Assembly (NCBI GenBank): GCA_023150845.1
Contig: JAKLKD010000015.1
Coordinates: forward strand, 1-52,766
Source: Myxococcota bacterium
GTDB taxonomy: Bacteria; Myxococcota_A; UBA796; CAJQPC01
Length of the DNA stretch: 52,766 bases
Reading direction: 5' to 3'
The notes under the pieces were generated by a model, which made no database searches, was not told where the DNA came from, and saw only the letters and a list, made by a program, of their open reading frames with translations. How positions within the stretch are numbered: position 1 is the stretch's first letter; every line of letters starts with the position of its first letter. Position numbers and translations under genes: made by a program. Shown here one piece after another: positions 1-52,766 of the stretch.

Positions 1-413
1 AGATCCAGGCGAAGGATCTCGGCACGGGCAAGGCCCAGTCGATGCGTGTCGTGTCGAGCTCCGGCCTCTCCGACGAGGACGTGAAGCGGATGCTCCAGGA
101 CGCGGCGCAGTACCGCGCCGAGGACTCCGAGCGTAAGCTCATCGCCGAGGCCAAGAACCAGCTCGAAGGCCTCATCTACACGACGCGCCGCTCGCTCAAC
201 GAGTACGGCTCCTCCTTGTCTCCGGACGACGCCGCGGCCATCTCCCAGGCGCTCCAGGCGGCGGAGGACCGCCTCGACGGGTCGAGCGCCGAGGTGCTCC
301 AGGCGAGCTACGAGAACCTCGCCCAGACCGCCCAGCGCCTCGCCGAGAGCATCTACGCCGCCGCCGCCGAGGCGATGGACGACGACGACTGGGACGTTGA
401 CGACGAGGCCTGA
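1..413 (+). CDS. dnaK: DnaK (Hsp70) chaperone, C-terminal part only
   Basis: The reading frame is open from the left edge (first full codon at position 3) and shows 136 residues. The visible part is the end of the beta substrate-binding domain (IQAKDLGTGK) followed by the helical lid (SDEDVKRMLQDA, then ERKLIAEAKNQLEGLIY), as in DnaK. The protein ends in an acidic tail (DDDDWDVDDEA) instead of the common EEVDK-type ending, which is normal variation. DnaK is the ATP-dependent cytosolic Hsp70 that binds unfolded polypeptides with DnaJ and GrpE. The ATPase domain and start lie outside the window. The family call is secure; which dnaK paralogue this is cannot be told. Confidence 0.93.
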   Translation, partial: IQAKDLGTGKAQSMRVVSSSGLSDEDVKRMLQDAAQYRAEDSERKLIAEAKNQLEGLIYTTRRSLNEYGSSLSPDDAAAISQALQAAEDRLDGSSAEVLQASYENLAQTAQRLAESIYAAAAEAMDDDDWDVDDEA

Positions 414-769
414 GCCCTCGTGCTGACGCCTGGAGCGCCCGCCTGACGAGCAGTGCGGGCGCTCGGCGAGCCCTCTCTGAGGGATCCCCGGCCGTTTAGG
501 AACACCGCTGTTCCGCCTGCGCGACAGTCCGCGTGGGCGGGGCGGGATCATGCGGAGTCGCAGCGACGGCGCCCGTCTGAGGTTGACGGAGCGGCGAGGT
601 CTGCCCGGCGCGGGGCGCCCAGAGCGGCCCAGATTCTCCGATCTTCGTTAAATATACAAACTATGTACATTTATAAATGCACGTTTATCCACATGAAATC
701 GGGATGTAATCCGCAACAATCTCCAAAGCGTGTACATTGTATGGACAGATCCCCACCGAAGAGGTCGTC
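414..769. promoter_or_regulatory. AT-rich upstream region of the roadblock/PYP operon
   Basis: This 356-base gap has no convincing gene. The first half is GC-rich. From about 640 to 745 the DNA becomes strikingly AT-rich compared with everything around it, which suggests a promoter or operator region. A TATAAA box at 672-677 and a TGTAAT box at 705-710 are possible -10 elements, but neither has a good -35 partner. TGTACATT occurs twice, at 664-671 and 731-738. A separate entry describes the paired TnTACA half-sites at 653-669. Confidence 0.5.
653..669 (+). promoter_or_regulatory. Paired TnTACA half-sites, CarH/LitR-like operator candidate
   Basis: TATACA at 653-658 and TGTACA at 664-669 are direct repeats whose starts are exactly 11 bp apart. 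MerR-type B12-dependent photoreceptors of the CarH family bind tandem repeats of the form nTnTACAn at 11-bp offset, overlapping a -35 region. A possible -10 (TATAAA, 672-677) follows directly, so a bound repressor would cover the promoter. A third TGTACA lies at 731-736. Only two adjacent repeats are clear, and no CarH gene is in the window, so the regulator is an inference. Confidence 0.35.
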
Positions 770-1123
770 ATGTCGAACCAAGAAGTGTGCGCGCAGCTCC
801 ACAAACTCAGCCCCGAGGTCGAGGTCGTCGCCTTGGTCGGGCCCAGCGGGGAGCTGGACGCCTACGTCGGCCCCGCCGACGTCGAGAGCCTCATCGGGCC
901 GATGATCACGCCGCTGCTCACCCTCGCCGACCGCGCGGGGCAAGAGCTGGGGCGGGGCACCCTGAACCTGCTCATCTCGGAGGGCAGCCGGGGCCAGGTC
1001 ATCGCCCAGGATCTCGGCGGCGGGCGCGCCTTGGCCCTCATCGTGCGGCCCGGCGCCGCCTTGGGCCTGCTCCTGGACGACCTCCGGGCCGCCGCGGACC
1101 AGCTCAACCGCCTCGCGGCCTAA
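770..1123 (+). CDS. Roadblock/LC7 domain protein
   Basis: A 117-residue protein made of one roadblock/LC7 fold: VEVVALVGPSGELDAYVG is the first strand pair, followed by a long amphipathic helix and a second sheet ending in ALIVRPGAALGLLLDDL. Roadblock proteins of the MglB type dimerise and act on small Ras-like GTPases in cell polarity and motility; no GTPase gene is visible here. ATG 770 is chosen over a TTG at 737 because GAAGAGG lies just upstream at the right spacing. It is the first gene of a unit with the next two, which follow with 14 bases and then an ATGA overlap. The partner is unknown. Confidence 0.75.
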   Translation: MSNQEVCAQLHKLSPEVEVVALVGPSGELDAYVGPADVESLIGPMITPLLTLADRAGQELGRGTLNLLISEGSRGQVIAQDLGGGRALALIVRPGAALGLLLDDLRAAADQLNRLAA

Positions 1124-1137
1124 AGGGGAGACAGACC

Positions 1138-2391
1138 ATGGACACGTTCACCCTTGGACTCGGCGGCCTCGGCCTGCTCTCCGTAGGCCTCGTCGCCTGC
1201 GGCGTGTACGCCCGGAGCCTCACCGAGCGCCTGCACGCCCTGCAGACCCGCCACGCCGATCACCTCGCTGAGCTGGATCAGGTCCAGGCCCAGCTTCGGG
1301 AGGAGCTGCGCCGCGGCGACGACCTTCAGACCGCCTTGGGCGCCCTCGTCGATCGGAACCGCGAGATCTCGGGCCGCGCCGACCGCGAGGCCGCCGCCCG
1401 GGGCCAGCTTGAGGGCGCCCTCCAGAACGCCACGGCGGCCCACGACCGCCGCGCCCGGGGCCTCGAGTCGCAGCTCCAGCTCGCCGAGCGCAACGCCCGG
1501 GAGAACGGTGAGCAGCTCGAGTCCGCCCGCCGCCACCTGCGGGTCGCCTCGGCCACCCTCGCGGCTCTGGGGGTGCCCCCGATGGACCAGGTCTGGAGCC
1601 CCGTCGCCGCGACGGCGCGCCCGGCCTCCCGCGCCGCGATCCGGGCCTTGATCCTCGACGGCCAGGCCCTCGCCGTCTGCGTCGCCGACCCCCGGGGCCT
1701 GCCCCTGCTCTTGGCCGGGGAGCCTGACCGCGCCGATGGCCTCGCCGCCTGGTCCGCGGCCCTCACCCCCCTGGAGGCGCCTGTGGGTGAGCTCTTCGGG
1801 GCGCCGATGGCCTCTCTCACCGTCGTGACGCCGACCCGGGCCATGCACCGCCTGGCCTTGCCCGTCGGGGCCCTGCGCCTCTGCCTGGAGGGCCCCGAGG
1901 CCATCCCGGAGCTGGCGATGCGCCTCGCCGCGGCGAAGATCTGCGGCCAGCCGGGCCTGAGCCCGGAGCGCCTGCGCCTCGCCGAGGGCCCGGTCTGGGG
2001 GGAGCCCATCGACGGCGACCCCGCGCTCTTGGACTGGGCCCGGGGCCAAGGCGCCTCGGCGGCCTGGGTGCTCGACGCCCAGGAGCGCCCCCTGCTCAGC
2101 ACCGTGCAGCCGACGAGCCCGCCCCGGGGCCTGCGCGCCGCCTTGGCGCCGCTCCTCCAGCGGGCGCAGCGCGACGACCTCCCCCTTGACCGCGTCGAGC
2201 TCCTGGCCTGCGCGGACGACGGCCGCTGCTTGGGCATGCGCCTCACCGACGACCGCCTCGACGCGCCGCTCATCATCGCGCTGAGCGCCACCCGCCTCGC
2301 CCCCGGGGCCCTGGACTCCCTCGACGCCGCCGTTCGTTGGCGGCTGAGCACCACCTCGATGAACACCGCCGCCGCAGGAGCCGCCCGATGA
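1138..2391 (+). CDS. Membrane-anchored coiled-coil protein with two roadblock-like domains
   Basis: A 417-residue protein. Residues 1-25 form a membrane anchor (GLGGLGLLSVGLVACGVYA), followed by a coiled coil to about residue 140. Two alpha/beta modules follow that read like roadblock/LC7 domains: the first around AVCVADPRGLPLLLAG, the second around AAWVLDAQERPLLSTV. AAAGGGGAG-type spacing is not needed here, since AAAGGGGAG is replaced by a clear AAAGGGGAG-like Shine-Dalgarno stretch (AAAGGGGAG read as AAAGGGGAG at 1122-1131). It lies between a free roadblock protein and the PYP-like protein, so a membrane-tethered scaffold for roadblock pairing is a reasonable inference. The roadblock assignment of the second module is less certain than the first. 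Confidence 0.65.
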   Translation: MDTFTLGLGGLGLLSVGLVACGVYARSLTERLHALQTRHADHLAELDQVQAQLREELRRGDDLQTALGALVDRNREISGRADREAAARGQLEGALQNATAAHDRRARGLESQLQLAERNARENGEQLESARRHLRVASATLAALGVPPMDQVWSPVAATARPASRAAIRALILDGQALAVCVADPRGLPLLLAGEPDRADGLAAWSAALTPLEAPVGELFGAPMASLTVVTPTRAMHRLALPVGALRLCLEGPEAIPELAMRLAAAKICGQPGLSPERLRLAEGPVWGEPIDGDPALLDWARGQGASAAWVLDAQERPLLSTVQPTSPPRGLRAALAPLLQRAQRDDLPLDRVELLACADDGRCLGMRLTDDRLDAPLIIALSATRLAPGALDSLDAAVRWRLSTTSMNTAAAGAAR

Positions 2392-3098
2392 TCTCCAACC
2401 CATCCATGACCGACGATCTGAGCCAGCGGCTCCGCCAGATGATGGACGAGGCCGTCGAGGAGCGCGCGCGCCTCAACCGCCGGATCCGCAGCCTCCGAGA
2501 CCTGCTCAGCGCCATGGAGCGCGGCGAGGCCCTGGAGCCCGACCTTGAGCTCGCGGCCCTGCTCTCCAACGCCCAGCGCCCGCCCGTGCGCCTCGTCGAG
2601 ACGCCCGCGGAGCCCCTGCGCCCGGCGCTCGTGTACCCCACGGGCTCCGGCCTCGTCACCCGCCTCGGCGCGGGCCTGCCCGCGGGCATGCTCTCCCCCG
2701 TCGCCGTGCCGCCGCCCCCGGCCGTGATCACGCCGCCGTCCGTAGACGTCGGCCGCCTCGGCCGCATGAGCCCTGAAGAGCTCGACGCCTTGGCCTTCGG
2801 TGTGGTCACCCTCGACCACCGCGGCCGGGTCATCGAGTACAACGACACCGAGTCCCGCCTCGCTGGGGTGCCGAAGGAGCAGGTCATCGGCCGCAACTTC
2901 TTCACCGACATCGCGCCGTGCAGCCGGGTGAAGGAGTTTGAGGGCCGCTACCAAGACTTCGCCTCTGGCCGCTCGCGGCTGGGCATGGAGTCCTTCGAGT
3001 TCGTCTTCCACTTCAGCCACGGCGCCCAGCGTGTGCTGATCCTCTTCAGCCCCGCCCGCCTGCGCGGCCAGTTCTTCGTCTCGATGATCCGGCGCTGA
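2388..3098 (+). CDS. Photoactive yellow protein (PYP)-like PAS protein
   Basis: A 236-residue protein starting at ATG 2388, which overlaps the upstream stop as ATGA and follows AGGAG. Residues 1-60 are helical and charged, 65-120 are a Pro-rich linker, and 131-236 are a PAS domain that lines up with photoactive yellow protein. Halorhodospira PYP LDGLAFG matches LDALAFG, and VIGKNFFKDVAPC matches VIGRNFFTDIAPC. By this alignment the chromophore cysteine Cys69 is C178, Tyr42 is Y151 and Glu46 is E155. Thr50 is A159 and Arg52 is V161. PYP carries p-coumaric acid as a thioester and responds to blue light. No coumarate-making genes are in the window, so the real chromophore and function are open. 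Confidence 0.8.
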   Translation: MISNPSMTDDLSQRLRQMMDEAVEERARLNRRIRSLRDLLSAMERGEALEPDLELAALLSNAQRPPVRLVETPAEPLRPALVYPTGSGLVTRLGAGLPAGMLSPVAVPPPPAVITPPSVDVGRLGRMSPEELDALAFGVVTLDHRGRVIEYNDTESRLAGVPKEQVIGRNFFTDIAPCSRVKEFEGRYQDFASGRSRLGMESFEFVFHFSHGAQRVLILFSPARLRGQFFVSMIRR

Positions 3099-3107
3099 CG
3101 CGGAGAG

Positions 3108-3135
3108 GCCTCGGAGGGGCGATACCCTCCGAGGC
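3108..3135 (+). terminator. Hairpin after the PYP-like gene
   Basis: A perfect 11-bp stem (3108-3118 with 3125-3135) closes a six-base loop just 10 bases after the PYP-like stop. No T-run follows, so it may be a poor intrinsic terminator or an RNA-stabilising hairpin. Confidence 0.5.
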
Positions 3136-3142
3136 CAACTGC

Positions 3143-3198
3143 ACCGCCCCATCGGTGTACACCGCCCCGTCGGTGACTTGGCGCACCGGCGGGGCGGT
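3143..3198. repeat. Direct repeat plus 15-bp inverted repeat upstream of dps
   Basis: A 16-base element (CACCGCCCCATCGGTG, 3143-3158) is repeated with one change at 3160-3175. The second copy forms a 15-bp stem with 3184-3198 (one mismatch, loop 3176-3183). The first copy could pair with the same right arm, so two mutually exclusive hairpins are possible. It may be a terminator or attenuator; no T-run follows. Confidence 0.45.
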
Positions 3199-3247
3199 GG
3201 TGTGTCGGGGGAGCGGCCTCCTTGGACCCTGAGGCGGGGGTGACCGC

Positions 3248-3264
3248 TTGGCACGCGCTTTGCT
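3248..3264 (+). promoter_or_regulatory. Sigma-54 (-24/-12) promoter candidate for dps
   Basis: TTGGCACGCGCTTTGCT fits the sigma-54 consensus YTGGCACGrNNNTTGCW at all conserved positions except the weak purine: GG of the -24 box at 3250-3251, GC of the -12 box at 3262-3263. Transcription would start about 3275, which bears on the choice of dps start codon. No enhancer-binding regulator is in the window. Confidence 0.55.
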
Positions 3265-3276
3265 AAAGGTGGACCC

Positions 3277-3783
3277 GTGAAGACCAACCCACACCCGGAG
3301 CCGCTTGTGCCTGACCAGACCGTGAAGATCGGCATCGATGAGGCCAGCCGCCTGCAGATCGTCGAGGGGCTCTCGCGCCTGCTCGCCGACACGTACACCC
3401 TCGCGCTCAAGACGCACAACTTCCACTGGAACGTGACCGGGCCGCAGTTCAACAGCCTGCACGTCATGTTTATGGGCCAGTACACCGAGCTCTACCTCGC
3501 CGCGGACCTCATCGCCGAGCGGATCCGCGCCTTGGGCGCCTTCGCCCCGGGCAGCTACAGCGACTACGCCCGGCTCGGTCGGGTCAAGGACGCCCAGGGC
3601 GTGCCCACCGCCAGCGACATGGTCCGGGAGCTTCTCGACGGCCATGAGACCGCCGCGCGCACCGCCCGGGAGACCCTGCCGCTCACCGAGGAGGCCCGGG
3701 ACCAGGTCAGCGCCGACCTGCTCACCCAGCGCCTGCAGGTCCACGAGAAGACGGCCTGGATGTTACGCGCCGTGCTCGGCTGA
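3277..3783 (+). CDS. dps: Dps-family ferritin-like DNA-protection protein
   Basis: A 168-residue Dps/ferritin-like protein. The signature at THNFHWNVTGPQF, followed by the conserved helix with YTELYLAADLIAERIRALG, supplies the inter-subunit ferroxidase residues (H and D/E) of Dps dodecamers. Dps stores iron using H2O2 and shields DNA in starved cells. The annotated start is GTG 3277 behind AAAGGTGG. If the sigma-54-like promoter at 3248-3264 is used, the mRNA would begin near 3275, and the in-frame GTG 3307 (with GGAG at 3297-3300) would be the better start, giving 158 residues and losing only a disordered N-terminus. It is convergent with the sulfatase-like gene. Confidence 0.92.
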   Translation: MKTNPHPEPLVPDQTVKIGIDEASRLQIVEGLSRLLADTYTLALKTHNFHWNVTGPQFNSLHVMFMGQYTELYLAADLIAERIRALGAFAPGSYSDYARLGRVKDAQGVPTASDMVRELLDGHETAARTARETLPLTEEARDQVSADLLTQRLQVHEKTAWMLRAVLG

Positions 3784-3787
3784 ACGA

Positions 3788-3812
3788 TAAACACGTTCAA
3801 TGAACGTGTTTA
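3788..3812. terminator. Near-perfect palindrome between convergent dps and sulfatase-like gene
   Basis: Two 12-base arms (3788-3799 and 3801-3812) are exact reverse complements around a single central base. The palindrome lies 4 bases after the dps stop and 6 bases from the stop of the convergent gene. It is AT-rich at its ends, as expected for a bidirectional terminator. An operator role is possible but the position favours termination. Confidence 0.65.
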
Positions 3813-3818
3813 GTGTGT

Positions 3819-5312
3819 TCAGTTCATGTAGCCGAGGGCCTTGAGGCGCTCCTCTTGCTCGGCGTCGAGGGTCGGCGCCCCGCCTTGGCGCGGGACGTGG
3901 GCCTCGCTCCAGGCCCGGGCCCGGGACTCCAAGACCGGGTTCGGCGTGTCGAGGGGCCTCTGCTCGTGGGGATCGGCGGCGAGGTCGTACCGCTCGCTCG
4001 GGCCGCCCTCGGTGACGATGAGCTTCTCCTCTTCGAGCACGAAGGACCGGCGCACGCGGTCAAAACGCGCCTTGAGGGCGGGCACGCCGAGGTCGCGGTG
4101 CCGGGCGTAATAGAGCTCGCTGACCTGGAGGTCCGTCGTCGGGGGCTCGTCGGAGAGCGGCGGCAGGCCCAAGGCGGCGAGGATCAGCTCCGGCACGTCG
4201 TGGGTCTGGATCGGCGCGGGGTTGATCCCCGGGGTGAAGCCGGGGCCCCGGACCATCAGCGGCACCCGCAGCACCTCGTCGTAGAGGTCTTTGGAGTGCT
4301 CCAAGAGCCGGTGCTCCCCCAAGAACTCGCCGTGGTCGGAGAGGATGATGACGTAGTCCTCCGGGCCGACGCCGAGGCTCGGCAAGGAGTCCAAGAGCGC
4401 GCCCACCTGGGCGTCCACGAAGCGCACCTCGGCGTTGTAGGCCTCCTCCCAGGTCTCACGCTCGGCCTCCGTGGCGTCGCGTTTGTTGGAGAGGATGGCG
4501 ATCCGCGAGCGGTTCCACTGGCCCTTCTTCGCTTTGGGCCAGAGCTTCGCCCCGGGCAAGAAGCGGGCGTCGATGCGCTCGGGGTGGGCGGTGTATCCCT
4601 CTCGGGGCACCCAGGGGGTGTGGGTGTCCATGTAGTTGAGGAACAAGAACAGGGGCCGCGCGGCGGGGGCCTCGGGCTTGTTCCACCGGGCGAGGGCGGC
4701 CTGGGCGAGGCCGGTGATGCGGTCGCCTTGGGCGTAACCCAGCTCATGCCCGCTGCTGAGGCCCTCACACATCCACAGCTCAAAGCCGCGGGCGAGGCCC
4801 CAGATGGAGTCTAAGAACGCCCGGTTGGCGGCGATGCCGACGGTGCCCCAGCCCGCGTCGGTCAGGCGCTCGGCGAGGGTCGGCACGTCCGTCGAGAGCG
4901 CGTAGGCCTTCGTCGGCGCGTCCGCCGGGCTGCCGCGCCCGCCATGCTCCATCGGGAACTCGCCGGTGAACAAGGAGCCGTGGGAGGGCAAGGTCCAGCT
5001 CCCCGTGGCGCGCATCGTCGTGTAGACCGTGGCGCCCTCGGCGAAGCGGTTGAGGTTCGGGGCCAGGCTGGGGTCGCCGCCGTAGGCCGCGAGGCGGTCG
5101 GCGCGGAAGGTGTCGAGCACGATGACCACGACGTCGGGCCCCCGGGTCGGCGACACGGCGGGCGCGGTGAGCATCGGCTTGAGGCCACGATCTAAGGTGA
5201 AGAGATCGCGGCTCAGCGCCTTGGTCTCCAGACGCACCGGCAGCGGCACCTCCCGCTTGGGGCCACGGTCACAGGCGGGGAGCAGGGCGAGGGCGAGCAG
5301 CAGGGCGGTCAT
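3819..5312 (-). CDS. Sulfatase-family lipoprotein with a threonine in the nucleophile position
   Basis: A 497-residue protein of the alkaline phosphatase/sulfatase superfamily. A lipobox (LLPAC, Cys14) marks it as an envelope lipoprotein. Metal ligands are visible: VIVLDTFRAD (D67) and LSDHGEFLGEH (D326, H327). The nucleophile region reads WTLPSHGSLFTG. Where sulfatases have CxPxR or SxPxR, this has T107-L-P-S-H, so formylglycine cannot form and it is unlikely to be a classical sulfatase. A threonine nucleophile is known in phosphoethanolamine transferases, so phosphotransfer or phosphodiester hydrolysis is possible. It is the last gene of a minus-strand operon and overlaps the stop of its degenerate paralogue by 4 bases. 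The substrate is unknown. Confidence 0.82.
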   Translation of the reverse strand: MTALLLALALLPACDRGPKREVPLPVRLETKALSRDLFTLDRGLKPMLTAPAVSPTRGPDVVVIVLDTFRADRLAAYGGDPSLAPNLNRFAEGATVYTTMRATGSWTLPSHGSLFTGEFPMEHGGRGSPADAPTKAYALSTDVPTLAERLTDAGWGTVGIAANRAFLDSIWGLARGFELWMCEGLSSGHELGYAQGDRITGLAQAALARWNKPEAPAARPLFLFLNYMDTHTPWVPREGYTAHPERIDARFLPGAKLWPKAKKGQWNRSRIAILSNKRDATEAERETWEEAYNAEVRFVDAQVGALLDSLPSLGVGPEDYVIILSDHGEFLGEHRLLEHSKDLYDEVLRVPLMVRGPGFTPGINPAPIQTHDVPELILAALGLPPLSDEPPTTDLQVSELYYARHRDLGVPALKARFDRVRRSFVLEEEKLIVTEGGPSERYDLAADPHEQRPLDTPNPVLESRARAWSEAHVPRQGGAPTLDAEQEERLKALGYMN

Positions 5313-6697
5313 GGGGCGCTCACGGCGTCGAGGAGGGCGCGCAGGGTGGGGTCGTCGCCGTCGTGGCAGCGCTCCCCTTGGGCCTCAAACACGCAGAGGA
5401 TGGGGCGGCCCGTCTCGTCGAGGAGGAGCTTGCGGCTGCCTTGGGTGACGGCGCGCTGGTGGGGGGAGGGCCCGGTCACCCGGCCCGAGACGTCTTGGGG
5501 CAGGCGGCCGAGGCGCTCGGCGAAGTGTGCGGGCGGCGAGGCGGCCTCAGCGGCGGCGACGCGGCTCGGGGGCAGGGGCGGCAGGCCGAGCTTGTCCAAG
5601 AGCCAGGCCGCGAGGCCCCGGGTGGAGATCGGCGCGCGGTCCTCGCCGGGCGTCACGCCGGGGCCACGGACGAGCAGCGGCACCCGCAGCGACCCCTCGG
5701 CCAAGGAGCGCCCCTCGCCAAGCGCGCCGTCCTCGCCGAGGGCCTGGCCGCAGGCGCCGACGACGATGACGTAGTCGTCCTCGCCGACCCCAAGGCTCGG
5801 CAGGCGCCGGAGCAGGTCGCCGAGCTGGTCGTCGAGGTAACGAAGCTCGGCGGAGACGGCGGCGCGCCAGGCGAGCAGCTCCTCGGGCTCGGCGATGAGG
5901 TCGCCGTTGAGCAGGCCGAGGCGCCGCTCCTCAAAGCCCCGGCGCTGGCGCCCGTCGCGCTTGAGCGGCATCACCTGGGGCAAGAGCGCGTCGGGGTCGG
6001 TGACGTAGGGGCTCCGCGGCGCCCAGGGCAGGAGCGGGTCGTCGAGGCTCACCTGGAGGAAGAGCGGCGCCTCTCGGGGCCAGGCCAGCGCGGACTCCAC
6101 CAGCGGCGCCATACGCTCGGCGGACTGGTAGGGCAGGCGGTCGTTCGCCTCGCTGAGCTGGGCGCCAAACCGGAGGTCAAAGCCGCGATCTTGCCCGGCG
6201 GGGCGCTCGCCGCGGGTGGCGGTGAGCTGGATCGTGCGGTACCCCGCGGCGCTCAGGCGTTGGGGGAGGGTCTCGACGGACGCCGGGGAGGCCCGGGTGA
6301 GCCCGGCGGCCTCGCGGTAGAGCCCGTGCTCGCTCGGGAGCAGGCCGGTGAGCAGGGTCATCAAGGCGGGGGTGGGCTCAACGGCGGCGGCGCGGGCGTT
6401 CGTGTGACGCGCGGCGCCTTCAGCCCAGGCGCTCACCTCCGGCGTCGCGTCATCCCAGAGGTCGGCCCGGGCGCCGTTCACGACGATGAGCACCACGTCG
6501 GGCCCGGCCTTGGGCGGCAGGGGGCGCATCGCTGAGAGCTTGCCCCGGAGCCCCGCGAGATCCTCGGCGATCATCGCCTCGTCGGAGAGCACCTCGACGG
6601 CCCCGGTTGGCGCGATCTGGTTCACCCAGGCCGTGTAGCCCAGGTGCAGAGCGCCCAAGAGCGCGGCGGCGATGAACAGGCGGTCGTGGCGGCGCAC
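5309..6697 (-). CDS. Degenerate sulfatase-like membrane protein, probable pseudoenzyme
   Basis: A 462-residue paralogue of the downstream gene with the same domain layout. It has an N-terminal membrane helix (LFIAAALLGALHLGYTAWV) instead of a lipobox. The catalytic residues are lost. The metal Asp in VLDT is Asn here (VVNGARAD, N74). The TLPSH nucleophile stretch is PTPAL. The DHGE metal pair is replaced by ACGQ. The fold-defining segments (LLTGLLPSEHG, LRVPLLVRGPG) remain, so it is not simply decayed sequence. A regulatory or binding partner of the active paralogue is a fair inference. It uses a GTG start at 6697 and sits 23 bases after the TPR gene. Confidence 0.75.
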   Translation of the reverse strand: MRRHDRLFIAAALLGALHLGYTAWVNQIAPTGAVEVLSDEAMIAEDLAGLRGKLSAMRPLPPKAGPDVVLIVVNGARADLWDDATPEVSAWAEGAARHTNARAAAVEPTPALMTLLTGLLPSEHGLYREAAGLTRASPASVETLPQRLSAAGYRTIQLTATRGERPAGQDRGFDLRFGAQLSEANDRLPYQSAERMAPLVESALAWPREAPLFLQVSLDDPLLPWAPRSPYVTDPDALLPQVMPLKRDGRQRRGFEERRLGLLNGDLIAEPEELLAWRAAVSAELRYLDDQLGDLLRRLPSLGVGEDDYVIVVGACGQALGEDGALGEGRSLAEGSLRVPLLVRGPGVTPGEDRAPISTRGLAAWLLDKLGLPPLPPSRVAAAEAASPPAHFAERLGRLPQDVSGRVTGPSPHQRAVTQGSRKLLLDETGRPILCVFEAQGERCHDGDDPTLRALLDAVSAP

Positions 6698-6720
6698 GCG
6701 GACTGCTAACCCAAGCGCGC

Positions 6721-7410
6721 TCAGAACACCCGCTCGGCGAAGCGTAGGCCCATCGCCCGGGCGGCGCTGGCGACGGCGCCGACGAGGTTGGGCTCATCGG
6801 CGTCATCGGCGCGGTCCCGGGCGTCCTCAAGCCAGGCCAGGGCCTCCTCCGGGCAGGACCGGGCGAGGCAGAGCCGGGCGAGGACCTGCTCGCGGATCCC
6901 CTGGGGCAAGGTGTCGGCCTCGGCGACGGCGCGGCGGGCGAGGGGCAGGTCGGGGGCGCCGTGGTCCGCGGCCTGGTTCGCCTTCCGGATGAGCGCCATC
7001 ACCCGCTCCTCGGGGCTCTGGGCGGCCTCCAGGAGCGACTCCAGGGTCTCCTGCAGCCGCGCGGCCTCCTCGGCGGCGAGGCGGGCCTGCTCTTCCCGGT
7101 GGGCGAGGGCCGCGTAGATCGTCTGGTTGAGCCCCCGGAGCTGGGTCACGCCCTCGGCGTCGCCCAGGGCCCGGGCCGCCCGCAGGGCCATCACGAGGGT
7201 CTCCCGCGCGAGGTCGAGCTGGCCCGCGCCCAAGAGCGCCTGGGCCCGCATACCCAAGGCCCGCGCCCGGGCGGCGGGGGGCAAGGCGTCGGCGGTGAGC
7301 GCCGCGTCCAGCGCGAGCAGGGCCTCGCCGTGATGCTCCCCGCGCAGCGCTTCGACGGCGCGGTCGAGGAGCGCCCAGGGCCCGCCCTGCTCAGGCTCAG
7401 CAGCGGCCAT
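6721..7410 (-). CDS. TPR-like helical repeat protein
   Basis: A 229-residue, Ala/Leu-rich all-helical protein without signal peptide. Repeats such as GEHHGEALLALDAAL and GAGQLDLARETLVMALRAARALGD look like TPR units, followed by a coiled coil around residues 95-125 and another helical repeat (RAVAEADTLPQGIREQVLARLCLA). TPR proteins are protein-binding scaffolds. It starts 3 bases after the SAHH-like stop, so the two are almost certainly co-transcribed. No enzymatic motif is visible and the partner is unknown. Confidence 0.6.
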   Translation of the reverse strand: MAAAEPEQGGPWALLDRAVEALRGEHHGEALLALDAALTADALPPAARARALGMRAQALLGAGQLDLARETLVMALRAARALGDAEGVTQLRGLNQTIYAALAHREEQARLAAEEAARLQETLESLLEAAQSPEERVMALIRKANQAADHGAPDLPLARRAVAEADTLPQGIREQVLARLCLARSCPEEALAWLEDARDRADDADEPNLVGAVASAARAMGLRFAERVF

Positions 7411-7413
7411 CGT

Positions 7414-8556
7414 CTAGCCCTTGAGCGCCTGGAGCGCCAGCCGCGCGGCCTCGGCCTCGATGGGGCCCGGGACCGTCATCTCGCCGGGGCTGAGGCGGCC
7501 TTGGCGGACGATCCACTCCAAGGTGAGGCCGAGCACGGCGAAGTGCAGGAGCACCGGCTCCGGGGAGCCCGCGTTCATGACGATGTTCAGGGGGTGACCG
7601 CCGCCGAGCACCGTGAGCCAGGGGCCCTTGGGCAGCTTGAGGCGCACGCAGCGGGGGCCGAGCTCATCGGCGCTCTCGGCCTGCTCACGCAGGGCCTTCA
7701 CGGCGATCTCGTCGCCGCCGTGGCCGGCGTTCACGAGCACGGCGCCGTTCTTGGCGTAGCGGAGCTGCTCAATCGTGAGGGCGTTCGGCACCCCCGTCGC
7801 GGTGACGATGATCTCCGCGCGGCTCAGGGCCTCCTCGATGGGCGCCGTGGAGTAGCCGTCGTAGTGGGCGATGAGGCTCTGCACCGGGTCCCGCTCGATG
7901 ACGGCGACCACGCCGCCCAGGGCCTTCGCGTAGGCGGCGATGCCTTGTCCGACGGGGCCATAGCCGATGACCAGCACCCGCCGCCCGCTCACCTGCAGGC
8001 CGGTGACCTGGGTGACCGAGGGCCAGAGCCCGGCGCCGACGCCGTGGCGGTTCTCGACGTGGCCCTTGAGCTTGCCGTCGTTGATGTTCACCACGCCGAA
8101 GGGAACGTCGACGTCGCGCAGGCGGTTGATGCCCGTCCGGGTGATCTCGACCGCGCCGATCAGGCCCTCGGCGAGATCGGGGCGGCGGCGCACGAGGGTG
8201 TCCAAGAGGTCGAAGCCGACGTCGGCGATGAGGTGCGGGCGGCTCTCCAGGGCGGCGAGGTGCGGGTTCACCATGTCCCCGCCGGTGTGGACCTCAACGC
8301 CCTCCTCCCGGAGCAGGGCCACCACGTCAAGGTCCGTCGTGGCCGCGTTCGCCGCGCTGACGACCCAGTCCCCGCCGCCTAAGGTCAGCTCGCGGAGCAG
8401 GGCCGCGGTGAGCGTGGTGAGGTGGGCGTTGACGGCTACCCGCATGCCTTGGAACGGCCGCTGCTTCGCCCAGCGGGTGCCCAGGAGCGGCATCAAGGGG
8501 AAAAAGGTGTTCATGCGGGCCACCTCGGCGGCGGCGCGGGTGCTGCGCGGTTCCAT
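7414..8556 (-). CDS. S-adenosylhomocysteine hydrolase-like paralogue
   Basis: A 380-residue protein related to SAHH but about 40 residues shorter than ahcY across the gap. The NAD-binding fold is present (VLVIGYGPVGQGIAAYAKALG), as are NAGHGGDEI, matching NTGHYDCEI of ahcY, and the substrate-domain pieces NAHLTT, IADVGFDLL and INDGKLK. Several catalytic-site residues differ. The Asp of FDN is Glu (VEN). The GHPS histidine near the C-terminus is replaced in NAGSPEP. The C-terminal KYRY-type tail that completes the neighbouring NAD site is absent. It may act on another nucleoside or be a regulatory subunit. ATG 8556 is used because GGAGG lies just upstream. It heads the minus-strand operon. Confidence 0.75.
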   Translation of the reverse strand: MEPRSTRAAAEVARMNTFFPLMPLLGTRWAKQRPFQGMRVAVNAHLTTLTAALLRELTLGGGDWVVSAANAATTDLDVVALLREEGVEVHTGGDMVNPHLAALESRPHLIADVGFDLLDTLVRRRPDLAEGLIGAVEITRTGINRLRDVDVPFGVVNINDGKLKGHVENRHGVGAGLWPSVTQVTGLQVSGRRVLVIGYGPVGQGIAAYAKALGGVVAVIERDPVQSLIAHYDGYSTAPIEEALSRAEIIVTATGVPNALTIEQLRYAKNGAVLVNAGHGGDEIAVKALREQAESADELGPRCVRLKLPKGPWLTVLGGGHPLNIVMNAGSPEPVLLHFAVLGLTLEWIVRQGRLSPGEMTVPGPIEAEAARLALQALKG

Positions 8557-8643
8557 GATGCCTCCAGGGCCCGACGGGGCCGTCAACTTGAACCGTATCT
8601 TAACCCACAACGCCGGTCGCGCCCCTCAGCGTCCGCCCGTAGA

Positions 8644-8672
8644 TTGACAGGCGGCAGGCCCCCCGTCATATT
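8644..8672 (+). promoter_or_regulatory. Sigma-70-type promoter of ahcY
   Basis: A perfect -35 box TTGACA (8644-8649) and a -10 box CATATT (8667-8672) are separated by exactly 17 bases, ending 47 bases before the ahcY ATG. No SAH-riboswitch-like sequence was recognised in the short leader. Confidence 0.75.
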
Positions 8673-8719
8673 GCCCCACCTCTCTGTAGCTACACCCCCC
8701 AAAGAACTGGAGCGCGGCG

Positions 8720-9979
8720 ATGTCCGACAACTTTAAGGTCGCAGACCTCTCTCTCGCTGAGGCCGGCAAGCTCAAGATCGAGTGGGCCGAGGCCCGCATG
8801 CCCGTCCTGATGGCCCTTCGCGAGAAGTATCGTCAGACCAAGCCGCTGGCCGGCCACCGCGTCGCGGGCTGCCTGCACGTCACCAAAGAGACGGCGGTGC
8901 TCATCCGCACCCTCATCGCGGCGGGCGCCGAGGTGAGCTGGTCGGGCTGCAACCCGCTCTCCACCTCGGACGAGATCGCCGCGGCCCTGGCCGCCGAGGG
9001 CGTCTCCATCTACGCCTGGCACGGCCTGAGCGTCGAGGAGTTCTACTGGTGCATCGACCGCACGCTGGACTTCAAGCCCACCCTGACGCTCGACGACGGC
9101 GCGGACCTCATCACCCGCCTGCACACCAAGCACCAGGACCTCATCCCCTACGTCGTCGGCGGCACTGAAGAGACGACGACCGGCGTGCACCGCCTGCGCT
9201 CGATGGCGAAGGCCGGCGCCCTCAAGTACCCCGTGCTCGCCATCAACGACGCCGAGACGAAGTGGGACTTCGACAACGTCTACGGCACCGGCCAGTCCTC
9301 CCTCGACGGCATCCTGCGCGCCACCTCGGTGCTCATCGCCGCCAAGAACTTCGTCGTCGCGGGCTACGGCCACTGCGGCCGCGGCGTCGCCATGCGCGCC
9401 CAGGGCCTCGGCGCCCACGTCGCCTGCACGGAGATCAAGCCCACCCAGGCGCTCAAGGCCACCCTCGAGGGCATCCGCGTCATGAAGATGGACGAGGCCG
9501 CGGGCTGGGGTGACATCTTCATCACCGCCACGGGCATGAAGGACATCATCGTCGGCGACCACTTCGACAAGATGAAGGACGGCGCGATCCTCTGCAACAC
9601 CGGGCACTACGACTGCGAGATCAACCTCGGTCACCTCGAGGCCAAGTCCAAGTCCAAGCGCACGATCCGCGACAACTGCGAGGAGTACCTGCAGCACGAC
9701 GGCCGCCGCATCTACGTCATCGGCCAGGGCCGCCTCGTGAACCTCGCCGCCGCCGAGGGCCACCCCTCGGAGGTGATGGACATGAGCTTCGCCAACCAGT
9801 TCTTGGGCATGGTGTTCATGGCCGAGAACGGCAAGGGCCTCGAGGGCAAGGTGTACGACATCCCGCCCGAGCAGGACCAGGAGCTCGCCCGCATCAAGCT
9901 CGGCACGATGGGCATCGCCATCGACTCGCTCACCCCCGAGCAGGTCGCCTACGCCGACAACTACCTCGAAGGGACTTGA
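8720..9979 (+). CDS. ahcY: Adenosylhomocysteinase
   Basis: A 419-residue SAHH that splits S-adenosylhomocysteine into adenosine and homocysteine in the activated methyl cycle, using bound NAD. Motifs are complete: CLHVTKETAVL (catalytic His), the Asp of LDDGADL, GTEETTTGVHRL, INDAETKWDFDNVYGTGQS (Lys and Asp), the NAD fold FVVAGYGHCGRG, CNTGHYDCEI, and GQGRLVNLAAAEGHPS. The C-terminal QVAYADNY tail supplies the neighbouring NAD site. The start has GGAG at the right distance. It is divergent from an SAHH-like paralogue and has its own consensus promoter. Confidence 0.97.
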   Translation: MSDNFKVADLSLAEAGKLKIEWAEARMPVLMALREKYRQTKPLAGHRVAGCLHVTKETAVLIRTLIAAGAEVSWSGCNPLSTSDEIAAALAAEGVSIYAWHGLSVEEFYWCIDRTLDFKPTLTLDDGADLITRLHTKHQDLIPYVVGGTEETTTGVHRLRSMAKAGALKYPVLAINDAETKWDFDNVYGTGQSSLDGILRATSVLIAAKNFVVAGYGHCGRGVAMRAQGLGAHVACTEIKPTQALKATLEGIRVMKMDEAAGWGDIFITATGMKDIIVGDHFDKMKDGAILCNTGHYDCEINLGHLEAKSKSKRTIRDNCEEYLQHDGRRIYVIGQGRLVNLAAAEGHPSEVMDMSFANQFLGMVFMAENGKGLEGKVYDIPPEQDQELARIKLGTMGIAIDSLTPEQVAYADNYLEGT

Positions 9980-10071
9980 TCCCCGCGGAGATCAGCGCCC
10001 GCGCAGATTGAGCGGCGAAGTCGCGCGGCGGTGAATAAGCTTGGTGTCCTACGGCCCCCCCGAGGTACATC

Positions 10072-11442
10072 ATGCGTGTTCAGCGCCGCGCGTTCTTGTC
10101 TGGTCTCACCGCCGCCGCGCTCCTGCCCGCCTGCGCGACGGACAAGGCCCCCGGCGACAGCGACACCGCCGCGCCGCCCGAGGCCGCCCCCGACCGCGCG
10201 CCGGAGCCTACGCCTTGGGTCGCCGACGGGACGGTGGACCTCACGGCCTTCCCCCGCGGCGTGTGGGTGGGTGACCCGACAGAGACGAGCGCCATCCTCA
10301 CCAGCCGCACCGCCGAGGCCGAGGTGAGCCTCGTGCTCATGGCCGCCGAGGCGGACACCGGCTGGGTCGAGGCCCAGCGCCAGGACGGCCTCGTCCCCGA
10401 CGCCGACGGCCTCATTCGTTTGGAGCTGACCGGGCTCAGCGCCGACACGGCCTACTCCGTCACGCTCTTGAGCGCCGACGGCGCCCGCCGGGCTGAGGTC
10501 ACGCGCTTTCGCACCGCCCCGGCGTCCACGGCGGCCTCGCGTAAGCTGCGCATCGGCGCGACGAGCTGTATGGGCGGCTCAAGCCCGGATCTGCTGAACC
10601 TCGGCTTCGTGCGGCAGGAGGCCCTGGACCTCTTCTTGTTCTTGGGGGACTTCGTCTACGCCGACGGCAGCAAGGTGGCGGCGGACTACCGCGCCTACTA
10701 CGACCGCACCATGGCCCGGCCGACGGTGCAGGGCGTGGCCGCCGGGAGCGCCGTCGTGGCGATCTGGGACGACCACGAGGTCAACAACAACTGGTACTTC
10801 GGCCAGAACGTCACCGAGGACCAGTACGCCGAGGCCCTGCGGGTGTACCGGGAGAGCCTGCCCCAGCGAGAGGGCCCGAGCGGCGCCCTGTGGCGCGCCG
10901 TGCGTTTCGGCCCCGATCTCGAGATCTTCGTGCTCGACTGCCGCAGCGAGCGTGACGCCGACGCCCCGAAGATCATGTCCGACGAGCAGCTCGCCTGGGC
11001 CATCGACGCCATCAAGGCCAGCGACGCCCGGTTTAAGCTCATCCTCACGAGCGTACACATCACCGACCACAGCCCGCTCTTTGGCTCCTTGGAGGCCAAA
11101 GATCGTTGGCAGGGCTACGAGGCGCAGCGCCTCGCCTTGCTCGACGGGGTCTCGGGGGTGGAGGGGGTCGTCTTCATCACCGGGGACATGCACTACGCCG
11201 GGGTGCAGATCCCCAGCGACGCCGGGGTGCCGGGGGCCGACCGCCTGGAGATCATGGCTGGGCCCTCGGGCAGCCGCATCAACGAGCTCGTCGCCTTCTT
11301 TGAGCCCCACGAGCGGTACCCGCTGCTCATCGCGGCCTGGTGCTGGGCGCTCATCGAGCTGGACCCGGGCGTCGGTGAGGTCTATGTTCGGTTCATCGGC
11401 GACGACGGCGCGATCGTCGGTGAACATCGCGCGGCCCTTTAG
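10072..11442 (+). CDS. PhoD-like alkaline phosphatase, Tat-type lipoprotein
   Basis: A 456-residue exported metallophosphatase. The N-terminus has a twin-arginine stretch (QRRAFLSGL) followed by a hydrophobic segment and a lipobox (LLPAC), suggesting Tat export and lipid anchoring. A fibronectin-like N-terminal domain (about 60-150) precedes the catalytic domain, as in PhoD. Metal-binding motifs are GDFVYAD, WDDHEVNNNW and TGDMHYAG. PhoD enzymes release phosphate from mono- and diesters using Fe and Ca. It lies 92 bases after ahcY in the same direction, but no phosphate-box-like site was recognised. Confidence 0.88.
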   Translation: MRVQRRAFLSGLTAAALLPACATDKAPGDSDTAAPPEAAPDRAPEPTPWVADGTVDLTAFPRGVWVGDPTETSAILTSRTAEAEVSLVLMAAEADTGWVEAQRQDGLVPDADGLIRLELTGLSADTAYSVTLLSADGARRAEVTRFRTAPASTAASRKLRIGATSCMGGSSPDLLNLGFVRQEALDLFLFLGDFVYADGSKVAADYRAYYDRTMARPTVQGVAAGSAVVAIWDDHEVNNNWYFGQNVTEDQYAEALRVYRESLPQREGPSGALWRAVRFGPDLEIFVLDCRSERDADAPKIMSDEQLAWAIDAIKASDARFKLILTSVHITDHSPLFGSLEAKDRWQGYEAQRLALLDGVSGVEGVVFITGDMHYAGVQIPSDAGVPGADRLEIMAGPSGSRINELVAFFEPHERYPLLIAAWCWALIELDPGVGEVYVRFIGDDGAIVGEHRAAL

Positions 11443-11521
11443 GCGGCGCGGGTAGCGACTCTTCGACGCCGTGGTGTCTCTTTGGGTGAGCGGGGCGATG
11501 GGCCCCTTCGGAGACCTCCCC

Positions 11522-12364
11522 ATGATGAACAACATGCCTCTCGTCGCCCTCTTCGCCCTGGCGCTGCCGGGCTGTGTGGTCCAGGTTCACTCCGCCGAGG
11601 ACACCCGCGTCCTGGAGGAGGTGATCACCTCGGTCGCCCTCGACGTGGACTCCGGCGGCGTCAACGTCCTGCCCTCGGAGACCGAGCAGGTGACCGTGTA
11701 CCGCAGCGCGGAGTGGTCGGCGGTGCCGCCGGAGATGTCTCTGGAGGTCGTGGACGGGGTGCTGCGGCTCAGCTCGTCCTGCGCCGCGGGGCAGCTCGTC
11801 TGCCGCGCCGAGCATGAGCTGCATCTCCCGGCGGGCCTGCTCGTCGAGGGGGTGGTCGGCTCAGGCGGCTTCATGGCCGAGCGCTTTGTCGGCGGGATCA
11901 ACCTCAACATCGGCTCAGGCGGCGCGGTGCTGGCCGACGGCGAAGGGGCCATCACCCTGGAGATCGGCTCCGGCGGCGCGGTGATCGACGGCCACCTGGG
12001 CGAGATCAACCTCGACGTGAGCTCCGGCGGCGCCGCGCTCTCGGAGGTCACGGGCGACCTCAACCTCCTCGTCTCTTCAGGCGGCGTCGTCGCCGACGGC
12101 CTCAGCGCCGGGAGCGTCGTCGCCGAGATCAGCTCCGGCGGCCTCTCCCTCGACTTCGACGAGCGGCCCACCCTCATCGACGCCGAGGTCAGCTCCGGCG
12201 GCGCCACGGTCGAGGTGCCCGCGGGCGCCTATCGCCTGGACCTGACCGCGAGCAGCGGCGGCATCAACGTCGATGGCGTCGAGCACGACCCTGAGAGCGA
12301 CGACCTCATCCGCCTGAACGTCTCCAGCGGCGGCATCACCCTCGAAGGCGACGACGACCGCTGA
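11522..12364 (+). CDS. DUF4097-like beta-helix lipoprotein
   Basis: A 280-residue secreted lipoprotein. ATG 11522 follows GGAG and starts a signal peptide with lipobox (ALPGC). From about residue 40 the chain is a series of short strands punctuated by GSGG or SSGG turns (SGGVNV, GSGGAVLAD, SSGGAALSE, SSGGATVEV, SSGGITLEG and others, about ten in all) spaced roughly 20 residues apart. This is the right-handed beta-helix of the DUF4097/adhesin-like family. Two cysteines flank a loop (SSCAAGQLVC). No enzymatic motif is seen; a surface or periplasmic structural role is likely. Its stop lies in a hairpin shared with the convergent CHAT gene. Confidence 0.8.
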   Translation: MMNNMPLVALFALALPGCVVQVHSAEDTRVLEEVITSVALDVDSGGVNVLPSETEQVTVYRSAEWSAVPPEMSLEVVDGVLRLSSSCAAGQLVCRAEHELHLPAGLLVEGVVGSGGFMAERFVGGINLNIGSGGAVLADGEGAITLEIGSGGAVIDGHLGEINLDVSSGGAALSEVTGDLNLLVSSGGVVADGLSAGSVVAEISSGGLSLDFDERPTLIDAEVSSGGATVEVPAGAYRLDLTASSGGINVDGVEHDPESDDLIRLNVSSGGITLEGDDDR

Positions 12365-12379
12365 GCCGAGGGCGGCTCA
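12362..12379. terminator. Small hairpin holding both stop codons of convergent genes
   Basis: TGAGCC (12362-12367) pairs with GGCTCA (12374-12379) around a six-base loop. The arms contain the stop codons of the plus-strand lipoprotein gene and the minus-strand CHAT gene. It may act as a weak bidirectional terminator. Confidence 0.35.
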
Positions 12380-13786
12380 GCCGGTGAAGTGGGCGAGCCA
12401 GCCGAAGCTGTACTCCTCAGCGGCGAGGATGGCCTTACGCGCCTTCTGGGTAGCCTTCAGGGGGGCGCCGGTCTTGAGGTACTGGTCATGCCAGCGTGGC
12501 GTGATGCGGGCGCACTCATCGACATAGGCCAAGTTGGTCCATGCAAGCACGTTGGGCACCCCCGCGCCGATGAGGGCCGGGGCGACGCCGCGCCACGCGA
12601 CAGATCTCCGGTCGTAGGCGTCGACCGCGACCCGGTCGGTCTGGATGTTGGCCGAGACGCTGGTGCAGACGCTGAGCACGACAGCGGAGCGCACGTTGCC
12701 GCTCACCATGTTCGCGAGCTGGTTGGCGTTCAGGGTGTCCTTGAGGAGCACGAGCTCGGGGTGACCGTGGGTGATGAGGTGCACAACGTCCCAGGGGCCG
12801 TCGGCGAGGGCGTCGGAGAGCTCGTACTTGCCCGGGGAGGTGAGGAGCTGAACGCCGAGGCCCTTGGCCTCCCAGAGCGCCTTGACCTTGTTGGCCTCCT
12901 CACGCCCGAGCTCCTCACCCAGTACGAGCAGGAGCTTCTTCGGCGTGTCCGGCAGCCTGAACGGCGCCGATGCGCGGGGGTAACGCCGGGTCAAGAACAC
13001 GTTGGGCAAGGTAGACAAGAAGCCGTGAGGCTGGGAGGGCTCCCGCAGGAGCTCCCAGGAGAGCTGCGCGAGGTCCTCCTCACCGCCGAACTCAAGCTGG
13101 ACGTTGAGCTCGCCGCTGGCCTCGTTGATCGTGTGCAAGGCCAGGGTGAACTGCGCCTGGATGCCCGGCTGGAAGATGTGTTGGCTGAGCAGCGTGCCTA
13201 ACGCGGAGCTGGCCTCGGCGATCTGGGTCGCGGGCCCGCCGCGCTGGGTGACCTTGATGAGCTTCTGCTGGGCCATGTGCAAGACGGAGGTGTCGGCGGG
13301 CAGGTCCGCCGAGCCCTTCAGCTCACGGTCGCCGCTCTGCCACGCCGCCGTGACCTGGCCCTTGGCGATGTTCACACGTAGGCACACCTGCGGCGGGTGG
13401 TTGGTTTTGGTGGTGATCAGCCCGCGCAGCTCGTCAATCGCCGCCACGGCGTTTGGACCGGGCGGGCGCTGGTTGTCTCCGCCTCCAGCCACTTGGACCC
13501 CGAGCTGCGTGGCGATCAGGGTGATCTCATCCCCACGGCCCGGCCGCTCCTTCTGAAGCTCGGCGAAGAGGTTCTGCCCCATCTTGTTGTTCAAGAGGTA
13601 GCCGTTCATCTCCAGGCGCTGGACCACCTCAAAGTAGAACTGCGCCGCCGGGACGTACTGGTGCGGCGGAAGGCTGCCCACGAAGCTCTGCCCAAAGAGG
13701 CCATAGAGGAGCTGGTAGAGCTGGGCGGGGCTGAACGACGAGGAGAGGAGCTGCTCCAAGAGGCGGAGCTGAGAAGGGGTCGCCAA
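12377..13786 (-). CDS. EAD1-CHAT caspase-like protease
   Basis: A 469-residue protein. Residues 1-85 resemble effector-associated domain 1: LRLLEQLLSSSFSPAQLYQLLYG through FAELQKERPGR, ending in the typical L..ERP motif. Residues 230-469 are a CHAT-type caspase-like domain with catalytic H340 in LITHGH and C374 in VLSVCTS, then GVAPALIGAGVPNVLAW and a late ATQKARKAI helix. EAD domains recruit effectors to sensor proteins by homotypic pairing in bacterial conflict or cell-death systems. No second EAD-bearing gene was recognised in the window, so the trigger is elsewhere or unknown. The start is TTG 13786, supported by GGAGG 8 bases upstream. Confidence 0.8.
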   Translation of the reverse strand: MATPSQLRLLEQLLSSSFSPAQLYQLLYGLFGQSFVGSLPPHQYVPAAQFYFEVVQRLEMNGYLLNNKMGQNLFAELQKERPGRGDEITLIATQLGVQVAGGGDNQRPPGPNAVAAIDELRGLITTKTNHPPQVCLRVNIAKGQVTAAWQSGDRELKGSADLPADTSVLHMAQQKLIKVTQRGGPATQIAEASSALGTLLSQHIFQPGIQAQFTLALHTINEASGELNVQLEFGGEEDLAQLSWELLREPSQPHGFLSTLPNVFLTRRYPRASAPFRLPDTPKKLLLVLGEELGREEANKVKALWEAKGLGVQLLTSPGKYELSDALADGPWDVVHLITHGHPELVLLKDTLNANQLANMVSGNVRSAVVLSVCTSVSANIQTDRVAVDAYDRRSVAWRGVAPALIGAGVPNVLAWTNLAYVDECARITPRWHDQYLKTGAPLKATQKARKAILAAEEYSFGWLAHFTG

Positions 13787-13858
13787 GGTGAACCTCCAGT
13801 CGGAACGGGTAGACCATAGCGCACACGATTATGCCGCGTCAACGCCGTTCTCGGATTT

Positions 13859-13883
13859 TTTGTTGGGCGAAAAAGCCAACAAA
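13859..13883. repeat. Inverted repeat between the aspartic-protease-like and CHAT genes
   Basis: TTTGTTGG (13859-13866) pairs with CCAACAAA (13876-13883) around a nine-base A-rich loop. It lies in the 144-base gap between two minus-strand genes. It may end the upstream transcript or act as an operator for the CHAT gene; the surrounding DNA is unusually AT-rich. Confidence 0.4.
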
Positions 13884-13930
13884 TTTGACATCACAGACAA
13901 GCCCGCTCGCGCCATTTAGCTCGACACCCC

Positions 13931-14896
13931 TCACTCCGCCGCCGGGCTCCCGACGACCGGCAGCTCCTTCGGCTCCACCGCCGTCGCGCTCGCCTCTCTG
14001 TGTGGGTAGTCGATGAACAGATGCAGCTCGCCGAGCACGTCCATGCCCAGGAGACCGGGGGTGAAGGCGCCGCGGTCGCGGTGGATCACGTCGATGGGGC
14101 TCGTCTGTACGGAAGCAAACCACACAGACTCGACGTGGTGAATCTGGAGCGTGCGGGTGCTCGTGTTGCTGCTCCCGGTGCCCCGCCACACGCCGGGCTG
14201 CTCCCGGGTGAGCGGCAGGCCGAGGCGCTCGGCGTCGAGGTAGGTGCCCGCCGCGCCGTAGTCGAGGATGAGCCAGGTCTCCGCCGCGTCTAAGCTCACC
14301 GGGGCCATCAGCCGGGGCCCAAAGACGCCCTCCCGGCGCAGGCGGAAGGGCTCGGTGAGGGTCACGCTGCCCGGCTCGTGCAGGCGCAGCACCCCCGCGG
14401 CGGGGTCCACCTCGACCACAAATCGGCGGAGGACGTTGGTCCCAAGCACCCCCGTGACGGTGTAGCCCGGGCCGTCGGGGATCGACGAGGTGCCGGGGAG
14501 GTCACGCACGGCGCAGCGCGGCGCCCGGACGGTGTGGCCGCCGAGCTCCAGATCGGGCAAGGTCGCCGCCTCCAGGCGCACCGTGCCCAGCTCACCCCGG
14601 GTGCGGGAGAGGGTCTTGCGGGTGGGCACCCCCGCCGCCTCCAAGGCCGCCGCGTCGCAGGTGGTGTGGGAGTAGCCCGTGTCGAAGAACCAGAGCTGCT
14701 CACCCATGCTCCCCGTCTCGACGAGCACGTAGAGCCGGGCGGTGTCCTCAGGGAGCTGCACCAGGGGCAGCTCGATGGGCGCCGCGCCGTAGATCACCCG
14801 CGGCGTAGGGTACGGCGGCAGGCGGTGACAGGCCCCGAGGAGGGGCGCGAGGACGGCGAAGGTGAGGGGAACGCGGCGCACCTGGGCATGGTACAC
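13931..14896 (-). CDS. Pepsin/retropepsin-like aspartic protease lipoprotein
   Basis: A protein of up to 321 residues with a signal peptide and lipobox (LLGAC). It has two similar halves, each with the fold of an aspartic protease lobe. The first has the complete catalytic motif FFDTG followed by GVLGTNVL. The second has LILDYG followed by GLLGMDVL, so the second DTG is DYG. It resembles bacterial two-lobed retropepsin-like proteins. The longest start is GTG 14896; GTG 14881 (beginning RRVPLTFAV) gives a more typical signal peptide, and neither has a strong ribosome site. Proteolytic activity depends on whether DYG is tolerated. Confidence 0.75.
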   Translation of the reverse strand: MYHAQVRRVPLTFAVLAPLLGACHRLPPYPTPRVIYGAAPIELPLVQLPEDTARLYVLVETGSMGEQLWFFDTGYSHTTCDAAALEAAGVPTRKTLSRTRGELGTVRLEAATLPDLELGGHTVRAPRCAVRDLPGTSSIPDGPGYTVTGVLGTNVLRRFVVEVDPAAGVLRLHEPGSVTLTEPFRLRREGVFGPRLMAPVSLDAAETWLILDYGAAGTYLDAERLGLPLTREQPGVWRGTGSSNTSTRTLQIHHVESVWFASVQTSPIDVIHRDRGAFTPGLLGMDVLGELHLFIDYPHREASATAVEPKELPVVGSPAAE

Positions 14897-14918
14897 CGGG
14901 CCGGGCGCAGAGACGACG

Positions 14919-14948
14919 ACGCCCCGAGGAGCGGGCTCCCCGGGGCGT
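14919..14948 (-). terminator. Hairpin after clpB
   Basis: ACGCCCCG (14919-14926) pairs with CGGGGCGT (14941-14948), then one mismatch and four more pairs (GGAG/CTCC) around CGGG. It lies 14 bases beyond the clpB stop. It is a strong stem without a clear T-run. Confidence 0.55.
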
Positions 14949-14961
14949 GAGCGGCGGCGGA

Positions 14962-17592
<2,631 letters not shown>

Positions 17593-17719
17593 AAGGGGTG
17601 CTCCTTGAAGGGGGAGTCGTGTTACCGAAGAGCTTAAGCGCGGCTCCAGACCGGGGAAGCGCCCCGAGCGGCCTCTGGTCGCGCAGGCTGGGCCGAACGC
17701 GGCACAGAATAGCGGAGAG

Positions 17720-18298
17720 ATGGCGCCAGAGACGATGACATCCCCGAGTCCGGGCGAGCGGACAGCCCCGCTGAGGGCGCTGATCTTGGTCATTCTGGCG
17801 CTGGAGGCCGATCTCGCGGCGGCGCAGGACGTGAGCCCCGACGCCGCGGAGCGCCCGGTCAGCCCCGTGGTCGAGGCGCAGCCGCCGCCGCCCGACGGCG
17901 CGTCGGAGGACATCGAGGCCCTCGCCGCGGCGCTCGTCGCCCAGGACAGCCCTTGGCGCCCGGCGCTGAGCGGCTGCGGCGGCGTCGGGCTCGCCGTGGC
18001 CTTGGGGGTCGGCGCGGGCCTCGCCCCGGTCGTCGGGGCCCCGGCGCTCGGCGGGCTAGCCTGCGGCGCCTTGGGCTGCGCGACGACGGCCTGGGGCTGG
18101 GATCTTGACCCCCGGCCCCTCCCTGAAGGCGCCTGCGCGGGCGTCCACGAGGCCGAGTGCGCCGCCTTGGCCGACGCGTATGGCGACGCCGTGCTCAGAC
18201 GCCGCCGCCGTTGGGTCTACGTCGGCGGCGTCGTGGGCGGGGCGGTGAGCCTCGGCGTGTCGTTGGGGGTCGTGAGCCTCGTCGGCGACCGGCTCTAG
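17720..18298 (+). CDS. Hypothetical membrane protein with signal-like N-terminus
   Basis: A 192-residue protein not assigned to a family. An N-terminal hydrophobic stretch (ALILVILALEADLAAAQ) looks like a signal peptide cleaved after AAA. It is followed by a Pro-rich region, then two Gly/Ala/Val-rich membrane segments (around GVGLAVALGVGAGLAPVVG and YVGGVVGGAVSLGVSLGVVSL). Four cysteines lie between them. It is divergent from clpB and its stop codon overlaps the tyrS stop within one CTAG. The compositional bias fits the genome and the start has GGAG close by, so it is likely a real gene. Confidence 0.55.
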   Translation: MAPETMTSPSPGERTAPLRALILVILALEADLAAAQDVSPDAAERPVSPVVEAQPPPPDGASEDIEALAAALVAQDSPWRPALSGCGGVGLAVALGVGAGLAPVVGAPALGGLACGALGCATTAWGWDLDPRPLPEGACAGVHEAECAALADAYGDAVLRRRRRWVYVGGVVGGAVSLGVSLGVVSLVGDRL

Positions 18299-19509
18299 GC
18301 CGGGATCACCCGCACCACGTCCTTCTTGCCGCGCCAGATCATCACGCCGCCCGAGGCGTCGAGGTCGTCGGGGCCGAGCGTCGCGGCGATGTCGCTGACG
18401 TTCGTCTCCCGCTTCGGCCCGAGCTTCACGGCGCCCTGCTGGATCTGGCGGCGGGCGTCGGACTTCGAGGCGCAGAGGCCCACGTCCACGAGCACGTCCA
18501 CGAGGGGCTTGGGCAGGCTGACCGCGCGCTCAGGGGCCGAGCCCGCGGCGCCGCCGCCGCCGAACACCGCCAGCGCCGCGTCGAGGGCGGCCTTGGCCTC
18601 GGCCTCGCCGTGCATGATCTTCGTGGCCTCATACGCCAGACGGCGTTTGGCCTCGCGGATCTCGGCGCCCTCCAAGGCCGCCAGGGCGGCGATCTCGTCG
18701 AGCTCCAAGAAGGTGAAGATGCGCAGGAGGCGGCCCACGTCGGCGTCCTCGACGTTCATCCAGTACTGGAAGTAGTCGTAGGGCGCGAGGCGGTGCGCCC
18801 CGAGCCACACCGCGCCCGCGGCGGTCTTGCCCATCTTGGCGCCGGAGGCCGAGAGCAGGAGCGGCTGGGTGAAGCCCTCGGCCTCCCGGCCCTCGACGCG
18901 GCGGATGAGGTCGATGCCCGCGGTGATGTTGCCCCACTGGTCGTCGCCGCCGAGCTGCAGGTTGCAGCCATAGCGGCGGTTGAGCTCCAGGAAGTCGTAG
19001 GCCTGGAGGAGCTGGTAGTTGAACTCGATGAAGGAGAGGCCCTTCTCTAAGCGCAGCTTCACGCTCGCTTTGCTGAGCATCGTGTTCACCGAGAAGTGAC
19101 GCCCGATGTCCCGCAAGAACTGGATGTAGTTGAGGCTGCAGAGCCAGTCCTGGTTGTCCACCAGGAGGCCACGCTCACCGTCGAGGTTGAGCACCTGGCT
19201 GAGCTGGGCCCGGATGCCCACCTTGTTCAGCTCGATCTGCTCGGTGGTGATGAGCTGCCGGGCCTCGTCTTTGCCCGAAGGATCGCCGACCATGGCCGTG
19301 CCGCCGCCGACGACGGCGATGATCCGGTGCCCGGCGCGCTGGAGGTGCGCCAAGGCCATCGCCGGGAAGAGGTGCCCGACGTGCAGCGAGTCCGAGGTGG
19401 GGTCAAAACCGGCATACACGGAGATCGGGGGGCCGTCGATGAGGGCGGGGGCGCCCTCGGTGTGCTGCTGGACAAAACCGCGCGATTGCAGAGTAGCGAA
19501 GACGCTCAT
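18295..19509 (-). CDS. tyrS: Tyrosyl-tRNA synthetase
   Basis: A 404-residue class I aminoacyl-tRNA synthetase. The HIGH motif is HVGH and the KMSKS loop is KMGKT, with FEFNYQLLQAYDF-like and GGDDQWGNI segments typical of TyrRS tyrosine recognition. A C-terminal S4-like RNA-binding domain (SKSDARRQIQQGAVKL) follows. ATG 19509 (MSVFATLQ) is used in place of an upstream Arg-rich extension. It charges tRNA-Tyr. It converges on and overlaps the preceding gene by four bases. Confidence 0.96.
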   Translation of the reverse strand: MSVFATLQSRGFVQQHTEGAPALIDGPPISVYAGFDPTSDSLHVGHLFPAMALAHLQRAGHRIIAVVGGGTAMVGDPSGKDEARQLITTEQIELNKVGIRAQLSQVLNLDGERGLLVDNQDWLCSLNYIQFLRDIGRHFSVNTMLSKASVKLRLEKGLSFIEFNYQLLQAYDFLELNRRYGCNLQLGGDDQWGNITAGIDLIRRVEGREAEGFTQPLLLSASGAKMGKTAAGAVWLGAHRLAPYDYFQYWMNVEDADVGRLLRIFTFLELDEIAALAALEGAEIREAKRRLAYEATKIMHGEAEAKAALDAALAVFGGGGAAGSAPERAVSLPKPLVDVLVDVGLCASKSDARRQIQQGAVKLGPKRETNVSDIAATLGPDDLDASGGVMIWRGKKDVVRVIPA

Positions 19510-19694
19510 TGGGCCACCCGTGTGAACGCGCCGCGTCGCGCGGCGCCTCCTCCGCATTAAGCAGGCGCCGAAACGTGGTCAACTTCGGCCTATCCGGCGC
19601 CGTGTCGAAATTGTGACGCGAAGGTGTCGTATTCTCAGCAGGGGCCCGCGCGGCAGGGGCCCCAACAAGACACTCGCCGATGACAGGAGCGCGA

Positions 19695-20105
19695 ATGCAG
19701 ATCAACTTCCACTCCCCTGATGAGGTCTTCACCGATGAGCTGCGTGAGTATGGAGAGGAGAAGCTGACCCGGCCGCTGTTGCGTCACAAGATCCCCATGG
19801 AGAACGCCCGACTCGACGTAGACGCCTCCAACGTGCGTGAGCGCGTGGCCCTTCGGGTGCGTATGACCTTCCCCGGCACGACGATCACCGTGTCTACCCT
19901 GAGCGGAGACGCCTTCTCCGCCGTAGACATGGCGGAGGACAAGCTGGCGCGGAAGCTGCGCGACACTGAAGAGCGCCGCCGTGAACAAGAGCGCCGCCGC
20001 ATGGAGCTCGCACCCCTCGATGACGAGGCCACGGACATCTTCACCGCCGACGAGGAGGAGGTCCTGCGCCAGATGGGCGCCTTGGACGCCGTCCTGGAGC
20101 TCTGA
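19695..20105 (+). CDS. hpf: Ribosome hibernation promoting factor (HPF/RaiA family)
   Basis: A 136-residue protein. Residues 1-95 form the beta-alpha-beta HPF fold: MQINFHSPDEVFTDELREY, then ENARLDVDASN and the strand TITVSTLSGDAFSAVDMAEDKLARKL. The C-terminal tail is charged (EERRREQERRR) and lacks the dimerisation domain of long HPF. HPF binds the 30S A and P sites in stationary phase. ATG 19695 is preferred to ATG 19680 because AGGAG at 19684-19688 precedes it. A GC-rich hairpin (GGGGCCC with GGGCCCC) lies in the leader upstream. Confidence 0.85.
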   Translation: MQINFHSPDEVFTDELREYGEEKLTRPLLRHKIPMENARLDVDASNVRERVALRVRMTFPGTTITVSTLSGDAFSAVDMAEDKLARKLRDTEERRREQERRRMELAPLDDEATDIFTADEEEVLRQMGALDAVLEL

Positions 20106-20174
20106 GCCACCCCCTCGCGCGGGCGCTCCCGGGCGTCCGCGCGACGGCGCGCGGGCCGGGCGTTAGAGGTGCGC

Positions 20175-20903
20175 ATGATCCTCCTCTTCGCCCTGACGTT
20201 GCTCTCCTTCGCGCAAGAGACGGCCTGGAGCGCCGACACCAGCGTAGAGGCCGCCGCCGCCGCCTGGTCCGAGGCGCTCACCCGTCGTGGCCTCACGGTC
20301 CACCCCGTGAGCCCCATCCCCGACGACCACCCCGCGCTCCCGAAGACCTTGACCTTGACCTTCGAGGGCGACGCGATCATCCGGGCCCGGGCCCTGCCCA
20401 CCCGCGGCGCGGTGCAGCTCACCCGCACGGGCTGGGACCAGGTCGAGGCCACCTTGATCCTGGATCCGCCCCGCACCCCGCCGATGGCGCCGAAGGCCCG
20501 GGCGCGCCTCGCCGAGGTCCTGCCCGGGGAGGCCCAGGCGGCCTTGGCCACGATGGCGTTTACGCCGACGGCGCAGACCCCGGACGCCCTCCTCGCGAGC
20601 CCCGCCCGCTGCGCCGCCCGGATCGCCGAGCACGAGGCCTCGCCGATCCCCGAGGCCCGCGCCACCTTGGCGTCGGCGCTGGAGAGCGCGCCCAAAGAGT
20701 GCCACCGCGCCCTGCTCACGACCCTGCTCAAGGACCCGGAGATGACGTCTGAGGTCTCCTCCTGGATCGTCGCCCGCTACCTGCTGTCGGCGAACGACGG
20801 GGAGCGCGCCTACTACGCCGCGCTGGGCTTCATGATCGCCGACCCCGACCCCACCCTGGAGGCGGTCTTCGACGCCGAGGACGAGCGGCTCTCCGGGGAG
20901 TGA
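20175..20903 (+). CDS. Hypothetical exported protein
   Basis: A 242-residue protein with a clear signal peptide (MILLFALTLLSFAQETAWSA). No family was recognised. The middle holds short strand-like segments (TLTLTFEGDAIIRARAL, EATLILDPPRTPP). The C-terminal half is helical with a Cys pair (PARCAARI and PKECHRAL). ATG 20175 is preceded by AGAGG at a spacing of five. It lies between hpf and the zinc-ribbon gene on the same strand with short gaps, so co-transcription with the next gene is possible. Confidence 0.55.
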   Translation: MILLFALTLLSFAQETAWSADTSVEAAAAAWSEALTRRGLTVHPVSPIPDDHPALPKTLTLTFEGDAIIRARALPTRGAVQLTRTGWDQVEATLILDPPRTPPMAPKARARLAEVLPGEAQAALATMAFTPTAQTPDALLASPARCAARIAEHEASPIPEARATLASALESAPKECHRALLTTLLKDPEMTSEVSSWIVARYLLSANDGERAYYAALGFMIADPDPTLEAVFDAEDERLSGE

Positions 20904-20942
20904 GCCGACGCCAGGGGCGCAGAATCCCAGGTAGAATTGGCC

Positions 20943-22247
20943 ATGACCCGCCCCTGCCCCCGCTGCGCGCGGCAGAACGCCGCCCACCGCGCCGCATGCC
21001 TGTACTGCGGGGAGCCGCTGCCCGACCCCGCGCCGCCGCCGGAGGCGCCCCGGGCCCGGGCCGTCCCCGCGGATCTTGACCGCCTCGTCGCCGAGGCCCT
21101 CCGCGGGAAGGGGGTGAAGGCCCTGCACGACGCGCTGCGCCAGGCGAACGAGGCGCCTGTCGCGGATGTCGCGGATGTCGCAGCTGTCACACCTGTCGCA
21201 GATGTCGCACCTGTCGCATCGGTCACACCAGAGCCAGCGGCGGAGGTCGTCGAGCTGGCCCCGGCGCCCTTGGACCCGAGCGCCCAGGCCCTCGCCGCCG
21301 TCACCGAGGCGGAGGAGGCCCTGGCCTTCGCCCGGGAGCGCCTCGCCGAGGGGGAGACCGCCCAGGCCGTCGCCGCGCTGCGACGCCTCGCCCAGAGCCT
21401 CGCCGCGCGCCTGCCTGAGCTGCCGCCGGAGCCCAGCGAGGCGCCAGAGGGCCCCGCGGACGCGGCGGATGAGCCTGTCCCGCTCCCCCCGTTTCGCTTC
21501 GGCTGGGCCCTCGTCATCGACGGCTTGGCCGACGCCGCCCGCGCCCCGGCCTTGGCCAGCGCCTTGGGCCAAGACCTCGCCACGGCCCGGCTGCACGCGG
21601 TCTCCGCCCACCCCAAGGTGGTGATGCGCGGCGAGGACGAGGCGGCGCTCCAGGCCCGGGCCGAGCGCCTGCGCGCCGAGGGGGTCCACACGAGCGTGCT
21701 GCATCGCAGCATGGTCCAGAGCTTGGGGCGGCCGCCTCTGGCGCGGTCCTTCGTCTGGGGCGGCCCGGTGCTCGCCTTGGACGGCCGGGCGTACTGGGAG
21801 GGGGATCCCGAGGAGGTCCGGGCGCTCAAGGGCCTGGCCTGGCCCTGGACCGCGCCGAGCTTCGGGGTGTTGGGGGAGGTGACCGTGGTGCGCAGCCGCT
21901 CGGCCTCGGCGCCGGGGCGCTTCACCCGCAAGACCCTCGGCACGGGGCCGACGGTGCTCGACGAGCGCCGGATCGGCGTGCTCGACCTCTGGGGCGAAGA
22001 CGGCGCCCGCCTGCGCCTCGTCGAGGGGCTCACCGACGCCGGGGAGGCCCGGTCACCGTTCCGCGCCATCGTGGAGGCCATCACCGCGGCGGCGCCGGGG
22101 CTGCGGGTCACCGCCCGCCGCGTCTGCCGCCCCGAGGAGCGCCGCCCGACCGGCGAGCCCGGCGAGTCCCTGAGCCGCTCGGGCTGGCCGACCTTTGAGG
22201 AGCACACCCGCCTCTGCTGGCTCCACGAGCGGCGGCGCCCGGGCTGA
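20943..22247 (+). CDS. Zinc-ribbon protein with repeat-bearing linker
   Basis: A 434-residue cytosolic protein. Residues 1-30 hold a zinc ribbon (CPRC and CLYC pairs). A variable linker (about 73-96) is made of Val-Ala-Asp/Pro triplets encoded by a 9-bp tandem repeat. A helical region with tandem Ala-rich helices follows, and then a C-terminal domain of about 260 residues starting at FRFGWALVIDGL that I do not recognise. That domain contains several conserved-looking strands (SFVWGGPVLALDG, FGVLGEVTVVRSRS). The start ATG 20943 is preceded by a TAGAAT that could be a -10 element. Function is unknown. Confidence 0.6.
   Translation: MTRPCPRCARQNAAHRAACLYCGEPLPDPAPPPEAPRARAVPADLDRLVAEALRGKGVKALHDALRQANEAPVADVADVAAVTPVADVAPVASVTPEPAAEVVELAPAPLDPSAQALAAVTEAEEALAFARERLAEGETAQAVAALRRLAQSLAARLPELPPEPSEAPEGPADAADEPVPLPPFRFGWALVIDGLADAARAPALASALGQDLATARLHAVSAHPKVVMRGEDEAALQARAERLRAEGVHTSVLHRSMVQSLGRPPLARSFVWGGPVLALDGRAYWEGDPEEVRALKGLAWPWTAPSFGVLGEVTVVRSRSASAPGRFTRKTLGTGPTVLDERRIGVLDLWGEDGARLRLVEGLTDAGEARSPFRAIVEAITAAAPGLRVTARRVCRPEERRPTGEPGESLSRSGWPTFEEHTRLCWLHERRRPG
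21159..21230 (+). repeat. 9-bp coding minisatellite
   Basis: Eight tandem 9-base units of the form GTCGCnGAT or a variant (GTCACACCT, GTCGCATCG) lie in frame and encode Val-Ala-Asp, Val-Thr-Pro and similar triplets. Units stay in frame because each is 9 bases, so copy number could vary without breaking the gene. Confidence 0.8.
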
Positions 22248-22259
22248 CCCTCGGGCTTA

Positions 22260-22281
22260 GGCCGCTAGAGGCTCAGCGGCC
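22260..22281. terminator. Hairpin between convergent zinc-ribbon and scramblase-like genes
   Basis: GGCCGCT (22260-22266) pairs with AGCGGCC (22275-22281) around an eight-base loop. It overlaps the stop of the minus-strand gene and lies 13 bases beyond the plus-strand stop. Confidence 0.45.
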
Positions 22282-22884
22282 GTCAAAGAAGAGGCAGTCG
22301 ATGAAGAAGGTCGAGGCGACGAGCAGGGCGCGGTCGTTCTCGGTGAGCCCCGGGTCGCTGAACTCGACGCCGAAGCTGTCGGCGTCGGTGAACATCTCCT
22401 TGAGCGCGCCGCCCCACTTCTTCGCGATGAGCCCGACCTGGCGCCCGGAGGTGTCGCTCACGACGAACTCCCGGCGCAAGAAGCGGCGCTTGAGGGTGAA
22501 GCGCGCCTGGCCCTGGGCGTCGCGCACCCGCACCTGGGGCAAAAACATCGTCCAGAGCTTCTCGACGCCGCCGATGTGCTCCTCCCCGGAGTAGATCTCG
22601 GCGGTGGGGAAGAAGAACGCGAAGGGCTTCACCACCCGGCCGATCTTCTGGCGCTGGGTGTCGTAGAGGTGGATGGTCATCGCCCGCGCCCGGCCCATGA
22701 AGCTGCGCAGGAGCGCCCCGCTGATGCCGCCGCTCTCTTCAGCGGCGTAGCCAATCTCCGCGCCGTTGTCGTCCTTGAGGGAGTAGCGGTTGCGCCCCTC
22801 AAAGTCGGTCACCATCTCCAGAAGCTCTTTCTTCTGGTGGATCATGACGCGGTTGGAGCGGGCGACGAGGGCGGTGACGGACAT
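22273..22884 (-). CDS. Scramblase/LURP-one (tubby-like) fold protein
   Basis: A 203-residue protein with the repeated strand pattern of the phospholipid scramblase/LURP-one/tubby superfamily. The signs are SLKDDNGAEIGYAAEES, then MTIHLYDTQRQKIGRVVKPF, then VSDTSGRQVGLIAKKWGG. It ends in a hydrophobic segment, LLVASTFFIDCLFFDGR, typical of the family. Bacterial members are poorly characterised; membrane or lipid association is inferred. It has no signal peptide. It follows the glycosyltransferase upstream on the same strand by about 60 bases. Confidence 0.7.
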   Translation of the reverse strand: MSVTALVARSNRVMIHQKKELLEMVTDFEGRNRYSLKDDNGAEIGYAAEESGGISGALLRSFMGRARAMTIHLYDTQRQKIGRVVKPFAFFFPTAEIYSGEEHIGGVEKLWTMFLPQVRVRDAQGQARFTLKRRFLRREFVVSDTSGRQVGLIAKKWGGALKEMFTDADSFGVEFSDPGLTENDRALLVASTFFIDCLFFDGR

Positions 22885-22945
22885 GCTAGGCTCCGAGGGA
22901 GATCAGGAACGGGGCTGGTTTAGCACGTCTCGGCGCCCGGCGCGC

Positions 22946-24526
22946 TCAGGGTCGCCACCACCCGGCCTTGAGCCGGGCCTTTAAGGCGTCTCGCTCCTGC
23001 TTGATCGTGTCGAGCAGGCGCCCGAGCTCGATCTGCCGGGCCCCGGCGTCTTCCCCCTCGCGGGTGGCGATGAGCAAGGCGTCGTTGAGGCGATCCTGCT
23101 CCCGCCGGGCCGCCCGCAGCTCGGCGTCTTTTTTGAGCAGGTCCGCGCGTTGCTCCTCGACCTGCCGGGAGAGCGCCTCGACCTCTCCTTCGGCCCCCGC
23201 CGCCCGCGCGCCGAGCACGTTCACGGCCTCGCGGCGGAAGCCCGCCACCTCGTCGATCGCCCGGGAGAGCCGGGTCACGACCCCGGTGAGCGCCTGGAGC
23301 TGCTCGGTGAGCTGGGCGTTCTCGGCGCGCTTCTCGGCGACCTCGGCCTCGGCCTTCGCCTGGGCGGCTTGGGCGGCCTGGGCCTGGGCGCGGGCCTCCC
23401 CTAAGGCCGCGACGAGCTCGGCGGCCTGGGGGAGCGGCGTCTCCACACGGTCACGCCGGGTGGCCTCCTGCACCCAGCGCACAAGCGGCGCCTCGGCCAC
23501 CTCCCGGGAGAGCGTCGTCTGGGCGAGGTGCCGCGCGGCGAGGCCCCGGGCGGCGGCGGCGGCGGGGTCCATGGCGGCCTCGACCACGGCGGCCTCAAAG
23601 GCGTCGAGATCCTTCACCACCCAGCCCGCGCCCGCCTCGCGCACGGCGTCGGAGAGCGCGTGGTCGGCCCCGGTGATGAGGGGCAGGCCGCAGCCGAGGT
23701 AGTCCGCCTGGCGGAAAGACATCGCCAGCTCACGCTCGGGGTTGGGGCTGAACCAGTCGAGCGCCGCCCGGGCCCCGGCGTAGGCCCGGAGCAGCTCCCC
23801 CAGAGGCGTCGGCCCGGCGTACTGCAGGCGCGGGCCCGGAGGCAGCGCGGCGGCGAGGTCCACCACGGCCGCGTCCCCCACGGCGGGGCGACCCCCGTAG
23901 ACGACGATGCGGCCAAACCCCATACGGTCCAGGGCGGCGACGGCGCGGCGCAGGGCGGGGGTCGGGTCTTGCCAGGGCCAGGGCACGCCGCCCAGCACAA
24001 ACACCGGCTCGTCGTCTGTGTGGAGTCTCGGCGGGCCCTCCGGGGCCACCAAGGGCACCACGTCCCCCACGGCCTGTCGTGTGTCCCACCCGGCCAGGGC
24101 CATGAGCCCCAAGGTGAAGTGCCGCTGCCGGGGGTTCGAGAACAGGACGTGGTCCGCCGCGGCCAAGGCCCGCATCGTGTGTACGGCCTCCGCCGCCGTC
24201 TCGCCCTGAAACGGGGCCTCCAGGAGCCGAGGGGCGTAGAGGTCCACACAGAGCGGCGCGTCGAGGCCCGCCAAGGCCGGGGCCTCCTCGGGCTGCACGC
24301 AGAGGATCCGGTCGGGGCGCAGGCGGATCGCCAGCTCCCGCAGGTGCCGGTGGCTCTGGAAGGTGAGCGGGCCGCCGTCCTCGTCGTCTTGGGCCCTGGT
24401 GAGCACCATGACCTCGTGGCCCGCCCCGCGCAGGGCCTCGGCGTGGTGATGAGCGCGCTGGGCGCCGCCGCTGCCGGGGCGCGACGGGGAGGGGAGCCGA
24501 CCATGCTGGACGAGGAGCACACGCAT
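22946..24526 (-). CDS. Glycosyltransferase (GT4-like) with C-terminal coiled coil
   Basis: A 526-residue protein. Residues 1-330 look like a GT-B glycosyltransferase: MRVLLVQHGRLP, a Gly-rich GSGGAQR loop, then RIVVYGGRP and YLGCGLPLITG with the donor-site region near the end of that domain. Residues 340-500 form a long coiled coil with many Ala/Glu/Arg heptads (QAAQAKAEAEVAEKRAENAQL). It may act on a surface polysaccharide; the coiled coil suggests docking to a complex. ATG 24526 fits the family N-terminus and rejects the longer frame. The nearby ABC exporter is divergent. Confidence 0.72.
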   Translation of the reverse strand: MRVLLVQHGRLPSPSRPGSGGAQRAHHHAEALRGAGHEVMVLTRAQDDEDGGPLTFQSHRHLRELAIRLRPDRILCVQPEEAPALAGLDAPLCVDLYAPRLLEAPFQGETAAEAVHTMRALAAADHVLFSNPRQRHFTLGLMALAGWDTRQAVGDVVPLVAPEGPPRLHTDDEPVFVLGGVPWPWQDPTPALRRAVAALDRMGFGRIVVYGGRPAVGDAAVVDLAAALPPGPRLQYAGPTPLGELLRAYAGARAALDWFSPNPERELAMSFRQADYLGCGLPLITGADHALSDAVREAGAGWVVKDLDAFEAAVVEAAMDPAAAAARGLAARHLAQTTLSREVAEAPLVRWVQEATRRDRVETPLPQAAELVAALGEARAQAQAAQAAQAKAEAEVAEKRAENAQLTEQLQALTGVVTRLSRAIDEVAGFRREAVNVLGARAAGAEGEVEALSRQVEEQRADLLKKDAELRAARREQDRLNDALLIATREGEDAGARQIELGRLLDTIKQERDALKARLKAGWWRP

Positions 24527-24607
24527 GGCGCCAAGTGTACCGGATTCACGACCCAGAGACCGGGGCGCCACGGCGCGGGGGATCTCTTGTAGACTGGCAT
24601 CGCTCCT

Positions 24608-25564
24608 ATGACGACGAGCCTCCTCCCACCGCTGAGCGGCCCCCTGGTGGCCCGCGGCCTCATCGCCCGGGCTGGGGGGCACACGCTCCTCGACGGCGTG
24701 GGGCTCACCTTGCACCCCGGTGAGCTCTGCGGGCTCATCGGGCCGTCAGGGGCGGGCAAGTCGACGCTCATCCGCTGCCTGCTCGGCCTGCGCGCCCCGG
24801 ACGGGGGAGAGGTGAGCCTCGCCGGGGCGCCGCCGCGGGCTGAAGGGGTGGGCTACGTGCCCCAGCAGGACGCGATCCACCGCGCCTTGACGCCGCGGCA
24901 GGCGCTGGACTTCGCGGCGCGGCTGCGCCGCCCGGAGCTGGGTGAGGCGGCGCGGGCGGCGCGGGTCGAGGCCTTGGCGAAGGACGTGGGCCTGGAGGAG
25001 CGCCTCGACACCCGCATCTTTAAGCTCTCCGGCGGCCAGCAAAAGCGAGTGAGCGTGGCCCTGGAGCTGCTCACCGAGCCCGGCCTGCTCATCCTCGACG
25101 AGCCCACCTCGGGGCTGGATCCCGGCCTGGAGTCGCGGCTCATGGAGCTGCTCCGGCGCCTCGCGCGCCAAGGCCGGGCGGTGCTCGTCGCCACCCACGC
25201 CACGGCGTCCTTGCCGATGTGTGACGCCTTGCTGGTGCTCGTCGCTGGGCGCGTGGCGTACTTCGGCCCGCCGGACGAGGCCTTGGCCTTCTTTAAGGCC
25301 GAACGTTTCGGCGACATCTTCACCCGCCTGCCCCTGCGCAGCCCCGAGGCCTGGGCGAAGGCCCACCTCCAGGATCCCCAACGCGCCGGGTTCTTGGCCC
25401 GCTCCGCGCCGTTGGTTGGTCAACCAAACAACGAACGCCCCGCGACGCCGACACGATCGGCGCCCCCCGCCGCCCCGCCTACGGAGAAGGCCGCCGCGCC
25501 GCCGCTGAGCGCCGCGGAGCAGCTCGCCGCGCTCAAGGCCCAGCGGAAGGGGGGCCCACCATGA
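24608..25564 (+). CDS. ABC transporter ATP-binding protein
   Basis: A 318-residue ABC ATPase. Walker A is GPSGAGKST (about residue 45), the Q-loop is in YVPQQD, the signature is LSGGQQKR, Walker B is LLILDEP and the H-loop is VATHAT. A C-terminal extension rich in Pro/Ala ends in a short helix (AAEQLAALKAQRKGG). The order of the helical region resembles ABCG/White-type or multidrug exporters. It overlaps the next gene, the permease, by four bases (ATGA), so it is the exporter's ATPase. The substrate is unknown. Confidence 0.88.
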   Translation: MTTSLLPPLSGPLVARGLIARAGGHTLLDGVGLTLHPGELCGLIGPSGAGKSTLIRCLLGLRAPDGGEVSLAGAPPRAEGVGYVPQQDAIHRALTPRQALDFAARLRRPELGEAARAARVEALAKDVGLEERLDTRIFKLSGGQQKRVSVALELLTEPGLLILDEPTSGLDPGLESRLMELLRRLARQGRAVLVATHATASLPMCDALLVLVAGRVAYFGPPDEALAFFKAERFGDIFTRLPLRSPEAWAKAHLQDPQRAGFLARSAPLVGQPNNERPATPTRSAPPAAPPTEKAAAPPLSAAEQLAALKAQRKGGPP

Positions 25565-26313
25565 GCGCCGTCTTGGGCTGGCGCGCCCAGCGGTCGATCC
25601 TCGCCGAACGTTACCGCGCCTGCTGGGTGGGGGAGTGGGCGAGCGGCCTCGTGCTCATCGGCCAGGCGCCCCTCATCGGCGCGCTCTGCGGCGTGGTCTG
25701 GGGGGAGGTCGCCACGGACACGCCGAGCCTCTACTTCGTGCTCAGCCTCACGGCGGTGTGGCTCGGCGCCACGGCGGGCTGCCGTGAGGTGGTGAAGGAG
25801 CGCGACGTGCTGGAGCGGGAGCGCCTCTTCGGGCTCTCGATGCCGGCCTATGTGCTCAGCCGGGCCGAGGTGCTGGGCGTGATGACCTTGGCCCAGGTGG
25901 TGCTGCTGCAGGTGGCGGTGGAGTGGACGCTGAGCCTGCGCGGCGCGCTCCCGGCGCAGACCTTGGCGCTGTGGGGCGCGGCGATGGCGGGGGTGGGCCT
26001 GGGGCTCCTCGTCTCGGCCATCGCCAAGACCCAAGCCCAGGCCGTCGGCGCCGTGCCTCTGCTCATCGTGCCCCAGCTCTTGTTCTCCGAGTTCGCCATC
26101 GACAAGGACAAGTTCGGCCCCGTCGTGGCCCAGGTCGAGCGCCTGATGCCCGCGCGCCACGCCTACCGCGCGTTTGTGGAGCTCGCGGCCCTGGAGCGGG
26201 ACTGGGCGGCGCTCCTCACGCCCTTCTTTGTGCTGCCTCTGATGACCCTCACCCTCCTCGCGCTCACCACCGTCGCCTTGGCCTTCCGCCGGGACGTCGT
26301 GGGCGGCGCCTGA
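25561..26313 (+). CDS. ABC-2 type permease
   Basis: A 250-residue membrane protein with about six helices, including GLVLIGQAPLIGALCGVVW, LSLTAVWLGATAGCREVV, VMTLAQVVLLQVAVEW, MAGVGLGLLVSAIAK and LPLMTLTLLALTTVAL. The charged loop EVVKERDVLERERLFGLSMPAYVLSR after the second helix is the E/R-rich coupling loop of ABC-2/ABCG permeases (consensus ..ER..y...m.a..Y...k). It is translationally coupled to the ATPase and followed 8 bases later by a small secreted protein. Confidence 0.85.
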   Translation: MSAVLGWRAQRSILAERYRACWVGEWASGLVLIGQAPLIGALCGVVWGEVATDTPSLYFVLSLTAVWLGATAGCREVVKERDVLERERLFGLSMPAYVLSRAEVLGVMTLAQVVLLQVAVEWTLSLRGALPAQTLALWGAAMAGVGLGLLVSAIAKTQAQAVGAVPLLIVPQLLFSEFAIDKDKFGPVVAQVERLMPARHAYRAFVELAALERDWAALLTPFFVLPLMTLTLLALTTVALAFRRDVVGGA

Positions 26314-26321
26314 GCGACCCG

Positions 26322-26810
26322 ATGCGCTGGCTTAACTCCGTCCTCGTGGTGCTCGCCCTGTCTGGGGCTTACCTCGGCCTCGCCCACCTCTCCGGCGGCG
26401 CGTTCCCGACGCCGGGCCTGCAGCTCGGCGGCGACGAGGGGCAGCTTCGCCGCATCGTCACGTCCTTCTGGGAGGACATTCAGTTCAAAGACTTCGAGAA
26501 GGCCGCGAGCTACCACGACGCCGCGACCCAGGCCGGGGTGGACATCCCCTACCTCTTGGAGCGCCTCTTCGCGCTCAAGCCCGAGCTCCTCGACGTGCTG
26601 AGCGCCGAGATCGTGCTCGTGGACCTCGACTCCTCGGGCCTGCGCGCCCGGGTGAAGACGCGGCTGCGGGTGAAGAACCTCGCCGACGCCGAGCTCTACG
26701 AGAAGGAGGTGATGCTCTACTTCAAGCGCGCGGATCCGGCCTCCCCGTGGCTGATGGACCTACAGACGAGCCTCCGCGAGCTGGACGTGGAGAAGGACAA
26801 GAAGCATTGA
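26322..26810 (+). CDS. Small secreted or membrane-tethered protein linked to the ABC exporter
   Basis: A 162-residue protein with an N-terminal hydrophobic anchor (SVLVVLALSGAYLGLAHL). The rest is an alpha/beta domain (DEGQLRRIVTSFWEDIQFKDFEKAASYHDAA, then IVLVDLDSSGLRARVKTRLRVKN) that resembles lumazine-binding/NTF2-like secreted proteins in length and pattern, though I cannot name the family. Its start lies 8 bases after the permease stop, so it is probably the third member of the transporter operon, acting outside the membrane. Confidence 0.6.
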   Translation: MRWLNSVLVVLALSGAYLGLAHLSGGAFPTPGLQLGGDEGQLRRIVTSFWEDIQFKDFEKAASYHDAATQAGVDIPYLLERLFALKPELLDVLSAEIVLVDLDSSGLRARVKTRLRVKNLADAELYEKEVMLYFKRADPASPWLMDLQTSLRELDVEKDKKH

Positions 26811-26926
26811 CGGGTTGTTAAACCACGTTGACAGAGTCCGGTGATCCGGCGCGCGCTAAGGGGGCTCTACACCACAACAACGTGAAGCGCCCCTGCTCCA
26901 CAGTCGCCTCCTCAGGAGCCCTCGTC

Positions 26927-28816
26927 ATGCGTCTGGTCATGCCCGCGACGTTCGTGTTCATCTTGGCGTCTATTGGCGCCAAAAAAACTCCATCCTTCGT
27001 CAAGACCGACCTGGATCGCGACGGCTTCACGAGCGGCGCGGACTGTAACGACCGAAACCCGCGCATCTACCCTGGGGCGTCTGAGCGATGTGATCAGCTC
27101 GATGGCGACTGTGATGGCAGCGTCGATGAAGGCGTCACCACGGCCTTGTATGTGGACCTTGACGGAGACGGCTTCGGCGAGGATGGCGTCACCACGATGG
27201 CCTGCCCGGGGAGCCCAGGCACCGCAAGCGTCGCTGGAGACTGTGATGACGGCGACAGGGTGACCTTCCCCGGCGCGGCCGAGGTCTGTCATGACGGCGT
27301 GGTGAACGACTGTGGCGGGAGCGTAGACTCTGCCCAGAGTGAGTGTAGTCGTCTCACGGGCGAGGTCTCCGCCAGCACCGCCGATCGTTTTGGAGCCATC
27401 AGCAGCGCATACTCCGAAGGTTTCACGTCGCTCGCGGCCGCTGGTGACATCGACGGGGATGGACTAGAGGACTACATCGCCGGACTGCCCAAATATTGTA
27501 ATTGCTCAAACGATTATGAAAGCCCTGAGCAGGGATATGACGGCGCCGCCTATTTTTTGTTGGGCGCAGAGCTGCTCGCCGACGTCGCTGACACGTCGTT
27601 CACCGTGGGGCTCAACCACTCGCGTATGCGTGGCGAGTCCCGCGCCGGGGATGCGGTTGGTAGCGGCGTGGGAGGTCTCGGTGACCTGAACGCGGATGGC
27701 TTTGGCGAATACTTCGTCACTGCGCCAGGAACAGATTACGGCGCGGACACTGGCGCAGGGGCAGTGTTTATCTTCCATGGCGCAGCATCGCCGGTGACCA
27801 GCGGGTTCCCGTCCGATGGCGCGAACCTTATGCTGTGGGGGAACACCAAGAGTGACTACTTAGGCGCCAACGTGGCGAGGGCTGACGATCTCGATGCGGA
27901 TGGGTTCGATGAGCTCTTCGTCTCGATGGCCGGCGACGATGAGGCCGGCACAGGGGCGGGCGCGGTGGTCGTGTTCGACGGCAAGAAGCTCGGGCGGTGG
28001 ACAGGGAACGTGCGCGCATCCAAGGCGGAGCAGAAGATCCTCGGCGCGGCGAGCGACGACTATTTTGGCGGGGGCCTCACGAGCCTCGAGGACATCGACG
28101 GGGATGGACTCGATGATCTGATGGTTGGCGCGCCCAGAGCAGATCGCGGGGGGAGCTCCTCTGGTGAGGTCGCGATCTTTTTGGCGGGGGGGAGCCTGGC
28201 CACGAGCGGCACGATCAGCGCCGCTGACGCTGAGTACACCGTGTTCGGGACGGCGGCGGATGACATGGTCGGTGGGGTCATGTCCAGCGCTGGTGATGTC
28301 GATGGGGATGGACTCGGCGACGTTCTTTTCGGCGCGTGGCGCGTCGACACGTTCGGCACGTTCTCCGGGGCGGCCTACCTGCTCAAGACGACGGGCGCCG
28401 TGCTCGCCGGAGGCAGCACCCTAACGAGCGTCGCGGACGCGGACCTGACCTTCCTCGGTGAGGCGGTGCAGGACATCGCGGGTGGCGCCGTCGGCAGCCT
28501 CGGTGATGTGGATGGGGATGGCCGCGCCGAGGTGATGGTCGGCGCCATAGGCTACGACACCGCGACGCTCTACAACGCTGGGGGGGTCTTCCTGTTCTAC
28601 GGCGACACGTTGGCGACGATGAGCGGCGTCGTGGGGCTCAGCAGCGCTGACGCGGTGTTCGTCGGGTCAGCCGAGCAAGAGGCGGTCGGACTGGCGATCT
28701 TCACTGGCCTCGAGCTCAACGGTGACGGCCTGCCCGACATGGCCCTGTCCGGTTATCGGGACGGGGAGGCTTCGGGCGGACTCTGGATGTTCTTTGGCGA
28801 TGGGGTCGCGTACTGA
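26927..28816 (+). CDS. Secreted MopE-like / FG-GAP repeat protein
   Basis: A 629-residue exported protein. A signal peptide (MRLVMPATFVFILASIGA) is followed by two DxDxDG...DCDD/CD..D.DCDG motifs (DLDRDGFTSGADCND, DQLDGDCDGSVDEG, DLDGDGFGEDG), the putative metal-binding motif of MopE-like proteins. From residue 150 on there are seven or so FG-GAP/integrin-alpha-like repeats, each with a DxDGDG calcium site (DIDGDGLEDY, DLNADGFGEY, DLDADGFDEL, DVDGDGLGDV, DVDGDGRAEV). It is likely surface-exposed. ATG 26927 is preceded by AGGAG. Local G+C and codon use around 27,480-27,560 are clearly lower than in the neighbours. Confidence 0.85.
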   Translation: MRLVMPATFVFILASIGAKKTPSFVKTDLDRDGFTSGADCNDRNPRIYPGASERCDQLDGDCDGSVDEGVTTALYVDLDGDGFGEDGVTTMACPGSPGTASVAGDCDDGDRVTFPGAAEVCHDGVVNDCGGSVDSAQSECSRLTGEVSASTADRFGAISSAYSEGFTSLAAAGDIDGDGLEDYIAGLPKYCNCSNDYESPEQGYDGAAYFLLGAELLADVADTSFTVGLNHSRMRGESRAGDAVGSGVGGLGDLNADGFGEYFVTAPGTDYGADTGAGAVFIFHGAASPVTSGFPSDGANLMLWGNTKSDYLGANVARADDLDADGFDELFVSMAGDDEAGTGAGAVVVFDGKKLGRWTGNVRASKAEQKILGAASDDYFGGGLTSLEDIDGDGLDDLMVGAPRADRGGSSSGEVAIFLAGGSLATSGTISAADAEYTVFGTAADDMVGGVMSSAGDVDGDGLGDVLFGAWRVDTFGTFSGAAYLLKTTGAVLAGGSTLTSVADADLTFLGEAVQDIAGGAVGSLGDVDGDGRAEVMVGAIGYDTATLYNAGGVFLFYGDTLATMSGVVGLSSADAVFVGSAEQEAVGLAIFTGLELNGDGLPDMALSGYRDGEASGGLWMFFGDGVAY

Positions 28817-28896
28817 GGGCCTCGGTCGGTGACGATTCTCTCGGGAGCTTGGCGGTCGAGCGGGTTATCCATGCCCCTCGACCCTGGAGTTCCCAG

Positions 28897-30915
28897 ATGT
28901 CCCCGATGCTCCTCCTCCTGCTGACGGCCTGCCCGAAGACCACCCAAGAGCCCGCGTCCACGGAGTGGTCGGCCCAGGTGCTCGCCGACATGGACCCGAC
29001 CGTGCAGGCCTGTGACGACTTCTACCGCTACGCCTGCGGCGGCTGGCTCAACCGCACGGCCCTGCCGTCCGACAAGCCTGCCTGGACGCGCTCTTTCTCG
29101 GAGATCGCCGAGCGGAACCGCCAGGATCTCAAGACGATCTTGGAGCAGGCCGCCGCCCAGCCCGACCTGAAGTCCGACCCCGACTGGAAGAAGCTCGGCA
29201 GCTTCTACGGCGCGTGTATGGACGAGGCCGCGGTGAACACCGCCGGGGTGAAGCCCATGGCCCCGCTCCTCGACAAGATCGCCCGGCTGTCGAGCTTTGA
29301 CGGCCTGCCCAAGCTCTTGGGTGAGCTGCACCTCTTGGGCGTAGACGCGCTCTTCGGCAACTATGTCGAGGGCGACTACAAAGATCCCAAGCTCACCATC
29401 TTCCACTTGGGCCAGGCGGGCCTGGGCCTCCCTGACCGCGACTACTACCTCAAGGACGACGCGGACTCCAAGCAGCTCCTCGCGGACTACGAGGCCCACA
29501 TCGCCCAGGTGTTTGTGCTCGCGGGCGTGAGCGCCGAGCAGGCCGCCGCCGACGCCAAGGCGGTGCTCGCCTTGGAGGTCGCCATCGCCAAGGCCCACAA
29601 GCCCCGGGATGAGCTGCGGGACCCCGAGCAGGTCTACCACCGCCTCGACCGCGTGGGCCTGGAGGAGCAGGCCGGGTTCTTCCGCTGGGCCGACTGGCTC
29701 GCGGCGGTGGGCGCGCCCGACGCCACGACGGTGAACGTCGAGGTGCCCGAGGTGCTCGTCGCGACGCTGAACGAGGCCAAGAGCGCCCCGGTGACGACCC
29801 TGCAGGCCTACCTGCGCTTCCACACGCTCTCGGCCTTCGCCGGGAACCTCTCTGAGCCCTTCGTGACGTCTCAGTTTGAGTTCTTCGGCAAGAAGATCAC
29901 CGGCCAGCAGGCGATTGAGCCCCGCTGGAAGCGCTGCGTGCGCGCCACGGACGCGGCGATGGGGGAGGCCCTGGGCCGCTACTTCGTCGAGCAGCGCTTC
30001 GCTGGGCAGTCCAAGGACAAGGCCCAGGCGATGATCACCGGCATTCAGGACGCCTTCGAGGCCCAGCTCCCCCAGCTCGCCTGGATGGACGACGCCACCC
30101 GCGCCCGGGCCGTGGAGAAGAAGAACGCGCTCATGAACATGGTCGGTTACCCCGACAAGTGGCGCGACTACTCGAGCCTCGACGTGAGCGGCACCTACGC
30201 CGAGAACACGATTAACGCCCGCCGCTTCGAGTCCTTGGACTGGACTGGCCGCGTCGGCAAGCCCAGCGACCCCACGCGCTGGCTGATGAGCCCGGCGGCG
30301 GTGAACGCCTACTACCACCCGCTCTACAACCAGATGGTCTTCCCCGCGGGCATCCTGCAGCCGCCGTTCTTTGACGCGGCCTGGCCGAGCGCGATGAACT
30401 TCGGCGCCATCGGCATGGTCGTGGGCCACGAGCTGAGCCACGGCTTCGACGACTCCGGCCGCAAGTTTGACCCTGAAGGCCGGATGATCGAGTGGTGGGC
30501 CCCCGAGGCCAGCGCCGCGTTTGAGACCCAGGCCCAGTGTGTCGAGGACCAGTTCGACGCCTACGTCGTGACCGAGGGCCTCAACCAGAACGGCGCGCTC
30601 ACCTTGGGTGAGAACATCGCCGACCTGGGCGGGCTCAAGACGTCCTTCAACGCCTGGAAGGCCCAGTACACCCCGGGCAAGGAGCCCTCGGTGCCGGGGC
30701 TCACCGACGAGCAGCTCTTCTTCGTGGCCTTCGCCCAGAGCTGGTGTACGGTGGCGAGCCCGGAGTACGAGAAGATGCTCGTGCTCTCGGACACGCACTC
30801 CTTGCCGCGCTTCCGGGTGAACGGCCCGGCCTCTAACCTGCCGGAGTTCCACGCGACCTTCGGCTGTGAGGCGGGCAAGCCGATGCACCCCGAGAACACC
30901 TGCGAGGTGTGGTGA
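28897..30915 (+). CDS. M13 (neprilysin/PepO-like) metallopeptidase lipoprotein
   Basis: A 672-residue endopeptidase lipoprotein (lipobox LLTAC, Cys12). N-terminal domain: CDDFYRYACGGWL, the classic M13 start. Catalytic domain: NAYYHPLYNQMVFPAGILQPPFF, HELSH at 511-515 as zinc ligands with catalytic Glu512, then GENIADLGG (Glu572, Asp576) and the C-terminal conserved region FRVNGPASNLPEFHATFGC with a final CEVW. M13 enzymes cut peptides outside the cytoplasm. ATG 28897 follows GGAG at eight bases. The next gene overlaps its end. Confidence 0.94.
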   Translation: MSPMLLLLLTACPKTTQEPASTEWSAQVLADMDPTVQACDDFYRYACGGWLNRTALPSDKPAWTRSFSEIAERNRQDLKTILEQAAAQPDLKSDPDWKKLGSFYGACMDEAAVNTAGVKPMAPLLDKIARLSSFDGLPKLLGELHLLGVDALFGNYVEGDYKDPKLTIFHLGQAGLGLPDRDYYLKDDADSKQLLADYEAHIAQVFVLAGVSAEQAAADAKAVLALEVAIAKAHKPRDELRDPEQVYHRLDRVGLEEQAGFFRWADWLAAVGAPDATTVNVEVPEVLVATLNEAKSAPVTTLQAYLRFHTLSAFAGNLSEPFVTSQFEFFGKKITGQQAIEPRWKRCVRATDAAMGEALGRYFVEQRFAGQSKDKAQAMITGIQDAFEAQLPQLAWMDDATRARAVEKKNALMNMVGYPDKWRDYSSLDVSGTYAENTINARRFESLDWTGRVGKPSDPTRWLMSPAAVNAYYHPLYNQMVFPAGILQPPFFDAAWPSAMNFGAIGMVVGHELSHGFDDSGRKFDPEGRMIEWWAPEASAAFETQAQCVEDQFDAYVVTEGLNQNGALTLGENIADLGGLKTSFNAWKAQYTPGKEPSVPGLTDEQLFFVAFAQSWCTVASPEYEKMLVLSDTHSLPRFRVNGPASNLPEFHATFGCEAGKPMHPENTCEVW

Positions 30916-31427
30916 TCCGGGCGCCGCTCACCGCCTACGTCGTGTTCACGACGCTCGGGGCCGCGGCTCCGGCGCTCGTGCACGCCGTGGGTGGGCAGTG
31001 CTGGGTGTGGCTCCCGGCGCATGTCCCGGCGCTCGTAGGCGGCCTCGCCTTCGGGCCCGGGGTCGGCGTCGCGGCGGCGGTGGGTGTCGTCGTCTCGGAC
31101 CTGATCCTCGGCGGCGGCGCGGTCGGCTGGGCGCTGGCGCCGATCGCCGTCGAGATCCTTATCTACGGCCTCGTCGCGGGCGGGCTCGGCGCGCGGGCAC
31201 AGACCCGGCGCGGCCTCTTCGGGGCGCTCTTGGGGGCGATGTTCGCCGGGCGGCTCGTGTACGCCGCGGCGGCGCTCACCCTCGGGCGCCCGGCCGCGGA
31301 CCTCGTGCTCGACCTCGTGCTCACGCCTTGGCCTGGGGAGCTGCTGCAGCTCCTCCTCGTGGCGCCCCTGGCGGCGGGGCTACGCGACGGGGTGAGCCGG
31401 CGTGAGGCGGCGCTCGGCGAGGGCTGA
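30909..31427 (+). CDS. Small polytopic membrane protein, ECF S-component-like
   Basis: A 172-residue protein with about five membrane segments (LTAYVVFTTLGAAAPALVHA, VPALVGGLAFGPGVGVAAAVGVV, WALAPIAVEILIYGLVAGG, GALLGAMFAGRLVYAAAAL, LLQLLLVAPLAAGL). The size and the HVPALVGGLAFGPGVG pattern resemble substrate-binding S-components of ECF vitamin/metal transporters, but no substrate motif or ATPase partner is present. The start is GTG 30909 or 30912, inside the end of the M13 gene, so the two are probably co-transcribed. The function is uncertain. Confidence 0.55.
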   Translation: MVIRAPLTAYVVFTTLGAAAPALVHAVGGQCWVWLPAHVPALVGGLAFGPGVGVAAAVGVVVSDLILGGGAVGWALAPIAVEILIYGLVAGGLGARAQTRRGLFGALLGAMFAGRLVYAAAALTLGRPAADLVLDLVLTPWPGELLQLLLVAPLAAGLRDGVSRREAALGEG

Positions 31428-31438
31428 GCGCGCGGCCG

Positions 31439-33415
31439 TCAGATGTTGATCGACATCGGCACCTGGCTGGGGTGCAGGTAGGGGTACTGCCGCCTGCGCT
31501 GCCGGTTGCGGGAGTCGATGGTGCGCCCGACGGCGCGGAGCTTCGTCTGGTGCGCCTTGAGCAGCGGGGCCACCCGGGGGTCCTCAAACCAGCCCTCCTC
31601 GTACTCGCCGAGGGCGGTGTGGTGCACGTTGCCCAGGAGGTAGCCGAGGTTGAGCTGGATGAGCGCCTGCTCCAAGGTCGGCAAGGCGTTGAGGAAGTCG
31701 GCCTCGGTGGCCCGCAGGTTGGTCGCGGGCGGGGCGTAGAGCGCGAGGGGGAAGTTCGCGGCCTCGGACATCACCGGGTACTGCGGGAAGTTCACCGCGG
31801 CGTGCTGGGCGCTCGCCGTGAAGAGGATGGTGGTGAGGGTCTGGATGAGGTTGCCGCGGGTCTTCACCCGGGGGATGCCGAAGCCTGCGACCCGGCCGCC
31901 GAACTTCGAGCCCAGCTCCCGCGCCCACTCCAGGAGCTCGGCGTCGGCGGCGATGGCGGCGTCGTTGCTGTAGTAGAGGCGGACGTAGCTCGTCACCCAG
32001 GCGTGCAGGGCGTCCCAGAGGAGCAGGGCGTCGTCGCGGTAGGGGAACTCGGGGAGGTCGTTCACGCCGCGTTTGGCCAAGGCCACGGGCAGGGCGCGCT
32101 CGCTGAAGGGGGTGCCGGTGACGGCCTGGGCGGCGGCGGCGCGGCTGGCCTCGATGGTGCCGCTCATGAGGCGATCGACGGTGCCGCCGGGGGCGATGAG
32201 CGCGCTGTGGGCCGAGTTGTTGATGAAGATCGTGCCCTCAAAGTGCGGGCGCAGGAGCTTGTAGAGGGGGTGATCGACGCTGAGGTGGCGCTCGGTGGCG
32301 ACGGCGAAGGGCTCGATGACGAGGTGGGTGTCACCGAGGTGGGCGACGGCCTCATGCAGGTTGCCGTCGGCGACCTGCACGGCGAGCTTGGCGAGGTTCC
32401 AGGCCCAGCCGTCCCGGGGGCCGAAGGCCGGGGCCCCGGCGCGCTGCTCCACCTGAATCGCCACAGGCCGGGGGAGCTTGTTGCCCTCCCGCACGACGAA
32501 GAGCGCGATGGGGGCGGGCACAAACTTGGGCAGGGGGAAGGTGCCCGAGGGCATGGCCTCCAGCGACCTGTAGTCGCAGACGTAGAGCCTGCCCTCGCGC
32601 AGGGCGTCCTCGATGGACTCGCCGAGCTGGGCGGCCTTCTTGTTGAGCAGGCTGGCCTGGCCCTCAAAGGCGTCGGGGAGCGCCGTGGCCTTCCGGATGA
32701 CCATCGGGTTCGGCCCGGCGAGGCGCAGCCAGGCGAACTCGTTGTCTTGGAGCACCCCCTCACGCTGGCCGGGGCAGGGCACGCTCACGAAGAGGCGGCG
32801 CAGCTCGTCGAGGCTCGTCGCCCGGCCGCTGATGACGCCGACGGCGGCCTGATCGGAGAGGTCGGAGATCACCTTCTGCCAGGGCGTGCCGAGGAGCGAT
32901 GCGACGCGCTGGCCGGCCTCATGGCGGGTCTGACGGCGGGTCGCACGCGCCCCTTGGCCGAAGAGGCCCACACGCTCCACGGGCTCGGACGCTTGGGCGG
33001 CGCTCTGCTGGGCGGCGCTCTGCTGGGCCTCGTCACGCCGGGGGAAGAAGCCCTGGGGGGGGCGGTCGAGGAGGTGGTCGTCCTCGTGGTCGGGCTCCAC
33101 CTCGATCCTGTCGTCTACCCCGTCCTCCTCGACGGTCACCCGCAGGCTCGTGATCGCCGACATACGCTCCAGGGTGGGGTTCGGGGTGGTGCCCTCCCGG
33201 ACGCTCAGGGCCTTGAGGTTGCCGACGAGCAGCTCCGCCGTGGCGAGCACCTTCTTCCACCAGGCCCAGCTCGGCGCGTGATCGATGGGGACGTCGTGGG
33301 AGATGCCGAGCCCAGCGACGTGCTCATAGTTGTAGCGCACCTTGGCCTGGCGCCGCTTGAGGCGCCTTGCGCGACGCGCGGGGGACTTGTCTTCCTGGGG
33401 TAGACAGGTGGGCAT
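31439..33415 (-). CDS. Bacterial lipoxygenase
   Basis: A 658-residue lipoxygenase, which dioxygenates polyunsaturated fatty acids. The non-heme iron ligands are all visible: H354 and H359 in NLHEAVAHLGDTHLV, H538 and N542 in QHAAVNFPQYPV, and the C-terminal isoleucine I658 of SINI. HPLYKLLRPHFEGTIFINN is the conserved region after the first two His. The first 170 residues are low-complexity and lysine/arginine-rich with a QQSAAQQSAAQ stretch, not a PLAT domain. No signal peptide is seen with ATG 33415, chosen over the longer frame by the adjacent GGAGAG. It lies 49 bases after the kinase gene on the same strand. Confidence 0.93.
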   Translation of the reverse strand: MPTCLPQEDKSPARRARRLKRRQAKVRYNYEHVAGLGISHDVPIDHAPSWAWWKKVLATAELLVGNLKALSVREGTTPNPTLERMSAITSLRVTVEEDGVDDRIEVEPDHEDDHLLDRPPQGFFPRRDEAQQSAAQQSAAQASEPVERVGLFGQGARATRRQTRHEAGQRVASLLGTPWQKVISDLSDQAAVGVISGRATSLDELRRLFVSVPCPGQREGVLQDNEFAWLRLAGPNPMVIRKATALPDAFEGQASLLNKKAAQLGESIEDALREGRLYVCDYRSLEAMPSGTFPLPKFVPAPIALFVVREGNKLPRPVAIQVEQRAGAPAFGPRDGWAWNLAKLAVQVADGNLHEAVAHLGDTHLVIEPFAVATERHLSVDHPLYKLLRPHFEGTIFINNSAHSALIAPGGTVDRLMSGTIEASRAAAAQAVTGTPFSERALPVALAKRGVNDLPEFPYRDDALLLWDALHAWVTSYVRLYYSNDAAIAADAELLEWARELGSKFGGRVAGFGIPRVKTRGNLIQTLTTILFTASAQHAAVNFPQYPVMSEAANFPLALYAPPATNLRATEADFLNALPTLEQALIQLNLGYLLGNVHHTALGEYEEGWFEDPRVAPLLKAHQTKLRAVGRTIDSRNRQRRRQYPYLHPSQVPMSINI

Positions 33416-33464
33416 GGTCTCTCCGAGGCGGTGGGGGGTCGCTCGGCGGCCATTTATCGCGTTT

Positions 33465-36400
33465 TCAACGCAGGAGCGCGCCAATCGCGGCGTCGTCACG
33501 GCTCACCATCCACCTCGCGCGGGCGCGCGCCCGGAGGTCGTCCTCAGCGCCAGCGGCGACCGCGGCGTCTTGGGCGGCGTGCAGGCGCTCCCACCAGCCG
33601 AGCCGCGCGAGGGCGCGGGCGCGGGCGATCACCCCCTGTCTCAGGTCGGCGACGGCCTCCGCCCAGCGGGTGTGCATCGTGAGGGGCAAGACCGCGATCC
33701 CGCCGTCCGCCCCTGTCGAGAGCAAAGCGGCGCCATCGGGGGTGAAGCAGAGGTTGAGCGCGGGGCCGATGTGCTGGGCCTCCGCGCGCAGACGCTCCCC
33801 CGTCGAGGGGTCCCAGAGCATCACGCGCTCGGAGAAGCCCGCCGTCGCCAAGAGCGCGCCGTCGGGGGAGAAGGCGACGGCCATGGTCGGCCCGCTGTCC
33901 GCTTGCAGGGTGCTGGTGAGCACGCCGCGCTGGAGGTCCCAGAGCTCGACCTCACCGCGTTGGTTGCCGACCGCCAGGGTGCGACCGTCGGGGGAGACGG
34001 CGTGGTGGTAGGCCGGGGCGCCGCCGCTGAGGCGTTGCACCACGGCGCCGGTGTCGAGGTCGATGACGAGGCGCTCGCCGTCGGAGTCGAGGTGCCCGGC
34101 GATGACCACCCGCGCGGGGCTGAGGATCGTCGTGTCCCAGCTCGCGCCCTTGAGGTGCACGCCGAGCCGCCGGGTCGCGCCGTCGTCGGGGTTGATCACC
34201 CACAACGCGCCGTCTCCGGTGACGGTCACGAGCCGGTCTGGGCCCGACCAGTCGACGGCGACCACCTTGTGCGGCATCGGCACCACACGCTCGGCCTGCC
34301 CCGTCGCGGCCGTGAGCAGGATGATGCCCTCCTCACGCTTCGCGACGGCGAGGCGGCGGCCGTCTGGGGAGAACTTCACCTGACGCGCCGCCTGATCCGT
34401 CGCGCCCTGCCAGCGCCAGAGCGCCGCCCCCGTGGGCAGGTCGGCGAGGGTCACCACGCCGTCGTCGTCGGTGACGGCGACCCGCTCCCCGTCCGGGGAG
34501 ACCGCGACCCCTTGGCTCGTCACCTCGGTGAGCGGCACCCGCCGCCCGCCTCGGATGGGGCGCAAGAAGACGTGGACCTCCCCCGAGGTCCCGCCCAGGG
34601 CGATGATCCGGGCGTCCTCGCTCGTGGCCACGGTGTTCACCTGCGCTGGGCCGACGAAGTGGTGCTCACCGACGCCGTCCCGAAGGTTGAACACCGTCAG
34701 CGCGCCGTCGAAGCCCAGCCGCCAGCCCAGGCGCCCGCCGGGAGCGACCCCGACGAGGCGGGTGGGGTCGCCCCGCAGCGTCCACAACGCCGCCTGTGTG
34801 TCTACGCTCAGCGCCTCCACGAGCGCTGAGCTGGCGACGAGCGCGACGGAGCGGTCGTCGGTGACCGCGACGTCGTTCGCGCCCATGCTGCGGAGCTTCT
34901 CGACGCCGTCCACCCACACCCCTCCCGCGTGGGGGTCGGACCCCGTCGTGACGGCGAGGGCGACGGCGGGGGAGGGCCCAGGCGTCCAGCGCGCCACGCC
35001 TGGCTCTGGCAGGGGCTCAAGCGCGCCGTTGACGACCTGGAAGGCGCCGCCCACCCCGTCGGCGACCCAGGGCCCCGCGTCGTTGAACCCCACGCGCCAG
35101 GGCCGCGTGGCGCTGGGGATGAGCGCGGACCAGCCCTCACCGAGGCGGCCGAGCATCACGCCCCCCTCGACGGCGACGATCACCTGGTCGCCCTCGGCGT
35201 CGGCGCGGGCGGCCGCGGCGAAGGCGGGCAGGCTCAGCGCCAAGGCGCCGCGCTCCTCGCAGTCGGCGAGATCCCAGGCCACGAGGCGGCCGTCGGCGCC
35301 AAAGCTCAGGGCGCGCTGGTGGTCGGGGCCCAGGCCCAAGGCGAGGACCGCGGCGTTGCCGTGGGGTCGGCAGGTCGCGACGGGCAGGGGGCCGTCGAGG
35401 GTGTGCGCCGAGCGCGCGAGGTCCAGCGCGCGCCGGTCCACCCGGGCGCGGTTGGACGGGCTCGTCTCGGCCAGGGCCCGCTCAGCGTCCGCCAAGGCGC
35501 GGGCGGCCTCGGCGTGCTCCCCTTGGAGGACCAGGGCGTCGGCGCGTCCCACCTGGGCACGAAGCAGGCCGCGGAGGGCCTCAAGCTCGGCTTGCCTCGC
35601 CCGCTCCGCCTCGGCGACGGCGTCGTCGCGGGCCTCGCCGACGGCGCGTGTGTACTGCCCCACCCCCAGCAACAGGACGAGCAAGGCCGCGGCGCCGACG
35701 GCCCCGGCGGCGCGCACGGCGCCGCGGTGCCGGGTGGCCCACTTCGTGAGGCGCTCCGCCCAGGTGGAGCGCAGGCCGACGAGGGGGCGGTGGTCGAGCA
35801 CGGCGTCGATGTCGGCGCGCAGGGCGAGCACGCTCGGGTAGCGGTCCTCGGGCCGCGGGCTCATGGCGCGGAGGATGATCGCCTCAAGCTCCCGAGAGAC
35901 GGTGGGGCGCCGCCGTCGCGGCGGCTGAAGCGCACCTTGGCGCACCTGGGCCAGCACCTCCTTCGTGGGCCCGGCGAAGGGCGGCGCGCGCACCATGAGC
36001 TCGTAGAGCACGGCGCCGAGGCCATAGACGTCGGTGCGAGCGTCCAAGCTGTCCAGGGCCCCGGCCACCTGCTCTGGGGCCATGTAGGCTGGGGTGCCCG
36101 CCACCTGGCTGCCGCCCTCGGGGGCGCGGCCCATGCTGTAGGCGAGGCCCCAGTCCAGGAGCGTCACCTCGCCGAACTCGCCGATCATGACGTTCTCAGG
36201 CTTGATGTCGCGGTGCAGCACGCCCCGGGAGTGGGCGAAGGCGACGGCGTCGCAGACCTTCCTGAAGAGCTCCAAGGCGTCGCGGGGGTGGAGCTGGTCG
36301 GAGAGCGCGGAGAGCGAGCGGCCCCGCACCCACTTCATGACGAGGAAGGGCCGCCCTTCTTCATCGACCCCGATGTCGTGGACGGGCACGACGTTGGGGT

Positions 36401-36656
36401 GCTCCAGCGCCGCGGTGACCTTGGCCTCGGCCACGAAGCGCGCCTGCGCGGCGGCGTGGGCGTGGGTGAGCACCTTGATCGCCACCTCGCGGCCCAGGCG
36501 GGTGTCGAGCCCCCGCCGGACGACGCCCATGCCCCCCTCGCCTAAGGTCTCGCCGAGGACGTAGCGGCTCGCCTCGTCGCCCTTCGAGCGTGGGCCGCTG
36601 GCTCCGTCGTCCGCGCGCCCCTCATCGTCGGGGTCATAGGTGTGGTTGCTGGCCAT
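33465..36656 (-). CDS. Hanks-type Ser/Thr kinase with TM helix and WD40-like repeats
   Basis: A 1063-residue protein. Residues 32-295 form a Hanks kinase: GEGGMGVV, Lys61 in VAIKVL, HRDIKPEN (148-155), and DWG in place of DFG at 168-170, a common variant in such kinases. One membrane helix (AAALLVLLLGVGQY, about 330-345) follows, then a short coiled coil and about eight WD40-like repeats (WRVGFNDAGPWVADG, VAVSPDGERVAVTDDDG, VKFSPDGRRLAVAK, VAFSPDGALLATAGF). The kinase is cytosolic and the sensor is probably outside. It is upstream of the lipoxygenase and may be co-transcribed with it. Confidence 0.9.
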   Translation of the reverse strand: MASNHTYDPDDEGRADDGASGPRSKGDEASRYVLGETLGEGGMGVVRRGLDTRLGREVAIKVLTHAHAAAQARFVAEAKVTAALEHPNVVPVHDIGVDEEGRPFLVMKWVRGRSLSALSDQLHPRDALELFRKVCDAVAFAHSRGVLHRDIKPENVMIGEFGEVTLLDWGLAYSMGRAPEGGSQVAGTPAYMAPEQVAGALDSLDARTDVYGLGAVLYELMVRAPPFAGPTKEVLAQVRQGALQPPRRRRPTVSRELEAIILRAMSPRPEDRYPSVLALRADIDAVLDHRPLVGLRSTWAERLTKWATRHRGAVRAAGAVGAAALLVLLLGVGQYTRAVGEARDDAVAEAERARQAELEALRGLLRAQVGRADALVLQGEHAEAARALADAERALAETSPSNRARVDRRALDLARSAHTLDGPLPVATCRPHGNAAVLALGLGPDHQRALSFGADGRLVAWDLADCEERGALALSLPAFAAAARADAEGDQVIVAVEGGVMLGRLGEGWSALIPSATRPWRVGFNDAGPWVADGVGGAFQVVNGALEPLPEPGVARWTPGPSPAVALAVTTGSDPHAGGVWVDGVEKLRSMGANDVAVTDDRSVALVASSALVEALSVDTQAALWTLRGDPTRLVGVAPGGRLGWRLGFDGALTVFNLRDGVGEHHFVGPAQVNTVATSEDARIIALGGTSGEVHVFLRPIRGGRRVPLTEVTSQGVAVSPDGERVAVTDDDGVVTLADLPTGAALWRWQGATDQAARQVKFSPDGRRLAVAKREEGIILLTAATGQAERVVPMPHKVVAVDWSGPDRLVTVTGDGALWVINPDDGATRRLGVHLKGASWDTTILSPARVVIAGHLDSDGERLVIDLDTGAVVQRLSGGAPAYHHAVSPDGRTLAVGNQRGEVELWDLQRGVLTSTLQADSGPTMAVAFSPDGALLATAGFSERVMLWDPSTGERLRAEAQHIGPALNLCFTPDGAALLSTGADGGIAVLPLTMHTRWAEAVADLRQGVIARARALARLGWWERLHAAQDAAVAAGAEDDLRARARARWMVSRDDAAIGALLR

Positions 36657-36717
36657 CGGCCGATCATACCGCGCGCGGCGGCGTAGAGCCCCGACCGGCC
36701 CCAGCCGTTGACGCCCC

Positions 36718-36996
36718 TCAGCGCGGCGCGGGTGCCGGGTGGATCACGAAGGAGTCGAGCGCCTCGCCGAGCCCACCCTCGGCGCGCACGAGGCGCCCCT
36801 CGCGGCGCTCCAGGGCCCAGCCCTCACCGTTGGGGTGGAGGTCGGGCAACATCTGGAGGAGCACCGGGACGGGGATACGCATCGGCGCCCGCTCGTCGGG
36901 GAAGTCCACGGCGTCGTGGTCCAGGGCCTCGGGCTCAAAGGTCCAGCGCTCGCGGCCCCGGGGCCGGGCGGAGGTCAGGCGGGGTGGGGAGGTCAT
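36718..36996 (-). CDS. Small hypothetical protein coupled to a histidine kinase
   Basis: A 92-residue protein, no family recognised. It is rich in Arg, Pro and Glu with strand-like segments (ERWTFEPEALDHDAVDFPDE, MRIPVPVLLQMLPDL). Its ATG overlaps the stop of the histidine kinase by four bases, so it is translated after it and is likely real. No response-regulator domain is visible in it or nearby. Confidence 0.5.
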   Translation of the reverse strand: MTSPPRLTSARPRGRERWTFEPEALDHDAVDFPDERAPMRIPVPVLLQMLPDLHPNGEGWALERREGRLVRAEGGLGEALDSFVIHPAPAPR

Positions 36997-38561
36997 CGGG
37001 CCTCGGGGTCGAAGGGGAGGCGGAGGCGAAACCAGGCGCCCCCGAGGGCTTCGGAGCGGCCCTCCAGGGTGAGCGCGCCGCGGTGGCGCTCGGCGGCGCC
37101 CCGGGCGATGGCGAGGCCGAGGCCGGTGCCAGGGCGGGGTGAGCTGCGGGAGCGCCCCGAGACGAAGGGCTCAAAGAGCGTCGCCGCGAGGGCCTCGGGC
37201 ACGCCGGGGCCGTCGTCTTCGAGGTCGAGCACGGCCTGGGCGCCCTCGGCCTGGAGCCGAACCCGGGCGGTCTTCGCCCCCGCCAAGACGGCGTTCTCCA
37301 AGAGCGCGCTCAGGAGCCGCACGAGCTGGGCGTGGTCACCGCGCACCTCTTGGGCGCCCTCGACCTGGAGCTCAAGCGGCAGGCCCAGGGCCCGGCGCAC
37401 CTCGCTGGCGGCGACCTCGGCGGCGTCGTGCAGGCCGATGGGCCGCAGGGTGAGCGGGGAGGGGCGCCCGACCTCCAGGAGCTCCTCGGCGAAGCGCGCG
37501 GCGCGGTCCACCTGGGCGCGCAGCTCGGCGACGGTGTCGGGGTCGGCGCCTTGGCGCTCCAGCACCGTCGCGCAGGCGGAGATGACGCCGAGGGGGTTTC
37601 GGACCTCGTGGGCCACGGCGGCGGCGAGGGTGCCCAGCTCGGCGAGGCGGGCGCTGTGCTCGGCCCGGGCCTCACTCTTCACCAGGGCCTCGGTGAGCCC
37701 ATGGACGTCTTGGCGCCCGGCGAAGAGGCTCGCCGCGAGGCGCGCCCGGGCCCAAGACAGGGCCGGCTGGGCGGTGAGCAGGATGAGGAAGCCCAAGAAC
37801 AGCGCCCGCCAGGACCACAAGGCGCCCCCGGCCCCGGCGCGTAGGCCGAGGAGCACCAGCGCCATGAACAGCGTTGAGAGCAGGGCGGCCATGGCGGAGT
37901 ACCGCAGGCTCGCCTCGACGACGTGGCCGAGCTTGGGCAGCTTCGGCGTCGTGACGACGTAGCTCAGGAGCGCGAGGCTCAGGAGCACCCCGTAGAGCCC
38001 CAAGGGGTCGTGGCGCCCGGTCATCGTGAGCAGCACGTTCACGCCGCCGGAGACGGTGCCCAAGAAGCCGGAGAGGGTGAGGTACGCGAGGCGCTGGCGC
38101 TCGCCGCGGTCGGTCGTGAGGCGGATCCTGTCGAGCAGGTAGAGGATCGGCAGCGCCGAGGCCCAGGTGGCGAGGCCAAACATCGGCGTCCAGTAGGGCC
38201 CGGCCACGGTGCCGCCCTCCCGCAAGAACAGGCCTTGGGGCAAGGCGCCCAGCGCCGTCATCACCGCCGCGCCGACGTAGAGGCCGGGGACGGCGGGCGT
38301 GCGCCAGCTCTGGTCCTCGGCGACGGCGTGGTTGAAGCCCGCGGCGACGAAGAAGCCGAGCATGAGCAGGCGCTCCCCGAAGGGCCGCGTGTCGGGGTGC
38401 GCCGAGAGCAAGAGGCTCGCCGCCCAGGCGATCAGCGAGAGGTTGTACGCCGCGAGCCCTGGCCGCCCACCGCGCCACGACAGGGCCGCGAGCGCCCCGG
38501 CCGCGACGAAGATCGGCAGGAGCGAGGGCAGGTACAGCGGCGAGAGGGACGTCGGCGGCAC
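36993..38561 (-). CDS. Membrane histidine kinase
   Basis: A 522-residue sensor kinase. Residues 1-270 hold about eight membrane helices (LPSLLPIFVAAGALAALSW, LAAYNLSLIAWAASLLLSA and others), a 7TM-like sensor. Then comes HisKA with the phosphate-accepting His318 in AVAHEVRNPLG, and HATPase_c with ALLENAVLAGAK (N-box), DDGPGVP (G1) and GTGLGLAIARG (G2). GTG 38561 begins the first membrane helix without the upstream Arg-rich stretch. No response regulator is adjacent, so its partner is elsewhere. The small gene downstream overlaps it. Confidence 0.86.
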   Translation of the reverse strand: MPPTSLSPLYLPSLLPIFVAAGALAALSWRGGRPGLAAYNLSLIAWAASLLLSAHPDTRPFGERLLMLGFFVAAGFNHAVAEDQSWRTPAVPGLYVGAAVMTALGALPQGLFLREGGTVAGPYWTPMFGLATWASALPILYLLDRIRLTTDRGERQRLAYLTLSGFLGTVSGGVNVLLTMTGRHDPLGLYGVLLSLALLSYVVTTPKLPKLGHVVEASLRYSAMAALLSTLFMALVLLGLRAGAGGALWSWRALFLGFLILLTAQPALSWARARLAASLFAGRQDVHGLTEALVKSEARAEHSARLAELGTLAAAVAHEVRNPLGVISACATVLERQGADPDTVAELRAQVDRAARFAEELLEVGRPSPLTLRPIGLHDAAEVAASEVRRALGLPLELQVEGAQEVRGDHAQLVRLLSALLENAVLAGAKTARVRLQAEGAQAVLDLEDDGPGVPEALAATLFEPFVSGRSRSSPRPGTGLGLAIARGAAERHRGALTLEGRSEALGGAWFRLRLPFDPEAR

Positions 38562-38669
38562 GCCCCCGGAGTGTACACCGCCGCCGCCTCTGGCGCCGGG
38601 GCCCTGGCGCGCCGCGGGAGGCGGCGTCACCCCTCTTGCGTCCACCCGGCGTTGGGTGTTTGTTGGGGT

Positions 38670-39704
38670 ATGGACCACCACCCGCCGCCACCGACCTGGA
38701 TGACCGACACCCGCCGCGTCGGCGAGGCCCTCCGGGGCTCCGCCTTCCGCCCCCGCGCCGTGGCCAACGCCCTCGGCGTGCTCGCCTGGAGCGGGCCCGC
38801 CTTGGACGGCCTCTGGTGGCAGCGCAAGAACCTCGCCGATGGCCTGCTCGGCGCTCAGATCGAGCTGCTCGTGCGCGGCGGGCGGGTGCCGACGGCGAGC
38901 GCCCACGAGGCCTTCGACGCCCGGGCCTGGCGCGCGGGCATCCTGGAGGACAACGCCGAGGGCACGGTCTCGACGGGCCTCGTCTTGCCCCTGGAGTGTG
39001 ACCTCGTCTGGACCGACCGCCCGGAGCGCGCCTTTCAGGGGCAGACCGGCGTGTTCATGCCCGACAGCACCTCCTTGGCGCTGCGCCGCGCCTTGCCCTC
39101 GGAGCCCGTCGCCCGGCACCTCGACCTCGGCTCCGGCGGCGGCGCCGTGGCCGTGCGCGCGGCGCGCTGGGCTGAAGAGACCTTGGCGCTGGACGTGAAC
39201 CCCCGGGGGGCCGACGCCGTCTACCGCACGGCGGCGCTCAGCGGCGTGCGCATGAGCCCCGTGACCGGCGACGCCCGGGAGCTCTCCGCCTTGGGCCGCT
39301 TCGACCGCGTGAGCTTCGTCTTCCCCCTGCTCGTGCCTTGGGACGGCCTCACGACGGCGCCCCTTCACACCATCGCCGAGAGCGCCTCGCTGCTCGTGGA
39401 CGTGCTCAACGCCGTCGTCGAGCAGCTCGCGCCGGGCGGGCTGTGCCTGTTCTACGTCCAGGACTTCGCCGGGGCGCGCAGTCTGCCCGACGCCATCGAC
39501 GCGGCCTTCCGCGGCCGCTCCTGGCGCGGCGCCTTCTGGTGGGACTACATCGGCGAGACCCAGGCGGGCCCCTTACGCTCGGGGCTCCTCGCCATCCGCG
39601 CCGACGCGGGCGCGGGCTGGCGCGACGAGCAGAACGAGGCGCCGGACATGGGCTGCGACGACTGGTGGCCCTACCTCGCCCCGCTCTTGGGCGAAGAGGG
39701 CTGA
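38670..39704 (+). CDS. Class I SAM-dependent methyltransferase
   Basis: A 344-residue protein. The SAM-binding motif is HLDLGSGGGAVAVRAAR (about residue 150), followed by ETLALDVNPRG and MSPVTGDAREL, typical of class I methyltransferases of the HemK/PrmA type. The N-terminal 130 residues are an extra domain with no clear match. A conserved NPPY-like motif was not seen; the equivalent segment reads SFVFPLLVPWD, so the nucleic-acid or protein methyltransferase type is not clear. It is divergent from the histidine kinase. The substrate is unknown. Confidence 0.72.
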   Translation: MDHHPPPPTWMTDTRRVGEALRGSAFRPRAVANALGVLAWSGPALDGLWWQRKNLADGLLGAQIELLVRGGRVPTASAHEAFDARAWRAGILEDNAEGTVSTGLVLPLECDLVWTDRPERAFQGQTGVFMPDSTSLALRRALPSEPVARHLDLGSGGGAVAVRAARWAEETLALDVNPRGADAVYRTAALSGVRMSPVTGDARELSALGRFDRVSFVFPLLVPWDGLTTAPLHTIAESASLLVDVLNAVVEQLAPGGLCLFYVQDFAGARSLPDAIDAAFRGRSWRGAFWWDYIGETQAGPLRSGLLAIRADAGAGWRDEQNEAPDMGCDDWWPYLAPLLGEEG

Positions 39705-39713
39705 GCCCGCCCT

Positions 39714-41258
39714 TTAGGGCTGGGTGCTCTCCAGCTCACTCTTGGCGTCGGCGCGGTCGGGGTCGAGCTGCAGCGCGGTCTTGAAGCGGCTCATCGCCTG
39801 GCTGCGGCGGCCCGCGGCCTTGAGCAGGCGCCCGGCGGTCACCTGGGCCAGGGCCTGCTCCTTGGGCTCGGTCAAGAACAGCGCGTCGAGGTTCATCACG
39901 CCGTCTACGGGGCTGATCTGGCGCGCGGCGACCCGGCAGAAGATGTCGAGGATGCGGTAACGCGCCTGGCGGGGGTCGAGGCGGGCGGCGAGCATCGCGG
40001 CGTGCTGGGCCTCGGTCCACACCCGGCGATAGGCGAGGGCCTGGGCGCGCTCAAAGAGCTCCCGGGCGCGGCGGGCGTCGTCCTCGTTGGCCTCGGGGGG
40101 CAGCTCCGCGAAGGCCCGCAGCTCACGCAGCCACAAGGCGACGATGGCCGGGTCGTAGAGCGCCTCGCGGCTGGAGCGGAAGATCTCGTCCAGAGCGGAG
40201 ACCGCCTCCAGGGTGTCGAGAGACGCCCGGGTGAAGGCTTCAGGGCGGAAGATGGCGGCCTGGCGGGAGAACGCGGCCTGGATGCCCTGGAGGGTGAAGA
40301 TGTCGTTCAGGGCCTCGCCGTTGAGCTTGAGCACCACGAGGGGGTTGAGCTCGGAGCAGCGCGCGGCGAGGTCGAGGACGGCGGCCTCCTCGGCGGGCAG
40401 GGGCTCGACCTTTCGAGGCGGCGGCGGCCGCGCCGGGCCCGGCGAAGGGGTCGGCGGCTTGGGCGGCAGCGGGGCGTGCTCGTCGCCGATCTCTTGGGGG
40501 TTGGAGTCGGCGTCGAGGATCTCGATGAAGGGGCGGTCCTCGATGGTCGGCGCCGAGGGCTCGTCGGCGTAGCTGGAGAAGGTCACCCGGGGCGCGCGGT
40601 CGGGGCGGTCGATGGCGAGCAGGCCGGTCTGCACGAGCAGGTCGATGGCCTGGAGCGCGTGGGCCGTGCGCTCCCGCTGGTGGCGGCCGCTGGCGAGGAC
40701 GAGGTCGTTGAGCGTCATGTTCGGGCGCACGAGGCGTAAGGTGCGCAACACGACGGGGTCAAGCTCCGGCGGTGCCGCCCCCGGGGCCGCCCGGACGATG
40801 TTGCCGAGGAGCGGCTGCAGCTCGGCGGAGACCTGATCGGCGCTGCGCAGCTCGGCGAGGCCTCGGGCGAAGATGCGCAGCATCGGCTCGGGCAGGGGGA
40901 AGGAGCCCGCTGGGGGAACACGGCTGGGCTGGAGGTGGGCGTTCACGTCGTCGCGGCCGACGAGGCTCGCCAAGAACAGGCCCACGCCCATACACGCCGC
41001 GTCGAGCACGGCGTCCAGGGCGAAGCCGGACTCCATCGCCAAGGCGATGTCGTTCGTGAGGTGGCCCTGGAGCCGCGCGGGGTTCGGGAGCTCCGCCTCT
41101 AAGGGGCCGAGCAGACCGGGGATGCCCTCAGCGTGGTGGACACGACGCCCTTTGAGCACCAGGGAGGCCCAGAAGCGGGGGCCGTGGACGCCGATTCCAA
41201 AGGTCTCTCCACCGCGTAGCGCGTAGAACAGCAGCTCAATCGGGGGGCCATGGGTCAT
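39714..41258 (-). CDS. DUF4388/PatA-like protein with degenerate J-like and TPR domains
   Basis: A 514-residue protein. Residues 1-230 resemble the DUF4388/PatA-like N-terminal domain often found in myxobacteria (LQGHLTNDIALAMESGFALDAVLDAAC, then VRPNMTLNDLVLASG). After a Pro-rich linker (about 265-295), a helical segment (ELNPLVVLKLNGEALNDIFTL...FRPEAF...REALYDP) follows the pattern of a DnaJ domain, but the HPD motif is RPE. TPR-like helices end the protein (AQHAAMLAARLDP, AMSRFKTALQLDPD). The gene downstream of its promoter side is a paralogue that shares the C-terminal half. Confidence 0.7.
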   Translation of the reverse strand: MTHGPPIELLFYALRGGETFGIGVHGPRFWASLVLKGRRVHHAEGIPGLLGPLEAELPNPARLQGHLTNDIALAMESGFALDAVLDAACMGVGLFLASLVGRDDVNAHLQPSRVPPAGSFPLPEPMLRIFARGLAELRSADQVSAELQPLLGNIVRAAPGAAPPELDPVVLRTLRLVRPNMTLNDLVLASGRHQRERTAHALQAIDLLVQTGLLAIDRPDRAPRVTFSSYADEPSAPTIEDRPFIEILDADSNPQEIGDEHAPLPPKPPTPSPGPARPPPPRKVEPLPAEEAAVLDLAARCSELNPLVVLKLNGEALNDIFTLQGIQAAFSRQAAIFRPEAFTRASLDTLEAVSALDEIFRSSREALYDPAIVALWLRELRAFAELPPEANEDDARRARELFERAQALAYRRVWTEAQHAAMLAARLDPRQARYRILDIFCRVAARQISPVDGVMNLDALFLTEPKEQALAQVTAGRLLKAAGRRSQAMSRFKTALQLDPDRADAKSELESTQP

Positions 41259-41332
41259 CGTGCAGCGCTCAGCGTCTTGCGGGCCGTGTGGGCGCGTTCG
41301 GGCGCGCGCCGAGGGTTCGAGTTTTTTTGTGT

Positions 41333-42211
41333 TTAACCCAATTCACCAAAAGTTGTGCGCAAGAGCTGGTCCGAGGGGGCGATCTGCGTGACCATGCCGC
41401 TCGAAGCTGGCGCTTTGTCGGCTGGAGCGCCCGGCTCATCCAAGATCGCCACGCCCGCTTCGGCGCGTCGGGCGTCGACGGCGAGGCGCTCCGCGAGGCT
41501 GTGGAGCCGAGCGACCCGCAGGAGCTCCCCGGCGAGGCGCCACACCGCCGAGGCCTCCTCGTTGCCCCGGACGGCGAGGGCCTGGAGGTTCAGCGCGCCG
41601 TCGGCCAAGGACATCCCGCCCAAGGCCAAGGCCGTGACGATCTGCACCACCCGGGCCCGGGGCAGGCGTGGGTGGAGGGCGGCGGCGCGGTCGGCGAGGG
41701 CCTGGGCCTCGGCCCAGCGGGCGTCTTGGGCGAGCTGGATCGCCTGCCGGGCGAGGCCGATGGCCGTGGCGCGGGCGGCGTCTCCGGGCGGGCTCGGCGG
41801 CGGGCAGGCCAGGCGCAGCTCCCGGAGCCACTGGGCGAGGATGGTCGGGAACCGTAAGGACTCCCGCGCCCCGGCGAGGAGCTCGGCGAGGCCCACGGCG
41901 AGGCGCTGGGCCTCGGGGGAGCCCCGGGTGAAACGTTCGGCCCGCCAGCGCGCCGCGCCGCGGTAAAACGCCGTGACGAGCTGCTCCCCGGTGATCGGCG
42001 CGTGCAGCGTCTCCAAGGGCAGCTCGGCGGCGGCGAGGGGGTTCAGCTCTTGGCAGCGCCGCGCGACCTGGGCGAGGCGCTGGTGCTCGGCGTCATCCTG
42101 CGCGAGCGCCCAGCCGAAGTCGGGGGCCGTGGGCTCCTCGACGAGCGCCGCCTCGCGCGTCGCGCCGGTCGAGTGGGCGTCTTCAGCGATGGGCTCAATC
42201 CGCGTAGACAT
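41333..42211 (-). CDS. Paralogue of the J-like/TPR protein lacking the DUF4388 domain
   Basis: A 292-residue protein. From residue 50 it lines up with the C-terminal half of the downstream gene: RRCQELNPLAAAEL with ARCSELNPLVVLKL, LAQWLRELRLACPP with VALWLRELRAFAELP, and ADGALNLQALAVRGNEEA with VDGVMNLDALFLTEPKEQA. The HPD motif of J-domains is absent here too (WRAERF). The first 40 residues are acidic and unstructured. It precedes its paralogue on the same strand by 74 bases, so the pair arose by duplication and is probably co-expressed. The function is unknown. Confidence 0.62.
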   Translation of the reverse strand: MSTRIEPIAEDAHSTGATREAALVEEPTAPDFGWALAQDDAEHQRLAQVARRCQELNPLAAAELPLETLHAPITGEQLVTAFYRGAARWRAERFTRGSPEAQRLAVGLAELLAGARESLRFPTILAQWLRELRLACPPPSPPGDAARATAIGLARQAIQLAQDARWAEAQALADRAAALHPRLPRARVVQIVTALALGGMSLADGALNLQALAVRGNEEASAVWRLAGELLRVARLHSLAERLAVDARRAEAGVAILDEPGAPADKAPASSGMVTQIAPSDQLLRTTFGELG

Positions 42212-42339
42212 GATTCAGCCGCCAGGGTTGTAGCGAAGAAGCCTATCTCCGCTTGGCGTCGCCGTGTAGCCGTCGATGAAGAACCGACTCCTGTAGAATC
42301 GGGTTAAAGCGCCCACTGCGCCCTCTCCTCGGAGCCACG

Positions 42340-43557
42340 ATGCCCGCTCAAGCCCCTGACGTCTGGGTCTACGACAGCGTCCGCACCCCCCGAGGGCGCG
42401 GCAAAGACAACGGCAGCCTCTACACCACCCGGCCCGTGCGCCTGCTCTCCGGCGCGCTCGACGGGCTGAAGGCCCGGACGGGCCTCGCCGCTGACGCCGT
42501 GGACGACCTCGTCATCGGCTGCGTCACCCAGGTGAGCGACCAGGGCGCGTGTATCGCCCGCACCGCGGCCCTGCTCTCGGGCTTCGGGCAGCACCTGCCC
42601 GGCGTCACGCTGAACCGCTTCTGCGGCTCGGGCTTGGAGGCCATCAACCACGCGGCGGCGATGGTGGGCTCGGGCCTGCACGACCTCGTGTTGGCGGGCG
42701 GCGTGGAGAGCATGTCCCGGGTGCCCATGGGCTCCGACGGCGGCGCGCTCTTTGACTCGGACCTCGTGCTGGAGGTCGGCATCGTGCCCCAGGGCATCTC
42801 CGCCGACCTGCTGGCCACCCTGCGGGGCATCACCCGGGAGGACGCCGACCGCTTCGCCGCCGAGAGCCAGCGCCGCGCCGCCGCCGCCATGGCCGCCGGG
42901 GCCTTCTCCCGCTCGATCCTCCCGGTGATCGATCAGAACGGCCTCGTGGTGCTCGCCACGGACGAGCTCCCCCGGCCAGAGACCACCGCCGAGAAGCTCG
43001 CCAAGCTCAACCCGTCCTTCGCGATGATGGGCGAGCAGTTCGGCCTCGACGCCCTCACCCGTAAGGTCTACCCCCAGGTTGAGCGCGTGAACCACATTCA
43101 CCACGCGGGCAACTCCTCGGGCATCGTCGATGGGGCGGCCGTCGCGCTCATCGGGCACCGGGAGGCCGGGGAGCGCCACGGGCTCAAGCCGCGGGCCCGG
43201 ATCCGCGCCGTCGCCACGGTGGGTGACGAGCCCGTGCTCATGCTCGCCGGGCCCATGCCCGCCACGGAGCGCGCGCTCAAGAAGGCCGGGATGTCCATCG
43301 GCGACATCGACCTCTTTGAGGTGAACGAGGCCTTCGCCGCCGTGCCCTTGGCCTTCATGCAGCACTTTGGCCTCGACGACAGCCGGGTGAACGTCAACGG
43401 CGGCGCCATCGCCTTGGGGCACCCCTTGGGCGCCACCGGGGCGATGCTCTTGGGCACGGCGCTCGACGCCCTGGAGGACCGGGGCCTCTCCACCGCGCTC
43501 ATCACGCTGTGCATCGGCGGCGGCATGGGCGTCGCCACCATCATCGAGCGGGTGTGA
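42340..43557 (+). CDS. fadA: Acetyl-CoA acyltransferase (thiolase)
   Basis: A 405-residue thiolase. The nucleophilic Cys is in [10 protein letters not shown], the active-site His is in [15 protein letters not shown], and the second Cys is in LCIGGGMG. It has the [10 protein letters not shown] motif. It catalyses the last step of beta-oxidation, cleaving 3-ketoacyl-CoA with CoA. It precedes the FadB-like gene by two bases, so the pair works as a beta-oxidation complex. A TAGAAT at 42294-42299 could be a -10 element, without a clear -35. The fadA symbol is by position beside fadB; fadI cannot be excluded. Confidence 0.9.
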
Positions 43558-43559
43558 CC

Positions 43560-45701
43560 ATGGCCACCGAGACCCTCCCCGTCAGCGCCCCCGGCGTCAC
43601 CGTCACCTTCGACCCCGAGGACGGCGTCGCCGTCGTCACCTTGGCCCTGCCGGGCAAGGTGAACAAGATCAACCCCGCCTTCGGGGCCGCCCTCGCCGCG
43701 GGCCTCGACGCCGCCTTTGGCGCCAAGGGCCTCAAGGGCGTGATCTTGGCCTCGGGCCACAAAGACTTCTGCGTCGGCGCGGACATCGACGTGGTCTACG
43801 CCTCTCGGGATCCCAAAGAGATCCTCGCCGTCGTCGGCCAGCTCAACGCGGGCTACCGGCGCATCGAGACCTCCGGGAAGCCCGTCGTCGCCGCGCTCAC
43901 CGGCTCGGCCTTGGGCGGGGGCTATGAGCTGGCCTTGGCCTGCCACCACCGCATCGCTTTGGACAGCCCCAAGGTGCTCGTCGGGCTCCCCGAGGTCAAC
44001 CTCGGCCTCATCCCCGGCGCCGGGGGCACCCAGCGGCTCCCGTACCTCTTGGGGCTCCAGGAGGCCGTGCAGCACATCGCCCAGGCCCAGCCCGTGCGGG
44101 CGCCCAAGGCCGTGAAGGCCGGGCTCATCGACGCCTTGGCCCCCGACCGCGACGCCTTGTTCGCCGCCGCCCGGGCCTGGATCGCCGCCAACCCCTCGCC
44201 CAAGCAGCCCTGGGATACAAGAACTCCGCTGCCCGGCGGGGTCCAGCCCGGCACCGAGGCCGCGCGCACCTTGGCCGTAGGCGCCGCGGCGTTCTTGTTC
44301 TCCAAGACCGCGGGCTGTTACCCCGCGGCTGAAGCGGCGCTGCGCTGCGTGTTTGAGGGCACCCGCCTCTCCTTTGAGCGTGGCCTAGAGATCGAGAGCC
44401 GGGCCTTCGCCAAGCTCGCCACGTCAGACCAGGCGAAGGACATGATCCGCACGCTCTGGTTCGGCAAGAACGCCGCCGACAAACAGGAGGGCCTGCCCCA
44501 GACCGCGGACGCCCGGTTCACCAAGGTGGCGATCTTGGGCGCGGGCATGATGGGCGGTGGGCTCGCGTTCTTGGCCACGAAGGCCGGGCTTGAGGTCGTG
44601 GTGCGCGACATCCGCGAGGAGGCGCTCCAGGCCGCCCGGGCCCGGGTCGAGGAGCAGGCCGGGAAGCTCCGGCACCTCAGCGCCCAGGAGCGCGCCGAGC
44701 TCGTGGGCCGGGTGACCTTCACCCTCGATCTTGAGCCCCTGCGCGGCGCGGACCTCGTGATCGAGGCCGTCGTCGAGAACCTCAAGGTCAAACATCAGGT
44801 CATCCGTGAGGTCGAGCCCCTGCTCGCTGAAGGCGCCGTCTTCGCGTCGAACACCTCAGCGATCCCCATCACCCGCCTCGCTGAAGCCGCGGTGAACAAG
44901 GACCGCTTCATCGGCCTGCACTTCTTCTCCCCCGTCGAGAAGATGCCGCTCTTGGAGGTCATCCAGCCGGGCTTCACCAGCGAGGACACCCTCGCCCGCT
45001 GCCTGAGCTTCGGCCGGGCCATCGGTAAGACCTGCGTGGTCGTGAACGACGGCTACGGCTTCTTCACGACGCGGCTGTTCGCGGCGTACTTGCTGGAGGG
45101 CTGCCAGCTCGTCGCCGAGGGCCACGACCCGGTGCTCGTCGAGTGGGCCGCCCGCAGCCTGGGCATGGTGATGTCGCCTCTCAAGGTGTTTGACGAGGTC
45201 ACCCTGACCTTGGGCATGCACGCCTTCACCACCCGGGAGGCGGTCCTGGGTGAGAAGCTCGACCTCGCGGGCCTGGAGCTCGTGCGGGCGGTCGTCGCCG
45301 CCGGGCGCACGGGCAAAGCCGCCGGGGCGGGCTTCTACGACTACGAGCACCCCCGGCGCATCTGGCCCGGGCTCAAGGACCTGGTCAAGGCCGAGACCCC
45401 GGCGGAGACCGGCGTGGCCCACCTCCAGCGCCGCCTGATGCTCGCGCAGCTCGCCGAGCTGGGGCGGGTGCTCGACGACGGCGTCCTGCGCAAGGCCATC
45501 GACGCCGACGTTGGCGCGATCTTGGGCCTCGGCTTCGCCCCGAACACCGGCGGGCCGCTCTCCTGGGCCGACCGGCAGGGCCTGCCCCAGCTCGTCGCCG
45601 AGATGGACACGATGGCGGCGCGGTACGGCGCCCGCTACGCGCCGTCGGCGACCTACCGGAAGATGGCGGCCGAGGGCGCCCGCTTCCATGAGGGGCCGTG
45701 A
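43560..45701 (+). CDS. fadB: FadB-like multifunctional beta-oxidation enzyme
   Basis: A 713-residue bifunctional protein. N-terminal enoyl-CoA hydratase: [18 protein letters not shown] and [20 protein letters not shown] (the two catalytic Glu). C-terminal hydroxyacyl-CoA dehydrogenase: NAD motif [18 protein letters not shown], the catalytic His of [17 protein letters not shown], and the [15 protein letters not shown] linker, then a second helical domain. It hydrates and dehydrogenates in beta-oxidation. Its stop codon shares a base with the start of the encapsulated ferritin gene (TGATG), so the two are translationally coupled. Confidence 0.93.
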
Positions 45702-46060
45702 TGCCCAGCGACGCGGACCTCCTCCGCCACGTCATGGCCCGGGAGTGTGAGACGGTCAACGAGTACCTGGCGATGGCCGAGCAGGCCCAGTCGCCCGAGG
45801 TCAAGGGCCTACTCCTGCACCTCGCGTATGAGGAGAAGGAGCACATCGCCGTCTGCGTGAAGGAACTCCTCAAGCTCGACGCCGACCACAAGATGTGGAT
45901 GGAGAAGGTCCACGCGCCCGTTGACGCCGAAGGACGGCGGCTCAACACCTCGGCCTCAGGGGATCACGGCCCCGGGGCGAGCAGCAACCCGAGCGTCGGA
46001 GGGCCCGTCTCGGCGTCTCCGGCGAAGCCTCAGTTCACCATCGGCAGCCTCATCCGCTGA
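45701..46060 (+). CDS. Encapsulated ferritin-like cargo protein (EncFtn)
   Basis: A 119-residue protein. Gap-free comparison with the Rhodospirillum EncFtn places the ferroxidase residues as E15 (E32), E17 (E34), Y22 (Y39), E45 (E62) and H48 (H65); the EEKEH core is identical. Residues 75-110 are a disordered Gly/Ser/Pro linker. The C-terminus ends FTIGSLIR, a good match to encapsulin targeting peptides such as LTVGSLRR and LGIGSLKK. EncFtn forms decamers that oxidise iron inside the shell. Its ATG overlaps the FadB stop, and the shell gene follows 12 bases later. Confidence 0.88.
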   Translation: MPSDADLLRHVMARECETVNEYLAMAEQAQSPEVKGLLLHLAYEEKEHIAVCVKELLKLDADHKMWMEKVHAPVDAEGRRLNTSASGDHGPGASSNPSVGGPVSASPAKPQFTIGSLIR

Positions 46061-46072
46061 GAGGGTCACCCC

Positions 46073-46924
46073 ATGAACCAGTTCTCGAACCACAACGACA
46101 ACCCGCTCAACGAGGCCGAGTTCCGCCGGGTGCACGACGCGGTCATCGAGGCCGCCAAACGTCGCCTCATCGGCCGCCGGTTCATCGAGCTCTACGGCCC
46201 CATGGGCCCGGGCGTGCAGGCCATCGCTTATGACGAGTTCACCGGCACGGACAGCGGCCAGCTCGACCTGCTCGGCGAGTCCTCGCCGACGCGCATCTTC
46301 ACCGACCAGCGCCGCTTCCGCACCATCCCCATCCTCTACAAGGACTTCGTGCTCCATTGGCGCGACCTGGAGATGGCCCGGCAGCTCAACATGCCCCTGG
46401 ACGTCTCCGCGGCGGCGGGCGCGGCGTCGTGGTGCGCTGAGCGTGAGGACCAGCTCATCTTCTACGGCGACGAGAAGCTGGGCTACGAGGGCCTGATGAA
46501 CCACCCCCAGCGCCAGGTGGCGCCGCTCACCGACGGCTGGGGCCGGGCCGGGGCGGCGTTCCGGGACGTCGTGAACGCCGCGGAGAAGCTCTTTGAGGCC
46601 GGGCACTACGGGCCCTACGCCTTGGTCTGCTCGCCGCGGCTCTACGCGAACCTGCACCGGCTCTGGGAGGACTCCCGCACCATGGAGCTCGACAACGTGC
46701 GCCGGGTGATCGAGGGGGAGGTCTTCCAGTCCAACGTGCTGCGCGGCAACGCCGCCGTGCTCGTCTCGAAGGGCCAAGAGAACCTCGACCTCGCCGTGTC
46801 CATCGACATGACCACGGCCTACCTGGGCGCCGAGCGCATGAACCACCCCTTCCGGGTGCTGGAGGCGCTGATCTTGCGCATCAAGCACCCCGACGCGATC
46901 TGCACCATCGAGGCCGGGCCCTAA
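46073..46924 (+). CDS. Family-1 encapsulin shell protein
   Basis: A 283-residue encapsulin (linocin/HK97-fold) shell protein that assembles into a hollow icosahedral compartment. Hallmarks are the N-terminal helix with LNEAEFRRVHDAVIEAAKRRLIGRRFIELYGPMGPGVQAI, the E-loop region TDQRRFRTIPILYKDFVLHWRDLE, the ALVCSPRLYANLHRL segment in the A-domain, and VSKGQENLDLAVSIDMTTAYLG near the C-terminus. Length is normal for family 1. It is the last gene of the thiolase-FadB-EncFtn operon, and a hairpin overlaps the end of the convergent gene downstream. Confidence 0.94.
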   Translation: MNQFSNHNDNPLNEAEFRRVHDAVIEAAKRRLIGRRFIELYGPMGPGVQAIAYDEFTGTDSGQLDLLGESSPTRIFTDQRRFRTIPILYKDFVLHWRDLEMARQLNMPLDVSAAAGAASWCAEREDQLIFYGDEKLGYEGLMNHPQRQVAPLTDGWGRAGAAFRDVVNAAEKLFEAGHYGPYALVCSPRLYANLHRLWEDSRTMELDNVRRVIEGEVFQSNVLRGNAAVLVSKGQENLDLAVSIDMTTAYLGAERMNHPFRVLEALILRIKHPDAICTIEAGP

Positions 46925-46931
46925 GACGCCG

Positions 46932-46950
46932 GGCGGGCCTAGGCGCCGCC
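46932..46950. terminator. Hairpin between convergent encapsulin and DUF4351 genes
   Basis: GGCGGGCC (46932-46939) pairs with GGCGCCGCC (46942-46950) with one bulge. It lies 8 bases after the encapsulin stop and covers the stop codon of the minus-strand gene. Confidence 0.4.
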
Positions 46951-47253
46951 CTCATCGTCCGGAGGCGCCGCAAAGAAGGCCTCGGCGGTGGGGGCGGTGA
47001 AGATCAGGTCCACCCACCGATCGAGGCGCTCGGCGCTGGCCTCCGCGAGGGCGAGGTCATGCTCGGCGCGTAGGGGGCCGAAACGCTGGAGGAGGAGACG
47101 GCGGAGGAGGTCTCTCGCTGCTTCCTGCCAGCCCTCTTGCCAGCCCTCTTGCCAGGCCTCTTGCCGCCCCTCTCGCCTCCCCTCCTCACGCTCACGGTGC
47201 ATCCAGCTTACGACCAGCTCAGGCTCGTCGGCGACATCATCGATCCAGCTCAT
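46939..47253 (-). CDS. Decapitated Rpn C-terminal module, copy 3 (DUF4351-like)
   Basis: A 104-residue protein matching the end of the Rpn nuclease upstream. It begins MSWIDDVADE, then VVSWMHREREEGRREGRQ, a QEGW repeat, and a DUF4351-like domain (LLQRFGPLRAEHDLALAEASAERLDRWVDLIF). The nuclease domain is missing. ATG 47253 overlaps the stop of copy 2 by four bases. It is either a separately expressed subunit or debris of tandem duplication; the intact overlaps favour expression. Confidence 0.6.
   Translation of the reverse strand: MSWIDDVADEPELVVSWMHREREEGRREGRQEAWQEGWQEGWQEAARDLLRRLLLQRFGPLRAEHDLALAEASAERLDRWVDLIFTAPTAEAFFAAPPDDEGGA
47129..47188 (-). repeat. 12-bp coding repeat, short array
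   Basis: Five 12-base units (CAGCCCTCTTGC and variants on the plus strand) encode the EGWQ/EGRQ repeats of copy 3 on the minus strand. Confidence 0.75.
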
Positions 47254-47534
47254 GCGTCGCGCTTGTCTGGGGGCGCCTCGAAGAGGGCCTCGGCGGTGGG
47301 GACGGTGAAGAGCAGCTCCACCCAGTGAGCGAGGCGTTCGGAGCTGGCCTCCGCGAGGGCGAGCTCATGCTCGGGGCTTAGGGGCCCGAAGCGATGAAGG
47401 ACGGCGCGGCGGATAAACGTTTGCATCATCGAGAGGCTGTTTCTCCGTTCTTCTTGCCGTCCCTCCTCACGCTCACGCTGCATCCAGCTCACGACCTGCT
47501 CACGCTCGTCGGCGACATCATCGATCCAGCTCAT
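47250..47534 (-). CDS. Decapitated Rpn C-terminal module, copy 2 (DUF4351-like)
   Basis: A 94-residue protein with the same layout as copy 3 (MSWIDDVADE, VVSWMQREREEGRQE, LHRFGPLSPEHELALAEASSERLAHWVELLF). The EGRQ repeats are nearly gone, replaced by ERRNSLSMMQTF. It overlaps the Rpn stop (47531-47534) and the copy 3 start (47250-47253), so the three form one translationally coupled string. No nuclease domain is present. Confidence 0.6.
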   Translation of the reverse strand: MSWIDDVADEREQVVSWMQREREEGRQEERRNSLSMMQTFIRRAVLHRFGPLSPEHELALAEASSERLAHWVELLFTVPTAEALFEAPPDKRDA

Positions 47535-48580
47535 GCATCGCCTTCGCCCTTCGGGGGCGACCCGAGGAGGGCGTCAACGGTCGGCGCGCTGAGGAGCGTG
47601 TCTGCCCATCGGTCGAGACGGTCGGGCGTTGCCGCGGCGAGGGCTTGTTCGTGCTCAGGGCGCAGAGGGCCGAAGCGCTGGACGAGGAACCGGCGGATGA
47701 GCTCTCGAATCCCTTCGTACCGCCCCTCTTGCCGCCCCTCTTGCCGCCCCTCTTGCCGCCCCTCTTGCCGCCCCTCTTGTCTTCCCTCTTGTCTTCCCTC
47801 TTGTCTTCCCTCTTGCCGCCCCTCCTCACGCTCACGCTGCATCCAGCTCACGACCTGCTCACGCTCAGGGGGCTGAAGGAGTGCCACGGCCTGCTCCGTC
47901 TCCGCGGGGGTGACCCGCGACTGGTTGAGGTAGATGGCGTATTTTAACACGGCCGCGGCCCAGTGGTCGCCGCGCTCACGCAGCGCCCGCTCGTAGAGGG
48001 GCAGGTGCGCGTTGAGCAGCGGCATGGTCTGCCCCTCGTGGGCGTGGCGCAGCAGCAAGAGCGCCAGGCGGCCTCCCCCTTGGCCGGGGAGCTGGTCGTC
48101 GGGGGTGACGCTGAGATCCTCAAACCACAGCTCCAGCTCAGGGAGGTAAGGCTTGAGCCCAAGGACGGCCTCGGCTGGGGCGTCGTAGAGCTCGGAGAGG
48201 CGCCTCGGCGCCGTCCAGGGCCGCTCGCCGTGGGTGACCACGAGGGTCAACACCACGGGCAGGCGCGGCCCCTCGGCCTGGTCCCACACCCGCATCGCCG
48301 CGCGCAGCGCCCGGTACGGCATCTGGGGGTCGGGGCTCGACTGGTGCTCGATGAGCACGGTGAGGTGGGCGTAGCCCCCGGGCCGCCACGGCGCCTGGAA
48401 GTGCAGGTCCGGCGTGCGGGCGCGCAGCTCGGCGCTGTGGCGCTCCGGGGGCACGGCGACGAGGCCGTCGAGGTCGAGCAGCTTGAGCACGGCGGGCGGG
48501 AGCAGGTCCCGCAGCATCGCCGCGAGCTCGGCGGGCTCGCTGAACGTCAGCTTAAAGAGGGCGTCATGAGGTTGGGTCAT
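47531..48580 (-). CDS. Rpn-family PD-(D/E)XK nuclease/putative transposase
   Basis: A 349-residue protein of the Rpn (recombination-promoting nuclease, formerly Transposase_31) family. ATG 48580 begins HDALFKLTFSEPAELAAMLRDLLP. The nuclease core is visible as RTPDLHFQ and the LIEHQSSPDPQMPYRALRAAM segment (D and ExQ of the PD-(D/E)XK fold). A C-terminal charged stretch has about eight EGRQ repeats, then a DUF4351-like domain (FLVQRFGPLRPEHEQALAAATPDRLDRWADTLL). Rpn proteins nick or cut DNA and stimulate recombination. Two copies of its C-terminal module follow. Confidence 0.85.
   Translation of the reverse strand: MTQPHDALFKLTFSEPAELAAMLRDLLPPAVLKLLDLDGLVAVPPERHSAELRARTPDLHFQAPWRPGGYAHLTVLIEHQSSPDPQMPYRALRAAMRVWDQAEGPRLPVVLTLVVTHGERPWTAPRRLSELYDAPAEAVLGLKPYLPELELWFEDLSVTPDDQLPGQGGGRLALLLLRHAHEGQTMPLLNAHLPLYERALRERGDHWAAAVLKYAIYLNQSRVTPAETEQAVALLQPPEREQVVSWMQREREEGRQEGRQEGRQEGRQEGRQEGRQEGRQEGRQEGRYEGIRELIRRFLVQRFGPLRPEHEQALAAATPDRLDRWADTLLSAPTVDALLGSPPKGEGDA
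47721..47828 (-). repeat. 12-bp coding minisatellite in the Rpn gene
   Basis: Nine tandem 12-base units (CGCCCCTCTTGC on the plus strand, with CTTCCCTCTTGT variants) encode an EGRQ repeat on the minus strand. The unit preserves frame. It looks like a CRISPR-like array at first sight but has no spacers. Confidence 0.85.
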
Positions 48581-48636
48581 GCGCGCAGCATTAGCCCGGT
48601 GCTGGGCCTCAAACTGACCGGCGATCCGGTGAGGCG

Positions 48637-49557
48637 CTAATGTCGGCTCAGGATGGCGACGGCGAGCACCACGAGCCCGGCGCCGATGAGCTCCCGCGCC
48701 GAGGGGTAGTCCGCGCCGAGGGTCAAGGCCAAGATTGTCGTGGCGACCACCCCCGCGAGCACGCTCGCCGAGCGGTTCACCGGCACGGCGAAGCTTGACT
48801 CCCGGGGGTCCAAGAAGATGAGGGTGCCGAAGATGCCCGTGCCTTGGCTGAACACCCCCACGAGCAGGGCGAGGCCCAAGGCGAGGCCGGTGACGCCGCC
48901 GGTGAAGCCCTCCCGCAGGTGGCCCATCAAGGAGCCCTCGCCCCACAGCGCCAAGAGCCCCAACATCACCATGGTGAAGGGCGCGACCACGAGCTGCTCC
49001 TCGGCGAAGTAGCGCCGGGTGACGGCGGGGTCCGACGCTTTGCCAAGGCGGTCGATGAGCCGCAGGCGCACGAAGTACGCCGCGAGGTAGAGCCCGATGT
49101 CCAGGGCCGCGGCGGGGGAGAGCCCGAAGCCGTCCACCTCGGAGCTCGCCACGATCAAGGCCACACCACACAAGGCCAAGGCGACCCAGGCCGCCGGGCG
49201 CGGGCGCTTGTGGCTCAAGAGGTCCACGACCGGGGCGATGGCGAGCACCCCGCCGCGCATCAAGAGCATGGCGAAGACGATGGACACGCCCTCGAAGGTG
49301 TAGGCCAAGGTCGCCGTGACGAGGATGAGGGCGGTGCAGGCCCCGGAGAGCGCCGTCCAGCGGCTCGGCGCCGGGAGGCTCAGGCCGCCGAGCTGCACCC
49401 GCCCCGCGTCCCGCCACCAGCCCGAGCTGAACAAGAACACGAAGGTGACGACGACCGAGGCCACCGTCGACGCGGGCAAGATCGCCGCCCCATCGACGGC
49501 GGGCTGCCCCGGCACGAGCCCCGAGGACAAGGCCTTCGTGAGCGCGGTGAACGGCAC
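48637..49557 (-). CDS. DMT/EamA-like membrane transporter
   Basis: A protein of at least 306 residues with about nine or ten membrane helices in two related halves (TVASVVVTFVFLFSSGWW, LSGACTALILVTATLAYTF, AMLLMRGGVLAIAPVVDLL, AWVALALCGVALIVASS; later FTMVMLGLLALW, VTGLALGLALLVGVFSQG, VLAGVVATTILALTLG). RGGVLAIAPVVDLL is the conserved DMT pattern. The first GTG (49557) splits the first helix: in-frame codons upstream encode IWRAALLYFLCY, which completes it. A strong GGAGGTG at 49632-49638 precedes an in-frame ATC at 49626, so the true start may be non-canonical. The substrate is unknown. Confidence 0.75.
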   Translation of the reverse strand: MPFTALTKALSSGLVPGQPAVDGAAILPASTVASVVVTFVFLFSSGWWRDAGRVQLGGLSLPAPSRWTALSGACTALILVTATLAYTFEGVSIVFAMLLMRGGVLAIAPVVDLLSHKRPRPAAWVALALCGVALIVASSEVDGFGLSPAAALDIGLYLAAYFVRLRLIDRLGKASDPAVTRRYFAEEQLVVAPFTMVMLGLLALWGEGSLMGHLREGFTGGVTGLALGLALLVGVFSQGTGIFGTLIFLDPRESSFAVPVNRSASVLAGVVATTILALTLGADYPSARELIGAGLVVLAVAILSRH

Positions 49558-49715
49558 ATAGCAGAGGAAGTACAGGAGCGCCGCGCGCCAGATGCCGATG
49601 GCGCCTCGGCGGGGGTCAACGACGATAGGGCACCTCCAAAGGGACTATGCCCCTCGCCGTCGGGTCAGGCGCCGCGCACCACGACAGAACCTGCGCCAGC
49701 GCAGGCCGGGGAGGC

Positions 49716-49967
49716 TCAGCCCAGGGCGGCCGCGTCCAAGGCCCGCAAGAACTCGTCCACGTTCAGCCGCCCGTCGCCGCCGCGGTCGTGCTTCTCCACC
49801 AGGGCCTTGGCCTCGCCGTCGGTGAGGTGCTCATCAAAACGCACCATCGCCGCGCGCAGCTCGTCCGCGCTGATGAAGCCGTCGCCGTCGAGGTCAAACT
49901 CCTGAAACACCGCCTTGAGCTGGGCGCGGACTTCAGGGCTGAGGTGGGAGAGGCGCTTCTCGGGCAT
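49716..49967 (-). CDS. EF-hand calcium-binding protein
   Basis: An 83-residue protein with two EF-hands: DLDGDGFISADE and DRGGDGRLNVDE, both with the canonical Ca-binding positions 1, 3, 5 and 12 (position 3 is Gly in the second loop). The pair is flanked by amphipathic helices, as in half a calmodulin. No signal peptide, so it is cytosolic. GGAG precedes ATG 49967. It lies 39 bases after the RING/TerD-like gene on the same strand, so co-expression is likely. Confidence 0.85.
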   Translation of the reverse strand: MPEKRLSHLSPEVRAQLKAVFQEFDLDGDGFISADELRAAMVRFDEHLTDGEAKALVEKHDRGGDGRLNVDEFLRALDAAALG

Positions 49968-50006
49968 CGTCGGGCTCCAGGGTGAGGGTGGACCCTCATA
50001 ACCCGT

Positions 50007-52622
50007 CTAGCCCGGCGGGGCGGAGAGCAGGTCGGCGGCGGCCAAGGGCGCGGCGACGGACCCCCGGAAGAGCGCGTAGACCTCGGAGCCCTCCGGCAGG
50101 CTGAGGTCCCCCTCGGTGAGCGCGGCGAAGACGGGGCCCTGCAGGGGCGGCAGGGCCTCGTGCAGGGTGTCGGCCTGGGCGTCGAGGATGCGGCGGAAGA
50201 GGCCGTGGCGGTCCTCGCAGGGGCGCCGGGTCAGCTCGCTGACCGCCCAGTCGCCTCGGGTGAGCACCCGCTGGGCCCGGGCCGCGGCGTGCAGCGCTCC
50301 GATCCGCAGCATGGTCGGGCGGTCCCCCCGGGCGTAGTAGCGCAGGAGCCGCGGGCAGACGGCCTGGATGTCCCGGCTGGAGGTCGCGACGTTGTTCATC
50401 GCGAGCTGGCCTTTGCGGGAGACGTCGAGCCAATGCACCCGCCGCGTCGCCAGATCGACGAGCAAAGGCATAAAGACGCCGTTGGGGCCGTCCAAGGCGA
50501 AGCGCAGGTGTACGGTCCGGGGGTCAAAGACGGCGCTCCCGTCGTCCTCCCGCACCATGAGCCCGGCGAAGGCCCGGGCGAGCTTCGAGAAGGGCGGGCC
50601 GAAGTAGGCGTTCACCACCATCACGGCGTAGCGCAGGCCCTGGGCGCGGGCGTTGTGCACCAGCAGGTCCACAAACTCCGAGGCCCCGTCGGGGTGGGGA
50701 GCCGAGGTGAAGTCCCCCGACGACCGGGCGACGGTGACCCCACCCAGCGCCAGCTTGAGCTTGTAGTAGGAGCAGACGTCCTTATAGGACCAGTCCTCGC
50801 CGTAGAAGCCGACGCTGAGGTCGAGGTCGGAGTAATCGGAGTCGTTGGGCTGCTGGCACCAGTGCATGAACAGGCGCGCCAAGGAGCCTTCGGGCAAGGG
50901 CAGGCTCGACCCCCGGGGCAGGTTCACCGCCGAGACGCTCGCCGTGCGCTCGTTGAAGGGCGCGACGATCTGGGCCAAGGACTCATCCAGCACGGCGTCC
51001 TGCACCGGGCTGAGCCGGGCCAAGCGGTCGAGCAAGACCCGCTCCAGGCCCTCGATGAGCGGGCCCGTGCGTGTGGCGTCGAGGAGCGGCCGGGTGTCCT
51101 TGGCTGAGGGCGCGATGAACAGCGGCGTGGCGGGGAAAAACACCCGATCCGGCCCGGGCTCGTGGCGGTGGGCGAGGGCCGTCGTGAGCGTGAGCAGCAT
51201 CGGCGTCGGCAGCCGCCTCGCCACGGCGAGGAGGGCCTCGTCGGGGGCGCGGCTCGTGGGGTCGAGGCGCAGGAGCAGGTCGAGGCGCCGGGCCAGTTCT
51301 CCGGGCCGGGCGCGGAGGTGGGCGGTGAGCCCGGCGACGTCCTTCGCCCGCAGCAGGCGCTCGGCCTCCCCGCGGAAGGTGCGCAGCGCCGGGCGGCCCT
51401 TGTTGTCGCGGCGCACATCCTCCGCGCCCTGCAGCAAGGAGTCGGCGAGCTCCCCCGTCGTGCCGCGGAGGGTCACGAAGGCCCGGGCGATGACCGGGAA
51501 GCGCTCGGCGTACTCATAGGGGTGGAGGCGCTCGCCGACCGCGCGCCAGAGGCTCTCATGGCGCTGGAGGTCTTCGGCGAGGGTGGCCTCGGGCAGCCCG
51601 TTGAGCAGGGCCAAGAGCGCCCGGCGCAGGGGGCGGCTCATCTTGGCGACATGCGAGCGCGGCGAGGTGACGAGCCGCTGGGTCATCGCCGGGATCTTGG
51701 CCTGGGTCTTGGTGTCCCAGCGCCGGTCGCCGCGCCGCATGGGGGCGGCCTTCCCCTTGGCCTGGAGGCTCACGTCGGCGCCGGAGTAGGCGGCGATCAC
51801 CCGCAGCAGGTCCGTGGCCGTCGTGAGCCGGGCGCCCAGCGCGTTGTGCAGCGCCGGGTCGTTGGGGTGGGCCCGCAAGAGCCCGCCGAGCACGATGGCG
51901 AGGTTCTCCTTGACCGGGATCGTCTCCGGCAGCCAGCCCAAGAGCGTGAGCCCCAGCTCGCTGACGAGGAGCTTGAGCGTGGTGACGTCGTCGGGGGTCA
52001 TGACCTGGGCCCGGGCGCAGAGGCGCTCCAGCAGCGTACGGGCCGTCGAGTCCTTCTCCGCGGGGAAGAGCACCTGGAGCTTGACCCAGCGCTCCGCCTG
52101 GCTCAGGGGTCGGGGGGCCTCCTCCGCGACGTAGTAGGGGGAGTCCCGGTCGAGCTTCACCCCACAGATCGGGCAGCCGTCCGTCTCCCCAGGCGTGAAG
52201 CAGTTGGTGCAGACGATGTGCCGGCAGGGGCGCAGGACGTGGGTCGTGGCCACGGCGCCGCAGTTGACGCAGGGCAGGTCCTCACGCTGGAGGTAATGAA
52301 CCAGGAGCCGCTTGACCCAGAGGGCGTAGGTGTCGTCGGGCACACCGTCGGGGAAGCGCCGGTACTGCGGCTTGTGTTTGACGCCCGCGCCCCGGTGCTC
52401 GGCGAGGGCCTTGGGCAGCCACTCGTAGAGCTCGGTGAGCGCTTGGGCCGAGCCGCCGCGCAGGCGCCTCACCAGGCCGTTGCTGAGGACGTAGCCGAGC
52501 TGGGCGACCTCGTCCGCCAAGGCGCCCACGGCGGCCTCGGTGGGCCGTTCGCCGGGGGCCTCGCCCTCCTCGGGCAGAAGCACGAGGCCATGACGGGCGG
52601 CGAGGGACGCGCGGAGGGTCAC
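50007..52622 (-). CDS. MXAN_6230/SCO0854-type RING protein with TerD-like domain
   Basis: An 871-residue protein. A complete C3HC4 RING sits at residues 118-153 (C118, C121, C133, H135, C138, C141, C150, C153). Long helical regions follow. Around residues 595-720 a TerD-like beta domain appears: DLDLSVGFYGEDWSYKDVC, then SGDFTSAPHPDGASEFVDLLV and LRYAVMVVNAYFG, the pattern of TerD calcium-binding folds. RING domains act as ubiquitin ligases in eukaryotes; a bacterial substrate is unknown. The architecture fits the MXAN_6230/SCO0854 family I recall. An EF-hand gene follows. Confidence 0.78.
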   Translation of the reverse strand: MTLRASLAARHGLVLLPEEGEAPGERPTEAAVGALADEVAQLGYVLSNGLVRRLRGGSAQALTELYEWLPKALAEHRGAGVKHKPQYRRFPDGVPDDTYALWVKRLLVHYLQREDLPCVNCGAVATTHVLRPCRHIVCTNCFTPGETDGCPICGVKLDRDSPYYVAEEAPRPLSQAERWVKLQVLFPAEKDSTARTLLERLCARAQVMTPDDVTTLKLLVSELGLTLLGWLPETIPVKENLAIVLGGLLRAHPNDPALHNALGARLTTATDLLRVIAAYSGADVSLQAKGKAAPMRRGDRRWDTKTQAKIPAMTQRLVTSPRSHVAKMSRPLRRALLALLNGLPEATLAEDLQRHESLWRAVGERLHPYEYAERFPVIARAFVTLRGTTGELADSLLQGAEDVRRDNKGRPALRTFRGEAERLLRAKDVAGLTAHLRARPGELARRLDLLLRLDPTSRAPDEALLAVARRLPTPMLLTLTTALAHRHEPGPDRVFFPATPLFIAPSAKDTRPLLDATRTGPLIEGLERVLLDRLARLSPVQDAVLDESLAQIVAPFNERTASVSAVNLPRGSSLPLPEGSLARLFMHWCQQPNDSDYSDLDLSVGFYGEDWSYKDVCSYYKLKLALGGVTVARSSGDFTSAPHPDGASEFVDLLVHNARAQGLRYAVMVVNAYFGPPFSKLARAFAGLMVREDDGSAVFDPRTVHLRFALDGPNGVFMPLLVDLATRRVHWLDVSRKGQLAMNNVATSSRDIQAVCPRLLRYYARGDRPTMLRIGALHAAARAQRVLTRGDWAVSELTRRPCEDRHGLFRRILDAQADTLHEALPPLQGPVFAALTEGDLSLPEGSEVYALFRGSVAAPLAAADLLSAPPG

Positions 52623-52716
52623 GACAGCCTCGCGGGCGAGAGAAGGGGTGGGAGGAGAGCGTCCGCGCTAAGACCAGAAAGGGGAGAAGGAAGCGCGGAC
52701 TGAGCCTCCCGCGCCT

Positions 52717-52746
52717 CTTGTACAACAGCGTGTTGGTGGGAGTCAA
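52717..52746 (-). promoter_or_regulatory. Sigma-70-like promoter upstream of the RING gene
   Basis: On the minus strand TTGACT (52746-52741) and TACAAG (52722-52717) are separated by 18 bases and lie about 95 bases upstream of the RING gene start at 52622. The -10 matches only four of six consensus bases. A TGTACA palindrome overlaps the -10 region. Confidence 0.45.
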
Positions 52747-52766
52747 GGGGGGCGCGCGAGGCGCCG

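What the first reader, a model, noticed from the sequence alone, without database searches (positions are those of the whole stretch)
42340..46924. Beta-oxidation genes translationally coupled to an encapsulin iron-storage compartment
Thiolase, FadB-like enzyme, EncFtn and encapsulin form one tight string: 2-base gap, TGATG overlap, 12-base gap. EncFtn keeps all five metal-site residues and ends in a targeting peptide (FTIGSLIR, with an inserted Ile compared with GSLR). I do not know of encapsulin systems coupled to fadAB. It may link fatty-acid breakdown, for example in starvation or development, with iron sequestration against oxidative stress. A rarer idea is that a beta-oxidation enzyme is also cargo, but no targeting peptide is seen at its end (RFHEGP).
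Basis: partly seen in the sequence, partly recalled or inferred. Interest (0 to 1): 0.75.

Follow-up and report, generated by a model that had tools for sequence, protein, structure and literature searches.

The report
Iron-storage encapsulin behind fatty-acid oxidation genes
A bacterium of the Myxococcota carries a familiar protein-shelled iron store whose two genes sit directly behind, and overlap, a pair of fatty-acid breakdown genes; the iron store is of a known kind, and only the neighbourhood, seen so far in one genus, is unusual.

Summary
The four genes are really there, in the order and spacing described: thiolase (42340-43557), FadB/FadJ-like (43560-45701), ferritin-like cargo (45701-46060, one-base TGATG overlap) and family 1 encapsulin (46073-46924). 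The shell is close to Myxococcus xanthus EncA (E 1e-112). The cargo is EncB-like rather than canonical EncFtn, with the ferroxidase ligands intact. Its tail FTIGSLIR is an ordinary targeting peptide; the Ile is not an insertion. The whole string, junctions included, is kept in a second species of the genus that differs at 20-25% of four-fold sites, so it is not unique to one genome. Elsewhere the two halves are separate: no other Myxococcota locus fetched with this shell has fadAB beside it, while fadAB is a recurrent pair in the order without encapsulin. Within the class (71 genomes held) this shell type occurs only in this genus, and the shell and FadB have different nearest relatives. Best reading: a standard EncA/EncB iron-storage cassette became appended to the 3' end of a resident fadAB operon and shares its transcript. 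Co-expression is likely but unproven, and a metabolic link is speculative. FadA or FadB as cargo has no support.

The parts
42340..43557 (+). fadA-like thiolase, 405 aa (acetyl-CoA C-acetyltransferase, PRK08242 type)
   Evidence: Pfam Thiolase_N/C; NF006090 616 bits, cut-off 514
43560..45701 (+). fadB/fadJ-like fatty-acid oxidation complex alpha subunit, 713 aa; the only match at E<=1e-60 in this genome
   Evidence: Pfam ECH_1, 3HCDH_N, 3HCDH; best NCBIfam PRK11154 FadJ 548 bits, below its cut-off 869
45701..46060 (+). EncB-like ferritin-like cargo, 119 aa; helices at residues 4-28 and 32-59, low-confidence linker about residues 84-107
   Evidence: 7s5k/7s5c EncB E 3.5e-11; AlphaFold model matches EncB, rmsd 0.7-0.8 over about 64 residues
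46034..46057 (+). C-terminal targeting peptide FTIGSLIR
   Evidence: sequence; aligned TVGSL-type tails in cargos of other Myxococcota; the only genome match of the tail pattern T[IVM]GxLxx-stop
46073..46924 (+). family 1 encapsulin shell protein, EncA type, 283 aa
   Evidence: NF041155 267.6 bits, cut-off 100; M. xanthus EncA E 1.4e-112
45699..45703 (+). TGATG stop/start overlap, fadB to cargo; GAGG-type ribosome-binding site just upstream
   Evidence: sequence; conserved in G001
42293..42299 (+). GTAGAAT, conserved -10-like box upstream of fadA (candidate promoter, weak)
   Evidence: kept in G001; not detected by the sigma-70 scan

Best explanation
The two downstream genes encode an ordinary EncA/EncB-type iron-storage nanocompartment. 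The cargo is expected to oligomerise with its ferroxidase centre (E15, E45, H48, with Y22) at subunit interfaces, to be pulled into the icosahedral shell by its C-terminal FTIGSLIR peptide, and to oxidise and deposit iron there (inferred from EncB/EncFtn). In this genus the cassette has become joined to the 3' end of a resident, order-wide fadAB operon. It is therefore most likely transcribed with fadAB, with cargo translation partly coupled to fadB by the TGATG overlap. Shown: gene content, junctions, conservation in a sister species, and separate occurrence of the halves elsewhere. Inferred: shared transcript, shell assembly and iron storage. Not shown: any metabolic interaction between beta-oxidation and iron.
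For: Families and structure. Junctions and four-gene order kept in G001 at 20-25% four-fold divergence. encB-like-enc adjacency, with a targeting peptide at the cargo C-terminus, recurs in eleven other Myxococcota genomes of several families without fadAB. fadA-fadB adjacency recurs in the order without enc: in 8 of 9 loci examined fadA is next to fadB, and in 5 of 9 the next gene after fadB is on the opposite strand. In the class (71 genomes) only the two genomes of this genus hold this shell type. The shell tree joins the genus to family f13, not of its class (99/98 support), while f13 FadB is only 34-37% identical, against up to 59-63% in the order. No sigma-70-like promoter was found inside the string.
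Against: No transcript data. The promoter scan only covers sigma-70 and would miss an internal promoter in fadB. Two overlapping + strand terminator-like sites lie inside fadB (44274-44293), with poor T tails, so full read-through into the cassette is not certain. The cargo scores below the curated cut-offs of the EncB family models. Differential loss instead of transfer is not excluded for the origin.
Confidence: 0.8

Rival explanations
1. The coupling is functional: fatty-acid breakdown (in starvation or lipid use) raises peroxide load, and the cell makes the iron store on the same mRNA to limit Fenton chemistry.
For: Overlap and order conserved between two species; encapsulin expression in M. 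xanthus is reported to rise in starvation and the system to act against oxidative stress (PMC12693112).
Against: Restricted to one genus. fadAB elsewhere in the order lacks it and encapsulins elsewhere lack fadAB. No acyl-CoA dehydrogenase or oxidase, the step that could feed peroxide formation, is in the string.
Confidence: 0.12
2. Pure proximity: the cassette has its own promoter within fadB and is regulated independently of fadAB.
For: In relatives the cassette stands behind unrelated genes, so it can carry its own control.
Against: One-base overlap kept in both species; no promoter-like site found, though the scan is weak for this organism.
Confidence: 0.15
3. FadA or FadB is itself packaged in the shell.
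For: Adjacency only.
Against: FadB ends RFHEGP and thiolase ends IIERV, without a targeting motif. The tail pattern occurs in the genome only at the end of the ferritin-like protein. FadA and FadB occur in encapsulin-free relatives.
Confidence: 0.02

Closest known systems
Myxococcus xanthus EncA/EncB/EncC encapsulin system
   Same: Shell is EncA type (E 1e-112); cargo is EncB-like in sequence and fold; encA and encB carry consecutive locus numbers there (MXAN_3556, MXAN_3557); TVGS-type C-terminal peptide.
   Different: Here a fadAB pair is coupled upstream. No EncC-like second ferritin cargo was found in the genome with the cargo as query. The cargo is shorter, 119 aa against 158 aa in the review's table for EncB.
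Rhodospirillum rubrum and Haliangium ochraceum EncFtn-encapsulin systems
   Same: Two-helix ferritin-like protein with equivalents of E32, E34, Y39, E62, H65 and a C-terminal targeting peptide.
   Different: Lower sequence similarity (E about 0.006 to R. rubrum EncFtn), E31 replaced by Arg, shell of the EncA subgroup.
fadAB (fadIJ) fatty-acid oxidation operons of the same order
   Same: Same two genes, adjacent, in the same order.
   Different: In the nine order relatives examined nothing related to encapsulin follows fadB.

Membership tests
Family 1 encapsulin shell (EncA type) | family 1 shell sequence above curated cut-off | tested here: met
   NF041155 267.6 bits vs 100; Linocin_M18 207.8 vs 24.3; EncA E 1.4e-112
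Family 1 encapsulin shell (EncA type) | cargo gene next to the shell gene with C-terminal targeting peptide | tested here: met
   cargo ends FTIGSLIR, 12 bases before enc
Family 1 encapsulin shell (EncA type) | assembles an icosahedral shell | not testable with these tools
   needs purification and electron microscopy
EncB family ferritin-like cargo | score above the curated NCBIfam cut-off | tested here: not met
   NF058679 57.6 bits vs 90; NF058678 63.3 vs 210; hence called EncB-like, not EncB
EncB family ferritin-like cargo | EncB fold | tested here: met
   model matches 7s5c/7s5k at rmsd 0.7-0.8 over 59-66 residues, TMt 0.93-0.96, best Foldseek E 6e-3
EncFtn/EncB ferroxidases | ferroxidase ligands Glu32, Glu62, His65 with Tyr39; HxxxEExEH motif | tested here: met
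   E15, E45, H48, Y22; H40-L-A-Y-E-E-K-E-H48; literature roles
EncFtn/EncB ferroxidases | ferroxidase activity and iron storage | not testable with these tools
   needs an assay
FadAB fatty-acid oxidation complex | thiolase plus hydratase/dehydrogenase fusion, adjacent | tested here: met
   Pfam domains and spacing; FadJ/FadB equivalog cut-offs are not reached

The most novel reading that the evidence does not exclude
In this genus an encapsulin iron store has become a dedicated, co-translated part of the beta-oxidation operon, so that iron sequestration is tied to lipid breakdown; this would be a first metabolic coupling of this kind for a family 1 encapsulin.
Probability: 0.12. Interest if true: 0.55.

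Novelty: new member of a known kind. Interest (0 to 1): 0.3.

Why it matters
It adds an EncA/EncB system from a class of the Myxococcota where this shell type is otherwise absent in the genomes held, and gives a clear case of an encapsulin cassette placed behind a housekeeping metabolic operon. If co-regulation is real it would suggest when the cell needs the iron store. As it stands it is mainly a lineage-specific operon rearrangement.

Tried and rejected
FadB or thiolase as cargo: no targeting peptide, and the genome-wide pattern search found only the ferritin-like protein; the pattern covers only T[IVM]GxLxx-stop tails, so cargos with other tails would be missed. A second ferritin-like cargo like EncC: none found at a meaningful E-value with the cargo as query. 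Co-inheritance of fadAB and enc from one f13-like donor: rejected because f13 FadB is a distant homologue. Contamination or misassembly as the cause: rejected because a separately assembled MAG of another species has the same string and the same upstream flank. Unique to this genome: rejected. The one genome-contig scan gave only four loci because its patterns came from a single sequence. The sigma-70 scan was uninformative.

Full report
What is there. The four genes lie on the + strand exactly as described: thiolase 42340-43557, FadB-like 43560-45701, ferritin-like cargo 45701-46060, encapsulin 46073-46924. The gaps are 2 bases, a one-base stop/start overlap (TGATG), and 12 bases. Pfam and NCBIfam agree with the gene names. 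The thiolase passes the PRK08242 acetyl-CoA C-acetyltransferase cut-off. The FadB-like protein is nearest to FadJ/FadB but below those equivalog cut-offs. The shell passes the family 1 encapsulin model with ease.

The shell and cargo. The shell matches M. xanthus EncA over its whole length (E 1.4e-112). The cargo is EncB-like: the best solved structures are M. xanthus EncB (E 3.5e-11), with EncC and the EncFtn proteins behind. It stays below the curated cut-offs of the EncB models. A model made with eleven relatives has two confident long helices (residues 4-28 and 32-59) and matches EncB at 0.7-0.8 A over about 64 residues; the Foldseek E-values are modest, 6e-3 at best, for so short a domain. 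The positions equivalent to E32, E34, Y39, E62 and H65 are E15, E17, Y22, E45 and H48. The E31 position is Arg, and the review says Ala or Arg occur there (PMC11202242). The motif HxxxEExEH is complete.

The targeting peptide. The cargo ends FTIGSLIR. Relatives end in TVGSLFR, TVGSLKRR, TVGSLRAR and similar, and the review lists TVGSLI for IMEF cargo. So the Ile sits at a variable position and nothing is inserted. A genome-wide search for the tail pattern T[IVM]GxLxx followed by a stop found only this gene, with none in the reversed control. FadB and the thiolase have no such tail.

Conservation of the string. The same four genes with the same junctions occur in a second species of the genus, G001, whose contig (9918 bases) corresponds to public record JAKLKE010000215.1, isolate MAG.430. 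Amino-acid identities are 96% (thiolase), 95% (FadB), 82% (cargo) and 98% (shell); 20-25% of four-fold sites differ. The two genes upstream of fadA are also shared. The arrangement is therefore not an assembly error and not unique to one genome.

The halves elsewhere. I searched the shell against 379 genomes of the phylum, all 71 held of the class, and three further class-level sets. In the loci fetched, the EncB-like cargo and the shell are neighbours in families f13, f24 and f28 and in two named MAGs, but none has thiolase or FadB next to them. The neighbours there are unrelated, for example MurJ, an LCM methyltransferase, PEGA proteins and an alpha/beta hydrolase. Conversely, fadA-fadB is a recurrent pair in the order, and what follows fadB varies and is often on the opposite strand. 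Within the class only this genus has this shell type; G048 has a shell of another clade, 40% identical.

Origin. The shell tree joins the genus with f13, a family outside its class (99/98 support). FadB is closest to FadB of its own order (59-63% for the best) and only 34-37% identical to that of f13. The two halves therefore have different histories, consistent with an encB-enc cassette, perhaps acquired horizontally, landing behind a resident fadAB. Loss in all other class members is the alternative and is not excluded.

How it probably works. By homology with EncA/EncB, the cargo oxidises ferrous iron and the shell holds the mineral. The overlap suggests translational coupling to fadB and a shared message (established knowledge of bacterial gene overlaps), though no promoter or transcript evidence was obtained; the sigma-70 scan found nothing in the region, not even where fadA should have its promoter, so it is uninformative. 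The idea that lipid breakdown and iron sequestration are linked is attractive but rests on adjacency in one genus. I found no paper describing such coupling in the library held: searches with thiolase, fatty acid and beta-oxidation gave none. Most subscription papers are not held.

Verdict. Observation confirmed; interpretation partly supported. The compartment is a new member of a known kind in an unusual, genus-specific operon.

Noticed in passing
L058:2605-2775 (G001): A 171-base element with 31-nt inverted-repeat ends (90% complementary) sits between the -10-like box and fadA in the sister species and is absent in the window. Many similar copies and fragments are in G001 (32 matches, both strands) and a few in G000, so it looks like a MITE family.
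   Followed up: partly
G000:C179 (L084:7413-8228): A second, distant encapsulin (27% identical), 271 aa, next to a DEAD-box-helicase-like gene and without an obvious adjacent cargo; G001 has one too.
   Followed up: partly
L073 (G330), gene upstream of the shell: The protein before the encapsulin ends with repeated TVGDLR motifs, suggesting several targeting peptides in one cargo.
   Followed up: no
46939-49417: Three consecutive minus-strand ORFs of similar sequence; the largest is a YhgA-like Transposase_31 protein containing a 12-base tandem repeat CCGCCCCTCTTG, 8.8 copies at 47720-47824.
   Followed up: no
31439-33499: A bacterial lipoxygenase gene (Pfam 8e-63), about 9 kb from the fadAB string.
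   Followed up: no
50007-52622: An 871-aa protein with a prokaryotic RING finger domain (Prok-RING_4).
   Followed up: no
7414-9979: Two divergent S-adenosylhomocysteine hydrolase-like genes, the minus-strand one matching mainly the NAD-binding domain.
   Followed up: no
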